Shown here: positions 1-64,000 of the stretch, piece after piece
Layout of the letters: the number at the start of each line of letters is the position of its first letter
How positions within the stretch are numbered: position 1 is the first letter of the stretch
NCBI RefSeq assembly: GCF_005885605.1
Contig: NZ_SZVP01000002.1
Location: 124,001 to 188,000 of the forward strand
Direction of reading: 5' to 3'
Length of the DNA stretch: 64,000 nt
From: Colwellia ponticola
GTDB taxonomy: Bacteria > Pseudomonadota > Gammaproteobacteria > Enterobacterales > Alteromonadaceae
Notes under the pieces: model-generated
What the model was told of the DNA's origin: nothing
Databases searched by the model: none
The model's input: the letters and a program-made list of their open reading frames with translations, nothing else
Translations under genes and position numbers: made by a program

Positions 1-414
1 AGCGCCATTAATAACTTACCTAGTAGTTTTGACTCGTTACACAATTCACTGACCAATGTCGCCCAGCTGACAAAAGCTGGCGTAAAAGTGATCATCAGTA
101 ATAGTGGTGAAAGTTATAATATTAATCAATTACGCTTTGATGCCGGTATAGCGGTGGCTAATGGAGTGGCTAAAACAACAGCATTAGCCGCTATTACTGC
201 TAATGTTGCTGATAGCTTTAACTTAAATACTGGGCGTATCGCTGTCGGTAAAAATGCTGATATAGTGTTATGGAGTGGCGACCCGTTTGAAATCAGTACT
301 AAAGTTGATGCTATGTGGATTAATGGGCAAGCAATGTCGTTAAAGTCACGCCAAGACGCCTTACGTGATCGTTATATTAGCGCTACTGAACTACCCCGAG
401 CGTATACAAAATAA
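1..414 (+). CDS. Amidohydrolase-family metal-dependent hydrolase, C-terminal part
   Basis: The reading frame is open from the first base of the window and ends at a TAA at 412-414, so only the last 137 residues are visible. They contain the end of an amidohydrolase fold: a helix with AGIAVANGVAKTTALAA, followed by the composite-domain signature TGRIAVGKNADIVLWSGDP, which is typical of imidazolonepropionase/dihydroorotase-like enzymes that hydrolyse C-N bonds with bound metal. The metal ligands would lie upstream and cannot be seen, so the substrate cannot be named. A GTG at 88 is inside the protein and should not be taken as the start. Confidence is high for the superfamily and low for anything narrower. 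Confidence 0.75.
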   Translation, partial: SAINNLPSSFDSLHNSLTNVAQLTKAGVKVIISNSGESYNINQLRFDAGIAVANGVAKTTALAAITANVADSFNLNTGRIAVGKNADIVLWSGDPFEISTKVDAMWINGQAMSLKSRQDALRDRYISATELPRAYTK

Positions 415-507
415 CACTTAACCATTAAAATCTTAATCGCTAAGTGTTAATGATTAAACCCATATGTAAAGTAGTGTTGAACACTCAACATATGGGTTGT
501 TATTTTA
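413..507 (+). terminator. Two consecutive hairpins after the amidohydrolase gene
   Basis: Two inverted repeats follow the stop codon. The first pairs AACACTTA (413-420) with TAAGTGTT (441-448). The second pairs AACCCATATGT (457-467) with ACATATGGGTT (488-498), encloses a further AGTGTT/AACACT stem, and is followed by a T-rich stretch (499-507). The second looks like an intrinsic terminator with an unusually long, branched stem. The rest of the gap up to 671 shows nothing I recognise. Confidence 0.55.
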
Positions 508-671
508 TGTCAACCTCAGTCATTATTTATTCATTTCTACCCGTTAATACACTTAGTTACGGCATCTTTATTTAATCATCCCTACCATCCTTGATAAAAT
601 TAAATGCCTTGTATTTTAAGTACCGATCTTTATGATTAGCTACTTAATTTACTATTTTTTTAAGCGACTTC

Positions 672-2876
672 ATGCGTTTTTTTCTTTGTGTTTTACTACT
701 GACACTGACTACGTTAGTTACTTTGGCGCATGCTAGAGAAAAAATTGGTTTGGTACTAAGTGGTGGTGGCGCTAAAGGTACTGCCCATATTGGTGTGCTT
801 AAAGTACTTGAGCAGCACAATATCCCCATTGATTATATCGCCGGTACGAGTATTGGCGCTTATGTTGGCGGCATGTACGCCTTAGGTTATGAGACTAAAG
901 ACATTGAAACCATTATGTTGTCTTTGCCTTGGTCTGATAGTTACTCTGACTTTATTTCAAGAGAATCCTTATCTTATAAAGATAAACAGCATAGGGATAG
1001 GTATAACTTATCAATACGATTAGGTTATAACAAAGGCGAATTTAAAGTGCCGCATGGTTTACTACTCGGTCAGAGCGCTTACCAAATACTGCAACGCTCA
1101 ACCGATACCATCAGCGCTTTTGTTAGCTTTGATGAACTGGCGATACCTTATCGCGCTATTGCTTCAGACATTGCTACCGCGCAAATGGTAGTACTTGACT
1201 CTGGCAGTATTAATTTAGCAATGAAAGCATCGGCTGCAGTACCTGGTATTGTTGCGGCAGTGAACGTTAATGACAACATGCTGGTTGATGGCGGCATTAC
1301 TAATAACATGCCAATAGATGTTGTTAAAGCAATGGGCGCTGATATTGTTATCGCTATTGATATTGGCTCCCCACTGACCGAGCAAAGCGAGCTCGATAAT
1401 ACTATGTCAGTGCTTAACCAGCTATCGACCATTTTAACGAACAACACTAGCTTAGCGCAAAAAGCATTACTGACTGATAAAGATGTATTGTTACGCCCTG
1501 CTATTGATGATTTAAGTACCACCGACTGGTCCGTGATGCCGCAAGCATTGCTATTAGGTGAGCAAGAAGCTTTAGCACAATTACCCGCGTTAAAGAAATT
1601 ATCAGTGAGTGATGCTGATTACCAAGCCTATCGACAGCAAAAAAAATTAAAAGCAAAAAAGTGGTTTGATACCTTGCCTAAACATATTATTGCGCTTGAA
1701 ATTCGCAATAATTCTAAAGTAGATAATGACATTATTAAAAAGCACTTTGACGTTGAAATAGGTAAAGAGCTTAGTAAAGAAGCGTTAGATTTAGCGATAA
1801 ATAGAGTATATGCTTTAGATAAATTCGAACAAGTGTCGGTTGAGTTTCATGATACTGAAGCCGGTAGAGAGTTGGTTTTATTCACTACGGCTAAATCCTG
1901 GGGACCCAATTATTTTGATTTTGGTTTAAATATAAAATCTGATCTGTCAGAGCGCTCTATCACCGCACTTAATATGTCTTATTTACTGACAGACATTAGC
2001 AACCATGGTGGCTATTGGTTAAATGAAGTACAGTTAGGTTGGGAAACGTTACTGGCGAGTGAGTTTTATCAACCACTGAATCGACAGCAGGATGTATATA
2101 GCAGAGCTAAGTTTTCTTTTTCTTTAGATAAGTGGGAGAAAACAGCGCAGCGTAATGAATTAAAAAATGAATATTATTCTGCCATCCTAGGCGTAGGGTA
2201 TAACTATTTATTTACTGGTATGATTGAACTTGGCGCTATAGCACAAACGGGTAAACTATCGGTTGTTGCTTCAGGAGAAGGAGATTACGATTATGATAGC
2301 TACGGCGGTTTTTTAACCTTTGGTTACGATACCTTAAATAGTATTAATTTCCCGACAGATGGCAATAAGTTATTAATAGAGCTGAAGTTATTAAAAGATA
2401 ATTACTCGCCCTTATTAACTGCAGCAGAGCATGATAAAGCATTCACCTTAACCTTTGACTGGCGTGGAGCTATTGGTTTTAGAAACCATACCTTTGTGGG
2501 TATTGCCTCTTTTGCTACGATCAATAATAACACCGACTTTAGTGTGCATGTGACTGAATTGGGTGGTTTTTTGAATCTTTCAGGTTACCAACAAGATGCG
2601 TTAATTGGTGTACATAAAGCTTTCGCTGCTGTGGTTTATCAATATGATTTAGGTCGAGAAGTGCCCGGTGGCTCAGGTTTACCTATTTATGTTGGCACCA
2701 GTATAGAAGTCGGTAATGTTTGGGGACTTGAAGATGAGGTTAAGTATAATGACTTAATTAGCTCTGCTAGTCTTTACCTTGGCACCGATACCAGTTTTGG
2801 TCCTGCGGTATTAGGGATTGGCTTTGCCACTGGCGGTGAATATTCATTGTTTTTGTCTGTCGGAAAAAACTGGTAG
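672..2876 (+). CDS. Patatin-like phospholipase with POTRA and outer-membrane barrel (PlpD-type, type Vd autotransporter)
   Basis: The 734-residue protein begins with a signal peptide (about residues 1-21, ending in AHA). A patatin lipase domain follows: oxyanion loop GGGAKG at 31-36, nucleophile elbow GTSIG at 58-62 with Ser60, and DGG at 206-208 with Asp206, so the Ser-Asp dyad is intact. Residues of roughly 335-420 look like a single POTRA repeat, and the rest is rich in alternating aromatic/polar strands ending in a terminal Trp, as expected of a BAM-inserted barrel. Family knowledge: PlpD of Pseudomonas has this order and similar length and exposes or releases a phospholipase at the surface. 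The gene stands alone, with no operon partner. The function is inferred from architecture and the substrate lipid is unknown. Confidence 0.85.
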   Translation: MRFFLCVLLLTLTTLVTLAHAREKIGLVLSGGGAKGTAHIGVLKVLEQHNIPIDYIAGTSIGAYVGGMYALGYETKDIETIMLSLPWSDSYSDFISRESLSYKDKQHRDRYNLSIRLGYNKGEFKVPHGLLLGQSAYQILQRSTDTISAFVSFDELAIPYRAIASDIATAQMVVLDSGSINLAMKASAAVPGIVAAVNVNDNMLVDGGITNNMPIDVVKAMGADIVIAIDIGSPLTEQSELDNTMSVLNQLSTILTNNTSLAQKALLTDKDVLLRPAIDDLSTTDWSVMPQALLLGEQEALAQLPALKKLSVSDADYQAYRQQKKLKAKKWFDTLPKHIIALEIRNNSKVDNDIIKKHFDVEIGKELSKEALDLAINRVYALDKFEQVSVEFHDTEAGRELVLFTTAKSWGPNYFDFGLNIKSDLSERSITALNMSYLLTDISNHGGYWLNEVQLGWETLLASEFYQPLNRQQDVYSRAKFSFSLDKWEKTAQRNELKNEYYSAILGVGYNYLFTGMIELGAIAQTGKLSVVASGEGDYDYDSYGGFLTFGYDTLNSINFPTDGNKLLIELKLLKDNYSPLLTAAEHDKAFTLTFDWRGAIGFRNHTFVGIASFATINNNTDFSVHVTELGGFLNLSGYQQDALIGVHKAFAAVVYQYDLGREVPGGSGLPIYVGTSIEVGNVWGLEDEVKYNDLISSASLYLGTDTSFGPAVLGIGFATGGEYSLFLSVGKNW

Positions 2877-2943
2877 TTGCAGTTAATGTGTAAAGCAAAT
2901 AAGCAAGCAACCCTTCAATCCCTTAACCTACAGAGTGTAAGTC

Positions 2944-3906
2944 ATGACAACAATACTTTTAGCTAATAATTTTGCACAGGTTACTTCAACTAACTTACAC
3001 CACTTTAGTGAGGTAGAGCGCTTTGCCCAACTAACAATTTCTCATGCTCACTGTCAGGCAAATATCAGTTTATACGGCGGTCAGTTGTTAAGCTTTCAAC
3101 CAACAGGTCATAAAGATGTTTTATGGTTAAGTAAACAGGCTAGTTATCAAACAGGTAAGGCCATTCGTGGTGGTATACCGCTATGTTGGCCTTGGTTTGG
3201 TGCTAATGATAAAGCGGATAACCAAGCAAGTAACACCCTAAGCACAGGACTAAACACTGAGCTAAGCAGTCAGCAAAAGCCTGTTAATCATGGCTTTGCT
3301 CGACAGTTACCGTGGAGTATAGAAAGCATTAGCGCTGATGAGCAGGGAGTGACGCTAGTATTATCTTTAACGGGCGAAGATCAGCACCCACTTTGGCCTA
3401 ATGCCTATAAATTAACGCAAACACTCTTTTTAGGTCAACAGCTTAAACACGTATTAGCCATGAGTAATCTTTCGCAACAAGATGCCCAATACTCAGCTGC
3501 TTTACATAACTATTTTGCTGTAAGCAACCCAGCTAACGTTAGTATTGATACCTTAACAGGTGTCAGCTATAGCGATAAGTTAAGCGATAAGAAAGTTAAA
3601 GCGCTTAGCATTCAACAACAAGCGGTTAGCTGTGTCGGTGAAATTGACCGTGAATATCATAGCAGTGCTAAGATGACTATAGTTGATAACCTCTGGCAAC
3701 GTCAAATTGATATTGTTAGTCATCATTGCCAGCAATGGGTGTTATGGAACCCTGGGGTAGCACTTGCCAATACCATGGCTGATATTCATCAAGGTGGTGA
3801 GCAAGAATATGTCTGTTTAGAAGCGGCCAATACTCGCTGGCAAGCATTACCTGCTGGCGAAACGGTTGTTATCTCTCAAGAAATTAACGTCACTAATCTA
3901 GATTAA
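2944..3906 (+). CDS. D-hexose-6-phosphate mutarotase (YeaD family, aldose 1-epimerase fold)
   Basis: This 320-residue cytoplasmic enzyme should interconvert the alpha and beta anomers of glucose-6-phosphate and related sugar phosphates. The N-terminal part has the GGQLLSFQP and RGGIPLCWPWFG segments typical of the YeaD branch. The likely catalytic residues are His116 (in NHGFAR), His188 (in ALHNYF) and Glu293 (in VCLEAANT), and the late WNPG loop is present. Length fits the family (about 290-320). The ATG at 2944 lies 67 bp after the patatin stop, so co-transcription is possible but not shown. Within the aldose 1-epimerase superfamily the WPWFG signature favours the phosphate-sugar subfamily over galactose mutarotase. 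Confidence 0.88.
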   Translation: MTTILLANNFAQVTSTNLHHFSEVERFAQLTISHAHCQANISLYGGQLLSFQPTGHKDVLWLSKQASYQTGKAIRGGIPLCWPWFGANDKADNQASNTLSTGLNTELSSQQKPVNHGFARQLPWSIESISADEQGVTLVLSLTGEDQHPLWPNAYKLTQTLFLGQQLKHVLAMSNLSQQDAQYSAALHNYFAVSNPANVSIDTLTGVSYSDKLSDKKVKALSIQQQAVSCVGEIDREYHSSAKMTIVDNLWQRQIDIVSHHCQQWVLWNPGVALANTMADIHQGGEQEYVCLEAANTRWQALPAGETVVISQEINVTNLD

Positions 3907-3955
3907 CATCACTAAGCGCTAATGCTGTTTATTTGGCTATCAGTTGACCTTGGTA

Positions 3956-4624
3956 TTAGTTAATGCGTAAATAACGATGCAACAAGCTTTGGGTAAAGTT
4001 AATTTTAAGATAAAAACCACGCGGTAAAGTCATAAAGGGTTTGCCGTTACGGTCAAAGGCTTGGGTTTTTGCTTTGCTATTAGCGGCTTTAGGCCTTAGT
4101 TGCATTACTTGACCATGTTTTCCCTGAATATTTTCTACTTCACCCAGCACTATCATGTCAGTAAGCTCTTGCCAGTCTTGAGCTAGCAATGCTTCTTCTT
4201 CAGCATTAGGTGACCATAAAAAGGGGGTGCCGACTATACGTTCGCTAATAGGCAGATCTTTAGGGCTAATCACCGGCACCCATAGCACTTTTGCTAATTT
4301 TTTACGCACGTAACAATTATGCCAATTTATACCCACTAGCCCAGTTAAAGGCGCAACACTGACAAAAGTGGTCTCTAGTGGTTTGGCGTGTTCATTAATC
4401 GGTAGAGACTTTAATTCAATACCAAGGTGAGGGAAGTCGGGCTCTGGTCTAGAGCCAGCACTAGCACCTAAAATATGCTCGAGTAATAAGCCAACCCAAC
4501 CTTTATTACGCGTTAAATCTTTGGGAATAGCAATGCCAGCTTGCTCTGCTAACTCACCCAAGGTTAAACCTGCTAAGTTTTGAGCGTTTTGCATGAGTGC
4601 TTGTTCAGAAAGAGGGATGTTCAT
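3956..4624 (-). CDS. mutH: DNA mismatch repair endonuclease MutH
   Basis: MutH nicks the unmethylated strand at hemimethylated GATC sites when activated by MutS-MutL. The 222-residue protein carries the full catalytic set with the same spacing as E. coli: Glu49, then Asp63, Glu70 and Lys72 in [10 protein letters not shown] (E. coli Glu56, Asp70, Glu77, Lys79). Its presence implies Dam methylation in this organism. It is divergent from rppH, as in E. coli, with 160 bp between the starts. Nothing odd is seen. Confidence 0.96.
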
Positions 4625-4784
4625 TAAGCAACTTAACCTGAAAGTATTTTATTGTTCATTGTGAATTAATCAGCTTAATTACTATTATCATGGATTTACT
4701 AAAAAAACTAAAGTAATCATTTGCTCCACTGGCGTTAATATGGTTGAATTGAAGTAAGTATTTTATATATTGTCAGGAGTTCCT

Positions 4785-5300
4785 GTGATCGATGCCGAAG
4801 GCTATCGCGCCAACGTCGGCATAGTAATAATTAATGACATGGGACAAGTATTTTGGGCAAGACGGTTTGGACAACATTCATGGCAATACCCACAAGGTGG
4901 CGTTAATGAAGGTGAGTCAGCTGAACAAACTATGTATCGAGAGTTACATGAAGAAGTTGGCTTAAAACCTGAACACGTGAAAATAGTTGCTTCAACTAAA
5001 AATTGGTTAAAATATAAATTACCAAAACGTTATGTTAGGCATGATTCTAAGCCTGTTTGTATTGGTCAAAAACAAAAGTGGTTTTTATTAAAACTCACAG
5101 CTGCAGAATCATCGGTTGATTTACTCCATAGCTCACATCCTGAATTTGATGATTGGCGATGGGTAAGTTATTGGTATCCCGTAAGGCAAGTTGTCTCTTT
5201 TAAACGAGATGTTTACCGTATGGTGATGAAAGAGTTTGCTAATCAAGCATTACCATTAACCTATGAAAGGCGACCTGAACGTCGCAAACGCCGGGCTTAA
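4785..5300 (+). CDS. rppH: RNA pyrophosphohydrolase RppH
   Basis: RppH removes pyrophosphate from 5'-triphosphate mRNA ends and so opens transcripts to RNase E decay. I place the start at GTG 4785 because it is preceded by AGGAG (4775-4779) at 5 nt spacing and gives [12 protein letters not shown], which matches the family N-terminus. A TTG at 4770 in the same frame has no such support. The protein is then 171 residues. The Nudix box runs from Gly38 to Leu60, with Glu44, Arg52-Glu53 and Glu56-Glu57 at canonical positions. The basic tail ([11 protein letters not shown]) is typical. It is followed by a strong terminator, so unlike the usual rppH-ptsP arrangement it may be its own transcription unit. 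Confidence 0.96.
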
Positions 5301-5352
5301 TATCAACAACACTTAATTATTACTATGATTGTAGATTCGCGTTAAGAATCCT

Positions 5353-5383
5353 AATAACCCACTTTATTGTGGGTTATTTTTTT
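5353..5383 (+). terminator. Intrinsic terminator after rppH
   Basis: AATAACCCAC (5353-5362) pairs perfectly with GTGGGTTATT (5369-5378) around a 6-nt loop, followed by TTTTT. This is a standard Rho-independent terminator and should cut rppH off from ptsP. Confidence 0.9.
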
Positions 5384-5402
5384 AGAAATTTATTTTTAGC
5401 TA

Positions 5403-5667
5403 ATACCAATTCTATTAAATTTATTCCCAACTCAGAGCTGTATTAGCGAGCTTAGAACAAGCAAAATTGGTTAAGTATAGTTAGTCTATATTTCATCAAT
5501 TTTGTGCGGTTATCAGTTTGCTAATAAGCTCCCAAGGGCCAGTTTAAAAAGGCTTATAGCCGGCGTTATTGATTTTGACAAGGGAATAACCATTCTCTGC
5601 AATCAATGCCTTGCCTCTAAGCCTTTTAATTCTGGCTGAGTGGGAAATAACTTAATAGACTTGGTAT
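5403..5667. mobile_element. MITE-like element with about 33-bp terminal inverted repeats
   Basis: The left end (5403-5435, beginning ATACCAATTCTATTAA and ending CTCAG) matches the reverse complement of the right end (5636-5667, beginning CTGAG and ending TTGGTAT) at all but a few positions plus one indel. The 265-bp body has no coding capacity and contains nested palindromes: AAAATTG/CAATTTT, and AAAAGGCTTA/TAAGCCTTTT. It fills most of the rppH-ptsP gap (5301-5691). A non-autonomous element mobilised in trans is the best reading. I see no clear target duplication beyond a possible TA. Confidence 0.7.
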
Positions 5668-5691
5668 AAGTATCAATTGCCGAGGAATTTA

Positions 5692-8043
5692 ATGTTAACT
5701 ACCTTGCGTCGAATAGTATTAGAGTTTAGCCAAGAAGCTGAGCTGCAAAATGCGCTTGAACGTATGGTATACAATGTTAAAAAAGCAATTAACACTGATT
5801 GCTGTACTATTTATCTAGCTGATTATCATCAACAAAATTTTATTTTAATGGCCTCAGATGGTTTGGCTAAAAACGCCCAAGGACAAACCCGAGTAAGTTT
5901 TTCTCAAGGTTTAGTTGGCTTAGTAGCCCAGCGAGAAGAGCCGTTAAATATTGCCAATGCCCAACAACACCAAGACTTTGTTCACGCCCCTGAAGTTGAA
6001 GAAGAGGCCTATAATGCTTTTCTAGGTACCCCTATTATTCATCAACGCAAAGTACTCGGTGTGTTAGCGATTCAACAAAAAAAATCACGTCACTTTACCG
6101 CAAATGATGAGGCCTTTTTGGTGACACTGGCTACCCAATTAGCGGGTGCTTTAGCTAATGCAGAAATTAAACGTTTGCTGCGCCAGCAGCAAGACAATAA
6201 GCAAAGCGTTAAGCAATTATATGGTATTGCTGGCTCGCCGGGTATTGCTTTAAGTGAAATTTTCGTGTGTCAACCGCAAGCAGACTTTACTGGCGTACCA
6301 TTAAAAAAATCGGTTGATATCGACCAGCAGGTATTAATTTTTGAGCGAGCTGTGCACAAAACTCGAGCTGAATTTACTAGTCTAAGTCGTCAATTAAATG
6401 AGTCAATTGATGATGACAGTTTAATTATTTTTGATGTCTATCAACAGTTATTAGATCAGGCCAATTTAGGGCGAGAAATAACTGAAAAAATAGTACTTGG
6501 CTGGCGTGCAGACAGCGCCTTAAAATTAGTCATTGAACATTATATTAGTCAATTTGAAGCAATAGAAGACAGTTATTTATGTGAACGTTCCAGTGATATT
6601 AGAGATTTAGGCATACGTTTATTAGCCAACTTACAGCAACAAACTAAACAAGAACAACAATTACCTCATGCGTTTATTTTACTTGCGCAAGATGTTAGTG
6701 CCTCAATGGTTGCACAATATCAACATCAGGGGCTGTTAGGGGTAATTTCGTTATCAGGATCCAATAATTCTCACGCCGCTATTTTAGCGCGTTCATTAGG
6801 TTTGCCCGCTATTATGGGCGTTAATGCGGTAGTACTGAGTCAGTTACATCAGCAACAGGCCATCATTGATGGCTATAGCGGTGAATTATTTATTAATCCA
6901 AACGACAGTTTAATAGCACAATATCAACATTTATTAAGTCAAGAAAAAGCGCTGACCGATAAGGTAATGAAAGTGGCACATCTCCCCTGTATGACTAGAG
7001 ATGGCAAAACAATAGAAGTATTACTTAATGCAGGGTTATCAGCAGGATTTGAACACTCGGCTAAATTAGGCGCGTTAGGTATTGGCTTATATCGCACTGA
7101 AATACCTTTTATGAATCGTAGTTGTTTTCCTTCAGAGCAAGAGCAAACAAAACTGTATCGTAAAGTATTACAGGCCTTTCCTGAACACGGTGTTACTATG
7201 CGTACCTTGGATGTTGGCGGCGATAAATCACTACCTTATTTTCCCATCAGTGAAGAAAACCCTTTTCTTGGTTGGCGTGGTATTAGAATTACCTTAGATC
7301 ACCCCGACATATTTTTGGTACAAGTGCGTGCTATGCTCAGGGCGAATCAAGATATCAATAACTTAGAAATTATATTGCCTATGATCTCGGGTGTTGAGGA
7401 AGTTGATGAAGCGATTAGCTTAATTAATCAGGCTTTTTTTGAGTTAAAAACAGAGTTAGTTACCGATATTAACGCTCAACTGATGTCAAAAAATAGCAGT
7501 AACGATGAGTTAACTTTTCAACAAGCACAGCGAAAAGCGCAAAAAACTGCCGCGGGCTTAGTAAGACCTAAAATAGGTATTATGCTAGAAGTACCAGCGG
7601 TTATTTTTCAAATGGAAGCCTTAGCTAAACGCGTCGATTTTTTCTCTGTTGGTAGTAATGATTTAACGCAGTACTTATTAGCCGTTGATCGAAATAATAG
7701 TCAGGTGGCTACTTTATATGACGCTTTTCATCCCGCGGTCTTAAAAGCCTTATATAGTATTGCACAACAATCTGCTCAACATGGTAGAGCTATTAGCTTA
7801 TGTGGTGAGCTTGCTGCACAACCCGCAGGCGCTATTTTATTATTAGCCATGGGCTTTGATAAAATTAGTATGAACGGTCATAACGTACCTCGCATAAAGT
7901 GGGTTATTCGTCATATTACCTTGGCACAAGCACACACTATGTTAGATAAAACATTAACGTTGACAACGCCAAAGCAAGTACATAGTTACCTTAATGAACA
8001 GCTTGAATTATTAGGGCTAGGCAGCTTTATTCGCGCGGGATAA
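5692..8043 (+). CDS. ptsP: Phosphoenolpyruvate-protein phosphotransferase PtsP (enzyme I-Ntr)
   Basis: PtsP is the first phosphotransferase of the nitrogen PTS: it takes phosphate from PEP and hands it to NPr, and so to EIIA-Ntr. I use ATG 5692, with GAGGA at 5682-5686 in front and an N-terminus (MLTTLRRIVLEF) that aligns with the family. The upstream TTG 5677 is rejected. The 783 residues hold a GAF domain (about 17-160), the swivelling domain with phospho-His361 in NNSHAAILARS, and the PEP-binding barrel with Cys704 in LCGELAAQP. An insertion of roughly 30-40 residues, rich in Gln/Lys/Asn, lies at about 584-625 of the barrel and makes the protein longer than the 748-residue E. coli form. 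The start lies 24 bp past the inverted-repeat element. Confidence 0.95.
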   Translation: MLTTLRRIVLEFSQEAELQNALERMVYNVKKAINTDCCTIYLADYHQQNFILMASDGLAKNAQGQTRVSFSQGLVGLVAQREEPLNIANAQQHQDFVHAPEVEEEAYNAFLGTPIIHQRKVLGVLAIQQKKSRHFTANDEAFLVTLATQLAGALANAEIKRLLRQQQDNKQSVKQLYGIAGSPGIALSEIFVCQPQADFTGVPLKKSVDIDQQVLIFERAVHKTRAEFTSLSRQLNESIDDDSLIIFDVYQQLLDQANLGREITEKIVLGWRADSALKLVIEHYISQFEAIEDSYLCERSSDIRDLGIRLLANLQQQTKQEQQLPHAFILLAQDVSASMVAQYQHQGLLGVISLSGSNNSHAAILARSLGLPAIMGVNAVVLSQLHQQQAIIDGYSGELFINPNDSLIAQYQHLLSQEKALTDKVMKVAHLPCMTRDGKTIEVLLNAGLSAGFEHSAKLGALGIGLYRTEIPFMNRSCFPSEQEQTKLYRKVLQAFPEHGVTMRTLDVGGDKSLPYFPISEENPFLGWRGIRITLDHPDIFLVQVRAMLRANQDINNLEIILPMISGVEEVDEAISLINQAFFELKTELVTDINAQLMSKNSSNDELTFQQAQRKAQKTAAGLVRPKIGIMLEVPAVIFQMEALAKRVDFFSVGSNDLTQYLLAVDRNNSQVATLYDAFHPAVLKALYSIAQQSAQHGRAISLCGELAAQPAGAILLLAMGFDKISMNGHNVPRIKWVIRHITLAQAHTMLDKTLTLTTPKQVHSYLNEQLELLGLGSFIRAG

Positions 8044-8135
8044 TGGCTGATACCAAGCAGACTAATTTATTGGCTCGTTTAGCGAGACAATAATTTTACT
8101 TACACCATTTAGGAGCGGGTTTTCCGCAAAGTAAC

Positions 8136-8930
8136 ATGATTACAACGGTATTAATCTCTTGTCTCATTTTAGGTGGTATTGTCGGTTTTTTAGCCGGCTT
8201 ACTCGGTATTGGTGGCGGCCTTATCATAGTACCCGCATTAGTGTATTTACTGCCGATGGTAGGGGTCGATCATGAGGTGGTGATGCCTATGGCGTTGGGT
8301 ACTTCTTTAGGGGCAATCGTTATTACCTCGACTAGTGCCGCTTTTGCTCATCATCGTAATAGTAATATTCCTTGGCTGTTAGCACGCAAGCTAATGAGCT
8401 TAGTTGCGCTTGGCGCGTTAATAGGCGCTTTTATTGCCGATTCTCTTTCTAGAGAAGCCTTAACGGGCTTATTCTCCTTTGTCGTTATTTTATTAGCGGC
8501 TTATATGTTGCTTTCTATTAATTTATCAAAAGAAAGAACCGTTCCTCCCACCTATATTTTACAAACACTTAGTTTTATCACTGGCATTATCTCAAGTTTA
8601 ATGGGCATTGCTGGTGGTGCTATTTTAGTGCCATCATTAAGTTTCTTTGGTGTGCCAGTGCTACATACCATAGGTATTGCTACCGCTTGTGGGGTAATGG
8701 TTGCGCTATTTGGCTCGCTTGGTTACATTATCACGGGTATCGGAACAGCGAATCTTCCTCAGTGGAGTCTAGGTTACCTTTACTTACCTGCTTTATTGGC
8801 TATTGTGGTAAGTTCGTCGATATTTGCCCCGCTAGGCGTTAAATTTGCCAGTAAATTACCGATAAGAACCTTAAAAAAATGCTTTGCTTTTTTTCTTATC
8901 GCTGTAGCAATCAAAATGGTGCTTGGTTAA
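8136..8930 (+). CDS. TauE/SafE-family (DUF81) membrane permease
   Basis: The 264-residue protein is nearly all hydrophobic, with about eight predicted membrane helices in two pseudo-repeats. Each half begins with a glycine-rich motif: GFLAGLLGIGGGLIIVP near residue 20 and GIISSLMGIAGGAILVPS near 155. These are the hallmark of the sulfite exporter TauE/SafE family, which moves small organic or inorganic sulfur anions. The substrate is not determined by sequence. It sits between ptsP and lgt, where E. coli has no such gene. AGGAG occurs too far upstream of the ATG to be a good ribosome binding site, so translation may be weak. Confidence 0.85.
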   Translation: MITTVLISCLILGGIVGFLAGLLGIGGGLIIVPALVYLLPMVGVDHEVVMPMALGTSLGAIVITSTSAAFAHHRNSNIPWLLARKLMSLVALGALIGAFIADSLSREALTGLFSFVVILLAAYMLLSINLSKERTVPPTYILQTLSFITGIISSLMGIAGGAILVPSLSFFGVPVLHTIGIATACGVMVALFGSLGYIITGIGTANLPQWSLGYLYLPALLAIVVSSSIFAPLGVKFASKLPIRTLKKCFAFFLIAVAIKMVLG

Positions 8931-9002
8931 TTTCTGGCTAAGCACTTCTTAGTGACAGATAACCTGATATAATATTGCGCAATACAATACCAAGCAGTAA
9001 AA

Positions 9003-9025
9003 ACCTCATCTTGAGGTGGCTTTTT
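9003..9025 (+). terminator. Terminator between the TauE gene and lgt
   Basis: ACCTCA (9003-9008) and TGAGGT (9012-9017) form a short stem, followed by GGC and TTTTT (9021-9025). It lies downstream of a TATAAT at about 8968-8980, so it could act as a terminator of the permease gene or as an attenuator of lgt. Confidence 0.5.
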
Positions 9026-9107
9026 ATCGTTAAATTTACATTAATAGTTAAGTTAGTGTTTAAATTGCCTTTACGTTTACATTTTTTTCCTCTCAATTGG
9101 ACAAGCA

Positions 9108-10007
9108 ATGACAGATAAGTTTCTACAATTTCCAGTGATAGACCCAGTAATATTTAGTATTGGACCAGTATCATTACGCTGGTATGGCACCATGTATTTA
9201 ATTGGCTTTCTTGTTGCTATGTTTATGGCAAACAAGGCGGCGGATCGCAGTGATGGTTTATGGACGCGTGAGCAAGTCAGTGATTTATTATTCTATGGAT
9301 TCTTAGGGGTTATTTTAGGGGGGCGTGTTGGTTACGTACTTTTTTACCAATTCGACTATTTTCTATCTGACCCATTTTATTTATTGCAAATTTGGCAAGG
9401 AGGCATGTCTTTTCATGGTGGCCTGCTAGGCGTTATTTTAGCGGTATTTATTTTTGCCCGTAAAACTAATAAAACCTTTTTATCAGTGGGTGACTTTGTT
9501 GTACCGCTAGTGCCTATTGGTTTAGGTATGGGCCGTTTAGGTAACTTTATAAACGCCGAGCTTTGGGGGCGTCAAACCGATGTACCTTGGGCGATGGTTT
9601 TTCCAACCGACCCATTACAAGTGCCGCGTCATCCGTCACAGTTATATGAATTTGCCTTAGAAGGGGTAGTACTGTTCGCTATTTTATATATTATTAGCCG
9701 AAAAACTAACCGTTTAGGGCTAGCCTCAGGCGTGTTTTTAATTGGTTATGGGGTTTTTAGAAGCGTTATTGAATTTTTCCGCGAGCCCGATGCGCATCTT
9801 GGTTTGTACTTCACCTTTATTTCTAAAGGACAAATTTTAAGTATTCCGATGATCTTAGCGGGCATGCTTGTTATTTATCTAGGTTACTTATCACAACAAA
9901 AATCAGCGATTGCCAAGGGCAATAAAACGCCAGTTACTGGCGCTAACAAAGATACTCTCCCAAAAACACAGCAAGATCATAAAAAATCAGTAAAAGGAAA
10001 ACGTTAA
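9108..10007 (+). CDS. lgt: Prolipoprotein diacylglyceryl transferase Lgt
   Basis: Lgt moves diacylglycerol from phosphatidylglycerol to the lipobox cysteine of prolipoproteins in the inner membrane, the first step of lipoprotein maturation; Lnt, also in this window, performs the last. The 299-residue protein has about seven membrane helices, His103 in FHGGLLG, Arg143 in [13 protein letters not shown] (the Lgt signature), and the Arg of FFREPDA at 225, corresponding to the three functionally important residues of the E. coli enzyme. The tail after about residue 262 is a soluble, Lys/Thr/Gln-rich extension. Its stop overlaps the thyA start by one base (TAATG), implying translational coupling. 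Confidence 0.97.
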
Positions 10008-10858
10008 TGCGCGCTTATTTAGAATTATGTCAACGAATTATTGACCAAGGTACTTGGGTGGAAAATGAGCGTACGGGTAAACGCTGTTTAACCGTGATTA
10101 ATGCTGACTTACAATATAATGTTGGCGCTAACGAGTTTCCGTTAATTACTACACGTAAAAGTTTTTTTAAATCGGCTATTGCTGAGTTTATTGGCTATAT
10201 TCGAGGCTACGACAATGCCGCTGATTTTCGCAAACTTGGCACTAAAACTTGGGATGCCAATGCAAACTTAAATGAGGCTTGGCTTAATAATAGTTATCGC
10301 AAAGGTGAAGATGATATGGGGCGCGTTTATGGCGTGCAAGCTCGCGCCTGGGCTAAACCTGATGGTGGTAGTATTGACCAGCTGAAAAAAATTGTGGATA
10401 ACCTGAAAAAAGGTATTGATGATCGCGCTGAGATCATGACTTTTTACAATCCAGGTGAGTTCGACCTGGGATGTTTAAGGCCTTGTATGCATACTCACAA
10501 TTTTTCCTTACTGGGAGACACGCTACACTTAACGAGCTTTCAACGTTCATGTGATGTGCCGCTAGGACTCAATTTCAACCAAGTTCAGGTGTTTTTCTTT
10601 TTGGCGATAATGGCACAAATTACCGGTAAAAAAGCTGGTACTGCTTATCATAAAATCGTCAATGCTCATATTTATGAAGACCAGTTATCGTTAATGCAAG
10701 AAGTGCAACTTAAGCGTGAGCCACTGGCGTTACCTAAACTGATTATTAATCCCAAAATCCAATCATTAGAAGATCTGGAGACCTGGGTGACCATGGATGA
10801 TTTTAAAGTGGAAGGCTATCAATGCCACGACGCGATTAAATATCCTTTTGCCGTGTAA
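10007..10858 (+). CDS. thyA: Thymidylate synthase ThyA
   Basis: ThyA converts dUMP to dTMP with methylenetetrahydrofolate. The protein is 283 residues, the longer form also found in vibrios, rather than the 264-residue E. coli type. The nucleophile is Cys160 in [14 protein letters not shown], and the dUMP-binding stretch [14 protein letters not shown] follows. The C-terminus ends in PFAV, in line with the closing C-terminal residue of the family. It is coupled to lgt by a one-base overlap, and the lgt-thyA pair is conserved across gammaproteobacteria. Confidence 0.96.
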
Positions 10859-10887
10859 CCTTTACGCCACTTTTTAATGAAAATTAT

Positions 10888-10919
10888 TATAAGATCGCTG
10901 TATTATCGGTGATCTTATA
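10888..10919 (+). terminator. Hairpin after thyA
   Basis: TATAAGATC (10888-10896) pairs with GATCTTATA (10911-10919). There is no good T-run behind it, so it may be a processing or termination hairpin. Between here and 11199 I see only AT-rich sequence. Confidence 0.4.
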
Positions 10920-11199
10920 TATTCATACCCCATAGTCATTATCACGCTATTCTTGAGTTGCTAGCGACAAGTATTCTAGTATTTAAGTTTTTGATAAATA
11001 ACTCATCAAGTAATCGTAAACCACTCGTAAACAATGATGAAGTAATGATACAACATTTATAACTAGCGGTTAGCTAATTGAACCTTTATTGATCTGAATA
11101 TTAACAATAACGATATTTATTTTGCTACACTGCGATTCGGTATTATTTTCGTTTAAGCTCTACTAATCAAAGTAAAGCTAATATTAAGAATGTAAAAAT

Positions 11200-11237
11200 A
11201 AAAACGCTAGTAAGTGATTAGTTGAGCGGTTTTTTTT
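11200..11237 (+). terminator. Terminator-like hairpin in the leader of the dCache-GGDEF-EAL gene
   Basis: AAAAACGCT (11200-11208) pairs with AGCGGTTTTT (from 11225) with one bulged G, and the structure runs into a tract of eight T (11230-11237). It ends only 19 nt before the ATG at 11257 and just upstream of its ribosome binding region. It lies in a 398-bp intergenic gap. It could terminate a short upstream RNA or attenuate the downstream gene. I found no c-di-GMP riboswitch core in front of it. Confidence 0.5.
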
Positions 11238-11256
11238 ATTAGATGTTGGAAACTAA

Positions 11257-13752
11257 ATGCGCATAGTTCATGATGAAAAATTACTGCAGTTAATAAAGGT
11301 TATCCCGCCAGTCATAGTAACCATTTTTGCTTGTATAGCGATATTTATTGTTATTAACCATAATAGAACTCAACTTACCGCTGATATTGAGAGTTTACAG
11401 AAAAATTTTATTGCCTCTGAAAAAGAGATGATTAAGGCACAAGTTAAGCAGTTGGTGCAACAAACGTCCTACGAAAGAGATAGCACAGAAGCACTACTGA
11501 AAAACGATATTAAAAATTACATTTACCAAGCCCATAATATCGCCACGAGTATTTATAAAGAAAACCAACATAAACCAGAACAAGAGGTTAAGCGCTTAAT
11601 TACCACCGCTTTGAGAGATATTCGTTTCAATGAGCAACGCGGCTACTTCTTTATTTATAGCGTTGACGGACAGAGTATATTACATCCGATTTTACCTCAA
11701 ATGGAAGGGACATCAAAAGCAGATTTACAAGACAGTAGAGGTAATTATATTGTTCGAGAGTTAGCGACATTATCAAAACGATATGGAGAATCTTTTTATC
11801 ACTGGTGGTTTGTTAAACCAGAAAATAAAAGTAAGGAGTTTGAAAAAATTGGTTTTGGTAAATATTTTGCTCCTTATGACTGGTTTATTGGTACTGGTGA
11901 GTATCTGGTTGATGTAGAGAATGATATAAAGCAGCGCCTAATAAAGCGGATCTCCAATATGAGTTTTGGCGAAAACAGATACATTTTTTTGCTAGATTAC
12001 CAAGGAAATATGCTATCTCATATTAATAAGGACTTGCAAGGTACTAATTTATTAGCTCATCCCGATAGCTCTATAGTAAATATTACTCAGCAATTGATTG
12101 CTATAGCAGAGCAAGGCGAAGGTTATTTAGAGTATATGAACTTTTTAGTGCCAAGCACCGGAAAACCCGGTGAAAAAATAAGTTTTGTTAGTGGCTTTCC
12201 GCAATGGAATTGGGTTATCGGTACTGGATTTTATAAAGGAGAAACAGATAAATATTTGGCGAAAAGAGAGCAAGATATTGCTCAAGAAAATCAAAGCCAA
12301 CTGTTAACATTACTTGCTTTAAGCTTGTTTGTAACAGTATTTTTTATCAGCTTATCACTGTTATTAAGTAATTACTTATCGAAACGTTTTACCTTATATA
12401 AAGAAAAAATGAACATTGATTTTAATGAGTTAAATGAAGTTAAGTTACAGTCACAGTATCAAGCATTACATGATGTGTTAACCGGTTTACCTAATCGAAT
12501 GCAGTTAGACCAACAAATATCACAAGGCATTACGTTATCAAAGCAAAGTAATAAAAGTCTGGCGGTAATGTTTATTGATTTGGATGACTTTAAGAAAATT
12601 AATGATCTTCATGGCCATTCAGTGGGAGATAACTTACTTAAGTTCCTCGGCGGTGCGTTTAAAAAAGTATTAACCGATCGCGACAGTGTCGTTCGATTTG
12701 GTGGTGATGAGTTTATTTTTTGCTTTCCAGCGCTCAGTAATAAAGCACAAGCACAGCAAAAAGTGGCACAGATACAGAAAATATTTGCTCAAGAATTTAT
12801 TATCAAAGGTAAGTCTATTTATTCTAGCTGTAGTGTTGGTGTTGCTATGTATCCCAGTGATGGTAATGTCGCTGAAGAACTCATTAGTAAAGCGGATATA
12901 GTGCTTTATAAATCTAAAGCTCAACAAAAAGGTAGGTCACTATTTTTTAATGAAAGCATTAATAAGCAAGTAAAACGAGACTTTCTTATTGAAAGCGAGT
13001 TGAGAGAGGCACTATCAAAAAACGAATTTTCAGTGTTATATCAGCCACAAATAAGTGTAGACAGTGGCAAAATTGTCGCTGTGGAAGCACTTATTCGTTG
13101 GTATAACAAAATATTAGGTCATGTATCTCCTGACGAGTTTATTCAGGTGGCTGAAGATATAGGGATGATTCATGACATAGGAAGTTTTGTCATAGAGCAG
13201 GCTTTACAAGATATATTACACTATAATGTTAAGCACAATGCTACGCTGGAACTGTCGTTAAATATTTCGCCAAAGCAACTAATTGAAACCAATTTTGCCG
13301 AGCAGATGATAGCAGCGATTGAACAATTTTCTTTTAAGGCAAACTTAGTCACGTTGGAAATTACCGAGAATATTTTTATCTCTGACTTAGATAAAGTACA
13401 GCCTATTTTAAAGCGTTTGAGAGATCACGGCTTTAGACTGTCATTAGACGACTTTGGCACAGGTTACTCCTCTTTAAGCTATTTGAGTAATTTACCTATG
13501 AATGAGATAAAAATTGATCGTTCGTTTATTAATAAGTTATTAGTGAGCAGTCAAAGTGAGGCCTTAGTGAAAACTATTATTGCTATTGGCCAATTTTATA
13601 ATTTAACCGTAGTTGCCGAAGGTGTTGAAAGTAAAGCCCAGTTTGAGCGGTTAAAGCACTATAATTGCGACTTGATTCAAGGTTATTACTTCGACCGACC
13701 ACTGTCTATTATTGATTTGCATGCCAAATATAGCACTCATGATGTTAGTTAA
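11257..13752 (+). CDS. Double-Cache sensor with GGDEF and EAL domains
   Basis: This 831-residue inner-membrane protein should make and/or break c-di-GMP in response to a periplasmic ligand. A first membrane helix (about 12-33) is followed by two Cache-type sensor modules, marked by GYFFIYSVDGQSILHP and YDWFIGTGEYL and then by RYIFLLDYQGNMLSHI and WVIGTGFY, up to about residue 330. A second helix lies at about 350-372. The GGDEF motif at 482-486 is intact, but the RxxD inhibitory site is absent (TDRD in its place). EAL at 610-612 and DDFGTGYSS from 731 are intact, so both activities are possible. The net direction cannot be told from sequence. It is monocistronic, with a terminator-like hairpin before it and a clear terminator after it. 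Confidence 0.93.
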   Translation: MRIVHDEKLLQLIKVIPPVIVTIFACIAIFIVINHNRTQLTADIESLQKNFIASEKEMIKAQVKQLVQQTSYERDSTEALLKNDIKNYIYQAHNIATSIYKENQHKPEQEVKRLITTALRDIRFNEQRGYFFIYSVDGQSILHPILPQMEGTSKADLQDSRGNYIVRELATLSKRYGESFYHWWFVKPENKSKEFEKIGFGKYFAPYDWFIGTGEYLVDVENDIKQRLIKRISNMSFGENRYIFLLDYQGNMLSHINKDLQGTNLLAHPDSSIVNITQQLIAIAEQGEGYLEYMNFLVPSTGKPGEKISFVSGFPQWNWVIGTGFYKGETDKYLAKREQDIAQENQSQLLTLLALSLFVTVFFISLSLLLSNYLSKRFTLYKEKMNIDFNELNEVKLQSQYQALHDVLTGLPNRMQLDQQISQGITLSKQSNKSLAVMFIDLDDFKKINDLHGHSVGDNLLKFLGGAFKKVLTDRDSVVRFGGDEFIFCFPALSNKAQAQQKVAQIQKIFAQEFIIKGKSIYSSCSVGVAMYPSDGNVAEELISKADIVLYKSKAQQKGRSLFFNESINKQVKRDFLIESELREALSKNEFSVLYQPQISVDSGKIVAVEALIRWYNKILGHVSPDEFIQVAEDIGMIHDIGSFVIEQALQDILHYNVKHNATLELSLNISPKQLIETNFAEQMIAAIEQFSFKANLVTLEITENIFISDLDKVQPILKRLRDHGFRLSLDDFGTGYSSLSYLSNLPMNEIKIDRSFINKLLVSSQSEALVKTIIAIGQFYNLTVVAEGVESKAQFERLKHYNCDLIQGYYFDRPLSIIDLHAKYSTHDVS

Positions 13753-13770
13753 GCGTTGCCGCTTTTACGC

Positions 13771-13800
13771 AAAGGCCTCTTACTAAAGAGGCCTTTTTTA
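13771..13800 (+). terminator. Intrinsic terminator
   Basis: AAAGGCCTCT (13771-13780) and AGAGGCCTTT (13787-13796) form a perfect 10-bp stem with a 6-nt loop and a T tail. It serves the upstream GGDEF-EAL gene and may also act, in reverse, on the convergent aldehyde dehydrogenase gene. Confidence 0.9.
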
Positions 13801-13895
13801 TTTCTGTTGAGAATAGTTATCTTATGCTTATTATCTCTTAACTTAGTTAGCATTCACTCAATCATTCGTCACTGAACCAGTGTCATTAAATAAGG

Positions 13896-15323
13896 TTAAC
13901 GCATAAAGATTTTAAACAGCAACTTTTGCATAAAGGTGTTGTAAGGTGGTTGCACTAGCTTGCCCATATTGATTTTACCTTGCGATAATACAGTCTTGGC
14001 TTTTGAAAAGGTTAAAAATCCTTCTTTACCATGATAATGGCCCATACCTGAATCACCAATGCCGCCAAAAGGCGCATCGTCAGCGGCAACGTGCATAATA
14101 GTATCGTTAATACAAACGCCACCTGAGTGAGTTTTATCAAGCAGTAATTGCTGTGTATTTTTGTCAAAGCTCATGATATATAAGGCTAAGGGGCGAGGGC
14201 GGTCATTAATATAAGTAACCACTTTATCTAATGATTTATAAGGTATTATCGGCAATAAAGGACCAAAGATCTCTGCTTGCATTAATTGCATATCATCAGT
14301 GACTTGCGTGATTAATTGCGTAGCCATTTGTCGAGTTTGGCGATTAATTTCTTCGCCACTGGCTGAAACAACGCTAGCGCCTTTATCAATAGCATCGTCA
14401 AGCCACGCCAGTAAGCGTTTGTGTTGAGTAGCATTAATAATATTGGCGTAATCAGTGTTTGAGGCATGCTTAGGGTACATAGCAGTAAACTGCTGCTGAT
14501 AGGCGCTAATAAATTTATCTACTTTATCTTGTGGACAAAAAATATAATCTGGGGCAACACATATTTGCCCAGCATTTAAACACTTACCAAAGAGTAAACG
14601 CTCAACAGCGGTGTCAATGGGTATATCATCAGCAATAATAACCGGTGACTTACCGCCTAGTTCTAAGGTTACTGGTGTTAAGTTGTTAGCAGCTGCGCGC
14701 ATCACATGCCGACCAATATTGGTTGAACCGGTGAAGACTAAGTGATCAAAAGCTAAGCTTGAAAAAGTAGCAGCAACATCTGCTTCACCTTCTATTACGG
14801 CAACAGTTTTATCATCAAAAATACTGCCGAGCATTGACGATATTACCGCATTGGTGGCGGGAGTAAACTCTGATAGCTTGATCATGGCGCGATTACCTGC
14901 CGCCAAAGCCGCAATTAAAGGCCCTATTGATAACATGATTGGGAAGTTCCACGGCACCATAATACCAATAACACCTAAAGGCTGATAATGAACGGTGACT
15001 TTTGCCGGCGATAACAAAAGCCCCGCATGTCGTCGTTGTGGCTTTGACCATTTTTTCAAACGTTTTAGTGTGTAATTTATATTCATTACACAGGGTAGAA
15101 TATCGGCAAGCAAACTGTCTTGTTTTGCTCGTTGACCATAGTCTTTATTGAGCGCGGCAACCAGTTCGTCTTGGTGTGATAATAACGCTTTTTTTAAAGC
15201 AGTTAATTGCTCTTTTCTATAATGAATAGAAGGCGCTGGAGATAGTCGATACTCTTTTTTTTGTTGAGCTAAAATAGACGTTAGTGACTGCTCATTGTTT
15301 TTTATGTCGGTAACTGTATTCAT
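13896..15323 (-). CDS. Aldehyde dehydrogenase, coniferyl-aldehyde-dehydrogenase type
   Basis: This is an NAD(P)-dependent aldehyde dehydrogenase of 475 residues. The oxyanion Asn126 is in PWNFP, the general base Glu221 is in LELGGKSP, and the nucleophile Cys255 is in GQICVAPDY. The short GGxxxSG..G loop (GGIGDSGMGHYHG) and the basic C-terminal tail match the CalB/fatty-aldehyde group, in which the C-terminal helix can meet the membrane. The physiological substrate could be an aromatic or a medium/long-chain aldehyde, and sequence alone does not decide. It is divergent from the TonB receptor gene over a 289-bp gap. Confidence 0.88.
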   Translation of the reverse strand: MNTVTDIKNNEQSLTSILAQQKKEYRLSPAPSIHYRKEQLTALKKALLSHQDELVAALNKDYGQRAKQDSLLADILPCVMNINYTLKRLKKWSKPQRRHAGLLLSPAKVTVHYQPLGVIGIMVPWNFPIMLSIGPLIAALAAGNRAMIKLSEFTPATNAVISSMLGSIFDDKTVAVIEGEADVAATFSSLAFDHLVFTGSTNIGRHVMRAAANNLTPVTLELGGKSPVIIADDIPIDTAVERLLFGKCLNAGQICVAPDYIFCPQDKVDKFISAYQQQFTAMYPKHASNTDYANIINATQHKRLLAWLDDAIDKGASVVSASGEEINRQTRQMATQLITQVTDDMQLMQAEIFGPLLPIIPYKSLDKVVTYINDRPRPLALYIMSFDKNTQQLLLDKTHSGGVCINDTIMHVAADDAPFGGIGDSGMGHYHGKEGFLTFSKAKTVLSQGKINMGKLVQPPYNTFMQKLLFKIFMR

Positions 15324-15507
15324 AGTAGCCCCAATTTATAGTTAAGGTTTAGCATTTCACTGTATCTCTTTTGACCTGAATCGCAAGATAATATTGTTAT
15401 TGAGTCGGATGGAGTAATAAACGTTATTAACAATATTTATGAGTAATGTTTGTTTTATATCAAGTGGTAATAAAATAGCGCTATTTTGTTATCAAATGTG
15501 ATGTAAT

Positions 15508-15526
15508 GGTATTGATTCTCATTTAT
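15508..15526 (+). promoter_or_regulatory. Candidate Fur box upstream of the TonB receptor
   Basis: GGTATTGATTCTCATTTAT matches 12 of 19 positions of the classical Fur consensus and contains the TGATTCTCATT core often seen in iron-regulated promoters. It lies about 90 bp before the receptor start, where an operator would be expected. The match is moderate. Confidence 0.5.
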
Positions 15527-15612
15527 GTTAGTGTTTTAATGTCGACAATGAAATTTACTTACTCATAAATACTTACACAAATATAAATCTTATATAATTT
15601 TTTGGAGTTACC

Positions 15613-17787
15613 GTGTCAATGTCAATGAAATCGTTTAAACCGACCTTAATAAGCTTGGTTATTGCTAGCGCTCTTTCTGCTAATGCTTTTGCCGAAGAGC
15701 CGATAAAAAATATATCTGTTGGTGAACAATTTACTATTTTTGGTGAAAATACTGCCGTTAATAGTCTTCCTGGTAGTGCTCATCAGTTGACTCAAGCTGA
15801 TCTTGAAAAATTTGATTATACCGACATTATGCGCTCGCTAACCTCCATCCCTGGTGTGTATGTATTAGAAGAAGATGGTTACGGTTTACGCGCTAATATT
15901 GGTATGCGTGGCACGGGTCAAAACCGTAGTGAAAAAGTGACTATTATGGAAGATGGTGTGTTAGCCGCGCCCGCACCTTACGCTTCACCTGCAGCTTACT
16001 ATTTTCCTACGGCTGGTCGTATGCAACAAATTGAAGTACTTAAAGGTACCTCTAGTGCTATGTATGGTCCACGTACTACCGGTGGCGTAATTAATATGTT
16101 GTCTCGCCAAATTCCAGAGCAAGAACTTGCTGGCCAACTTAGTGTGCAAGCAGGGCAAGACGGCTTTGCTAAAGTACACGGTTTTATTGGCGGTAAAGGT
16201 GAAAACATCAGTTCGGTTGTCGAAGTTTTCCGTTATCAAGCCGATGGCTACAAAGATATTAATCACAGTAATAAAGATACTGGTTTTGAAAAAAATGATG
16301 TCTTGGCTAAAGTGCGCTATAACACCGATGACGATGCTGCTTTTTACCAAGAAGTTGAATTTAAAGTTAAGTATTCTGATGAAGATTCAGATGATACCTA
16401 TATGGGCTTAACCGACGCTGACTTTAACGCCGATCCTTACAGTCGTTACTCGGCATCGCAAAACGATAATATGGCTACCGAACATTTACAGTTACAGCTT
16501 AGCCACGTAATTAAGTTATCAAATCGTTTTAATTTAGCGACTACGGTTTATCATAATGATTTTAGCCGTAATTGGTACAAAGTCAGTAAAGTAGGTGGTG
16601 AAAGTTTAGGTAGCGGCGGTATTGACATAGCGGCACAACATGATCAATCGCCAACAGGCATTATTGATGTTGATATTAAAGCCAATAATCGTGATTATTT
16701 ATCGCAAGGTATTCAAACGGTGTTAGATGCTGACTTTAATAACCACCAAGTAAAATTTGGTGCGCGTTATCATGAAGATGAAATGGATCGTTTCCAATGG
16801 GTTGATCAATATGCCCTTGATGCTACTTATAACATGACCTTAACTAACTCAGGTATACCTGGTACAGATTCAAACCGTATTGATAGCGCTAGTGCTGTTG
16901 CGTTATTTGTTCATGATGAATGGACTATGGGTAAGTTTATTATCAATGCGGGTCTTCGTTATGAAGATATGACCATTGAACGTGAAGATTGGGGCAAAAC
17001 AGATCCGAATCGTTTAACAACACCGGCACACAAAAAAAACAAACTTGATGTGGTTTTACCGTCTTTAGCAGTAAGTTATCAACTGAATGATGATCTCGTC
17101 TTAATTGGTGGTGTACAAAAAGGTTTTGCGCCACCTGCACCCGGTAATGCTGATGCGAGTAATGAAGAAAGTATTAACTATGAATTAGGCACAAGGTATG
17201 CAAAAAATGCCTTTAATGTCGAAGCATTATTTTTCTACTCAGACTATGACAATATGCATGGCAACTGTACGGTTAGTCAAAACTGTTCAGATGAGAATAT
17301 TGGTGAGCAGTATAATGCGGGTGCGGTTAAGGTAACGGGTCTTGAATTTAAAACCGGTTATAGCGTTGATTTTGGTGATATCTCGATGCCAATTGATTTA
17401 ACTTATACTCATACTAAAACTGAATTTTTAAATACTTTTAAATCGGATTTTTGGGGTGATGTTAACGCCGGTGATGATTTTCCTTACGTACCTGAAAACC
17501 AATTTCAATTTGTTGTTGGCTTAGCTGGCGACGTATGGCGAACTAACGTATTAGTGCGTTATACTGGTGAAATGCGTAGTACTGCTGGTATTGGTGACAG
17601 TGCCGAAAATATTGACGCGCGCACCGTGGTAGATTTTGTTGCTAGTTATGACATTGCTGATAATCAACAAGTACGCTTTAGTGTTGATAATGTTTTAGAT
17701 GAAACGTACGTTGCTACGCGTGCACATGGCTCCGTAATGGTTGGTAAGCCGTTAACTATGTCAGTGGGTTATCAATATAACTTTTAA
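15613..17787 (+). CDS. TonB-dependent outer-membrane receptor (ferric dicitrate/siderophore type)
   Basis: The 724-residue protein starts at GTG 15613, 5 nt after GGAG (15604-15607); ATGs at 15619 and 15625 are alternatives. The signal peptide ends at about Ala27 (SANAFA). A plug domain (about 40-165) includes LRANIGMRGTGQNRSEK, VTIMEDGV and IEVLKGTSSAMYGPRTTGG, and a 22-stranded barrel follows that ends in a terminal Phe. No N-terminal signalling domain is present, so it should not itself drive an anti-sigma cascade. The two Cys in GNCTVSQNCSDENIG sit in an outer loop and resemble FecA-like receptors. The upstream Fur-like site supports iron uptake, although the ligand remains unproven. Confidence 0.88.
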   Translation: MSMSMKSFKPTLISLVIASALSANAFAEEPIKNISVGEQFTIFGENTAVNSLPGSAHQLTQADLEKFDYTDIMRSLTSIPGVYVLEEDGYGLRANIGMRGTGQNRSEKVTIMEDGVLAAPAPYASPAAYYFPTAGRMQQIEVLKGTSSAMYGPRTTGGVINMLSRQIPEQELAGQLSVQAGQDGFAKVHGFIGGKGENISSVVEVFRYQADGYKDINHSNKDTGFEKNDVLAKVRYNTDDDAAFYQEVEFKVKYSDEDSDDTYMGLTDADFNADPYSRYSASQNDNMATEHLQLQLSHVIKLSNRFNLATTVYHNDFSRNWYKVSKVGGESLGSGGIDIAAQHDQSPTGIIDVDIKANNRDYLSQGIQTVLDADFNNHQVKFGARYHEDEMDRFQWVDQYALDATYNMTLTNSGIPGTDSNRIDSASAVALFVHDEWTMGKFIINAGLRYEDMTIEREDWGKTDPNRLTTPAHKKNKLDVVLPSLAVSYQLNDDLVLIGGVQKGFAPPAPGNADASNEESINYELGTRYAKNAFNVEALFFYSDYDNMHGNCTVSQNCSDENIGEQYNAGAVKVTGLEFKTGYSVDFGDISMPIDLTYTHTKTEFLNTFKSDFWGDVNAGDDFPYVPENQFQFVVGLAGDVWRTNVLVRYTGEMRSTAGIGDSAENIDARTVVDFVASYDIADNQQVRFSVDNVLDETYVATRAHGSVMVGKPLTMSVGYQYNF

Positions 17788-17814
17788 ATAGTAAAAGCTG
17801 TAACATAGCCGCAT

Positions 17815-17852
17815 AAAAAAGCCCCGATAAGTACTACTTATCGGGGCTTTTT
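17815..17852. terminator. Bidirectional terminator between the TonB receptor and sdaA
   Basis: GCCCCGATAAGT (17821-17832) pairs with ACTTATCGGGGC (17836-17847), flanked by A6 on the left and T5 on the right, so it works on both strands of this convergent pair. Confidence 0.93.
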
Positions 17853-17903
17853 ACTAAACTGAACCTATAGTTAAACAAACATAAACCTTGTCGAAATAAT
17901 TAC

Positions 17904-19280
17904 TTAACACTCGGTAATATTTACCGCTAAGCCGCCACGTGAGGTTTCCTTATATTTAGTCTTCATATCATTACCGGTTTCCCACATGGTTTTGATCACT
18001 TCATCTAACGTCACTTTTTGGGTGCCATTACCACGTAAGGCAAGACGAGAGGCGTTGATGGCTTTAACTGATCCCATGGCATTACGCTCAATACAAGGTA
18101 CTTGCACTAAGCCGCCAACTGGGTCACAGGTTAAACCAAGATTATGCTCCATGCCTATTTCGGCGGCATTTTCTACTTGCGGTGGTGTACCACCCATTAT
18201 TTCAGTTAAAGCGCCAGCAGCCATTGAACAAGCCACGCCTACTTCACCTTGACAACCTACTTCTGCCCCTGAAATAGACGCGTTAGTTTTGTATAAAATA
18301 CCAATCGCTGCTGCGGTGAGTAAATAACGAATACAATCATCATCGCTAAGCGGTTTAACAAACTTATCGTAGTAGCAAAGCACGGCAGGAAGAATACCGG
18401 CAGCGCCATTAGTTGGCGCAGTAACAACACGACTGCCCGCGGCATTTTCTTCGTTAACAGCCATGGCAAATAAATTAACCCAATCCATGGCGGTTAAGGG
18501 ATCGTTTGATTTTTCTACTAGCAAAGAGCGGTGTAAAGCAGGCGCTCTACGGGTTACTTTCAAGCCTCCAGGTAAAATCCCTTCGGTTGATATACCACGA
18601 TCAACACTGGCTTTCATTGCCGCCCAAATATCAAGTAACTTTGTGCGAATAGTCGCTTCATCATTTAAGCACTTTTCATTATTCATCATAATGGTGCTAA
18701 TACTTAAACCGTTTACTTTTGCTTCATGGAGTAACTCTTTAGCGCTACTAAAGGCATGTGGACGCTTAATATTACTATGTAGCGATAACGCTTTATCTTT
18801 TTCTTTTTCAAAGTCGCAATCTTCAACAATAAAGCCACCACCAATAGAATAATAGGTTTTTGATAGTAACAAGGTCTCATTTTTATAAGCATACAAGGTC
18901 ATGGCATTAGCATGAGCAGGTAAGCTTTTTCGACGATGATAAATAATGGCGTTATCTTTAGGAAAGCTTACTTCATGGCTACCATTAAGAGCTATTTTTT
19001 GGCTACTCACTACGGCTGCTAAGGTTGGTTCAATTGAGTCAACAGGAATGCCTTCAGGCGTGTGTCCATATAAACCTAATATAACGGCTTTACCGGTGCC
19101 ATGACCAATACCCGTTTGACCTAATGAACCAAAAAGCTCACACTTTACTCGGTCGACATCGGTTAATAACGTTTGTTCGATTAAGGCATCAACAAACAAT
19201 TTTGCCGCTTTCATCGGCCCCACAGTGTGCGAACTTGACGGGCCAATGCCAATAGAAAACATATCAAATACACTGATCAT
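17904..19280 (-). CDS. sdaA: L-serine ammonia-lyase (iron-sulfur L-serine dehydratase)
   Basis: This enzyme deaminates L-serine to pyruvate and ammonia using a [4Fe-4S] cluster. At 458 residues it is the single-chain type, with the beta-domain first (FSIGIGPSSSHTVGPMKAA) and the catalytic alpha-domain second. Cluster cysteines are Cys343 (VGCQGEVG), Cys385 (LTCDPVGG) and Cys396 (QVPCIER). The very last residue is Cys458, at the position where the Legionella enzyme uses its C-terminal cysteine as the fourth, displaceable iron ligand. The gene is followed by nudL and pabB on the same strand side, the same neighbourhood as in E. coli. Confidence 0.95.
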   Translation of the reverse strand: MISVFDMFSIGIGPSSSHTVGPMKAAKLFVDALIEQTLLTDVDRVKCELFGSLGQTGIGHGTGKAVILGLYGHTPEGIPVDSIEPTLAAVVSSQKIALNGSHEVSFPKDNAIIYHRRKSLPAHANAMTLYAYKNETLLLSKTYYSIGGGFIVEDCDFEKEKDKALSLHSNIKRPHAFSSAKELLHEAKVNGLSISTIMMNNEKCLNDEATIRTKLLDIWAAMKASVDRGISTEGILPGGLKVTRRAPALHRSLLVEKSNDPLTAMDWVNLFAMAVNEENAAGSRVVTAPTNGAAGILPAVLCYYDKFVKPLSDDDCIRYLLTAAAIGILYKTNASISGAEVGCQGEVGVACSMAAGALTEIMGGTPPQVENAAEIGMEHNLGLTCDPVGGLVQVPCIERNAMGSVKAINASRLALRGNGTQKVTLDEVIKTMWETGNDMKTKYKETSRGGLAVNITEC

Positions 19281-19372
19281 ACTTTTGTACCCTCATCCTA
19301 CTTACTTATTATCTGTTGATTTTTTATTTACTGTTTTGTGTTGCCGTTGCCATTATAGCTTCAAAGCTTACC

Positions 19373-19401
19373 GAGCAACAGTTAACAGTAAATTGTTGCT
19401 C
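19373..19401. repeat. Inverted repeat upstream of sdaA
   Basis: GAGCAACA (19373-19380) pairs with TGTTGCTC (19394-19401). It lies in the 331-bp gap between nudL and sdaA, about 100 bp before the sdaA start on the minus strand. It could be an operator or a leader hairpin. Nothing else stands out in this gap. Confidence 0.35.
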
Positions 19402-19611
19402 TCACTATTTAATACGGATTATCGCTTTATAAGTGAATAATATTTTAATTACTATGTTTTTAGGAAATTATTGTTGATATTATCTTTGGTGTTAATGCAG
19501 ATGTATTGAAAGTGTTCAGATAAAGCAACACATAAGGGGGGAGAGGAGATTTTTTATAATCACTAATATCACTAATATAAGTAAAATAACATAAGCAAAA
19601 TAATTTAATGT

Positions 19612-20187
19612 CTAGTTTATCTGGGCGATTAAGTCTTTTAGCATGACCGCAGTCGCGCCCCAGATATTGTAATGCTTGTAAGGTAGGAAGTGTACATTAT
19701 GCTGCCTTCCACCTTTATGGGCGACAACAATGTGATGATTCTTAGTGGTTAAAAAGTACTGTAGAGGCACTTGAAATACTTCAGAGACTTCGTTGTTATC
19801 TATTAGATAAGTTTGCGAGCTTGCGACAATAGCAATAATGGGGGTTACATGAAAACCACTAATCGTTTGATAAGGTGGTAATTGACCTGCGATTGTTATG
19901 GCATCACTAGATAATCCTATTTCCTCAAAGGTTTCTCGAAGCGCGGTATCAATTAAGGATTTATCTTCTTTTTCAACTTTACCGCCAGGAAAGCTTATCT
20001 GTGACGGGTGGTGCTTTAAATGACTAGCACGCTTGGTTAATAAGACCTGCAACCCCTCATCATTGTCAGATTCGACTAAAGCAATGAGCACCGCCGCTGA
20101 ACGCATCGGTGATGGGTGCTGGTAGTTATGCTCAGATTCCGTTAATTGCAATAAATTAAAGCGTATTAAAAATTCATCTTTGGTCAT
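19612..20187 (-). CDS. nudL: CoA pyrophosphatase NudL (Nudix hydrolase)
   Basis: NudL-type enzymes cleave coenzyme A and its derivatives to phosphopantetheine and 3',5'-ADP. The 191-residue protein has the CoA-Nudix signature LLTKRASHLKHHPSQISFPGG (positions about 49-69, slightly overlapping the Nudix box), and the box continues to ALRETFEEIGL (82-92). The spacing is one residue longer than the generic Nudix pattern, as in E. coli NudL. It lies 47 bp downstream of pabB on the same strand and is probably co-transcribed with it. Confidence 0.9.
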   Translation of the reverse strand: MTKDEFLIRFNLLQLTESEHNYQHPSPMRSAAVLIALVESDNDEGLQVLLTKRASHLKHHPSQISFPGGKVEKEDKSLIDTALRETFEEIGLSSDAITIAGQLPPYQTISGFHVTPIIAIVASSQTYLIDNNEVSEVFQVPLQYFLTTKNHHIVVAHKGGRQHNVHFLPYKHYNIWGATAVMLKDLIAQIN

Positions 20188-20234
20188 CGCTTTTACTCGT
20201 TAATAACAATGTTAACTCAGTAGATGGATTAACA

Positions 20235-21809
20235 TTACACCTGATTGAGCCTTGATAACACTGGTAATATACAATTAACTTTATCAAAAGTTTCTTGATA
20301 TTCACTCAGTGCGGTTGAATCGGCAACTAAGCCACCTCCTGCCCAACAATGAATAGTGTTGCCAGTCTCAATATCAGTACTAGCACAAGTATTAGGTATA
20401 CTACTGGTTGATGGTGTATTAGGTTGACAAATTAAGGTACGAATGGTGATGCTAGTATCCATAGCGCCACAATTAGAAATATAACCAATAGAGCCGCAAT
20501 AGATACTGCGACGATGTGGCTCTAATTGTTCGATTATTTCCATGGCGCGAATTTTAGGAGCACCAGTAATTGAGCCACCAGGAAATGCGCCGCGCAGTAA
20601 ATCAGTAGCATGCTTATTATTTGCTAATACCCCTTCAACGGTACTGACTAAGTGATGCACCGCCGGAAAGCTTTCAATATCAAATAACTTAGGTACTTTT
20701 ACCGAACCCGGTTGACAGCTTTTACTAAGGTCATTACGCAGTAAATCTACAATCATTAAGTTTTCAGCATTATCTTTAGTTGAATGCTTTAATATTTCAG
20801 CATTATTAGCATCTTGTATTTTGTTATCACTACGGGGCATAGTGCCTTTAATTGGTTTACTTTGTACTTTACCTTGCGACAACTGTATAAAACGCTCAGG
20901 TGAAAGGCTTAAGATAGCACCATGTTCTAAACGTATAAAAGCAGAAAAAGGCGCCTTGTTGGCCGTTTTTAAGGCTAAGTAAGCGTTAAATTCATCGCCT
21001 TGATATTGTGCACTAAAGCGTTGCGCCAAGTTAATTTGATAACAATCGCCACTTAATAAATAGTTTTGCACAGTATTAAATTTCTCTATGTAGCTGGCTT
21101 TGTCCATGTTTGCTTGCCAAGTACTGGTTAATATAAACGTACTTGAAGCATCGCGGGTAACGCTTGCTGAAATTGTTGCCTTAGTCAGTGACGTTTCAAA
21201 CTGCTCTCGTTCGCTGTCCGCACACACTAAGTAAAAACTCGCTGACCTATTATCGAAAATAACGGCTTTGTTATAGAGACCAATAGCCATTTCAGGCAAG
21301 TTAATATCTTGTTTTGCTATGCTAGGTAGTTGTTCAAATCGACGACCTAAATCATAAGAGAAATAGCCGAGTGCGCCGCCCAAGAAGGGTAGGAAGTCAT
21401 GACTTTTTTGTGCGGTATTAAATAATTTTTCTTGCAGATTTTTAACCAGTGATAAGGGATCATCGTTACTGCTAAGGTTGACTTTTTTTGTATCCTTAGT
21501 GGCTAAAAAGCAGAGCTTAGTAACATTTTGTTGTGTTGTTAGCGTTGCTATAGGTTGCCATACTAAAATATCAAAACGGCTGTCAACATGGTCACTATTA
21601 CCAGAGTCCAGCCACATTGCCCAAGGTTGATCAGACAAAGTACTAAACACTGATTCTGGCGTAGCCGCATTGTTAAGTTGCAATGCTTTTGCGGATAAGT
21701 TGCTATCAAGCTCCATGGTGTTAATCACCGCGTTTATTGCTCCGTTAAGCTTTTCGTTAGCAGCAGTGTTATCGGTATGATTAGCAGCGTTATCAGATGA
21801 ATGGTACAA
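20235..21809 (-). CDS. pabB: Aminodeoxychorismate synthase component I
   Basis: PabB joins chorismate and ammonia (from PabA) to give 4-amino-4-deoxychorismate for folate. The C-terminal chorismate-binding half is intact, with SPERFIQL, KPIKGTMPR, ENLMIVDLLRNDL, FPGGSITGAPK and ETFDKVNCI. The N-terminal half includes PWAMWLDSG and the Asp-rich segment that aligns with E. coli PabB. The 5' end is uncertain: the longest frame starts at TTG 21809, but the 30 or so extra residues are Asn/Ala-rich and unlike the family, so ATG 21716 is a good alternative and would give about 493 residues. It is divergent from the fumarase gene. Confidence 0.92.
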   Translation of the reverse strand: MYHSSDNAANHTDNTAANEKLNGAINAVINTMELDSNLSAKALQLNNAATPESVFSTLSDQPWAMWLDSGNSDHVDSRFDILVWQPIATLTTQQNVTKLCFLATKDTKKVNLSSNDDPLSLVKNLQEKLFNTAQKSHDFLPFLGGALGYFSYDLGRRFEQLPSIAKQDINLPEMAIGLYNKAVIFDNRSASFYLVCADSEREQFETSLTKATISASVTRDASSTFILTSTWQANMDKASYIEKFNTVQNYLLSGDCYQINLAQRFSAQYQGDEFNAYLALKTANKAPFSAFIRLEHGAILSLSPERFIQLSQGKVQSKPIKGTMPRSDNKIQDANNAEILKHSTKDNAENLMIVDLLRNDLSKSCQPGSVKVPKLFDIESFPAVHHLVSTVEGVLANNKHATDLLRGAFPGGSITGAPKIRAMEIIEQLEPHRRSIYCGSIGYISNCGAMDTSITIRTLICQPNTPSTSSIPNTCASTDIETGNTIHCWAGGGLVADSTALSEYQETFDKVNCILPVLSRLNQV

Positions 21810-21992
21810 GGTTTTATTTACTCTTAGTATTCGCTAGTAAAATAGTTATTATCAGCCATTTGGTCTGGCAGCACTTTCAATAGCAGGTTATTATAGGTCG
21901 CAAGTTATTATAACTTTCAACCAGCCAGTATTAAAGGCTATTAAAAGTATTAAAAACGATTAATACCTAAACTAACGCTAATAGAGAGCACT

Positions 21993-23519
21993 ATGGCCAT
22001 CATTAAACAACAAGACTTAATCGATAGTATTGAAGATGCACTGCAATATATTTCTTATTATCATCCACTTGATTTTATTCAGGCATTAGAAAAAGCCTAT
22101 CACAAAGAAGAATCAACGGCGGCGAAAGACGCAATAGCGCAAATTTTGATTAACTCACGTATGTCAGCACAAGGTAAACGTCCTATTTGTCAAGACACTG
22201 GCATTGTTACCTGTTTTGTTAAAGTCGGTATGGCGGTTCAGTGGGATAAAACTGATATGACTGTACAGCAAATGGTTGATGAAGGTACGCGCCGTGCGTA
22301 TTTAAATCCAGACAACCCATTACGTGCCTCTATTGTCGCTGATCCTACCGGCAAACGTATCAATACCAAAGATAATACCCCAGCAGTTGTTCATATCGAT
22401 ATGGTACCAGGCACTGGCCTTGAAATAATGATTGCCGCTAAAGGTGGTGGTAGTGAAAATAAAACCAAAATGGTGATGTTAAACCCTTCTGATTCTATTG
22501 CTGACTGGGTAGTTAAAACCTTACCAACAATGGGGGCGGGTTGGTGTCCACCAGGTATGTTAGGCATAGGCGTTGGTGGTACAGCTGAAAAAGCGGGTGT
22601 ACTAGCAAAAGAAAGCTTGATGGAACCGGTCAATATTCAAGACTTAATTGAACGTGGCCCACAAAATGCTGAAGAAGAATTGCGCCTTGAAATTTTTGAA
22701 CGCGTTAATAAGTTAGGTATTGGCGCACAAGGACTTGGCGGTTTAACCACGGTTGTTGATGTTAAAATTAACTCAGTACCAACGCATGCAGCGTCTAAAC
22801 CTGTGGTAATGATCCCAAATTGTGCAGCAACGCGTCATGTGCACTTTCACTTAGATGGCTCAGGCCCTGCTAATTTAACACCACCTAAACTGGAAGAGTG
22901 GCCAGAAATTACCTGGGAAGTAGGTGAAAACGTACGTCGTGTTAATGTTGATGGTTTAACTAAAGCAGATATCGCTGAGTGGAAAACCGGTGAAACAGTC
23001 TTACTTAGCGGTACTATTTTAACCGGTCGTGATGCAGCGCATAAACGTATTCAAGATATGTTAGCCAAAGGTGAAAAACTACCGGTAGATTTTACCAACA
23101 AGTTTATTTATTACGTTGGTCCTGTTGATGCTATCGGTGATGAAGCGGTAGGTCCAGCAGGCCCAACAACGGCTACACGTATGGATAAATTCAACGAGAT
23201 GATGTTATCGAAAACCGGCTTGCTAGGCTCTATTGGCAAAGCTGAGCGTGGCGCAGCAACGTGTGAAAGCATTAAAGACCATAAGTCAGTGTATTTAATG
23301 GCGGTTGGCGGTGCGGCATACCTAGTATCTAAAGCCATTAAAAAAGCGAAAGTAGTCGCCTTTGAAGATATGGGGATGGAAGCTATCTATGAATTTGAAG
23401 TAGAAGATATGCCAGTAACGGTTGCCGTAGACAGTACTGGTGAGTCTGCTCATGTAACAGGTCCTGAAATTTGGAAAGTTAAAATTCAAGAAGCTGACGA
23501 TAAAGCAAAAGCTAACTAG
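21993..23519 (+). CDS. Class I fumarate hydratase (iron-sulfur)
   Basis: This enzyme interconverts fumarate and malate in the TCA cycle using a [4Fe-4S] cluster. The 508-residue protein has the two fused domains of class I: the alpha part with GKRPICQDTG (Cys66), GWCPPGMLGIGVGGT (Cys185) and MIPNCAATRH (Cys277), and the beta part with LLSGTILTGRDAAHKRI and YYVGPVDAIGDEAVGPAGP. The three cysteines match the cluster ligands of FumA/FumB. It is shorter than E. coli FumA (548) but of a normal length for marine gammaproteobacteria. Oxygen sensitivity would be expected. No partner gene is seen. Confidence 0.95.
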   Translation: MAIIKQQDLIDSIEDALQYISYYHPLDFIQALEKAYHKEESTAAKDAIAQILINSRMSAQGKRPICQDTGIVTCFVKVGMAVQWDKTDMTVQQMVDEGTRRAYLNPDNPLRASIVADPTGKRINTKDNTPAVVHIDMVPGTGLEIMIAAKGGGSENKTKMVMLNPSDSIADWVVKTLPTMGAGWCPPGMLGIGVGGTAEKAGVLAKESLMEPVNIQDLIERGPQNAEEELRLEIFERVNKLGIGAQGLGGLTTVVDVKINSVPTHAASKPVVMIPNCAATRHVHFHLDGSGPANLTPPKLEEWPEITWEVGENVRRVNVDGLTKADIAEWKTGETVLLSGTILTGRDAAHKRIQDMLAKGEKLPVDFTNKFIYYVGPVDAIGDEAVGPAGPTTATRMDKFNEMMLSKTGLLGSIGKAERGAATCESIKDHKSVYLMAVGGAAYLVSKAIKKAKVVAFEDMGMEAIYEFEVEDMPVTVAVDSTGESAHVTGPEIWKVKIQEADDKAKAN

Positions 23520-23641
23520 CGCCAATTAGCAGGTCGGTTTTATAGGACTGATTTACCAATATAAAAAGAGGGCTATAAGCGTAATGCCGATCAGTTAAGA
23601 AATATTTAACGATCCATTGACCGATCTTTTAACCCTTTTAG

Positions 23642-23676
23642 AATCCGATATCAGTTAATGATATCGGATTTTTTTA
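23642..23676 (+). terminator. Hairpin with T-run at the head of the mini-IS
   Basis: AATCCGATATCA (23642-23653) pairs perfectly with TGATATCGGATT (23659-23670) around GTTAA and runs into a T tract. It would terminate read-through from the fumarase gene. It also buries the transposase start codon (ATG 23658-23660), a known way for insertion sequences to block expression from outside promoters. Confidence 0.8.
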
Positions 23677-23951
23677 TACGCTTTGAAAACGAATTAGCCA
23701 CCACGCTTGATGCTGGTAATACTTTTCACTCTTTTGAAAAATATGCTGAGTTACTTTCTCCTGAATTAATTGAGCAATGCTTTAAACAAGCCGGAGTTGC
23801 CACCGGTCGAAAGCGCCGCTTACCTTTAGAGGCAGTACTTTAGTCAATTATAGGCATGAGTCTATTTAGGCAACGCTTAGGTGCTGAAGCTGTTAAGCAA
23901 GTATTTTTGGCGATGGCAGAAAAAAGCTACCAAAACAAAAATGCCAGTTAG
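23658..23951 (+). pseudogene. IS4-family transposase, N-terminal remnant with in-frame stop
   Basis: The first 61 residues contain the IS4 N-terminal domain, with the telltale TGRKRRLPLEAVL. The next codon is TAG, after which the same frame continues SIIGMSLFRQRLG for 35 codons to a second TAG. The family usually has a Trp (TGG) at the first stop, so a single G-to-A change explains it. The DDE catalytic domain is entirely absent. The frame ends immediately before the right inverted repeat. Confidence 0.85.
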
Positions 23952-23979
23952 CTTAACTGACTGGTATTACGCTATAAGC

Positions 23980-24392
23980 GCGCTTTTTATATCTGTCTTT
24001 TATAGCGTTAAGCTGCCTAGTATTGGTAGCAGTATTGGTGGTCGTTCGGCACGAGCCTAGTAAGACCAATAATGTTGTCGGCACTTGTCGAATCTTGTGG
24101 ACTTCTATAACGGATAAAAAATCAATAAACGACTCAAAGTAAAACTAAGTAATTACTATATTGTTGAGAGGCTTATTGAAGTGCAGCTAAAGATAGTAAA
24201 GCCTATAGCTCAGTTACAACAAGCTGTCTTTATAATGCGAGTTGAGTGCTTTTAGTCACGTTATTAATGGCTTAAGGAGCTTCTTGAATACTCATTATAT
24301 TTTTTATCTGTTTTACTCCTTATAATACCCCTTTAATAAAAACTTAAGTCAAATAATGCTTGGATATAAGCACTGAAGGAAAGCAGTAAGTC
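23980..24392. other. Intergenic gap without a recognisable gene
   Basis: These 413 bp between the mini-IS and nudC hold no convincing open frame, hairpin with T-run, or repeat. AT-rich stretches near 24290-24360 probably contain the nudC promoter, but I cannot assign it. Confidence 0.4.
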
Positions 24393-25406
24393 ATGACGTT
24401 TGCCTACAATAATATGAAGTTAGATAGAGGAAGCAACCAACGAAAAAATAAGCGCTGGTTAACCGGTGAGTTTAGCCATGAAAGCACGTTATTTTGTGTT
24501 ATTAACGATGGCGAGTGTCTTTTTGATAAAGCGGATGATTTTTCACCTCTTTATTTGAATAAAACACAATTACCGACGGTACAACTTAATAGTTGCATTT
24601 ATTTGGGTAAAGGAAGCTTGGATAAAGAAAGTATCGCCAAAGCCGGTGTTGATGAAGCAGTGGCTCGTTCAGTCTTTGCTATCGACTTTACTAAATTGCG
24701 TTTTTCTACTCAGGAAGATTTACATGATATAGGGCAATGGCAAAACCTTAGAAAAGTTACCGCTAATTTATCAGCCATTGATGCCTCAATTCTTGCTTTA
24801 GCGAAAGGTTTAGTTCACTGGCATATAAGCCATCAATTTTGTGGACAATGCGGGCAAATTAACCGTCTCATTGAAGCCGGGCATGCTAGACGTTGTGATA
24901 ATTGTCGTAATATGACTTTTCCACGTACTGACCCTGCGGTTATCATGTTGGTAGAGAGAATGTTTGCGGATGGTATTCCAAGGTGTTTACTTGGGAGGAA
25001 TGCTAATTGGCCTGAAGGTATGTATTCAACCTTGGCAGGTTTTGTTGACCCAGGTGAAACGCTTGAGCAAACGGTGATCAGAGAAGTTTTTGAAGAGGCC
25101 ACTATTATGGTAGAAAATCCACAATATATTGCCTCACAACCTTGGCCTTTTCCTGCGTCGATTATGCTCGGTTTTACCGCGGTCGCCACTTCTGAAGCCA
25201 TTGCTACTAGCCAAGATGATTTAGATCACGCGCAATGGTTTTCACGCGAACAACTCAATGACTTTCAGGCAAGCTCTGTTGACAAGAATGAGAGCGAGCA
25301 AGTAGGTGATAACAGCGATAATCCGCAATATAAAATGAGTAGTGTTGACTCAATCTCATCTTATTTACTCAACGCTTGGAGAAAAAAGCAAATAGGGCAG
25401 TACTAA
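24393..25406 (+). CDS. nudC: NAD(+) diphosphatase / RNA deNADding enzyme NudC
   Basis: NudC splits NAD(H) to NMN(H) and AMP and also removes NAD caps from RNA. In 337 residues there is a zinc ribbon (Cys150, Cys153, Cys168, Cys171), then a Nudix box from Gly216 with Glu222, Arg230-Glu231 and Glu234-Glu235, and 13 residues on the family-specific SQPWPFP motif at 248-254. The ribosome binding site AAGGAAAG precedes the ATG. The protein is longer than E. coli NudC (257), mainly at the N-terminus and in a Ser/Asn-rich loop at about 290-315. It appears to be transcribed alone. Confidence 0.93.
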   Translation: MTFAYNNMKLDRGSNQRKNKRWLTGEFSHESTLFCVINDGECLFDKADDFSPLYLNKTQLPTVQLNSCIYLGKGSLDKESIAKAGVDEAVARSVFAIDFTKLRFSTQEDLHDIGQWQNLRKVTANLSAIDASILALAKGLVHWHISHQFCGQCGQINRLIEAGHARRCDNCRNMTFPRTDPAVIMLVERMFADGIPRCLLGRNANWPEGMYSTLAGFVDPGETLEQTVIREVFEEATIMVENPQYIASQPWPFPASIMLGFTAVATSEAIATSQDDLDHAQWFSREQLNDFQASSVDKNESEQVGDNSDNPQYKMSSVDSISSYLLNAWRKKQIGQY

Positions 25407-25574
25407 CGCTAAGTCGCCAGTACTCAATTAACTTAACTATTAAAGTACTGGTTGAACCTAGCGAGGTATGATTTAATAGTTAATGGGTACTGTAATAAAA
25501 CACAGTGCCTATTTTGGTTTACCTCTTGAAAAGCGTTTTCAAGAGACTTTTCATTAGTTTTTCAAGAGTAGAAT

Positions 25575-26942
25575 ATGAATTTTCCCTTCGAACAACAACA
25601 CTTTTTACCACTAGCATTGAGTCTGACATTGATATTATTGTTAATGTTAATAACGGTATTATTTCGTCTTTCAGCCATTAAAAAAACGTTACTGGTGCAA
25701 AGTACCGAGCAAGAAGCACGTACACAAGCGTTGTTTAGTGAGCTATTAACGCAGCAACTTTCCGAGCAATCCGTACAGTTACAGCATCATTATCAACAAA
25801 TTAATCAACAACAGCTATCACAAGCCCACGATAAGCAACAATTGCAGTTAGCTAATAATATTGAACAACAGATGGCTGATTTGCGCATTAAATTAATGAG
25901 GCAGGTGAATGAATTACAAACTCAACTGACTAACCAGCAAGGTCAGTCATTAGATCAGGTGATTAATCACTTAAATAATGCTGGGCAAGCGAACCGAGAA
26001 GAACTTGCTAAAACCTTAGCACAAAGTGGAGATCAAATGAGTAAACGCATTGATGGTTTAACTCAGGCTACCGATAAGCGTCTACAAGAGATCAGTGGTC
26101 AAGTAGAAAAACGTCTTGCTGAAGGCTTTGAAAAAACAACCAAAACCTTTAGCGATATTTTACAGCGCTTAGCATTAATTGATGATGCTCAGAAAAAAAT
26201 CACTGAATTATCTACCAACGTAGTAAGCTTGCAAGAAGTACTTAATGATAAACGCTCGCGCGGCGCGTTTGGTGAAGTACAATTAAATAGCTTGATAAGA
26301 AACGTATTACCCGAGCAAAGCTTTAAACTACAACATACGTTGTCAAACGGTAAAATTGCCGATTGTATTCTATTCTTACCAAAACCTACCGGTAATGTGG
26401 TAGTTGACTCTAAATTTCCATTAGAAAGTTACCGTAAAATGGCAGATTTAGAAGCCCATGAAGTAGAACGAAAGTCGGCCATGCGCCAGTTTAAAGTTGA
26501 TATTAAAAAGCATATTAATGATATTAGTGATAAATATCTGATTGATAATGAAACGGCTGACGGCGCCATTATGTTTATTCCAGCGGAAGCTATTTTTGCC
26601 GAAATTCATGGACATCAAAGTGATTTGGTTGACTATGCCAATAAAAGACGCGTGTGGCTAACCTCACCAACCACCTTAATGGCAATATTAACCACCGCGC
26701 GATCGGTACTTAAAGATGAAGCGACTCGCCAGCAGATTCACATAATTCAAGCGCACTTATCAGATTTAGCTCAAGACTTTAGTCGCTTTAAAGGGCGCTT
26801 TGCAAATTTGGCTAAGCATATTGACCAAGCGGCAATGGATGTAAAACAAATTCACACCTCGGCAGATAAAATAGCTAATCGCTTTGAGAAAATAGAGCAG
26901 GTCGATCTTGTCGATAAAAAATCTTTAGGGCATATTAAATAA
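25575..26942 (+). CDS. rmuC: DNA recombination protein RmuC
   Basis: RmuC is a membrane-anchored, predicted-nuclease-fold protein that limits recombination at inverted repeats and similar structures. The 455-residue sequence has one N-terminal membrane helix (about 12-30), a long Gln-rich coiled coil (about 35-195), and the conserved RmuC domain with SRGAFGEVQLNSLIRNVLP, VVDSKFPLESYRK and FIPAEAIFAEI. Length and order fit the family. It stands alone, convergent with the NSS transporter gene across 224 bp. Confidence 0.92.
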   Translation: MNFPFEQQHFLPLALSLTLILLLMLITVLFRLSAIKKTLLVQSTEQEARTQALFSELLTQQLSEQSVQLQHHYQQINQQQLSQAHDKQQLQLANNIEQQMADLRIKLMRQVNELQTQLTNQQGQSLDQVINHLNNAGQANREELAKTLAQSGDQMSKRIDGLTQATDKRLQEISGQVEKRLAEGFEKTTKTFSDILQRLALIDDAQKKITELSTNVVSLQEVLNDKRSRGAFGEVQLNSLIRNVLPEQSFKLQHTLSNGKIADCILFLPKPTGNVVVDSKFPLESYRKMADLEAHEVERKSAMRQFKVDIKKHINDISDKYLIDNETADGAIMFIPAEAIFAEIHGHQSDLVDYANKRRVWLTSPTTLMAILTTARSVLKDEATRQQIHIIQAHLSDLAQDFSRFKGRFANLAKHIDQAAMDVKQIHTSADKIANRFEKIEQVDLVDKKSLGHIK

Positions 26943-27055
26943 TAGGCGAAGGTTTAGCTTATAGTCATTTTTAACTATACAGATTTCACTATACATAGAT
27001 TGTGGTCTGTATTGACATGTTGTCTTTAAAGATAAACACTGAAAAACGCTGTAAA

Positions 27056-27121
27056 TTAGCCGATTAAAAAGTTAACCGATAACGGCACAATAGATGCCAT
27101 TACCGTAAATATAGTCAGCAT
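27056..27121 (-). CDS. Possible 21-residue hydrophobic peptide downstream of the NSS transporter
   Basis: An ATG at 27121 opens a 21-codon frame encoding one short hydrophobic segment (beginning MLTIFTVMASIVPLS) and ending in TAA, 46 bp after the transporter stop on the same strand. Some NSS transporters have a tiny partner encoded directly downstream, which is why I list it. There is no clear ribosome binding site, and a frame of this size can arise by chance. Treat it as tentative. Confidence 0.2.
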   Translation of the reverse strand: MLTIFTVMASIVPLSVNFLIG

Positions 27122-27166
27122 GTTAACTAGGTTTTCTTGAGCGTTGTAGATTAACTTTCGTTCGAG

Positions 27167-28504
27167 CTAAAAGGCAACGTTAATAAAGACAATACCTAAA
27201 AGTACTGGGCTAATAAAACGCAAATAAAAGCCGAGTAACTTTAATGACAAGTGCTTTTTTAACAGCGCGATATCAGTTAACTGATTTCCACGTCTCCACA
27301 ACCAACCGACGACAATAAAATAAAACAATGACATTAGCGGCTGTAAAATAGTGGTTAATAATTGTATGATTAAACCAAACAACTGTTCAAAAAAGGCGAC
27401 CAGTAACATGCTGGCAATAAAAACCACACCAGAAATCAACCAAGTGGCTCGTTTTCTGCTCATGGATTTATCTTCAATAAGATAAGCAACGGGTACTTCG
27501 GTAGATGAAATGGTTGAAGTGAGTGCGGCAATTGATAGCAAGGCAAAAAAGCCAAAAGAGACCAGTAAACCAATATCCCCCATGGAGTTAAATAGTGTGG
27601 GTAAAATAGTAAAGATAAGTTGACCTTCACCAATTAAATGACCATCAACAAACACTTCTTGACCATTATGCTGAGCAACAAAAAGCGCTGGTATAATAAG
27701 TAAGCCGGCAATAAAAGCAATAAAGGTATCAAGCAAGGTAATAGAAATGACCAACTTACCGACACTTTGCCCTTTAGGCATATAGGAGCCATAAGCCATC
27801 ATGGCGCCAACACCAATCGCTAGTGAGAAAAAAGCTTGCCCCATCGCTGAAATAATTAATTTCGGGTTCATTACTTGGCTAAAGTCAGGCACTAAATAAA
27901 GCGTTACGCCTGTCATTGCGCCTTCTTGTTGTAATATATAAATGATTAACCCGAGTAACATCAGTAATAGCAATGGCATTAATCGTGCTGACCAGCGCTC
28001 AATACCGCTGTGTACGCCTTGATGTACTATAGCGGCACCTAGCACAATAAAAATAGGGGTAAAAATCACATTGCGCAGTGTGCTTGAGGTTGATAACCAT
28101 TGTGCTAACTCATTTAAACCTAGTAACTCAGTTAACGATGCTAGCGCATGCGATAACATCCAACCAGCAACGATAGTGTAAAAACTTAGCATCATCATGG
28201 CGCCAATAATACCTATGATACCGGCAGAGTGACCGAGCTTTTTAAAGCGTTGACCACAAGATTGTGTTAGTGCAGATACTGGGTTAGTTTGTGCTTGATT
28301 ACCAATATAAATTTCAGCGTATAACGCTGGCAAAGCAAGTAAAAAAGTCACTATTAAGTACACCAACAAAAAAGCGCCACCGCCATTATTTGCTGCTTGT
28401 GTGGGAAAAGCCCAAATATTACCTAAACCTATGGCAGCGCCTGCTGCAGCGAGAACAAAACCAATACGAGAATGAAAAGAATCACGGGCAGAAGTGGAGG
28501 TCAT
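27167..28504 (-). CDS. Sodium-dependent neurotransmitter-symporter (NSS) family transporter
   Basis: The 445-residue inner-membrane protein should take up an amino acid or amine with sodium. The first helix has the family motif GAAIGLGNIWAFP, whose unwound segment binds Na+ and substrate, and TM6 carries the FFSLAIGVGAMMAYGSY signature. I count about eleven membrane helices, like bacterial tryptophan/hydrophobic amino-acid members such as MhsT, rather than twelve. The substrate cannot be read from sequence. It is divergent from the MBL-channel operon. Confidence 0.9.
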   Translation of the reverse strand: MTSTSARDSFHSRIGFVLAAAGAAIGLGNIWAFPTQAANNGGGAFLLVYLIVTFLLALPALYAEIYIGNQAQTNPVSALTQSCGQRFKKLGHSAGIIGIIGAMMMLSFYTIVAGWMLSHALASLTELLGLNELAQWLSTSSTLRNVIFTPIFIVLGAAIVHQGVHSGIERWSARLMPLLLLMLLGLIIYILQQEGAMTGVTLYLVPDFSQVMNPKLIISAMGQAFFSLAIGVGAMMAYGSYMPKGQSVGKLVISITLLDTFIAFIAGLLIIPALFVAQHNGQEVFVDGHLIGEGQLIFTILPTLFNSMGDIGLLVSFGFFALLSIAALTSTISSTEVPVAYLIEDKSMSRKRATWLISGVVFIASMLLVAFFEQLFGLIIQLLTTILQPLMSLFYFIVVGWLWRRGNQLTDIALLKKHLSLKLLGFYLRFISPVLLGIVFINVAF

Positions 28505-28602
28505 AAAAGAGGGGATAGTCGATAAAAATGATGGAACAAATTTTACCGAGTTAAGGCTGCTAGGGGAAGTGTTATCATTGTTTTAAGGCATTTAAATTGT
28601 CA

Positions 28603-28633
28603 TTGTGCACTTACCTAATAACCCGTATATAAT
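28603..28633 (+). promoter_or_regulatory. Candidate sigma70 promoter of the MBL-channel operon
   Basis: TATATAAT at 28626-28633 is a strong -10 region, and TTGTGC at 28603-28608 could be the -35 with a 17-19 nt spacer depending on which hexamer is used. It is 75-105 bp before the MBL start. The -35 match is poor. Confidence 0.4.
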
Positions 28634-28707
28634 AGCGCTCTCATTTAATTAATGAAACTGATGATAGTATTGTCATTTTGACGAGAATATCCATAGAAGA
28701 GCAAACT

Positions 28708-29367
28708 ATGTTAAAGCATGAAATTATTCCGGTAACACTTTTTGAGCAAAACTGTACCTTATTTTGGTGCAGTGAGACTAAACAGGCTGCAGTGGTTGAC
28801 CCAGGTGGAGATATAGAAAAAATCATCGCTGCGATTAGCAAACACGGGTTAACACTTAATAAGATTTTAATTACGCATGCTCATATTGATCATGCCGGCG
28901 CAACGTCAGCGCTTGCCAATCACTATGATGTTTTGATTGAAGGGCCTCACAAGGCTGATCAGTTCTGGATTGATGGTATGGAAGATCAAAAGCAACGCTT
29001 TGGTGGCGCTTTTGCTTATGCAAAAAAATTCGTACCAAATCGATTTTTAGCGCAAGGTGATACCGTAAATTTTGGCAATATAATCATGGAAGTCTATTTT
29101 TGTCCTGGTCATACGCCAGGTCATGTGGTGTTTTTTCACCGAGAATCAAAAATTGCCCAAGTAGGTGATGTATTATTTAGTGGCTCAATAGGTCGTACTG
29201 ATTTTCCTCGCGGAGATCATGCCACGCTTATTAGCTCTATTCGCCACAATTTATTCCCTTTAGGTGATGATGTCCGCTTTATTCCAGGTCATGGCCCTAT
29301 GAGCACTTTTGGGCAAGAGCGCCAATACAATCCTCATGTCAGTGACGTTGCCGTAGGCTTAAAATAA
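28708..29367 (+). CDS. MBL-fold metallo-hydrolase (YcbL / glyoxalase II-like)
   Basis: The start is ATG 28708, giving MLKHEIIPVTLFEQNC, which is the usual YcbL beginning. A TTG 30 bp upstream in the same frame lacks support. The 219-residue protein has the metal-binding THAHIDH motif (His57, His59, Asp61, His62), PGHTPGH, GDVLF and a final PGHGP. Family members hydrolyse thioesters such as S-lactoylglutathione, but the natural substrate of this branch is unsettled. Its TAA overlaps the ATG of the channel gene by one base, so the two are translationally coupled. Confidence 0.88.
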   Translation: MLKHEIIPVTLFEQNCTLFWCSETKQAAVVDPGGDIEKIIAAISKHGLTLNKILITHAHIDHAGATSALANHYDVLIEGPHKADQFWIDGMEDQKQRFGGAFAYAKKFVPNRFLAQGDTVNFGNIIMEVYFCPGHTPGHVVFFHRESKIAQVGDVLFSGSIGRTDFPRGDHATLISSIRHNLFPLGDDVRFIPGHGPMSTFGQERQYNPHVSDVAVGLK

Positions 29368-30191
29368 TGAATACCTTAATACTTAAAACACAGCGAACAT
29401 TAAGAAAAATAGATAAGAGTAAGATATTTCAAGGTATTGTTATTGCAGTTATTATATTGTCGGCATTACTTATAGGCGTTAAAACACATAACTTATCCGC
29501 TAACGTTATTGGCATCTTATTGCTATTAGACGTTGCGGTAACAGTATTTTTTGCTATTGAAATAAGCATCCGTTATTTAGCCTGCCCACAAAAGAAAGGC
29601 TTTTTTAAAAATGGTTGGAACATTTTTGACACGGTTATTGTGATTGGTAGTTTAATACCTGCCGGAGGCTCTGGTGTGCTCATCGCCCGCCTATTACGCG
29701 TTTTTCGTGTTTTGCGCCTAGTTTCTATGGTACCAGAGTTACGGTTATTGATTAACGCCTTGCTTAAAGCAATACCTCGTATGGGGTATATCGCGCTGCT
29801 TATGTTTGTCATTTTTTATATTTATGCCGCTATTGGTAGTATGTATTTTCACAGCATTAATGAAGTGTTATGGGGCGATGTTTCTATTTCTATGTTGACT
29901 TTATTTCGTGTTGCCACCTTTGAAGATTGGACCGATGTGATGTATGAAACCATGGCGGTACACCCTTTTAGTTGGATCTATTATTTAACCTTCATTTTTT
30001 TAACGGCCTTTATCTTTTTAAATATGATGGTAGGTACAGTATTAGAAGTGATGGGCCAAGAACATGAACAGTTTCGCGCGGAGCAGCATGGTGAAAGTGG
30101 TGATGGTGGCGAGCCAGCTAGTCGCGCACAAATTGATAACTTAGAAAGGGAACTCGCAGAAATTAAAGCGCTACTACTCAATAAAAGCTAA
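29367..30191 (+). CDS. Voltage-gated cation channel, single six-helix subunit (NaChBac superfamily)
   Basis: The 274-residue protein has six membrane helices with an S4 voltage sensor (Arg108, Arg111, Arg114 and Arg117, every third residue) and a pore loop before S6. The filter reads TFEDWTD (184-190). Bacterial sodium channels have TLESW-type filters, whereas Glu186-Asp187 and Asp190 give the acidic set seen in calcium-selective designs and in eukaryotic calcium channels. A linker rich in Gly/Glu and a C-terminal coiled coil (about 252-270, IDNLERELAEIKALL) should tetramerise it. Ion choice is inference from the filter. It is coupled to the MBL hydrolase. Confidence 0.9.
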   Translation: MNTLILKTQRTLRKIDKSKIFQGIVIAVIILSALLIGVKTHNLSANVIGILLLLDVAVTVFFAIEISIRYLACPQKKGFFKNGWNIFDTVIVIGSLIPAGGSGVLIARLLRVFRVLRLVSMVPELRLLINALLKAIPRMGYIALLMFVIFYIYAAIGSMYFHSINEVLWGDVSISMLTLFRVATFEDWTDVMYETMAVHPFSWIYYLTFIFLTAFIFLNMMVGTVLEVMGQEHEQFRAEQHGESGDGGEPASRAQIDNLERELAEIKALLLNKS

Positions 30192-30225
30192 GTAACTACT
30201 ATTGTGGCCTTATTTGGCTTATTAA

Positions 30226-30255
30226 ATTCAGTGAACTCAAGAGGGTTCACTGAAT
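30226..30255. terminator. Hairpin between the convergent channel and yaiI genes
   Basis: ATTCAGTGAAC (30226-30236) pairs with GTTCACTGAAT (30245-30255). T-runs on either side are weak, but its position between two convergent stops supports a terminator role. Confidence 0.55.
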
Positions 30256-30262
30256 AACTTTA

Positions 30263-30715
30263 TTAAGACTGTGTAAATTGAGTAATAATTCGGTCAAGAT
30301 GATTAGCAAAATTTTGTCTGTCAGTTTGACTTAACGCGGCAGGGCCACCGGTTTGTACGCCACTTGCGCGCATGGTGTCCATAAAATCACGTATGTTAAG
30401 TCGAGACTTTATATTTTCTTTGGTATAAAGCTCACCACGCGGACTAAGAGCAATAGCCTGCTTAGTTATCACCTCATCGGCTAGCGGAATATCACTCGTG
30501 ATCACTAAGTCATTGACTTCTACACGTTTGACGATTTCATCATCAGCGACATCAAAGCCACTATTGACCTGCATAAATTTGATAAAAGGGGAAGGAGGTA
30601 TACGCACGTAATGATTAGCCACTAAAGTGGTGGTTATTTTTGTTCTATCTGCTGCTTTAAATAATATCTCTTTGATCACCACTGGACAGGCATCAGCATC
30701 AACCCAAATTTTCAT
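30263..30715 (-). CDS. YaiI/YqxD family protein (UPF0178)
   Basis: The 150-residue protein starts [18 protein letters not shown], the conserved beginning of UPF0178, and has [12 protein letters not shown] and [13 protein letters not shown]. The Asp-rich N-terminus and SD-P motif recall PIN/NYN-like nuclease folds, but no reaction is established for the family. It is single and has no obvious partner. Confidence 0.88.
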
Positions 30716-30891
30716 ATTTATCCTTAGAGTTTTACTATAACTACTAGGGTATGATAACGTAAATTGGCTTAATAATAGAGACTCTAGATAGCTTTATATC
30801 GCTATTAAGACGTTTAACTGTCATTTAGTGAGGCTTAGCACTAATAAAAGTTAGCTGTAATATTGTTTAGGTAGAGAAAATCTGGGGCAAA

Positions 30892-30920
30892 ATAATAAAA
30901 AGCCCAGTTAAAAACTGGGC
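30892..30920 (-). terminator. Terminator after the small heat-shock gene
   Basis: GCCCAGTT (30902-30909) and AACTGGGC (30913-30920) form a stem that on the minus strand runs into TTTTTATTATTTT. It ends the ibpA-like transcript. Confidence 0.85.
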
Positions 30921-30952
30921 AGTAAAATCATTAATATAACGAAAATGTTAAT

Positions 30953-31420
30953 TTAAGAAGTGCTATTTAGTAAGCTTTTACCATTAATGGCTATTTTTCT
31001 AGGCTTTAATGCTTCAGGTACTTCTCTTTCTAAATCAACATGCAGTAAGCCGTTCTCCATGAAAGCGCCAATCACTTTTACATGTTCACCTAGCTGAAAT
31101 TTACGCTCAAAGTTACGCTCAGCGATGCCTTGGTGTAAAAATTGACGAGGTCTTTTAGTAGGGTCTTGTTCGGCATTAATAGCTTGTTTAGTACCAATAA
31201 TGATTAAACTATTGTCTTTGGATTCAATATCAATGTCTTGCTCACTAAAGCCTGCAACAGCCATGGTGATACGGTATTGATTTTCTGCTAATAATTCGAT
31301 GTTATACGGTGGATATGAAGACTGTTTACCCGGTTGGGATGCTTTATCAATTAAACCAGCTAGGTGGTCAAAGCCAATAAAAGAACGGTAAAGTGGGCTG
31401 AAATCTGTCGTGTTACGCAT
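30953..31420 (-). CDS. Small heat-shock protein, IbpA/Hsp20 family
   Basis: This holdase chaperone binds unfolding proteins and passes them to DnaK/ClpB. The 155 residues contain an N-terminal arm starting MRNTTDFSPLYRSFIGFDHL (IbpA-like), an alpha-crystallin domain (about 38-130) with YRITMAVAGFSEQDIDIE and ENGLLHVDLEREVPE, and a C-terminal IAI motif in RKIAINGK that docks neighbouring dimers. Regulation is visible: a sigma32 promoter, a ROSE-like hairpin on the ribosome binding site, and its own terminator. Only one family member is seen here, so it may serve for both IbpA and IbpB. Confidence 0.94.
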   Translation of the reverse strand: MRNTTDFSPLYRSFIGFDHLAGLIDKASQPGKQSSYPPYNIELLAENQYRITMAVAGFSEQDIDIESKDNSLIIIGTKQAINAEQDPTKRPRQFLHQGIAERNFERKFQLGEHVKVIGAFMENGLLHVDLEREVPEALKPRKIAINGKSLLNSTS

Positions 31421-31502
31421 AATAAGTTATCCTATTAATATAGCAATAATATGTGCCTTTCATGATGAACAGGCTGTTATGGTAGTCCCTTGCGGCGACT
31501 AC
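31421..31502 (-). promoter_or_regulatory. ROSE-like RNA thermometer in the small heat-shock leader
   Basis: Reading the minus strand, TTATTGCTAT (31449-31440) pairs with ATAGGATAA (31435-31427) over nine base pairs, with one bulged G and an ATTA loop. This masks the AGGA ribosome binding site. The UUGCU opposite AGGA, with its bulged G, is the defining signature of ROSE elements. A 5' hairpin with stem GTAGTC/GACTAC and an inner CC-GCAA-GG tetraloop sits at 31502-31482, at the predicted transcript start. The structure is read by eye, not by folding software. Confidence 0.75.
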
Positions 31503-31508
31503 AACATT

Positions 31509-31537
31509 ATAGATGGGATTACTTACTTATTTTTCAA
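31509..31537 (-). promoter_or_regulatory. Sigma32 (heat-shock) promoter
   Basis: On the minus strand, TTGAAA (31537-31532), a 14-nt spacer and CCCATCTAT (31517-31509) match the sigma32 consensus closely. The start site would fall near 31502, giving a leader of about 80 nt. Confidence 0.85.
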
Positions 31538-31538
31538 T

Positions 31539-31573
31539 AAAAAAAGCAAATAAATTATTCTTTATTTGCTTTT
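31539..31573 (-). terminator. Terminator after the tpx-like gene
   Basis: AAAAGCAAATAAA (31542-31554) pairs with TTTATTTGCTTTT (31561-31573), and on the minus strand runs into seven T. It ends one or two bases before the -35 of the heat-shock promoter, so the two genes are tightly insulated. Confidence 0.88.
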
Positions 31574-31628
31574 AAATTTTCAATTTACTTGATAGGTAGA
31601 TATTAAGTCTTTGTTTTAATATCTATTT

Positions 31629-32306
31629 TTAGTTTTCTTCAGTGTACTCATCTTTTTGTAAATTTATTGTTTCACCATCAACAACGATAACAGGTGCAGT
31701 GTACTTAACCTTTGCTAACGCTTTGTCATAATTAGGGTGTTGTGAGATATTAGCCACTAGCTCTTTATAGACAATTTTACCTTGGTCATTGATAATAAAT
31801 ATTGCGCGAGTAAGTAAGCCCATATCTTTAATTAATAAACCATAATTAACCCCAAACTCTCGCCATACTGAGTCTGATAATACGTGCATATTATTGATCT
31901 TTTCTCCGTCACAAAAACGTTTTTGCGCAAAAGGTAAGTCATTACTAATAGTTAAAATCGTAATGTTTTCAGGTAGCTTTGCTAATTCTTCATTGAACCG
32001 CTTTGTTTGAATAGCACAAACACCCGTATCTAAACTCGGTACCACTGAAATAAGTAATGTTTGCCCTTGAAAGTCTTTTAAAGCAACAGGCGTAAAGTTT
32101 TTATCAACGACTTTAAATTGTGGGGCTCGCTCTCCCACTTTTACCTGTTTGCCTAGCAGGGTAATATATTTATCGCCTGCTTTAACTAAGTTCTGCGTTG
32201 AAGGAAGTTTTTTTAAGTCAAAGTTAAACGCACCACTCGTCGAGGTTAAGGTTAAACTAATGATAAAAAAAACAGGTAAAATGATGTTTATAGAGGAAAA
32301 TTTCAT
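31629..32306 (-). CDS. Thiol peroxidase (Tpx-type atypical 2-Cys peroxiredoxin) with export signal
   Basis: Tpx reduces hydrogen peroxide and organic peroxides using thioredoxin. The peroxidatic Cys97 is in PSLDTGVCAIQTKRF and the resolving Cys132 is in AQKRFC, 35 residues apart as in the family. At 225 residues it is much longer than cytoplasmic Tpx (about 165-170). The first 25 or so residues form a clear signal peptide (hydrophobic core ILPVFFIISLTL), followed by an extra 20-residue linker. It should therefore act in the periplasm, and the reductant there is unknown. I see no lipobox cysteine. Confidence 0.88.
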   Translation of the reverse strand: MKFSSINIILPVFFIISLTLTSTSGAFNFDLKKLPSTQNLVKAGDKYITLLGKQVKVGERAPQFKVVDKNFTPVALKDFQGQTLLISVVPSLDTGVCAIQTKRFNEELAKLPENITILTISNDLPFAQKRFCDGEKINNMHVLSDSVWREFGVNYGLLIKDMGLLTRAIFIINDQGKIVYKELVANISQHPNYDKALAKVKYTAPVIVVDGETINLQKDEYTEEN

Positions 32307-32491
32307 GGTCTATTAAAAAATGAGTTAAGGTAAGACAGATACTAGCGTTTTACGGAGAAAAATTCTATAAATAGCGTTTTTTTCATTGTGTTTTGTCTTG
32401 AATACTTTATGGTTAAGGATAGAAGCTAAGTTTATTTAGCCGTTGTTATTCTAGCTATTGTTTAGCCATTTATTAGGTAAGGCCCCAGTGT

Positions 32492-33607
32492 ATGACCACT
32501 ACATTATTAATTTGTGATGATTCTAATATGGCGCGCAAACAAGCAGCACGCTCGTTACCTGATAATTGGGATGTAGAGATTAGTTTTGCAGGCAATGGTC
32601 TAGAAGCACTTGAAGCGATAAAAGCTGGTAAAGGTGATGTGCTTTTACTTGATCTTAATATGCCTAAAATGGATGGTTATCACGTGCTAGAGGCTATTGT
32701 AGCACAAGACTTGCCAACACTTACTATTGTGATTTCAGGTGATATTCAACCAGAAGCTCATCAACGGGTAACCAGTTTAGGGGCATTAGGTTTTATTAAA
32801 AAACCCGTTAATAAAGAAACACTCACTAACGTATTGTCATCTTATGGTGTCTTTTCTAATGATAAGTCTAAAGAGAAAACTACTGTTAACAGCCCTAACA
32901 CTTCTCAACAAACCGTATCTGCTATACCAACGACTAAGCAACCATTAGCGACTCAACCTCATACCGCTGATGTTACAAAGACGTCAACAAGTGATATCCC
33001 GGAAATGACGTTGTCGACCGATATGCGAGATTGCTACCAAGAAATAGCGAATGTTGCTATGGGACGTGCCGCAGATTTACTGGCTCGTTTACTTAATGTT
33101 TTTGTCGAGTTACCCATTCCTAATGTCAACTTCATTGAAGTGAGTGAACTTCGCATGGCATTAAAAGATATCGAAAATCATGAAAGTACATCAGGTGTTT
33201 GCCAAGGGTTTATTAGCGCAGGCATTTCAGGTGAAGCACTGTTGATTTTAAATGATTCAAGCTTCAAAGATGTCGCCTCATTAATGCACTACCAATACGA
33301 TGCGGATATGGGCACGGAGTTAGAGCTTTTAATGGACTTAGCTAATGTGCTAATTGGTGCTTGTTTAAAAGGTGTATCTGAGCAGTTAGATATTCAATTT
33401 AGCCAAGGACACCCCGAGGTGTTAGGGCAACATAGGAAAATATCTGATTTAATAGCTAATAATGCGAACAAATGGAAAAAAACACTGGCAATAGAAATTA
33501 GCTATAGCATAGAGAACTATCCTATTAAGTGTGATTTGTTATTACTCTTTACAGAAAATTCGATGAAAACACTTAACAATAAACTAGCCTACTTAATTGA
33601 TGAATAG
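32492..33607 (+). CDS. Response regulator with CheC-type phosphatase domain
   Basis: Residues 1-120 are a receiver domain with Asp9-Asp10, the phospho-acceptor Asp54 in LLLDLNMPKMDG, and Lys104 in FIKKPV. A Ser/Thr/Gln-rich linker (about 122-165) leads to a CheC/CheX-like domain whose first helix carries the active-site pattern D-x3-E-x2-N (Asp180, Glu184, Asn187 in DCYQEIANVAMG). A second, partly matching helix (MDLANVLIGACL) is also present. CheC-type domains dephosphorylate receiver proteins, so this protein may reset itself or a partner. The PAS-GGDEF gene follows 76 bp downstream. Confidence 0.88.
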   Translation: MTTTLLICDDSNMARKQAARSLPDNWDVEISFAGNGLEALEAIKAGKGDVLLLDLNMPKMDGYHVLEAIVAQDLPTLTIVISGDIQPEAHQRVTSLGALGFIKKPVNKETLTNVLSSYGVFSNDKSKEKTTVNSPNTSQQTVSAIPTTKQPLATQPHTADVTKTSTSDIPEMTLSTDMRDCYQEIANVAMGRAADLLARLLNVFVELPIPNVNFIEVSELRMALKDIENHESTSGVCQGFISAGISGEALLILNDSSFKDVASLMHYQYDADMGTELELLMDLANVLIGACLKGVSEQLDIQFSQGHPEVLGQHRKISDLIANNANKWKKTLAIEISYSIENYPIKCDLLLLFTENSMKTLNNKLAYLIDE

Positions 33608-33683
33608 AGGCATTAACAAAGGCACATTATTTGTTGCTACAAAGAGAGCAGTTAGCGCGATTAAGCGACAATAGGAATTGGCT

Positions 33684-34664
33684 ATGACGTTAGAAAAATC
33701 ACAATTAAATGAATTACATTGGCTAATGGAAATGTTACATAACATTGATGTTGGTCTGGTTGTACTTGATAAAAATTTTACCGTTCAAATTTTTAATGGT
33801 TTTATGGAAAACCATAGTGGTTTATTACCACGAGAAGTTAAAGGAAAATTGATTTTTGATCTCTTCGATGAAATACCACAAGACTGGTTTATACGAAAAG
33901 CAGAGTCAGTTTTTTTATTAAAAAATAAAGCCTTTACTATCTGGGAGCAACGTCCCTATTTATTTAAGTTTGATAGCTATCGTCCGGTGACGGGAAGTGC
34001 TGATTTTATGTACCAAAACACCACCTTTATTCCATTAATTTCTTCTACTGGTGAAGTGAGTCACTTATGCTTGTTAGTGTATGATGTTACTGAAAATGCG
34101 GTTCATAAGCAGAGTTTGAAAAAAGCCAATGAAGCGTTAGCAGTCTTGAGTCAAACAGATGGTTTAACACAATTGTTTAATAGAACGCACTGGGAATCTT
34201 GTTTAGCAGCAGAGTATAAGCGTTGGGGCAGAAGTCACCATGCAAGTTCCTTAGTGATGATAGATATTGACCACTTTAAAAAGGTTAATGATAGTTACGG
34301 TCATACCGTAGGTGATGTCGTTATTCGCCATATTTCAAGCTTAATACGTCAACATGTCAGAGAAACTGATATTTGTGGTCGTTATGGCGGTGAAGAGTTT
34401 ACTATTTTGCTCTCTGATACACCTCTTAAGAGTGCTTATGTTTTTGCAGAGCGACTTCGTAAAGAAGTTGCTGGCAGTATAGTGACTTATAATGATATTA
34501 GCATTAACTATACTGTCAGTATTGGTATAGCTGAAGTTGATGAGAGCATGCAAAGTCATGAATCTTGGGTTAAATGTGCAGATGAAGCCTTGTATTGCTC
34601 AAAAGAAACGGGGCGTAATAAAGTGACATTACATCAAACTAAAATCAGCCCGAAAGCTAGCTAA
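33684..34664 (+). CDS. PAS-GGDEF diguanylate cyclase
   Basis: ATG 33684 follows AGGA (33673-33676) at 7 nt and is preferred over TTG 33678. The 326-residue soluble protein has an N-terminal PAS domain (about 10-140, with NIDVGLVVLDKNFTVQIFN) and a GGDEF domain with the active motif GGEEF at 235-239. An RxxD inhibitory site (RETD) lies five residues before it, so product inhibition is expected. There is no EAL domain and no membrane helix. Its partner is most likely the CheC-type regulator upstream. Confidence 0.93.
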   Translation: MTLEKSQLNELHWLMEMLHNIDVGLVVLDKNFTVQIFNGFMENHSGLLPREVKGKLIFDLFDEIPQDWFIRKAESVFLLKNKAFTIWEQRPYLFKFDSYRPVTGSADFMYQNTTFIPLISSTGEVSHLCLLVYDVTENAVHKQSLKKANEALAVLSQTDGLTQLFNRTHWESCLAAEYKRWGRSHHASSLVMIDIDHFKKVNDSYGHTVGDVVIRHISSLIRQHVRETDICGRYGGEEFTILLSDTPLKSAYVFAERLRKEVAGSIVTYNDISINYTVSIGIAEVDESMQSHESWVKCADEALYCSKETGRNKVTLHQTKISPKAS

Positions 34665-34698
34665 GTAAATAATATAGAATAGATTTACTGTCTAACGG

Positions 34699-36354
34699 TT
34701 AACATTTACAGTACTTCATCAACGTCAGCGGTATGAATATCATCAGAGCTAGTAATAAATTTGGCCATTGACTATAAGGGGTGTCACCACTAACAAACTC
34801 GACTGTGCCTCTTAATACCACCTCTTTAAATTGTGGCGCAATAGCGCTAACTTCACCTAAATGATTGATGATTCCAGTAACGCCATTATTGGTTGCTCTG
34901 ACTAAAGGACGACCAAACTCTAGTGCACGCATACGAGCAATTTCAAAGTGCTGATGCGGGCCATGAGAGTCACCAAACCAAGCATCATTACTAACCGTTA
35001 AAATCATATCGCTATCGTTAGTTAAATTGGCGGCTAGCTGTGCTGGAAAAGCTATTTCAAAGCAGTTAAGCGGTAAAATATGTAAATTATTAGCGACTAA
35101 ATTAGGTTGTACATACTCACCTGGAGTAAAAGAAGACATAGGTAAGTTAAAAAATGGCGCGATAGGACGTAATAGTTCTTGAAAAGGCACAAACTCACCA
35201 ATGGGTAATAAATGGCTTTTATAGTACCTGTTGCTGTGATTGTAATGATAGCCTATGTTATCTTCACTATTTTTTTTGCCTAAAACTATTAAGGCGTTAA
35301 AGTATTCTTTACTCTCAAAATTGTAGTTAATTAAGCCGGTAATTACCGCACTGTTATTTAACATGGCTGAGCTATTTACGCTCGTTAAATAATCTTGTAC
35401 CGCAGGCTCTAGTGCTGGAATAGCAGATTCAGGCCAAACAATAATATCGGCATCATAATTAAGACGCGTTAAATCTAAATATTTCAGCATGGTTGGCCAT
35501 TCTTGCTCGGGCCGCCACTTAATAGATTGAGCAACATTACCTTGAACTAGGGCAACTTTAGCCGATTTCCCTGTTAATACAGTCCAGTTTACTTGGTGAA
35601 GCGCTACACTTGTTAACATAATAGTGATTGCTAAGACTAACGGTAACGCTAAATGCTTAGCGGATCGCTTTACCATGACCTGAGTATTTTGATTGCCTTT
35701 GTTGGCTAAGTCTGGACAAGAAGTAGAGTCAACATTAGCGAGGTGAGCACAGCAATAACAGTAAATTTTTACCCAGCAAATATTTAATAGCAGAACAATG
35801 CCGGTTAAGCCTACTTCACCAATAACAGGGGCAAAGCTAGCTAAAGGGCTATCTATTTGGCTATAACCAAGCGATAGCCAAGGAAAACCTGTGAGTACAA
35901 CCGAACGTAAATACTCACATAACAGCCATACAGAGGGAAAAAACCATAAGTTTACGTGTTTATTACGCGTTATTTTTGCGGTTAAGTAACCAGCAAGGGC
36001 AGGGAAAAGTGCTAGATAAGCGCATAGTGCCAACATTAATAGTAATGAAAATACTAACGGTAGGCCGCCAAATTGGTCAATACTGACATGTACCCAGCTA
36101 ATACCACTGCTAAACCAACCAAAAGCAAATAATGCCATTTTTTTAGCGGCTGCTCTCGGGGTAGCATTTCTTATTTGGTATAAGATAATACTGGGCAGTA
36201 TTAGGGCCAACCACCAATAAGAAAATGGCGCGTAAGCAAACACTAATAAAAAACCGCTCAAAAAGCATAGCCAATGACTTGGCGTGGTTAGCTTATTTTT
36301 TATAGTATTTACAAGCGACACTTTTTTGGGGATAGCCTGAGTGTGGTTAGTCAC
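34699..36354 (-). CDS. lnt: Apolipoprotein N-acyltransferase Lnt
   Basis: Lnt adds the third acyl chain to the lipoprotein N-terminus at the periplasmic face of the inner membrane. The 551-residue protein has about seven membrane helices and a nitrilase domain (about 265-520) with the triad Glu309 (VWPES), Lys379 (YYKSHLLPIGEF) and Cys431 (LNCFEIAFP). It is longer than E. coli Lnt (512), partly through a Cys/Asn-rich loop near 198-228. The last helix ends in a short Lys/Cys tail. Its start overlaps the corC stop by 8 bp. Confidence 0.96.
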   Translation of the reverse strand: MTNHTQAIPKKVSLVNTIKNKLTTPSHWLCFLSGFLLVFAYAPFSYWWLALILPSIILYQIRNATPRAAAKKMALFAFGWFSSGISWVHVSIDQFGGLPLVFSLLLMLALCAYLALFPALAGYLTAKITRNKHVNLWFFPSVWLLCEYLRSVVLTGFPWLSLGYSQIDSPLASFAPVIGEVGLTGIVLLLNICWVKIYCYCCAHLANVDSTSCPDLANKGNQNTQVMVKRSAKHLALPLVLAITIMLTSVALHQVNWTVLTGKSAKVALVQGNVAQSIKWRPEQEWPTMLKYLDLTRLNYDADIIVWPESAIPALEPAVQDYLTSVNSSAMLNNSAVITGLINYNFESKEYFNALIVLGKKNSEDNIGYHYNHSNRYYKSHLLPIGEFVPFQELLRPIAPFFNLPMSSFTPGEYVQPNLVANNLHILPLNCFEIAFPAQLAANLTNDSDMILTVSNDAWFGDSHGPHQHFEIARMRALEFGRPLVRATNNGVTGIINHLGEVSAIAPQFKEVVLRGTVEFVSGDTPYSQWPNLLLALMIFIPLTLMKYCKC

Positions 36355-37225
36355 TCAATTTACCATTGATATTGTGGCTTTTATCCACACTGACTTGTAG
36401 CATCTGCATACGCCTACTATCAGCAACAAGCACTTTAAACTCAAATTTACCTAACGTGAATAACTCACCTTTTTGCGGCATATGGTTAAACTGGCGTAAA
36501 ACAATACCACCAATGGTGTCGGCCTCGGCTTCATTAAAGTCGCAATTAAAGTATTCGTTAAAATCACTTAGCTCTGTAAGCGCTTTAACTAAATACACAT
36601 TACCCGCTAAATGTTTAATTTCTTCTTCAATGTCATCATCGGTCTCATCTTCAATTTCACCAACGATTTGTTCTAAAATATCTTCAATGGTAATAACGCC
36701 TGAAACACCACCGTATTCATCAACGACAATAGCCATATGGTATCGGTCAGAGCGAAACTCTTTTAATAGTGGTTCAACTTTTTTGCTTTCGGGAACAATA
36801 ATGGCAGGTCTGATAATATTACTGAGGCTAAAGTTATCATTTTGTGCGTTAAAGCCAAAAGCGAGTAAATCTTTTGCTAATAGAATACCATCAATGTGAT
36901 CGATGTCTTCATTAAAAACGGGGAAACGAGAATGACCCGACTCTAAAATAATGGGTAAAAACTCATCAAGGCTGTGGTTAATATCAATGGTAACCATTTG
37001 TGAACGAGGGATCATAATATCTCGAACGCGCATTTCTGATACGTCTAAGACACCTTTAATCATTTGCTTGGTTTCAGAATTGATTAACTCTCTGTCTTGG
37101 GCGTCATTGAGTATATCAACTAGTTGATCTTTATTTTTCGGTTCAGGCGTTATTACTTGTAACATTCTATCCAAAAAGGACTTATTCGCTGAACCGTTGC
37201 TAGAGTGGGGGTTGTCGTCGCTCAT
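36347..37225 (-). CDS. corC: CorC/YbeX, CBS-domain transporter-associated protein
   Basis: The 292-residue soluble protein has two CBS domains (about 70-190; MRVRDIMIPRSQMVTI and VVDEYGGVSGVITIEDILEQIVGEI) and a C-terminal CorC_HlyC domain (about 205-285). It is linked in the literature to magnesium/cobalt efflux and, more recently, to ribosome-related phenotypes, and the mechanism is unsettled. It overlaps lnt, as in E. coli. A 171-bp gap with a large inverted repeat separates it from ybeY, where E. coli has them adjacent. Confidence 0.93.
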   Translation of the reverse strand: MSDDNPHSSNGSANKSFLDRMLQVITPEPKNKDQLVDILNDAQDRELINSETKQMIKGVLDVSEMRVRDIMIPRSQMVTIDINHSLDEFLPIILESGHSRFPVFNEDIDHIDGILLAKDLLAFGFNAQNDNFSLSNIIRPAIIVPESKKVEPLLKEFRSDRYHMAIVVDEYGGVSGVITIEDILEQIVGEIEDETDDDIEEEIKHLAGNVYLVKALTELSDFNEYFNCDFNEAEADTIGGIVLRQFNHMPQKGELFTLGKFEFKVLVADSRRMQMLQVSVDKSHNINGKLSD

Positions 37226-37335
37226 AGAGCTATTTATATTCCTTAAGTTTTATATCGTACTATATTGTATTAATTTATTGAGAGTCAGTTTACTGATTAA
37301 GTACTCACTATCATATGGGTTAACTGTTATTTTTT

Positions 37336-37384
37336 GTGTTGATAAAAGTGTCTATAAATATTTTATTAACGCTTTTATCAACAC
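37336..37384. repeat. 13-bp perfect inverted repeat between corC and ybeY
   Basis: GTGTTGATAAAAG (37336-37348) is the exact reverse complement of CTTTTATCAACAC (37372-37384). On the transcribed (minus) strand it lacks a following T-run, so it is not a normal terminator. It may be an mRNA stabilising or processing hairpin within the operon. Confidence 0.6.
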
Positions 37385-37396
37385 AAGCTAAACAAT

Positions 37397-37864
37397 TTAC
37401 TTTTCTATGTAAGGATCGTCAATCCCTAATTTATGTAAAATAGCAATCTCAAGAGATTCCATTTCCAGCGCTTCACTGTCATTGATATGATCAAAGCCTA
37501 GTAAATGTAAGCAGCCATGTATTACAAGGTGAGCCCAGTGATCAAATAAAGCCTTATTTTGCTCTTGTGCTTCTTGTTGCATGACATCAATACAAATAAT
37601 TAGGTCACCTAACAGATTAAGTTCAACACCATCAGGAACTTCAAAAGGAAAAGATAATACATTAGTGGGTTTATCTTTGCCTCGATATTGCTTATTTAAC
37701 TGTTGGCTTTCTTCTTTATTTACCAAACGAATGGTTAACTCAAAAAATTGCCCAGAGTTACTACTGACTTCTGCTAGCGTGGTATCAATCCAGCGCTGAA
37801 ACTGTGCCTCGCTTGGTAACTCTGTAGGTTTACAAGCTATTTGAATATCGACTACATTAGCCAT
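37397..37864 (-). CDS. ybeY: Endoribonuclease YbeY (rRNA maturation factor)
   Basis: YbeY is a zinc-dependent single-strand RNase needed for 16S rRNA 3'-end processing and ribosome quality control. The 155-residue protein has the metal motif [11 protein letters not shown] (His116, His120, His126) and Arg61 in [16 protein letters not shown]. Length matches E. coli YbeY. It is immediately downstream of the PhoH-like gene: the two frames meet with a one-base overlap at 37864. Confidence 0.96.
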
Positions 37865-38955
37865 TAGTTTGATTCATCGTTATTGTTGCTGGTTTGTTGT
37901 ACTTGCTGAGCCTGTTTTTTTTCTTGTCTTTCTCTATTCATTTTTTGTTCAAAACTGTCGTAAGCATCAACTACTCGAGCAACTACCGGGTGACGTACAA
38001 CATCTTTAGACTGGAAGAAGTTAAAACTTATGCCGTCAATATCTTGCAGTACTTCAATGGCATGGCGAAGTCCAGACTGCTGATGACGGGGCAAATCAAC
38101 CTGAGTAATATCACCGGTAATAACCGCTCGTGAGTTAAAGCCGATACGTGTTAAAAACATTTTCATTTGTTCAACAGTGGTATTTTGACTTTCATCTAAA
38201 ATAACAAACGCATCATTTAGCGTGCGACCACGCATGTAAGCCAACGGTGCAATTTCTATCACATTACGTTCAATGAGCTTTTCGACTCTTTCAAAACCGA
38301 GCATTTCAAACAAAGCATCATAAAGAGGTCTTAAGTAAGGATCGATTTTTTGAGATAAATCACCCGGTAAAAAGCCTAGTTTTTCACCGGCTTCTACTGC
38401 GGGTCTCGTCAGTAATATACGACGAACTTCTTGGCGCTCTAGTGCGTCTACCGCACAAGCTACTGCGAGGTATGTTTTACCCGTACCGGCAACACCAACA
38501 CCAAAACTAATGTCACTGGTAATAATATTTTGTACATACGCTTGTTGATTTGGGTTACGGGGTTTAACTAAACCACGTTTGGTTTTAATGGTAACCATAT
38601 CATCGTATTTACTGTCTAGTTGATCACCCAATTGTTTATCACCGAGTTGCTCTTGCTCTAAGCAATCGGCCGTTAAAATGGCTAAATGCACCATGTCAGG
38701 TGTTATGGTGTTGCTTTCACCCTTTACTGTTTGGCTTTCAAGGTAAAGATCTTTTAACACATTGACCACAGCATGACGGTTTTTTGGTTTGCCAACAACA
38801 GTAAACTCATGACCACGGTAACTTATCGTCACACCTAAACGGCGTTCAATGGTTTTTAAGTTATCGTCCATAGGTCCGCACAAGTTTGCCAGCCTATGAT
38901 TGTCTACAGGGGCTAAACTGAAAACGTCTTGGGTGAGTTGTTGAGTTGTGGTCAA
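37864..38955 (-). CDS. ybeZ: PhoH-like ATPase YbeZ
   Basis: This P-loop ATPase works with YbeY in RNA metabolism. In 363 residues there is an N-terminal KH-like part, Walker A GVAGTGKT at 154-161 and Walker [12 protein letters not shown], with the PhoH family core ([19 protein letters not shown]). The C-terminal 25 residues are a Lys/Gln/Asn-rich tail. It is translationally linked to ybeY and lies 111 bp after miaB, the conserved gammaproteobacterial order. Confidence 0.95.
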
Positions 38956-39066
38956 ATTTATCTCCGTTGTGCTAAATTAAATAGTGTTAAATAACATGAT
39001 GCTAAAAGTCATGTTAATGCCAGTTAATAGGGCATTTACTAGCATTAACATATTATAATCAAGCTA

Positions 39067-40509
39067 TTATGGTGTATAAGTACCGACACCTAAATCGTCA
39101 AGGTTACTTGGCGTTGCTGTGTGGTGATTATTCGCTAAAATATCCGCAGGTGAGTGTGCAATACGCAAGCCCATATCTTTTTCTTGTCTAACTAATTCGC
39201 CACGTAACGAGTTAGCAACAACATCAGTAATTTTAATATCAACAAATTGGCCAATAACGCTATGCGGGGCAACAAAGTTAACCGTGCGGTTATTTTCTGT
39301 TTTACCACGTAATTCCATCGGGTTCTTTCTTGAAGGACCCTCTACCAAAACACGTTGCTCGGTATTTAGCATTTGTCTTGCAATACGTAATGCTTGGTGT
39401 GTTATTTGGTCTTGTAATAGCTTTAATCTATCTTTTTTCACTTGATCGTCAATATCATCAGGTAAATCTGCTGCCGGTGTACCAGGGCGAGCGCTATAGA
39501 TAAAACTAAAACTTAAGTCAAAATCTATTGCTTTAATTAGATTCATGGTATCGGCAAAATCTTCATCAGTTTCACCAGGGAAGCCAATAATAAAATCAGA
39601 AGACATGGATAAATCAGGACGTACTTTTTTTAATCGACGTACTTGAGATTTATATTCAAGGGCAGTATGACCACGTTTCATTTGCGTTAAAATACGGTCA
39701 CAGCCACTTTGTACAGGCAGATGTAAATGGTTAACTAACTCAGGTACATCCGCATAAGCTTCTATAATATCGTCAGTAAACTCAACAGGGTGTGAAGTGG
39801 TATAACGAATTCTGTCAATACCGTCAATGGTGGCAACTAAACGTACTAAGTCAGCAAAACGACAAATACTACCATCATGTGTTTCACCACGATAAGCATT
39901 GACATTTTGGCCAAGTAGATTGACTTCACGAACACCTTGCTCGGCAAGTTGTGCTATTTCATACAGTACATCATCAAGTGGGCGACTGACTTCTTCGCCG
40001 CGCGTATAAGGTACAACACAAAAAGTACAATATTTACTACAGCCTTCCATAATAGAAACAAAAGCGCTAGCGCCATCTGCTTTAGGCTCTGGTAAGCGGT
40101 CAAACTTTTCAATTTCAGGGAAGCTTACATCCACAATCGGATTTTTTGAGTGCTGTAACTGATTTAACATTTCTGGTAAACGATGTAATGTTTGTGGACC
40201 AAAAATCATATCAACAAAAGGCGCACGCTTGCGAATAGAGTCGCCTTCTTGAGAGGCAACACAACCACCAACGCCAATAAGTAACGCTGGGTTTTTATCT
40301 TTTAGATTTTTCCAGCGACCTAACTGATGAAATACTTTTTCTTGTGCTTTTTCACGAATAGAGCAAGTATTAAGCAAAATAACGTCAGCTTGTTCCGCTT
40401 CTTCAACTAAGGAGAAACCATGAGTTGAGTCCAACAATTCTGCCATCTTTTGCGAGTCATACTCGTTCATCTGACAGCCCCAAGTTTTGATATATAGCTT
40501 TTTACTCAT
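39067..40509 (-). CDS. miaB: tRNA-2-methylthio-N6-dimethylallyladenosine synthase MiaB
   Basis: MiaB is a radical-SAM enzyme that adds the methylthio group to i6A37 of tRNAs reading UNN codons. I choose ATG 40509, giving [19 protein letters not shown]; a GTG 15 bp upstream is possible but unlike the family. The auxiliary-cluster cysteines are 12, 49 and 83, and the SAM-cluster cysteines are 157, 161 and 164 (CSKYCTFC), identical in position to E. coli. A TRAM domain ends the protein (about 375-440), followed by a variable tail. It leads the miaB-ybeZ-ybeY-corC-lnt group. Confidence 0.96.
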
Positions 40510-40889
40510 TACTTCACTCTTCACAGGCGATTTGATTATATACCAGAAAAACCTAAGTAATTCTCGTATAGATAAAGGAGGCGTATTTTATACCAATTGC
40601 TTACCAATTTCGAATGATAAAAGTAAGTCTATTAAGATATTTACTACTCCTTGGTAAATTTAAGGCACATTAACAGAGCATTTACTGAAAAATAAGGTTT
40701 ATTGGTCATGTCATGAAGAGAAGCTATAGGACATTAGATTTCTTGATGCTTATCGATAAAAAAATGACATTACCTTGATATTAAATAAGGTTTTTGTTTG
40801 TATTTGTATGTTAACCTCGAGCAGCTGCACTTGCTTTTCACATTTTCACATTTTCACATTGTTACTCTATCATCAGGATGTTGATTGTT
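40510..40889. other. Intergenic region between miaB and the NIT-GGDEF-EAL gene
   Basis: This 380-bp divergent gap holds the promoters of both genes. The only clear structure is the octanucleotide repeat at its downstream end (listed separately). A stretch at 40590-40660 begins with ATACCAATTG, like the end of the inverted-repeat element near ptsP, but no matching second end was found. Confidence 0.4.
40835..40858 (+). repeat. TTTTCACA tandem repeat (three units)
   Basis: Three perfect copies of TTTTCACA lie at 40835-40842, 40843-40850 and 40851-40858, followed by TT. They end 31 bp before the likely start codon, in the position of a promoter or leader. Changes in copy number would alter spacing. 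Confidence 0.85.
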
Positions 40890-43800
40890 ATGTTAAAAAA
40901 GCTTAAAAGTAAGTTAACTATTCGAACGCGCTTAATAACATTACTGTTACTACCTTGGTTCATTATATTTTCTTTGGGTATTAATGATACGGGTGATTAT
41001 TTACGTGATATTGAACAAGCGCATCAAGCGAGCTTGTCTATTGCTATTGCCAGTGATATTGACGATTTAATTTATGAACTACAAAAAGAGCGTGGTTTAT
41101 CGGCAAAAAAAATTGTTAGCACTAACCAAGAAAATAGCTTGAAAGAGCAAAGAGCAAAGACGGATGCACACATAGAGCACTATGTAACATTAACCGAAAA
41201 AATAAAGTTAAAAGAAGTAAATGTTACCAGTATTACTCGTGATGTTGTTATTAATAAAATACTAACCAATGGCTTAGCTAGTGTTGCAGTACTAGCACAG
41301 CAGCGCAAAAAAATTGATGAATGTATTATTAATGCTTGCAAGAGTGATGCAGGCTTCACTTATTATTCTCAATTTATTCAACAACTCTTACGCTTAGTAT
41401 CACAAGTACTAATACAGCCTCATAATATTGAACAACATCGTAATGGTGTCGACTTTCTTACCTTACCTTACTTTACTTACAAGAAAAATCAGAACAAGAA
41501 CGCAGTGCTTTAACTCGCTTATTATATGCTAATCAAATAGATGTAATTGAACTTAAAAAAGTTATTTTTCATGGAGAGGAACAAGAAAAGCTTATCGATG
41601 ATTTACTTTCGGTATCAAAGTTGTCTAATCAGGTTTTGTTACAAGGGCAACTTGATACCGATAATAATCAGCAAGTCTTAGCGATAAGAAAGTTACTTAC
41701 CCAAAAGTTAATTCGTGCTGAGCAACTTGCGCAATTAGAGCGTGAAATAGGTTACGGTGGTCTGATACATTACTTTAAAAAGTATACCTTACGAGGTGAA
41801 GCAACTGATCGACAAACTTTTATCAACAGCTTGACTATTACTCAAGATTATATCGCCCTCTTAACGAACAGTAGTCATTTTACTCCAGAGGATAAACAAG
41901 CGCTGGCGACTATTAAAGACTATTTTACTCGCTACTATCAATACATGTTACTAACAGATTCTTTAAAAAATGAAGGTAAAAATATTGAACAAATAGATAG
42001 CGAATATCATATTGATGATAGACAAGCTATTGATGCCATTAAACAGCTACAACGTAATGAACTTGAGATAGACGCAGATTATTGGTTGGAGTTATCTTCA
42101 CAGCGTATTGATAAATTTAAAGCACTCGGTCACCACATTCGCACTGATATACAAGCCCTAGCCCAGACTAAAGAGCAGCAAGCCATTGAAAGCTTAAGAC
42201 TATTTTTGGCTATATTCTTACTACTTTTTATATTTACCGTTTATTTCTCATTCTTATCGGTTCAGCGTTTTATTAAGGAGCTGAGACATATTCGTGATGG
42301 TATGAAACAAATGCAACTAAAACGTAATTTTAATCAACCTTTAATGGTACAAGGTAATAATGAAATAACTGATATGGTGATTGCTTTTAATCATATACTG
42401 GCTGAGATAAACCAATCTGAAGAAGACCAAAAAATTTCAGCGGCTGTTTTTCATCATGCTTCAGAAGCGATCATGATTACCAATGCCAATAATGAAATTG
42501 AAACAGTCAACCCAGCGTTTTGTCGTATTAGTGGTTATAGCGCAGCAGACGTTATTGGTAAAAACCCTAACATATTGAGTTCGGGTAAACATGGACGTAG
42601 CTTTTATAAAAAAATGTGGCAGGATCTGGAGCAAAAAAATTGCTGGCAGGGTGAAGTCTGGAATAAAAGAAAAAATGGCGAATTATTTCCGGAGTTTTTA
42701 GCGATTTCGGTGGTCAGAGATAAAAGTAGAAAACCACTACAATACATTAGCTTATTTTCAGATATAACTAAGTATAAAAAATATGAAGAAGATATTTGGA
42801 TACAAGCTAACTATGACTCTCTTACGGGGTTGCCTAATCGTGATTTTTTCTTAGATAAATTACGTAAAGAATTGACCATCATTAAAGAGAATAAAAAAAA
42901 TGATGTGGTCTTACTTTTCATTGACCTAGACCGCTTTAAATATGTTAATGATACCTGGGGGCATACCAGCGGTGATAAATTATTAAAATTAGCAGCAAAG
43001 CGGCTAAAAATGTGTGTTCGTGAGAAAGATACTGTAGCGCGTTTGGGGGGAGATGAGTTTGTGGTTTTATTGGAGGGTGTCCTTAACCGCAAAGTGATTG
43101 AAGGTCTGGTTCATAATATGCTAACGACATTGTCTATGCCGTTTCACTTAGGTAGCAAAAACGAAGCGGTGCTATCTGCGAGTATTGGTATTACCGTCGC
43201 CTCTGAAGATGGAGATAATGCTGATTTATTATTTAAAAATGCTGACACCGCGATGTATCAAGCAAAGACACTTGGGCGTAACACCTATCAATTTTTTACT
43301 AAAGAGATGAATGAAACGGTAAGTCGGCGTATGTATATCGAACAAGCATTAAGACAAGCCATTAAACAACAAGAATTTGTTTTACATTATCAGCCAGTGG
43401 TTTCACTCAGTAATGGTGAAATTATTGGTGTTGAAGCACTGATACGTTGGCAACATCCTAATAAAGGATTAATTTATCCAGATAACTTTATCACTATTGC
43501 CGAAGAAACAGGATTAATTGAACAGATTGGTCAGTGGGTGATAGAGCAAGCTTGTGCTGATTTAAATCACTGGCAGTCGCTTGGCTTAATGCTTCATGTT
43601 GCTGTCAATGTCTCTAGCCGACAGTGTAAACAAACGAGTCAAACGCCACTCAAAGAAGTCATCAGTAACGCATTGCTCAAGCATAATATTGCGCCATCGA
43701 ACTTTAAAGTCGAAATTACAGAAAGCTTATTGATGGATAACTCTCAAGAAATGATCACCACGCTGCAAGAAATAAGAAGTTTAGGTGTCGCTATCCATAT

Positions 43801-44122
43801 GGATGATTTCGGTACTGGTTATTCATCACTGAGTTACTTAAAACATTTTCCTATTAATGTATTGAAAATAGATCGCTCTTTTATTCAAGGTGCCATTGAC
43901 GATAAAACCGATGCGAGTTTAGTTGAAGCGGTTGTGTTAATAGGGCATAGCTTATCGTTAAAGCTTGTTGGTGAGGGGATCGAAACACAAGAGCATTATA
44001 ATTACTTACGCGAGTTAGGGTGTGACTATGGCCAAGGCTATTTTATTTCTAAACCGATAATTGCGACTGAATTAATTACCCTGTGTCAAGAAGTAGGCGA
44101 TTCACCTAAATGGATAGCTTAA
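40890..44122 (+). pseudogene. NIT-HAMP-PAS-GGDEF-EAL c-di-GMP protein, interrupted by a frameshift at a CTTAC repeat
   Basis: Start is ATG 40890 (AGGA at 40875-40878); ATG 40878 is an alternative. The first frame encodes a membrane helix and the beginning of a nitrate/nitrite-sensing (NIT) domain (ELQKERGLSAKKIV), then fails just after 41471 and stops at 41513. The rest continues uninterrupted in another frame: remaining NIT part (LQEKSEQERSALTRL), second helix (about 42200-42260), HAMP, PAS (about 42430-42780), GGDEF at 43046-43060 with an RxxD site (REKD), EAL at 43433-43441, and DDFGTGYSS from 43802. All catalytic motifs are intact. Removing one 5-bp CTTAC unit rejoins the frames. The second part has no credible start of its own, so in the present state no enzyme should be made. 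Confidence 0.88.
41457..41476 (+). repeat. CTTAC pentanucleotide repeat at the frameshift
   Basis: Three perfect CTTAC units (41457-41471) are followed by TTTAC (41472-41476) and TTAC. The upstream frame is intact through the repeat and the downstream frame is correct right after it. Deleting one unit gives a continuous reading FLTLLYLQEKSEQER. Confidence 0.9.
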
Positions 44123-44232
44123 TAATGATTAGATTGATAGTAAACAGGTAATTAATGACTAAATGGCTCGAAATTACCGGTCTGCTTGGGTAACATATCA
44201 TTATATTTCTATTTTGTTGTGAACACTAAAGT

Positions 44233-45468
44233 ATGGAACATTTTGATTGTGTTGTTATTGGTGGTGGTATGGTGGGCGCAACCAGTGCGCTGACTTTAGC
44301 ACAGCTTGGTTTACAGGTGGCTCTAGTTGAAAAACATCCCCCCGCTGAGTTTAGGGCTGAGCAACCATTAGATTTACGTGTATCGGCAATCTCTTTAGCT
44401 TCACAGAACTTATTAAAACAAGTGGGGGCTTGGCAGCAGGTTGAGCAATGGCGCGCTTGTCCTTATAAACGCTTAGGTGTTTGGGAGCATGACAGTGCTT
44501 ATACTGAATTTAATGCCCAGGATATTGAGCAAGCTCATTTAGGGCACATTGTAGAGAACCGTTTAATCCAACTGGCGTTATGGCAGCAAGTTAATGCTAT
44601 GACTAATATCCGTACATTTTGTCCTGAAAGTTTACTCTCTTTAGAGCAAAACGATAATAGCACTTGTGCGGCGTACGATGGTGCAATTAATCCTAATGCT
44701 AAAGTCACGTTAACATTAACGAACACCCGTTTAACGGCAAAACTTGTTATTGGCGCTGATGGCGCGAAATCTAAAGTAAGATCAATGTCAGCCATTGGTA
44801 TGACCGGTTGGGATTATCAGCAATCTGCGATGCTCATTAATGTTGAAACATCGCTGCCCCAGCAAGATATTACCTGGCAGCAGTTTTTCCCTACCGGTCC
44901 TGTGGCTTTTTTACCACTCCCTGGACAGAGTCAGTTAGGTGGTTATGCCTCGTTAGTCTGGTATCATCAGCGCGATGAAATCACTCGCCTCGCCGCGTTA
45001 TCCAATAACCAATTACAACATGAAGTATTGAAAAAATTTCCTAACCGCTTAGGGAATATCAAGGTATTGGCTAAAGCAAAGTTTTCGTTAACACGCAGGC
45101 ATGCTAATCGTTATCAACATAAGCAAGTATTGTTGTTAGGTGACGCCGCGCATACTATTAATCCAATGGCAGGGCAGGGAGTCAACTTAGGTTTTAAAGA
45201 TGTGTTAGCTTTACAGCATGTTATTGCCGAGGCAATAGGTAATGGCGAAGTGTGGTATAACGAAAAAGTATTAGCGCGCTATGAAAAAGCAAGGCGTAAC
45301 GAAAACTTACTAATGATGTCTACCATGGATGCATTATATGCGGGTTTTAGTCACCGGTCACCACTGGTTAAAGCGGCGCGTAATATAGCCTTGCTAGCGG
45401 TTAATAAAGTCCCTTTTGTTAATAGTACCATCAAGAATAAAGCACTGGCGTATGCTTGCGGTATATAG
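44233..45468 (+). CDS. ubiF: FAD-dependent ubiquinone-biosynthesis hydroxylase, UbiF type
   Basis: This flavin monooxygenase acts late in ubiquinone synthesis (ring C6 hydroxylation of the demethoxy intermediate). The 411-residue protein has the N-terminal FAD motif VVIGGGMVGATSALTLAQLG, the VIGADGAKSKVR segment, and the second FAD motif LLGDAAHTINPMAGQGVNLG. Details such as LRVSAISLAS, CPYKRLGVWE and LTRRHA follow E. coli UbiF more closely than UbiH or UbiI. In E. coli ubiF lies next to miaB; here the frameshifted c-di-GMP gene is placed between them. Confidence 0.88.
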   Translation: MEHFDCVVIGGGMVGATSALTLAQLGLQVALVEKHPPAEFRAEQPLDLRVSAISLASQNLLKQVGAWQQVEQWRACPYKRLGVWEHDSAYTEFNAQDIEQAHLGHIVENRLIQLALWQQVNAMTNIRTFCPESLLSLEQNDNSTCAAYDGAINPNAKVTLTLTNTRLTAKLVIGADGAKSKVRSMSAIGMTGWDYQQSAMLINVETSLPQQDITWQQFFPTGPVAFLPLPGQSQLGGYASLVWYHQRDEITRLAALSNNQLQHEVLKKFPNRLGNIKVLAKAKFSLTRRHANRYQHKQVLLLGDAAHTINPMAGQGVNLGFKDVLALQHVIAEAIGNGEVWYNEKVLARYEKARRNENLLMMSTMDALYAGFSHRSPLVKAARNIALLAVNKVPFVNSTIKNKALAYACGI

Positions 45469-45530
45469 CGTTATAACAATATATTGTTATGTGATTAATA
45501 CTTATCAAAAAGTTATAATAAAATCACAAT

Positions 45531-45562
45531 AAAAAGCCCGATAATAAAATATTATCGGGCTT
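45531..45562 (-). terminator. Terminator between convergent ubiF and lipA
   Basis: AAGCCCGATAATA (45534-45546) pairs with TATTATCGGGCTT (45550-45562). On the minus strand it runs into a T-run, so it chiefly ends the lipB-lipA transcript, and its T-run on the plus side is weak. Confidence 0.88.
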
Positions 45563-45605
45563 GAAATACATTCATTTTTACATGACTTGAGACTATTCTT
45601 ATTTG

Positions 45606-46613
45606 TTAGTCGCTAGTAGGATTGAAATTTACCACTTCTTCACCAGCAGCTTGCTTGTCAGCATGGTAACTTGAGCGTACTAGTGGACCACAAGCAGCAT
45701 GCTCAAACCCCATTCGTTTCGCTTCACGTTCAAACATAGCAAATTCATCAGGGTGTACATAACGCTCAACCGCAAGGTGATCTTTACTTGGTTGTAAGTA
45801 TTGACCAATAGTAAGCATTGTTACCCCGTGATCACGTAAGTCTTGCATGACTTCTAAAATTTCTTCGTTGGTTTCACCTAAACCAACCATTAATCCTGAT
45901 TTAGTTGCTACCGTTGGGTTTGCTTCGCCAAAGCGTTTTAACAAATCTAACGACCATTGGTAATTAGCACCAGGGCGTACTTTAGTATAAAGACGCGGTA
46001 CGTTTTCCATGTTGTGGTTAAAAACGTGTGGCGGATGTTGATTTAATATCTCAAGCGCTCTGTCCATACGGCCACGAAAATCGGGTACTAAAATCTCTAC
46101 TTTAGTGTTGGGTGCTTGCTCTGCTAATTCTTTGACACAATCAGCAAATTGTTGGGCACCACCGTCACGTAAATCATCTCTATCTACTGAGGTAATTACC
46201 ACGTACTTTAAGCCCATGTCTTTTAAGCTATCCGCTAATTTTTTAGGCTCATCAGGGTTTGGCGGTAATGGACGGCCATGACCGACATCACAAAATGGAC
46301 AACGGCGTGTACAAAGATCACCTAAAATCATAAAGGTGGCGGTACCATGGTTGAAACATTCCGACAGATTAGGGCATGAAGCTTCTTCACAGACTGAATG
46401 AAGGTTGTTTTTACGTAAATTAGCTTTAATGCTATCAATTTTATCGCTAGAGCGAGGTAACTTAATACGTAACCAGTCGGGTTTACGTAGCATAGTCGCT
46501 TTTGTCGAGCTAACGACTTTAATTGGGATGTGCGCTAACTTGTCTGCATCGCGAAATTTTTCGCCAGCAGCACGATCGGCTGTTTTTGGTTCTGAGGGTA
46601 AATGACTACTCAT
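45606..46613 (-). CDS. lipA: Lipoyl synthase LipA
   Basis: LipA is a radical-SAM enzyme that inserts two sulfurs into octanoyl groups on lipoyl domains. I use ATG 46613 ([10 protein letters not shown], 335 residues), which overlaps the lipB end by 8 bp; the longer frame to 46670 would run far into lipB. The auxiliary cluster ligands are Cys75, Cys80 and Cys86 and the SAM cluster ligands are Cys101, Cys105 and Cys108 (CTRRCPFC). The C-terminal RSSY provides the serine ligand. It works directly after LipB in the pathway. Confidence 0.97.
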
Positions 46614-47313
46614 GATGCGTATGTTTCTCGTTTGGTAAACCTGATTGATAGCTAACGTCGTTAGCGTCAAGTAAGTTTATTAAGTGTTTCACTAGTGCAG
46701 TACCTGCACTAGCGGTATCTTGTGGGCCTTGTAAGTCGGCAGTTTGTATCATTTCTAAGCCGGCATAACCACAAGGATTTATGCGTAAAAAAGGCGATAA
46801 ATCCATATTAACATTTAAGGCTAGGCCATGAAAAGAGCAGCCTTTGCGTACGCGTAGTCCTAATGACGCTATTTTTTTTTCATCAACATAAACACCCGGG
46901 GCATCGGCTTTTGCATAAGCGTTAATGTTATAATCCGTTAAAGCCGCTACGATACTGTTCTCAATTAAGGTGACTAATTGCCGAATGCCAATTTTTCTAC
47001 GTCGTAGGTTAATCATAACGTAAAGTACTTGCTGACCAGGTCCGTGATAAGTGATTTGACCACCTCTATCAGCCTTTACCACGTCAATATCACCAGGTAC
47101 CAGTAAATGCTCTGCTTTACCCGCTTGCCCTTGAGTGAAAACCGCTGGGTGCTCTACTAGCCATAATTCATCAGCTACCGTGTCATCACGGTTATCAGTA
47201 AAATCTTTCATGGCTTGCCAAACAAGGCTGTAATCCATGGTGTTTAATTGTCTAATGACTAATGAGTCGGTCAGGCGAGGAACATCTTGCTTGACTATTG
47301 AATTTGAGACCAC
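46606..47313 (-). CDS. lipB: Octanoyl-ACP:protein N-octanoyltransferase LipB
   Basis: LipB moves octanoate from acyl carrier protein to lipoate-dependent enzymes. The 235-residue protein has the family motif [12 protein letters not shown], the active-site Lys147 ([11 protein letters not shown]) and Cys181 ([11 protein letters not shown]). The N-terminus (about 15 residues) is longer than in E. coli. The stop overlaps the lipA start, so the two are translationally coupled. Confidence 0.96.
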
Positions 47314-47388
47314 GAGATAAACCTTGTTAATCTACATTGCGTTAAGTTACCGTATTAATCGTATTAAAGCGGTTATACTTCTTGATGG

Positions 47389-47652
47389 TTATAAAACGTA
47401 TCTTACCTGCTCAATGGCCGTTAAGGTTTTATAAATAGTTTCAATGTGCTCTTTACTGGTAACAGTTACCGAAATAGATACCGAATGATAAGTACCTTTT
47501 GAGCTTGGTTTTATTTTGGGGTTGTAATCATCAGGTGTATGCTTTTGTAGCTCAGCTATGATTAAATCAGGTAGCTCGTCACAGGCAACACCCATCACTT
47601 TAAAGTTTAATACGGTAGGAAATTCTAATAATTCGTCAAACTTTGTGTTCAT
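47389..47652 (-). CDS. ybeD: YbeD family protein (DUF493)
   Basis: This 87-residue single-domain protein has the conserved FPTVLNFKVMGVA and YHSVSISVTVTSKEHIETIYK segments and an ACT-like fold in the family. It lies between dacA and lipB across gammaproteobacteria. A regulatory role in lipoate metabolism has been suggested from its position but is not shown here. Confidence 0.9.
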   Translation of the reverse strand: MNTKFDELLEFPTVLNFKVMGVACDELPDLIIAELQKHTPDDYNPKIKPSSKGTYHSVSISVTVTSKEHIETIYKTLTAIEQVRYVL

Positions 47653-47848
47653 CTTTAGTTACTTCTTTATTGAGCGAAATTGTTACGTAATGACACCATT
47701 TTATCATTAAATATTCACTGCTGATATTGTTTTGTCACTTATACGCAGCAAATTAACGCAGTGATCATTTTACGTGGTGGAAATATCGAGTAATTTTTTT
47801 TGATAAAGTCTTACTAGCTGGCTCGTGAGTATAAGTAAAAGTCTAAGC

Positions 47849-47872
47849 AAAAAAAGCCTCAATGAAGAGGCT
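47849..47872 (-). terminator. Terminator after dacA
   Basis: AGCCTC (47855-47860) and GAGGCT (47867-47872) form a stem that on the minus strand runs into seven T. It separates dacA from ybeD-lipB-lipA, which therefore need their own promoter in 47653-47850. Confidence 0.8.
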
Positions 47873-47914
47873 GTTTTGAGGTGTTTGTTATTAATTTATC
47901 TATTTTGACTATGT

Positions 47915-49141
47915 TTAGTTAGCAAATTGCAACTTAACATAGTCAACTAAACGACTAAAAACACTACCTTCGTTAATTTCTTCCAAAGTAACCAGTGGAT
48001 ATTGTGCAATATCTTCATCTTCTAGTTGTAAAAATAAAGTACCGACTACAGTACCTTTCGCTAAAGGCGCGGTTAATTGTTGGTTTAGTTCAAAATTTGC
48101 TTTTAGGTTTTTTCGTTGACCACGCGGGATAGTTATCGGGGTATCTGAAGTAATACCTAAATCAACATTTTCTTTGTGGCCCATCCATACGCGATTAGTA
48201 ATAAATTTCTCACCCGCTTTATAAGGGGTAATGGTTTCAAAAAAGCGAAAGCCATAGTTTAATAATTTTTTACTTTCTACTTTTCGAGCGCGTTCACTTG
48301 CCGTGCCCATCACTACCGTCACTAAACGCATATCATCTTTAGTAGCAGAGGTGACTAAGCTATAACCGGCGTTAGAGGTATGTCCGGTTTTCATACCATC
48401 AACATTTAAGCTTTTATCCCATAATAAACCATTACGGTTATATTGCTTGATGTTGTTATAAGTAAAAGATTTTTGCTTATAAATCTCATATTCTTTTGGT
48501 ACATCACGTATCAAGGCAATAGCTAATGTTGCCATATCTCTTGGCGTGGTCATATGTGATGTGCTGTCTAGACCATGGCTATTTTCAAAGAAGCTACTCG
48601 ACATACCTAGTTGCTCAGCATGAGCATTCATTAAATCAGCAAAAGCACTTTCACTCCCAGCAATATGCTCAGCCATGGCAACGCAAGCATCATTACCTGA
48701 TGCGACGATAATACCCTGGTTTAATAATTCAACGGGTACTTCTGTACCGACTTCAATAAACATTTTAGAAGAGTCAGGAAATTTTTTAGCCCAGGCTTTT
48801 TCACTAATTAATACTTTATCAGTATTTTTAATATTACCGTTTTCAAGCTCTTTACCGATAATATAACTAGTCATTATTTTAGTTAAACTCGCCGGAGCTA
48901 GCTGCGTATCAGCATTTTCTTCTGCGATTATTTTACCGGTAGTATAGTCAACTAATATAAAACCTTTAGCGTTTATTTGCGGTGCATCAGGGATGATAGT
49001 AATAGCATGTACAGCGGGTATAAACACAGTTGCTGCACTAAATAGTGCACCACTGAAAAAGCTTAATAGCTTGTTTTTAGGATAATGATTGTCTGAACGT
49101 TTTATTGCTTTAGTTATTACTTGGGTCATAGTTTTAGTCAT
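47915..49141 (-). CDS. dacA: D-alanyl-D-alanine carboxypeptidase (PBP5/6 type)
   Basis: This low-molecular-weight penicillin-binding protein trims the terminal D-Ala from peptidoglycan stem peptides in the periplasm. The signal peptide ends at about Ala46 (PAVHA). The active-site motifs are SLTK (Ser85, Lys88), SGN (148-150) and KTG (251-253), followed by the PBP5 C-terminal beta-domain. The last residues (VFSRLVDYVKLQFAN) form the amphipathic membrane anchor. Start is ATG 49141, with an in-frame ATG 12 bp later as an alternative. It is 408 residues, as for E. coli DacA (403). Confidence 0.96.
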   Translation of the reverse strand: MTKTMTQVITKAIKRSDNHYPKNKLLSFFSGALFSAATVFIPAVHAITIIPDAPQINAKGFILVDYTTGKIIAEENADTQLAPASLTKIMTSYIIGKELENGNIKNTDKVLISEKAWAKKFPDSSKMFIEVGTEVPVELLNQGIIVASGNDACVAMAEHIAGSESAFADLMNAHAEQLGMSSSFFENSHGLDSTSHMTTPRDMATLAIALIRDVPKEYEIYKQKSFTYNNIKQYNRNGLLWDKSLNVDGMKTGHTSNAGYSLVTSATKDDMRLVTVVMGTASERARKVESKKLLNYGFRFFETITPYKAGEKFITNRVWMGHKENVDLGITSDTPITIPRGQRKNLKANFELNQQLTAPLAKGTVVGTLFLQLEDEDIAQYPLVTLEEINEGSVFSRLVDYVKLQFAN

Positions 49142-49255
49142 ATATCGGGAATTAAGGAAAATGGACTGTGCGAAAGTATACCATGTCTAAAAAGCTTGGC
49201 TATGGGCAGCAAAGGGATTGTTTATAATTTCACGTGAAAGTTACTAAATGTAACA

Positions 49256-50128
49256 TTATTGGCTGCTTCTTGGGTACGCATTAGGGTAACCATTGCTTTT
49301 TAGGGTTAATAATAACGCGTTTAGGGTAGCAATATCTTCAAGAGGTCCTATTTGGATGCGATAAACGCCCTGATGTTCAGGGTAACTTGTTTGTTGTTTA
49401 TATTTATCTTTTAGTAGCTTAGCTTTTTCAATAGCAAGGGCTTTATTGCGGGTTGCTAAGACTTGAATATATGGCGTAGCAATGCCTAGGCTTCTTGCTA
49501 GGGGCTGCGCTTCCTTTTGAGCTATATCGTTAATCTTCTCAGTATTACTAGATAAAGTAGGCTCTTTGAACGGTGCTTTTATCTGAGCTGTTTGTGTATC
49601 AAAATCGGTAATAGCGGTTATTTTAACATGCGCAGTACCTGTTTTTAACATGTCGAGCTTATAAGCTGCACTATAAGATAAATCAATAATACGTGAGTGA
49701 TGAAAAGGACCACGGTCATTAACGCGTACAATAACAGATTTATTATTAGCGGTATTCGTTACTTTTAAATAGGTGGGTAAAGGTAGGTTTTTGTGTGCTG
49801 CACTCATGGTATACATATCGTAAATTTCACCGTTAGAAGTGAGGTGACCATGAAATTTATTACCATACCAAGAGGCTATACCGCTTTGCTCAAAACCTTG
49901 AGCAGAGTTTAATACCTTATAATGTTTACCAAAAACTTGATAATTTTTATTACCGCCACGGCTATATGGCTCTGCTCGGGCAATGGCGTCTTTTAGTTCA
50001 GCTTCGCTAGGTAAACGCGTTGGGGTACTATCATGCTTTTGTTGGTAACGACCAGAGCTACATGCACCTAACAATAAGATTAATGAAATAATACCAAGGT
50101 AGTTGATAGTTTGCTTACTAATATTCAT
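49256..50128 (-). CDS. rlpA: Septal ring lipoprotein RlpA (lytic transglycosylase family)
   Basis: RlpA-type proteins cleave denuded glycan strands at the septum. The 290 residues begin with a lipoprotein signal (LLGACSSG, lipid-bearing Cys23). A double-psi beta-barrel follows (about 80-170: GIASWYGNKFHGHLTSNGE and VRVNDRGPF with the catalytic-type Asp). A SPOR domain at about 210-288 should bind denuded peptidoglycan. It lies in the conserved mrdA-rodA-rlpA-dacA run, 54 bp after rodA. Confidence 0.94.
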   Translation of the reverse strand: MNISKQTINYLGIISLILLLGACSSGRYQQKHDSTPTRLPSEAELKDAIARAEPYSRGGNKNYQVFGKHYKVLNSAQGFEQSGIASWYGNKFHGHLTSNGEIYDMYTMSAAHKNLPLPTYLKVTNTANNKSVIVRVNDRGPFHHSRIIDLSYSAAYKLDMLKTGTAHVKITAITDFDTQTAQIKAPFKEPTLSSNTEKINDIAQKEAQPLARSLGIATPYIQVLATRNKALAIEKAKLLKDKYKQQTSYPEHQGVYRIQIGPLEDIATLNALLLTLKSNGYPNAYPRSSQ

Positions 50129-50182
50129 AAATTTTATATTTCACAGCTAAAGTCAATAGTCAATTATTAGGTTAATGCTAAG

Positions 50183-51298
50183 TTAAACATGAAAGCGTCT
50201 GTGAGTACTAATAGCCATTAAGATGCCAAACCCCAATAATAATGTCACCATGGAAGTACCCCCATAACTCACCAAAGGTAAGGGAACACCTACCACGGGT
50301 AACAGTCCTGATACCATACCAATATTAACAAAAACGTAAACAAAAAAAGTGAGCGTAAGGCTGCCTGCTAGCAGCTTAGTAAAAGCATGTTGGGCATTAA
50401 CTGCAATCCATAAGCCGCGCATGACTACAAATAAGTATACGGCCAGTAAAATGGCAACGCCAATTAAACCAAATTCTTCACTAAATACCGAGAAGATAAA
50501 GTCGGTATGACGCTCTGGCAAAAACTCTAACTGCGATTGTGTGCCTTGTAGCCAGCCCTTACCTTGAATACCGCCAGAGCCAATCGCTATTTTAGATTGA
50601 ATGATATGATAGCCTGAGCCGAGTGGATCTTGCTCAGGATTTAAAAAAGTCATTACCCGTTGTTTTTGATAATCTTTCATCAAAAACATCCACAGTATGG
50701 GGACAAAAGCAGAGGCTAAGCCAACACATACACCAATAAGGCGCCAACTTGCACCTGCAAGAAAAATAACAAAAATACCTGAACTAGCAATCAGTAAAGC
50801 CGTTCCTAAATCAGGCTGTTTAGCAATAAGTAATGTCGGTAACAGTACTAGGATGAAGGCTAATATTACCGTCGATATTTTTACCGGTAAATTTTCTTGG
50901 CTAACAAACCAAGCAATCATAATGGGGACAATAAGCTTCATTACTTCTGATGGTTGAAACTTTATTACGCCTAAATCAAGCCAACGCTGTGCTCCTTTAC
51001 CAACATGACCAAACAACAAGACGCTGCTCAGCATCAGTAAACCCAATATAAACACAGGTACAGCCCATTTTCGATAAGCCAATGGAGGGATTTGCGCGAT
51101 AATAAACATACCCAAGAGGGCAACACCAATACTTCTTATTTTGCGATAAACGATGGCGGACTCTTGACCGCCGGCACTATAGACAAGAAACAAGCCTAAA
51201 AATAATAAGGCTAATATACCGATTAATAGCGGCACATCGATATGAAGCCTTTGCCATATACTACGACTTTTTTGTTGATCTTGTCCGCTACTACGCAT
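50183..51298 (-). CDS. rodA: Peptidoglycan glycosyltransferase RodA
   Basis: RodA polymerises glycan strands during cell elongation, paired with PBP2. The 371-residue SEDS protein has about ten membrane helices, with conserved stretches RWLDLGVIKFQPSE, KQPDLGTALL and LPERHTDFIFSVFSEEFG, and the final VPLPLVSYGGTSM. It starts 12 bp after mrdA ends, a tight pairing of the two Rod partners. Confidence 0.97.
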   Translation of the reverse strand: MRSSGQDQQKSRSIWQRLHIDVPLLIGILALLFLGLFLVYSAGGQESAIVYRKIRSIGVALLGMFIIAQIPPLAYRKWAVPVFILGLLMLSSVLLFGHVGKGAQRWLDLGVIKFQPSEVMKLIVPIMIAWFVSQENLPVKISTVILAFILVLLPTLLIAKQPDLGTALLIASSGIFVIFLAGASWRLIGVCVGLASAFVPILWMFLMKDYQKQRVMTFLNPEQDPLGSGYHIIQSKIAIGSGGIQGKGWLQGTQSQLEFLPERHTDFIFSVFSEEFGLIGVAILLAVYLFVVMRGLWIAVNAQHAFTKLLAGSLTLTFFVYVFVNIGMVSGLLPVVGVPLPLVSYGGTSMVTLLLGFGILMAISTHRRFHV

Positions 51299-51310
51299 GA
51301 GTTAGTCTCT

Positions 51311-53275
51311 TCAGTGTGTTGTTGCTATAGTGGAGGGAGTTTTAGCTTTTAACGGTAATGTTGTCGCAACCTGATGCGTTTTGCTAGTAATAACTCTATC
51401 ACCAAAATATTGATCCATAATTTGCTTAGCCACTGGCGCAGCGTTGGTCGCACCACCGCCTTTCGCAACATTTTCAATAGCCACAGCAACAACTATTTCA
51501 GGCTTATCAAAAGGAGCAAAGGCAATAAACATCGCGTTATCACGTTCATTTTCTGTTCTAGATTCAGCGTCATACTTCTCATCTTGCTTGATCCCCGCTA
51601 CCTGTGCAGAGCCCGTTTTACCTGAGGCATCATAGGTAACGCCTTTAAAAGGCGTATAAGCGGTAGCCCCCACTTTTTGTACGGTATTATGCATAGCTTT
51701 TAGTACTACATCCCAATGTTTGTCTTTTTTAAGCGTTAACGGTGGGCGTGGTTCATAAGACGTAGGCGTTATTTGATGATAAGTATTACCATTGCTTTCA
51801 ATAACTAATTCACTATTAGCTTTTAATAAGTGCGGTACTTTGCGCTCACCATGGTTTACTAATGTGGTGAGTGCTTGCGCTAGTTGCAGCGGTGTTACTG
51901 TCCAATAGCTTTGTCCAATACCAACTGATAGTGTTTCACCAGTATACCAAGGCTTATTATAGCGAGCACGCTTCCAAGCAATACTGGGCATAATACCTTT
52001 ACTTTCTTCGTGAATATCAATTCCGGTATAATCACCAAAACCAAACTGATACATCATATTACTAATTCGAGTAATCCCTAACTTAAACGCGAGGTCAAAA
52101 AAATAGGTGTTACACGATTGCTCTATCGCTTTACTTAAATCAACGTTGCCGTGTCCCCAAAGCTTCCAGTCACGGTAGCGATTGGGTAAGCCCTCAAGTT
52201 GATACCAACCTGGGTCGTAAATTTCTGTTTTCTCAGTAACAATATTTTCTTCTAAGCCTGTTAATGCCAAAAATGGTTTAACGGTCGAGGCGGGCGGGTA
52301 GCCTTGTACGCTTCTATTAATGAGTGGTAAATCTTTTGAATTAAGTAACTTTTTATAGTCTTTACTACTGATACCATGCACAAATAAGTTACCGTCGTAA
52401 CTGGGGTTTGAATACATAGCAAGTATTTCCCCAGTACGAGGATCCATAGCCACTATGGCACCCCGATGTCCTGATAAGGCACGTTTAGCAATCATTTGTA
52501 ACTCTATGTCTAAGGTCAGTTTTAGATCTTTACCTGGTACGGGTGGCGTATAATTAAGGGTACGAATAACGCGCCCTTGATTATTAATTTCGACTTCTTG
52601 GTGACCAATTGTGCCGTGCAGCAACTCTTCATAATATCGTTCAATGCCTAACCGACCAATACCGTAGGTTGCCGCATAATTATCAGATTTACCCTCTCGC
52701 TCTAACTTATTTAAATCTTTTCTGTTGATTCGTGCCACATAGCCCAAATTATGGGTGGTTAAGTCAGAAAAAGGGTAGTAACGCTTTAAACGAGCATTGA
52801 CAAAAATACCCGGGAATTTATGCTGATTGACAGAGAATAAAGCCACTTGCTGATCGCTTAAGCGAGAATGTAACTCTACCGGTTTAAATCGCCGCTTTTG
52901 CTTTAATGATTTGAAAAATTTTTCTTGTCGCTCAGTATTTATATCAAGTAATTGGCTAACCTGCGCAATACTCTCCTTAAGGTTTTTTACGTCTTCAGCA
53001 ATAACTTCTAAACTATAAACAGGTTTGTTATCAGCGAGTAAAACACCATTTCTATCGGTGATTAAGCCGCGATTGGGCGCAACGGGTAATAACTTAATTC
53101 GATTGGAGTTAGAGCGTGTTTTATATTTTTCAAATGAGTCGACTTGTAAGCTGAAAATATTACCAAAAAGAATTAGTAATACCAATACAACACCAGCAAA
53201 GGCAATAAAAGCTCGGCGTGCAAAGAGGTTTGCTTCCGCAGATTGGTTTCGAATAACAATACGACGTTTTGTCAT
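51311..53275 (-). CDS. mrdA: Penicillin-binding protein 2 (elongasome transpeptidase)
   Basis: PBP2 cross-links peptidoglycan during lateral growth. The 654-residue protein has an N-terminal membrane anchor (about 22-44), a pedestal domain, and a transpeptidase domain with STVK (Ser330, the same number as in E. coli), SCN (387-389) and KTG (553-555). The C-terminus after about 630 is a short Thr/Lys-rich tail. It is upstream of rodA in the same transcription unit and 63 bp downstream of rlmH. Confidence 0.97.
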   Translation of the reverse strand: MTKRRIVIRNQSAEANLFARRAFIAFAGVVLVLLILFGNIFSLQVDSFEKYKTRSNSNRIKLLPVAPNRGLITDRNGVLLADNKPVYSLEVIAEDVKNLKESIAQVSQLLDINTERQEKFFKSLKQKRRFKPVELHSRLSDQQVALFSVNQHKFPGIFVNARLKRYYPFSDLTTHNLGYVARINRKDLNKLEREGKSDNYAATYGIGRLGIERYYEELLHGTIGHQEVEINNQGRVIRTLNYTPPVPGKDLKLTLDIELQMIAKRALSGHRGAIVAMDPRTGEILAMYSNPSYDGNLFVHGISSKDYKKLLNSKDLPLINRSVQGYPPASTVKPFLALTGLEENIVTEKTEIYDPGWYQLEGLPNRYRDWKLWGHGNVDLSKAIEQSCNTYFFDLAFKLGITRISNMMYQFGFGDYTGIDIHEESKGIMPSIAWKRARYNKPWYTGETLSVGIGQSYWTVTPLQLAQALTTLVNHGERKVPHLLKANSELVIESNGNTYHQITPTSYEPRPPLTLKKDKHWDVVLKAMHNTVQKVGATAYTPFKGVTYDASGKTGSAQVAGIKQDEKYDAESRTENERDNAMFIAFAPFDKPEIVVAVAIENVAKGGGATNAAPVAKQIMDQYFGDRVITSKTHQVATTLPLKAKTPSTIATTH

Positions 53276-53338
53276 TAGCGCAGGCGATGTAAAAGAGAAT
53301 TATTTACTAAAAGTATGGCTAAGATAGTCATTAATAAA

Positions 53339-53809
53339 TTATTCTCTATGGTAAGGGTGGTTAGTGTTTACGCTCCAAGCACGGTACAAACTCTCTGCTA
53401 TGAGTATACGTACCATAGGATGAGGTAGTGTTAATGCTGATAGCGACCATTTTTGTTCTGCGGCATCAATACAAGCAGGCGATAAACCTTCAGGACCACC
53501 AACGAGTAAAGCGACATCTCTACCGTCGAGTTGCCAGTTTTCTAGCTGTTTAGCAAGTTTTGGCGTTGTCCAAGGTTGCCCTTCAACTTCAAGGGTGACA
53601 ATGCGGTTTCCTTTAGGAATGGCGGCAAGTAATTGTTCGCCTTCTTTAGCGAGAATACGACTTATATCGGCATTTTTACCGCGCTTACCAGCAGGGATTT
53701 CTACTAAATTAAAGCTTAAATCACGTGGGAAACGGCGGCTATACTCAGCAAAACCTTGGCTAACCCAGGCAGGCATTTTGCTACCTACGGCATATAAGGT
53801 GAGTTTCAT
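53339..53809 (-). CDS. rlmH: 23S rRNA pseudouridine-1915 N3-methyltransferase RlmH
   Basis: RlmH is a SPOUT methyltransferase that acts on assembled 70S ribosomes. In 156 residues it has [13 protein letters not shown] (the trefoil-knot SAM loop), [18 protein letters not shown] and the family's C-terminal HPYHRE. Length matches E. coli RlmH (155). It is between rsfS and mrdA, the conserved position. Confidence 0.97.
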
Positions 53810-53955
53810 AAAGGACTATTAATTTCTTATTAGTGACATGTTAGTTATATCTAACTTACTATTGATACCATATCGCTCGCTAGCAAAGGCATATAATCGT
53901 AATAAAACTAACAAAATTGATTAAGTAAAGGTTATTGATGTAAGTAAACTAAGAA

Positions 53956-53989
53956 AGTAAAAAGGCAAAGGTAACTTTGACTTTTTACT
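53956..53989 (-). terminator. Hairpin between rsfS and rlmH
   Basis: AGTAAAAAG (53956-53964) pairs with CTTTTTACT (53981-53989), and inside it CAAAG pairs with CTTTG around GTAA, with one G/A mismatch. No long T-run follows on the minus strand. It may be a partial terminator after rsfS. Confidence 0.5.
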
Positions 53990-54006
53990 CAATAGACGTA
54001 ATTAAC

Positions 54007-54327
54007 TTATTCAGCCCATAATTGTTCAAGGTTATATTTATCACGTTGCTCGTCAGTCATCACATGTACGATGATATCGCCTAAATCTACTAAGGCCCAT
54101 TCACCCACATCATTACCTTCCATGCCAAGCGGTTCTAAACCTTTAGCACGACATTCCATACCAACAGAATTAGCAATAGATTTTACATGGCGATTAGAGC
54201 TCCCTGAACAAATTACCATATAATCAGCAAAGCTGGCTTTATCGGTAATGTTAAGGGCAACAATATCTCTGCCTTTCATGTCTTCAATTTTTTCTATAAC
54301 AAATGCTTTAAGTTGTTCAGTTTCCAA
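54007..54327 (-). CDS. rsfS: Ribosome silencing factor RsfS
   Basis: RsfS binds L14 of the large subunit and blocks subunit joining in stationary phase or starvation. I place the start at TTG 54327, 8 nt after AGGA (54339-54336), because it gives 106 residues and an N-terminus (METEQLKAFVIEKIEDMKGRD in 20-odd residues, the last part shared with the family) that aligns with E. coli. A longer frame to TTG 54381 exists but its first 18 residues are unlike the family. Conserved segments are YMVICSGSSNRHVKSIA, LGMEGNDVGEWALVDLGD and IVHVM. It follows nadD. Confidence 0.93.
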   Translation of the reverse strand: METEQLKAFVIEKIEDMKGRDIVALNITDKASFADYMVICSGSSNRHVKSIANSVGMECRAKGLEPLGMEGNDVGEWALVDLGDIIVHVMTDEQRDKYNLEQLWAE

Positions 54328-54419
54328 GGTGTTATTCCTATCATTAATCGTAATTGTTGCTGCGCTCTGCTCGAGCGACAAACATAATGGTACGATATTA
54401 ACACTTTTTACGCTCAGGG

Positions 54420-55109
54420 TTAACGGTAAAGCTTATTTTTGTGAATAAATTCTGCAACACTAGGTAATAGTTGACCGTTACAAGATTGCTTTTGCGCCAA
54501 ACGCTGGCGTATATGGGTTGATGAAATATCAAAGCGGCAATCATTTGCAAAAAATATTCTGCCTGAATCAAGTTGACTTAGTTCATTAATATCAGATGTT
54601 TGATAATTATCTAATAAGTTTTTTGTGGCATCATTCATATGATTAATAGAATAGTTCGGTCGTGTATTAACCACTAAATGACATAAGGATAAGATTTGTT
54701 GGTATTGATGCCACTGAGTAAAGGTGAGCAATGAGTCCATACCAATAATAAAGTATAAGGGCTGATTAGGGTATTGCTGTTTTAACTCTGTAAGTGTCTC
54801 AACGGTGTAAGAATGCCCTGGGCGGGCTAATTCTCGGTGATCACCACTAAATAAACTACTTTGTTGACAAGCTATGTCAACCATAGCAGCACGTTGCTTA
54901 GCACTAGCATGGGGCACTAATTCTGGCGATATTTTATGAGGAGGAATATGCGCGGGTATGAGTAATACTTTCGTTAATCCTAGCTCATTAGCAACGGCTT
55001 GTGCTGATTGAGTATGACCTAAATGGATAGGGTCAAAGGTGCCACCTAAAATGCCAATACCGTTATTCATGTTTTTGCTCTTAGCAATAGATGTATTATT
55101 AGTTGTCAT
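54420..55109 (-). CDS. nadD: Nicotinate-nucleotide adenylyltransferase NadD
   Basis: NadD makes nicotinate adenine dinucleotide from NaMN and ATP. The nucleotide-binding motif is GGTFDPIHLGH (His29, His32), and ISSTHIRQ near residue 195 is the second signature. The frame opens at ATG 55109 (229 residues), but ATG 55070 (MNNGIGILGGTF) fits the usual short N-terminus better and follows AAGAG at good spacing. It lies 64 bp downstream of holA. Confidence 0.94.
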   Translation of the reverse strand: MTTNNTSIAKSKNMNNGIGILGGTFDPIHLGHTQSAQAVANELGLTKVLLIPAHIPPHKISPELVPHASAKQRAAMVDIACQQSSLFSGDHRELARPGHSYTVETLTELKQQYPNQPLYFIIGMDSLLTFTQWHQYQQILSLCHLVVNTRPNYSINHMNDATKNLLDNYQTSDINELSQLDSGRIFFANDCRFDISSTHIRQRLAQKQSCNGQLLPSVAEFIHKNKLYR

Positions 55110-55173
55110 GTTTACTTAGCCACTGCTTAATTAGCGACAGTTAAATTAGTTATGCTTCGTTAGCCACAGACTA

Positions 55174-56238
55174 CTAGCCATAGTTAAGACTCAAACCAGC
55201 GGTTTTTTCACCATGGTATAAAGTGATACACAAATCAGCTAATAAGATAAATATATTAAATTCACTGCTGGTTTTGCTTAATAAATCAATATCAGCAATA
55301 CGCACCATGGCACGTTTTACGTTACCTAGCTGTATATGCGTTAAGGCGTGTTGGTATAAAGGTTTACGTTTATCCCAAATGCGATACTGTTTATAAATAG
55401 TGGCAATATTTTCGCCTTGTGATAATTGAGTTAACATGGCGTATAGTTGCTGTATCTCTTTATGGAATACCCACATTAACTGAGCCGGTGCCATACCTTC
55501 TTGCTGTAGTTGATCAAGCATGGTAATACACTTAGCACAATCGCCCAGTAATAAAGCATCAATCACCTGAAAAGGGTTAAATTTAGCCTGTTTAATAATT
55601 ATTTGTTCGGCTTGTTCAATACCTATTGGCTGTGAGCCAAACAAGAGGGCAAGTTTATCTAGCTCTTGGGCAAGTGCGAGTAAATTACCTTCAAATAAAG
55701 CAATAAGTAGTGCGTTTAATTCAGCAGAAATAGTTAGCTGTAATTGTCTTGCTTGGTTATTCAACCATTGAGGCATCGCCTTGAGCTCAATATCATACAA
55801 TGGCAAATAGCAGCCTAACTGCGTTAGGTTTTTAAACCATTTTTTGTTAGCGCTAGCAGCATCTAATTTTTCGCCATGAAATATAAAGATAACATCGTGG
55901 GGGAAGTGAGCACTAGCAATGTCTTGTGCTAAGCGCTCAGCTAACGCTAGCAAGGCTTTATTACCAGCATCACCAACTTTTACTGTGGTTAATTCAACTT
56001 CAATAATACGTTGGCTGGCAAAAAGGCTTAATGATTGATACTCATCTAATAGCAGTTGCCAGTCAAAACTACTATCACTGCTAAAGCGTATAACCTCACT
56101 AAAACCTTGGTTTTTTGCATGGTTTTTAATCGCGGCTAAACTGTTGTTTTTTTGCCAAGGTTCATCGCCAAAAACCAACCATACCGGTTTAAAACCTTGT
56201 TGGAGCGTTTTATTGAGTTGGTTGTGGTAAATTTTCAT
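55174..56238 (-). CDS. holA: DNA polymerase III delta subunit HolA
   Basis: The delta subunit opens the sliding clamp in the clamp loader. The 354-residue protein has the AAA+-like fold without Walker motifs, as expected, with KPVWLVFGDEPWQKNNSLAAI at the start, then IEVELTTVKVGDAG, and the mid-section KFNPFQVIDALLLGD typical of HolA. It sits between lptE and nadD in the conserved order, with a 197-bp gap to lptE. Confidence 0.95.
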   Translation of the reverse strand: MKIYHNQLNKTLQQGFKPVWLVFGDEPWQKNNSLAAIKNHAKNQGFSEVIRFSSDSSFDWQLLLDEYQSLSLFASQRIIEVELTTVKVGDAGNKALLALAERLAQDIASAHFPHDVIFIFHGEKLDAASANKKWFKNLTQLGCYLPLYDIELKAMPQWLNNQARQLQLTISAELNALLIALFEGNLLALAQELDKLALLFGSQPIGIEQAEQIIIKQAKFNPFQVIDALLLGDCAKCITMLDQLQQEGMAPAQLMWVFHKEIQQLYAMLTQLSQGENIATIYKQYRIWDKRKPLYQHALTHIQLGNVKRAMVRIADIDLLSKTSSEFNIFILLADLCITLYHGEKTAGLSLNYG

Positions 56239-56383
56239 GAAAACCTTTTAAGGGGAGCGAGTGGTTACTAAATATGAGTTGCTTAATGGTAGCAGCTCAA
56301 TAGTGGCTATCGAATATTAGCGGCAAAGAATAAGTAAAAAAGCAGTGATAGGTGAATCACGTTAAACACACTAGTGTTAAAGA

Positions 56384-56414
56384 GGGTAATGATATTGAAT
56401 AAATCTCATTACCC
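56384..56414 (-). terminator. Hairpin between lptE and holA
   Basis: GGGTAATGA (56384-56392) pairs exactly with TCATTACCC (56406-56414). The following minus-strand sequence has only a short T-rich patch. Just beside it, GATTACC is repeated in tandem. It may be a weak terminator or an mRNA-stabilising hairpin. Confidence 0.5.
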
Positions 56415-56435
56415 ATTACCGATTACCGATTAGGG

Positions 56436-56975
56436 CTAGTGTTGTACTCTAGCTAAATCACGTAATATTTTATCGGCCGCGGCTGTTCGCATTTCACTTA
56501 ACAATAAAGCTAACTCTCTACTTTTTGCTAACGCAAGATTAGGATCATCTTGATAATCACGATAAAGTTCAAAGTTAAACTTCCTTGCCTCTTCACCCGC
56601 AAAGCGCACATAATATTGCACTGAATATATCAGCTCATATTCAGCTACTTGACCATTGGAAAAAAGTGATAAGGTACGCCTATCTAATTTATCAGAAACA
56701 ATACGTAATTCAGGCACGTCAACCGCTGAGTGCTGTAACACCTTAACTTGGTTGTGCGATAAGTTAAGCTTTACTAACCGTGTTAGTTCACCGTGAACAT
56801 CACTTGAACTAACATACAAGGTTTGTAATTTGTCATCGAGTAAATAATCACCGCGCAGTTGAAAACCACAAGCGGATAACAAGCTTGTGGTCAGCACTGC
56901 GATAGCTAATTTTCTTAACATTAACGTGAAGCGCTTACTCGTTAAACGCTTCATTATTAGGCTTAATGTATACAT
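56436..56975 (-). CDS. lptE: LPS assembly lipoprotein LptE
   Basis: LptE plugs the LptD barrel and helps place LPS in the outer leaflet. The lipoprotein signal LLSACGFQLRG gives the lipidated Cys36. The mature part has the family's FQLRGDY start and a two-layer fold, including TLSLFSNGQVAEYEL. The frame opens at ATG 56975 (179 residues), but later ATGs would give a signal peptide of more ordinary length, and none has a clear ribosome binding site. It follows leuS at 59 bp, as in E. coli. Confidence 0.93.
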   Translation of the reverse strand: MYTLSLIMKRLTSKRFTLMLRKLAIAVLTTSLLSACGFQLRGDYLLDDKLQTLYVSSSDVHGELTRLVKLNLSHNQVKVLQHSAVDVPELRIVSDKLDRRTLSLFSNGQVAEYELIYSVQYYVRFAGEEARKFNFELYRDYQDDPNLALAKSRELALLLSEMRTAAADKILRDLARVQH

Positions 56976-57034
56976 TGATTAGTTACCGTTAATAGCAAAA
57001 GCCCATTAGTAGCAGGCACATAAGTGACAAACAA

Positions 57035-59626
57035 CTAGTTGGCAACAATATTAAGTAGTTTACCTGGAATATAAATAACTTTGCGTATGGTATTTCCCGT
57101 AGTAAATTTCAACACACTTTCATCCGCTAAACCCAGTGCTTCAACAGTTTCTTTAGTGGCATCAGCAGCGACGGTAAGTTTTGCACGGACTTTGCCATTA
57201 ACTTGTACGATAATAAGCTTTTCATCTTCGACTAATGCGCTATCGTCAACGATAGGCCAGCTAGCATCTTCAACATGACACTCGCTATTCCCCACTAACT
57301 GCCATAAGTGGTGACATAAATGCGGGGTAATTGGGGTTAACATTAATACCACAGCACGAACCGCTTCTTGCATAACCGCTTTGTCTTCATCACTGGTTAA
57401 TTTAGCTTTGCCCAAATGATTCATTAATTCCATAATCGCGGCAATAGCAGTATTAAAGGTATTACGACGACCAATGTCATCAGTTACTTTAGCAATCGTT
57501 TTATGTAATTCACGACGTAGCTTTTTATGACCAGCGTTTAACGTTAATGAGTTCATATCCACAACAGCGGAATCATGAGTACTTTCAACAAAATCATGGG
57601 CTAATTTATAAACACGTTTAACAAAGCGATGAGCGCCTTCAACGCCAGCATCAGACCATTCTAACGTTTGCTCTGGTGGTGAAGTGAACATGATAAATAA
57701 ACGCACCGTATCAGCGCCGTATTTCTCAATAACTTCTTGTGGGTCAATACCATTGTTTTTCGATTTTGACATTTTACTCATACCTGCAGATAACACAGGT
57801 TGACCATCAATTTTACTGATTGATGAAATAATTTGGCCTTTGTCATCACGCTCTACCGTGACATTTGCGGGGGCAATCCATTCCTGTGCGCCATTGTCCG
57901 CTTCACGATAATAGGTTTCTGCTAACACCATGCCTTGACATAACAGCTTTTTAAAGGGTTCGTCACAATCAACTAAACCGACATCACGTAATAACTTATG
58001 GAAAAAGCGTGAGTAAAGTAAATGTAAAATAGCATGCTCGATACCACCAATGTACTGATCTACAGGTAACCAATAATTTGCTTTAGCGGGATCAATCATT
58101 TGACTGTCATCATTAGGTGAACAGTAACGAGCGTAATACCAAGAAGATTCCATAAAGGTATCAAACGTATCGGTTTCCCGTAACGCGTCTTCACCGTTAT
58201 AAGTGGTTTTTGCCCACTGGGGATCATCTTTAATAGGGGAAGTGGTACCATTCATGACCACATCTTCTGGCAGTACAACCGGTAATTCACTGGCCGGAAC
58301 CGGTACCGACTCACCGTTAGCAAGGTTAATCATTGGGATTGGCGTGCCCCAATAACGTTGACGAGAAACCCCCCAATCACGTAAACGGTAATTAGTGGTG
58401 GTTTTACCTTTATTTTCACTAATCAGCTTATCGCTTATCGCTTTAAAAGCTTGATCGAAATCTAAACCGTCAAATTCACCTGAATTGATCAAGGTTGACT
58501 TTTCTGTAATAGCAGCCTTATTAATATCATCAGACTCTTGTCCAGCAACCACTTGCTCAATGGCTAAACCATACTTAAGTGCAAACTCATAATCACGTTG
58601 ATCGTGTGCAGGTACTGACATAACAGCACCTGAGCCATAATCCATTAACACAAAGTTTGCCGCCCACACCGGGACTAATTTACCGGTAAGTGGGTGAATT
58701 GCTTTAAGGCCGGTATCAACACCTTTCTTTTCCATGGCAGCCATGTCAGCTTCGGTGGTTTTACTGCTTTTACACTCTTCAATAAATGCCGCTAGCTCGG
58801 CATTATCTGCTGCTGCAGCAAGCGCTAATGGATGTTGCGCCGCTAAGGCGACATAAGTAACGCCCATTAAGGTATCAGGTCTGGTGGTGTAAATATCAAA
58901 ACTATCAGTTGAGTCGGCAACAGCAAAAGTCATCTCAACACCTTGAGAACGACCAATCCAGTTACGTTGCATAGTTTTTACTTGCTCAGGCCACTCGGTT
59001 AGTTTGTCTAAATCTTCAAGTAACTCTTCCGCATAGTCAGTAATTTTAATAAACCATTGTGGAATTTGTTTTCGTTCAACCATGGCGCCTGAACGCCAGC
59101 CTCTACCGTCAATAACTTGCTCATTGGCTAACACGGTTTGATCAACCGGGTCCCAGTTTACCGTGGCATTTTTCTTGTAAACTAAACCTTTTTCAAAAAG
59201 TTGTGTGAAAAACCATTGTTCCCAGCGGTAGTAATCAGGTTTACAGGTTGCTAACTCACGGTTCCAGTCATAGCCAAAACCAAGTGATTGCAATTGATTA
59301 CGCATGTAATCAATATTTTCGTAAGTCCATTTACCTGGTGCAGTTTTGTTTTTAATTGCTGCGTTTTCTGCCGGTAAGCCAAAAGCATCCCATCCCATAG
59401 GCTGCATAACATTTTTGCCTTGCATACGTTGGTAGCGAGAAATAACATCACCTAAGCTGTAGTTACGTACATGACCCATGTGTAGTCGGCCACTTGGATA
59501 AGGAAACATGGCTAAGCAATAATATTTTTCTTTATCTGGGTTTTCAATGGCTTGAAAGGTGTTGTTATCAGTCCAAAATTTTTGTACTGTAGCTTCAATC
59601 GCTTGGGGATTATAAATGGCTTCCAT
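57035..59626 (-). CDS. leuS: Leucyl-tRNA synthetase
   Basis: This class I synthetase charges tRNA-Leu. The 863-residue protein has the HIGH-type motif HMGH (49-52 in [13 protein letters not shown]), the CP1 editing domain with [17 protein letters not shown] at 618-622, and the C-terminal domain ending in [13 protein letters not shown]. Length matches E. coli LeuRS (860). It leads the leuS-lptE-holA-nadD-rsfS-rlmH-mrdA run. Confidence 0.98.
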
Positions 59627-59768
59627 TAAGGTTTTCTCTAATGCTTTTAAGGTGTTTTAATTTGTTTGCTCGCTGGTGTGAAATTGAATAAATAGCAGTC
59701 AAACAGACGTTATATTATGGCAGTAGAATACCTTATGTGACGGGGTAACAACAAGTATAATTATATAC

Positions 59769-59962
59769 ATACCCAAACCACTTCCAGATGTGAGTTTAAG
59801 GATGGTCGAGCGAATCATCATCAAGGTGGCTTTTTTTATTGGCGGGCATTCCCCTATAAAAAGGGGCAACCAGGGGCATGTTTTGCTCAGGTGTACCCAA
59901 GGGCTGGGTTAGAAAAATTTCTAAGTGCAGCGTAATTGTGCATCTTGAAGTCGTTTAGGTAT
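59769..59962. mobile_element. MITE-like element with 22-bp terminal inverted repeats
   Basis: ATACCCAAACCACTTCCAGATG, split here as 59769-59790, matches the reverse complement of 59941-59962 (starting CATCTTGAAGTCG) at 19 of 22 positions. The 194-bp unit has no coding frame. It contains a CCCCT/AGGGG hairpin and lies in the 397-bp divergent gap between leuS and the ybeL-like gene. The ends resemble those of small repeats that are common in marine Vibrio and Alteromonadales. I see no convincing target duplication. Confidence 0.6.
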
Positions 59963-60023
59963 AAGCCATAACTTTTCCTATACTTACCCTATAGAGAAGT
60001 TCAACGTGTAAGGGAGAATATTA

Positions 60024-60509
60024 ATGACACCACAAAATGATTACTTTGCTGATATTTATAGAAAACTCAATGATTGGTTAACGGAAGTAAAAGTTGAGCA
60101 AAAACCACACATTGATGAATTTATTAAGCAAGCTAAGTTATATGCAGAGGCAGCTGAAACTATGTCTGAAGAAAAACTGCAGCAATTTACTGATAATTTA
60201 AAATATGATTTACATGACTTTTATCAGTTAAATAGAAAACAAGTTGAAGACTCGGTTTACTTAGGGTTATTAAATGAAACCTTGTGGGATAACCTCGCTA
60301 AATTAACCGATAAATCACAAGTAGAGTGGGCTGAGCTTGTTGATGATTTTAATCATGACGGTGTCTATAAAAGTGGTGATTTTATTGGTTTTGGCGAATT
60401 ACAGTGCGAACAGTGTGATGAAATAACCACCGTGATGCATTTTAGTGAAATTGCTGATTGCGCTCACTGTGGCTCAAAAGATTTTATCCGCCTACCTCTT
60501 AATCCTTAA
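60024..60509 (+). CDS. YbeL-like zinc-ribbon protein (DUF1451)
   Basis: The 161-residue protein has an N-terminal helical part (about 1-115) and a C-terminal zinc ribbon with Cys128, Cys131, Cys146 and Cys149 (LQCEQCDE and CAHCGS). The family has no established activity. It is divergent from leuS, the same arrangement as ybeL-leuS in E. coli, which supports orthology. A nucleic-acid or protein-binding role is only a guess from the ribbon. Confidence 0.88.
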   Translation: MTPQNDYFADIYRKLNDWLTEVKVEQKPHIDEFIKQAKLYAEAAETMSEEKLQQFTDNLKYDLHDFYQLNRKQVEDSVYLGLLNETLWDNLAKLTDKSQVEWAELVDDFNHDGVYKSGDFIGFGELQCEQCDEITTVMHFSEIADCAHCGSKDFIRLPLNP

Positions 60510-60684
60510 CCCTGTATTGCTTTACGTCGTTTCGCACGGCATTTATGCCTGTTTACTGTAAAAGTCTCTGTAGGCATTTGTGGTAGACGCTTATAAAATC
60601 AACTTGTTAGTATAAATACTAGCAAGTACACTAGCGCCAAAATTTAGACCATATATTTTCGACATAACTCGATACTTCATTAGT

Positions 60685-60709
60685 AGGAGCGATACGCAAT
60701 AACGCTCCT
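60685..60709 (+). promoter_or_regulatory. Hairpin in the leader of the Lon-like gene
   Basis: AGGAGCG (60685-60691) pairs with CGCTCCT (60703-60709), ending 12 bp before the start codon and just before the AAAGGA ribosome binding site. A regulatory role is possible but untested. Confidence 0.4.
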
Positions 60710-60721
60710 TAAAGGATTTAC

Positions 60722-63139
60722 ATGACAGAAACTCTTGCTTGCCTTGCAGATAAAACTCGCCTTGGTGTTAATGAACTCACCTCTCCTTTATCAGCATCAT
60801 TATTTTCACCGGACAAAATAATAGCCGATAAAGAAGATGATGTTACTAAACAAACTTTTGTTGGTCATGAAAGAGCAAAAGAGGCTTTAGCGTTTGGCTT
60901 GTCTATGTCTGCTATTGGTTTTAATGTTTTTGCGCTGGGCGAGCATGGCACCGGGCGACAAACATTAATCAAGCAAATGTTAACTTCGCTTGCCAGCGAG
61001 CAAGCCTCACCTGATGAATGGTGTTATACCAATAACTTTGATGAAAGCCATATTCCTTTAACGTTATCTGTTAAACCAGGTGGCGGTAAAAAGCTATTAC
61101 AGAGTATGAACAAATTTATTGATGTTTTACTGAGCTTATTTCCAGAGATATTTGATAACCCTAACTATCAACGACAAAAATCGGCTATCGATAGAGAGTT
61201 TAATCAAAAATACGATCAAGCGATTGCCGTGGTAGAAGAGCTGGCACTTAAGAAAAATGTTATTTTATATGAAGAAAATGGTGAAGTTGGCTTTTCACCT
61301 TTAGTTGACGGCAAACCATTAAGTGATAAAGATTTCACTAATTTATCTGAAACCGATCGTACTAATTTTTATCAATCGTTAAATGAATTAGAAAATGTAT
61401 TGTCAGAGCAATTATTAGAGCTGCCTTTATGGAAACGCCTTTCTTTTGAACAATTAAAAAAGCTTAAAAATGACACCGCTGAAAAAGCAATAGAGCCTTA
61501 CATTAAAGAGCTAGAGCAAGAGTTTAGTGACAATAAAGGTATCATAGATTATTTAGCTAAAGTCAAAGGTCATGTTATTGATGTGGCGCTAGAAGTGCTG
61601 GTTACTGAAGCTGATGATGCGCCAACAGATAAAGAGTTACGTAAATTAATGGTAGAGTATTTTTTGCCTAATTTATTGGTACCTCGTAACAGTACCCAAG
61701 GTGCGCCCGTTGTTTATGAGCAAAATCCTACCTATCAAAATCTGTTTGGTCATGTTGACGTGACCAGTTTTCAAGGCGGTAGTTATAGCAGCTATCGGTT
61801 AATAAGACCTGGCGCATTACACAAAGCTAATGGTGGTTATTTATTATTAGATGCAGAAAAATTGTTAAGCCAACCTGTAGTTTGGTCACGTTTGAAGTTA
61901 GCATTAAAAACGCAACAAATTACCATTGAAAACCCGTATGCTGAATTTAGCCCCTCAAGTGGTTATAGCTTACAGCCGAGTAAAATTCCGTTACAAGTAA
62001 AAGTCATTCTACTCGGCGATGCTGAAATCTATTATACCTTACAAGATTATGATCAAGAGTTTACTGAGCTCTTTCGAGTGTTAGCAGATTTTGATCGCCA
62101 CCTCGATAAAACTGATAGTAACTTAATCGCTTTTGGTGAACTTATTAGGCTGCGTGCTACCAAAAATAATTACCCAGAGGTTAGTGACGATGCCGTATTA
62201 GCTTTAGTACGTTACGCACTTAGACGAGGCGAGCATAAACATAAAATTTCAGCCAATATTGTCCAAGTGAATGATTTACTTGATGAAGCCAATTACTGTT
62301 GGGAAAAACAAGGGGGTAAAGGCTTACTAACTTCAGAGCACATTGCTTTAGCGCAGGCAGCGAAAAAACGTCGCATTGGCCGATTAAGTGAAACTTGGCT
62401 TAGCGAAATTAAAGAGCAACAAGTATTAATTAATACCGAAGGTGAATTTATCGGTAAGGTTAATGGCTTAACAGTACTTGAAATTGGCGATAGTATTTTT
62501 GGTACGCCTGCTCGTATAACCGCAACGGTTTACGCTGGGAGTGAAGGGGTGACAGACATTGAACGCGAAGTAGATTTAGGTAAGTCTATTCACTCTAAAG
62601 GCGTTTTATTGTTAACTGGTTATTTAGGGCATAAATATGGACAAAACTTTGCGGTAAGTATTTCTGCTAATATTGCCATCGAGCAGTCTTATGGCCATAT
62701 TGATGGTGATAGTGCTTCTATGGCTGAACTGTGTGCGCTTATTTCTTCTATTACTTTATTACCAATAGATCAGAGCCTTGCGATAACAGGCTCTATTAAC
62801 CAACATGGTGAAGTACAATCTATTGGCGGTGTGAACGAAAAAATAGAAGGCTTCTTTCAACTTTGCCAAGACAAAGGCTTAACGGGTAAGCAAGGTGTTA
62901 TTATCCCGAAAACGAATGTCATCAACTTAATGCTTAATGATGAAGTGATTAATGCAGTATCACGTGGAGAGTTTGCTATACATGCTGTTGAAACTATTGA
63001 TCAAGCATTAGAGCTATTAATGAATGCCGAGGCGGGTGTTATCAGCAAAACAGGGCGTTATCCACGTAAATCAATTCATGGCTTAGCATTAGATAAGCTC
63101 GAAAAATTTGCCGATATACTGGCAGGCGATGACGAGTAA
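60722..63139 (+). CDS. LonB-type ATP-dependent protease (YcbZ/AAA_32 family)
   Basis: The 805-residue protein combines a divergent AAA+ domain with a C-terminal Lon protease domain. Walker A is GEHGTGRQT (73-81), with Arg79 where Lys is usual; several members of this family have GTGR here. The protease dyad is Ser664 in DGDSASMAEL and Lys707 in GGVNEKIEGF, both intact. It lacks the N-terminal substrate domain of LonA and has no membrane helices, unlike archaeal LonB, so it fits the YcbZ group. Substrates are unknown. A 12-bp stem hairpin follows the gene. Confidence 0.9.
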   Translation: MTETLACLADKTRLGVNELTSPLSASLFSPDKIIADKEDDVTKQTFVGHERAKEALAFGLSMSAIGFNVFALGEHGTGRQTLIKQMLTSLASEQASPDEWCYTNNFDESHIPLTLSVKPGGGKKLLQSMNKFIDVLLSLFPEIFDNPNYQRQKSAIDREFNQKYDQAIAVVEELALKKNVILYEENGEVGFSPLVDGKPLSDKDFTNLSETDRTNFYQSLNELENVLSEQLLELPLWKRLSFEQLKKLKNDTAEKAIEPYIKELEQEFSDNKGIIDYLAKVKGHVIDVALEVLVTEADDAPTDKELRKLMVEYFLPNLLVPRNSTQGAPVVYEQNPTYQNLFGHVDVTSFQGGSYSSYRLIRPGALHKANGGYLLLDAEKLLSQPVVWSRLKLALKTQQITIENPYAEFSPSSGYSLQPSKIPLQVKVILLGDAEIYYTLQDYDQEFTELFRVLADFDRHLDKTDSNLIAFGELIRLRATKNNYPEVSDDAVLALVRYALRRGEHKHKISANIVQVNDLLDEANYCWEKQGGKGLLTSEHIALAQAAKKRRIGRLSETWLSEIKEQQVLINTEGEFIGKVNGLTVLEIGDSIFGTPARITATVYAGSEGVTDIEREVDLGKSIHSKGVLLLTGYLGHKYGQNFAVSISANIAIEQSYGHIDGDSASMAELCALISSITLLPIDQSLAITGSINQHGEVQSIGGVNEKIEGFFQLCQDKGLTGKQGVIIPKTNVINLMLNDEVINAVSRGEFAIHAVETIDQALELLMNAEAGVISKTGRYPRKSIHGLALDKLEKFADILAGDDE

Positions 63140-63180
63140 TTGCTATTAGTTATATAATACCACTTAGCATAAAGTCAAAA

Positions 63181-63213
63181 ATAGCACGACACATTGATAA
63201 CGTGTCGTGCTAT
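63181..63213 (+). terminator. Hairpin after the Lon-like gene
   Basis: ATAGCACGACAC (63181-63192) pairs with GTGTCGTGCTAT (63202-63213). The T-run is weak on the plus strand. Given its position it is probably the terminator of the Lon-like gene. Confidence 0.6.
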
Positions 63214-63327
63214 TCCAATAAAGTAATAACCATTTGACTTAAGTAAAGTTAATCCAATTAATACAGACTCAGCAACAAACTTAACGCTAGCCAAGTGAGA
63301 TTATTTAGTGTTTATATTATAAAAACC

Positions 63328-63355
63328 TTGCCTACTCATCTGATCTCTGTATAAT
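63328..63355 (+). promoter_or_regulatory. Sigma70 promoter of the DEAD-box helicase gene
   Basis: TTGCCT (63328-63333), a 16-nt spacer and a perfect TATAAT (63350-63355) form a strong promoter, followed by a GC-rich discriminator. The start would be near 63362, about 484 bp before the helicase ATG. Confidence 0.75.
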
Positions 63356-63361
63356 GCGCGC

Positions 63362-63845
63362 CTCGATGATAGATTGAATGAACGTAATCTACTTTATTAG
63401 CCAATACTTAGTATTATCTAATAAATACTTAGTAAACTATTCAATCTACTGCTTAGTAATTCAACTAACACTAGCCTAAAAGTGGCTTACTTATACCTAC
63501 TAGCTAGCGCTATCAATGATAGTTATTAGCATAGTTTAACGGACGTATAAGTATATCGAAATGAGTGGGGTTTTACCGCCCAATAGACTTGCCAGCTGAT
63601 TCACTCCTAGAATTAGCAAGAAATGTAGCGTCAACAGAACGCTATGCGCCTAAAGTCTTCCTGGTGGTTTCCTCGTATATATTTACGCAGGTTAAGACTT
63701 AGCAATTTAAATCAATTGTTGTATGAGCACAGTTAATTAACTAATAGTTAACTTAGCGGTAGCTTTACCATTGGTTTTTATAATAACGCCCAAAAAGTAG
63801 TTACGCCCAAGTAATACGCCTGCCTTGCGAAGATGAAAATTATTT
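63362..63845 (+). promoter_or_regulatory. Long structured 5' leader of the DEAD-box helicase gene
   Basis: No open frame fills this stretch, but several helices can be drawn. TAGATTGAAT (63370-63379) pairs with ATTCAATCTA (63439-63448). TAGCGT and ACGCTA pair near 63626-63645. AAGTCTT (63653-63659) plus CCTG (63660-63663) pair with CAGG (63688-63691) and AAGACTT (63694-63700). AATACTTAGTA occurs twice near 63403-63435. Long leaders are known for cold-shock helicase genes, and a cold or autoregulatory role is inference. Confidence 0.6.
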
Positions 63846-64000
63846 ATGACCGATCAAAAAACTGAAACTGAAACTGTACCTGTACCTGTAGAATTTGCCT
63901 CTTTAGGCTTACCTGAAAACTTATTATCCGCTGTTCTTTCTATTGGTTTTACCTCTGCTACCGATATTCAAGCATTGACTATTCCACCTTTACTTGAAGG
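63846..64000 (+). CDS. DEAD-box RNA helicase (DeaD/CsdA-like), N-terminal start only
   Basis: Only 51 codons lie in the window. After a Thr/Glu/Val-rich start (MTDQKTETETVPVP) comes FASLGLPENLLSAVLSIGF and the Q motif SATDIQALTIPPLLEG, the adenine-recognising beginning of DEAD-box helicases. The start aligns with DeaD/CsdA of E. coli, a cold-induced helicase for ribosome assembly and mRNA decay, but with so little sequence other DEAD-box members (RhlE, RhlB, SrmB) are not excluded. The long upstream leader supports DeaD. Confidence 0.75.
   Translation, partial: MTDQKTETETVPVPVEFASLGLPENLLSAVLSIGFTSATDIQALTIPPLLE

Follow-up and report, generated by a model that had tools for sequence, protein, structure and literature searches.

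At a putative c-di-GMP locus in Colwellia ponticola, the reading frame of a signalling gene changes at a short pentanucleotide repeat, and the question is whether that repeat turns the gene on and off or whether the gene has simply begun to be lost. The stretch of DNA analysed here (64 kb; "the window") is part of contig C109 of a draft genome (3.72 Mb in 238 contigs), and its relevant features are listed in Table 1.

Table 1. Features in and around the interrupted c-di-GMP gene, in window coordinates.
Feature	Position	Strand	Basis or remark
Left neighbour, presumed miaB-like gene	39067..40524	-	Same left neighbour in relatives
Approximate zone of the putatively missing divergent pair	40643..40862	.	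Spacer matches to relatives on either side
TTTTCACA x3.25, perfect octamer array, just upstream of the gene	40835..40860	+	Repeat scan; promoter consensus match
Upstream frame, N-terminal membrane/NIT part, stopped early	40890..41513	+	~207 residues from ATG 40890; ATG 40878 also possible
CTTAC x3, perfect (CTTACCTTACCTTAC)	41457..41471	+	5 nt longer than 11/11 aligned orthologs
Downstream frame: HAMP (below cut-off), PAS, GGDEF, EAL	41471..44122	+	No stop in 883 codons
Right neighbour, presumed FAD protein gene	44233..45468	+	Same right neighbour in relatives

The break site

A first-pass annotation of this DNA had placed the frame change of a NIT-(HAMP)-PAS-GGDEF-EAL gene at three perfect CTTAC units, and had noted that one unit fewer restores the frame. 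Both observations are borne out by an alignment over the break of 11 orthologous sequences, ten of which are open frames (1,076–1,117 residues, stop to stop), the eleventh being the copy in genome G062, which is broken elsewhere. At the array the window copy carries an extra 5 nt relative to all 11, and the array itself is found at the break position in none of them. Two conserved motifs flanking the break are 26 residues apart in 9/10 open orthologs (the spacing pattern is unmatched in the tenth, that of G036), and they are likewise 26 residues apart in the window copy once the extra 5 nt are discounted. Because the 5 nt are absent from all 11 orthologs and the spacing agrees without them, the window lineage appears to have gained one 5-bp unit; by this comparison, the lesion is a 5-bp tandem duplication. 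CTTACx3 is the only perfect three-unit pentamer in the window and occurs once in the whole genome, although its TRF score is weak (34, degenerate tail included).

The two reading frames and their domains

The upstream frame, whose start at ATG 40890 was picked by its position relative to relatives, terminates at TAA 41511–41513 and contains a NIT match covering profile positions 1–106 of 239 (Pfam, E 8.2e-13). The downstream frame is open from 41444, following a stop at 41441, and runs to its own stop at 44120–44122. PAS, GGDEF and EAL all exceed the Pfam cut-off in this downstream piece, and HAMP lies under it (19.1 vs 25 bits); in the relative G029 HAMP exceeds the cut-off, and the intact G029 protein has the same domain order. 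HAMP apart, the domains of a NIT-HAMP-PAS-GGDEF-EAL enzyme are therefore found at Pfam cut-offs across the two pieces. The downstream frame is stop-free and keeps the motifs that we take to be catalytic, and the duplication is the one lesion seen in the window copy. The closest named matches to the gene come from Colwellia sp. 75C3, Colwellia sp. 12G3 and an uncultured Colwellia MAG. There are 39 GGDEF matches in the genome, none of which has a stop within the domain.

Age of the break and constraint

The break is young, since 883 downstream codons contain no stop. From the stops alone, neutral divergence since the break is bounded at less than 0.0235 substitutions per site (95% bound), and the bound is lower if indels are counted. 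In the downstream and upstream pieces the amino-acid rate on the window branch is 2.99 and 2.47 times that on the 75C3 branch, respectively, a modest excess over the 2.06 of 20 rows of neighbourhood controls, 2/20 of which exceed the gene's ratio; one control row (20256–21428) is a mispairing, with 34% identity to one relative, and is retained in the mean. The HAMP segment alone gives a branch ratio of 10.3 on just 76 residues and is not relied upon. At columns invariant in the other ten open copies the window copy is altered in 47/421 cases, the highest value of 11 (the next being 37/411). We take these substitution patterns to be those of a fast lineage, perhaps with some relaxation.

The gene in relatives

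Strong matches to the NIT piece (E<=1e-25) are found in 11 of the 39 genus genomes, nine of them open and two broken, the latter being the window genome (G000) and G062. Of the open copies used here, seven come from relatives that have the gene at the same slot, and the other three from the genomes G024, G036 and M071. A search with the mid-portion of the gene gives matches in 24 of 395 family genomes at E<=1e-10, many of them weak; these many weak family-wide matches are probably other genes, and among the family-wide matches listed none has an internal stop. In the G062 copy (L063, G062:C39, about 5347–8490) the frame changes twice within NIT, and 26 residues are missing in frame from GGDEF; this genome is metagenome-assembled, and faulty assembly could account for such lesions.

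In eight relatives (G007, G010, G025, G029, G031, G032, G061 and G062) the gene sits between a divergent ~160-aa gene and the counterpart of the window's right neighbour, presumably a ubiquinone-hydroxylase-like FAD protein gene, with 3,489–3,603 bp from the ~160-aa gene to the right neighbour, start to start. Beyond the ~160-aa gene, relatives encode a ~965-aa protein with propeller and Y_Y_Y matches, and this propeller gene is present in 28 of the 39 genus genomes (E<=1e-30). In G007 it is spread over two contigs, the longer part having two stops. Copies with one internal stop each are located at G034:C1:330969-333866, G035:C29:7287-10190 and G021:C48:10785-13760, and the propeller neighbour may thus be decaying elsewhere too.

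The window's own genome has neither gene of this divergent pair by the searches made: the propeller gene was not found at E<=1e-30 nor at E<=1, and the ~160-aa partner was not found in the whole genome at E<=1, with the same queries matching relatives in both cases. A relaxed search at 40401–40900 for a relic of the pair gave nothing above chance. The window spacer matches the relatives' spacer between the left neighbour, which we take to be miaB-like, and the propeller gene up to 40642–40695 (scores of 209–243 vs shuffle maxima of 37–45). Its right part matches the relatives' spacer before the c-di-GMP gene weakly (52–77 vs 44–49, some coding sequence included), the matches beginning at 40759 for G029, 40765 for G062 and 40862 for G010, with a gappy match from 40585 for G061. 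The simplest reading of these spacer matches is that the divergent pair was deleted in the window lineage.

Twenty other genomes carry the propeller gene, and its flank was examined in 18 of them (all except G021 and G030). In 17/18 the right neighbour lies 171–753 bp from the ~160-aa gene, start to start, and the flank in G027 is uninformative, as the contig ends there. No match to the c-di-GMP gene is found at the flank (E<=1e-4) in 15/18 genomes, and some of these fifteen gene-less genomes may never have had the gene. Relics with stops lie at the same slot in two genomes: in G005 (L145, G005:C43, 3208–3436) there is the C-terminal end in three frames, and in G015 (L142, G015:C11, 4939–5244) a NIT part together with a weak C-terminal piece (E 7e-4). 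A tree of the right neighbour (one gene, unrooted, 26 taxa) clusters the window with G029, G062, G010 and G005 with support of 0.79; in those five taxa three copies are broken or relics, each by different lesions, and two are open.

Short arrays in the promoter region and along the contig

The TTTTCACA array just upstream of the gene includes, in its middle copy, a -35-like TTCACA 17 nt before TATCAT, with 10/12 consensus matches. This putative promoter is a consensus match only, in a region with 8 promoter-like sites vs 5.6 expected, and the array was not seen in the relatives' upstream sequences compared. The chance of two of the nine contig arrays starting within 622 bp of each other is 0.10, and the pairing of the CTTAC and TTTTCACA arrays is therefore not taken as evidence.

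A scan of 410 kb of the same contig, with three copies as its minimum, gives 3 perfect pentamer triples vs a mean of 0.7 in ten order-3 Markov simulations, and 3 hexamer and 3 octamer arrays of at least three copies, of which the simulations gave none. A pentamer triple per se is uncommon yet unremarkable; its position at the frame change is what matters. One of the other two pentamer triples lies within an unbroken 555-residue frame; the second overlaps a frame start, the frame having an EAL-like end.

Three arrays on the contig but outside the window are noted for their settings. TTAACx3 (G000:C109:288527-288541) belongs to a near-palindrome where a minus-strand frame with an EAL-like end begins, TTGTTA x6.3 (G000:C109:82491-82528) reads as poly-Asn within a minus-strand frame of 846 residues and also lies just beyond where another frame ends, and TATTGG x5.2 (G000:C109:233836-233866) lies between frames.

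Alternative explanations

The frame change could be spurious, through an error in the assembly or the consensus or through a minority variant entering the latter, with the real gene intact. The number of contigs in this draft genome and the undamaged remainder of the gene are compatible with such an error, but a 5-nt insertion is atypical as a short-read error. Searching the window with open frames taken from 100 kb of G032 and 95 kb of G010 gave matches for 26/97 and 24/89 of them, respectively, and no second frame break relative to these two relatives was found among about 20 neighbouring genes. This result, and the lack of internal stops in the genome's GGDEF matches, make a general assembly problem unlikely, and we regard an artefact at the array as unlikely too. 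Alternatively, both frames might be used, through ribosomal frameshifting, transcript slippage or re-initiation, yielding a full-length or C-terminal product. The second frame is still open, and some internal starts from 42206 onward have a 4-base ribosome-site-like match upstream. The 73-nt overlap of the frames, however, contains no X_XXY_YYZ heptamer and no A/T run exceeding 5, the first internal start (TTG 41621, 107 nt beyond the stop) lacks a ribosome-site match of at least 4 bases, and the ten open orthologs require no such event. A convincing signal for programmed frameshifting, transcript slippage or re-initiation is lacking in the overlap and at the nearby starts, and dual use of the frames strikes us as very unlikely.

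The first-pass annotation had described the gene as "switched" out of frame. A switch would be simple-sequence phase variation in which CTTAC units are gained and lost by slippage and the c-di-GMP enzyme is toggled. A perfect tandem array does lie within the gene at the frame change, where its unit count sets the frame, the frame downstream is undamaged, and the gene has a second short array in its promoter region; inversion-based (site-specific) and epigenetic phase variation of c-di-GMP phosphodiesterases is also known, according to a 2025 review (PMC11868660). There are only three units, however, the array is kept in none of the 11 orthologs, the pairing of the two arrays has the chance probability given above, and locus loss is seen in the surroundings. 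From that annotation we therefore retain a tandem 5-bp duplication of recent date and set aside the switch; phase variation of the simple-sequence kind is very unlikely here. A more elaborate form, a young, low-rate contingency switch in which the coding array and the TTTTCACA promoter array, both lineage-born, would jointly alter frame and promoter spacing, we find highly improbable. The frame-break search against the two relatives gave a single other split match in the window, residues 3–57 of a G010 frame at 28665–28829, which overlies a gene on the opposite strand and is taken to be an over-long start.

Comparison with known systems

The criterion for phase variation in the 2025 review is bidirectional switching without selection, and siaD (7C) and mga (8C/7C) are given there as cases of a short tract in which mutations arise with no evidence that a switch has evolved (PMC11868660). 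By analogy, the CTTAC array fits this caution on short tracts: as with siaD and mga, a short tract mutates, the gene would be off and an evolved switch is unevidenced, although those two have mononucleotide tracts and belong to studied species (PMC11868660). The opa genes of Neisseria resemble the locus in having a pentamer array in the coding sequence that determines the reading frame, but they form a gene family whose repeats occupy the signal-sequence region and change in copy number (PMC13183285), whereas here there are three units in a single gene and no array in the orthologs. The Clostridioides difficile genes pdcB and pdcC are c-di-GMP genes with on and off states; these depend on invertible promoters and not on repeat length (PMC11868660). 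A Pseudomonas aeruginosa study speculates that changes in tract length and in c-di-GMP act jointly, the tracts being homopolymers (PMC8115180). Among the literature titles and abstract openings listed, we found no c-di-GMP gene with phase variation driven by repeats or slippage and no paper on this Colwellia locus.

Frameshift pseudogenes of c-di-GMP genes provide another parallel. In Thermosynechococcus, tll1859 is likewise one GGDEF/EAL gene among several and is hit by a single frameshift (PMC9090330). That frameshift is spontaneous, removes much of EAL and alters phototaxis, and was isolated and tested in the laboratory (PMC9090330), whereas here a tandem duplication of 5 bp precedes every catalytic domain and has a predicted effect.

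Gene loss as the preferred reading

The absence of the array from all aligned orthologs, the broken and relic copies in relatives and the missing neighbours make up a pattern of gene loss. The frame is disrupted relative to open orthologs, and the gene is broken in G062 and reduced to relics in G005 and G015, with seven slot relatives open, as would be expected of a frameshift pseudogene. We consider it quite probable that the gene is an early pseudogene of a dispensable regulator at a decaying locus, arising via one slip duplication rather than as a switch. Slipped-strand duplication of one 5-bp unit, in a leucine-rich stretch that seemingly already had about two units, would have put the gene for a membrane-bound c-di-GMP enzyme out of frame. 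Its product would be a NIT fragment of ~207 residues without PAS, GGDEF or EAL, and the enzyme would be off. The gene would be dispensable in this part of Colwellia, in a genome with many other GGDEF matches, and the locus appears to be eroding, its divergent partners presumably already lost here, and the gene itself having decayed in other species through what look like unrelated lesions. We infer a loss of function, with no selection for it, by plain mutation and not by a switch.

Were the switch real, an environmental bacterium of the cold sea would have a c-di-GMP enzyme whose phase variation is driven by a repeat. On the preferred reading, the locus would serve as an example of ordinary gene loss, a single genus presenting open, freshly frameshifted, multiply broken, relic and absent states at one slot.
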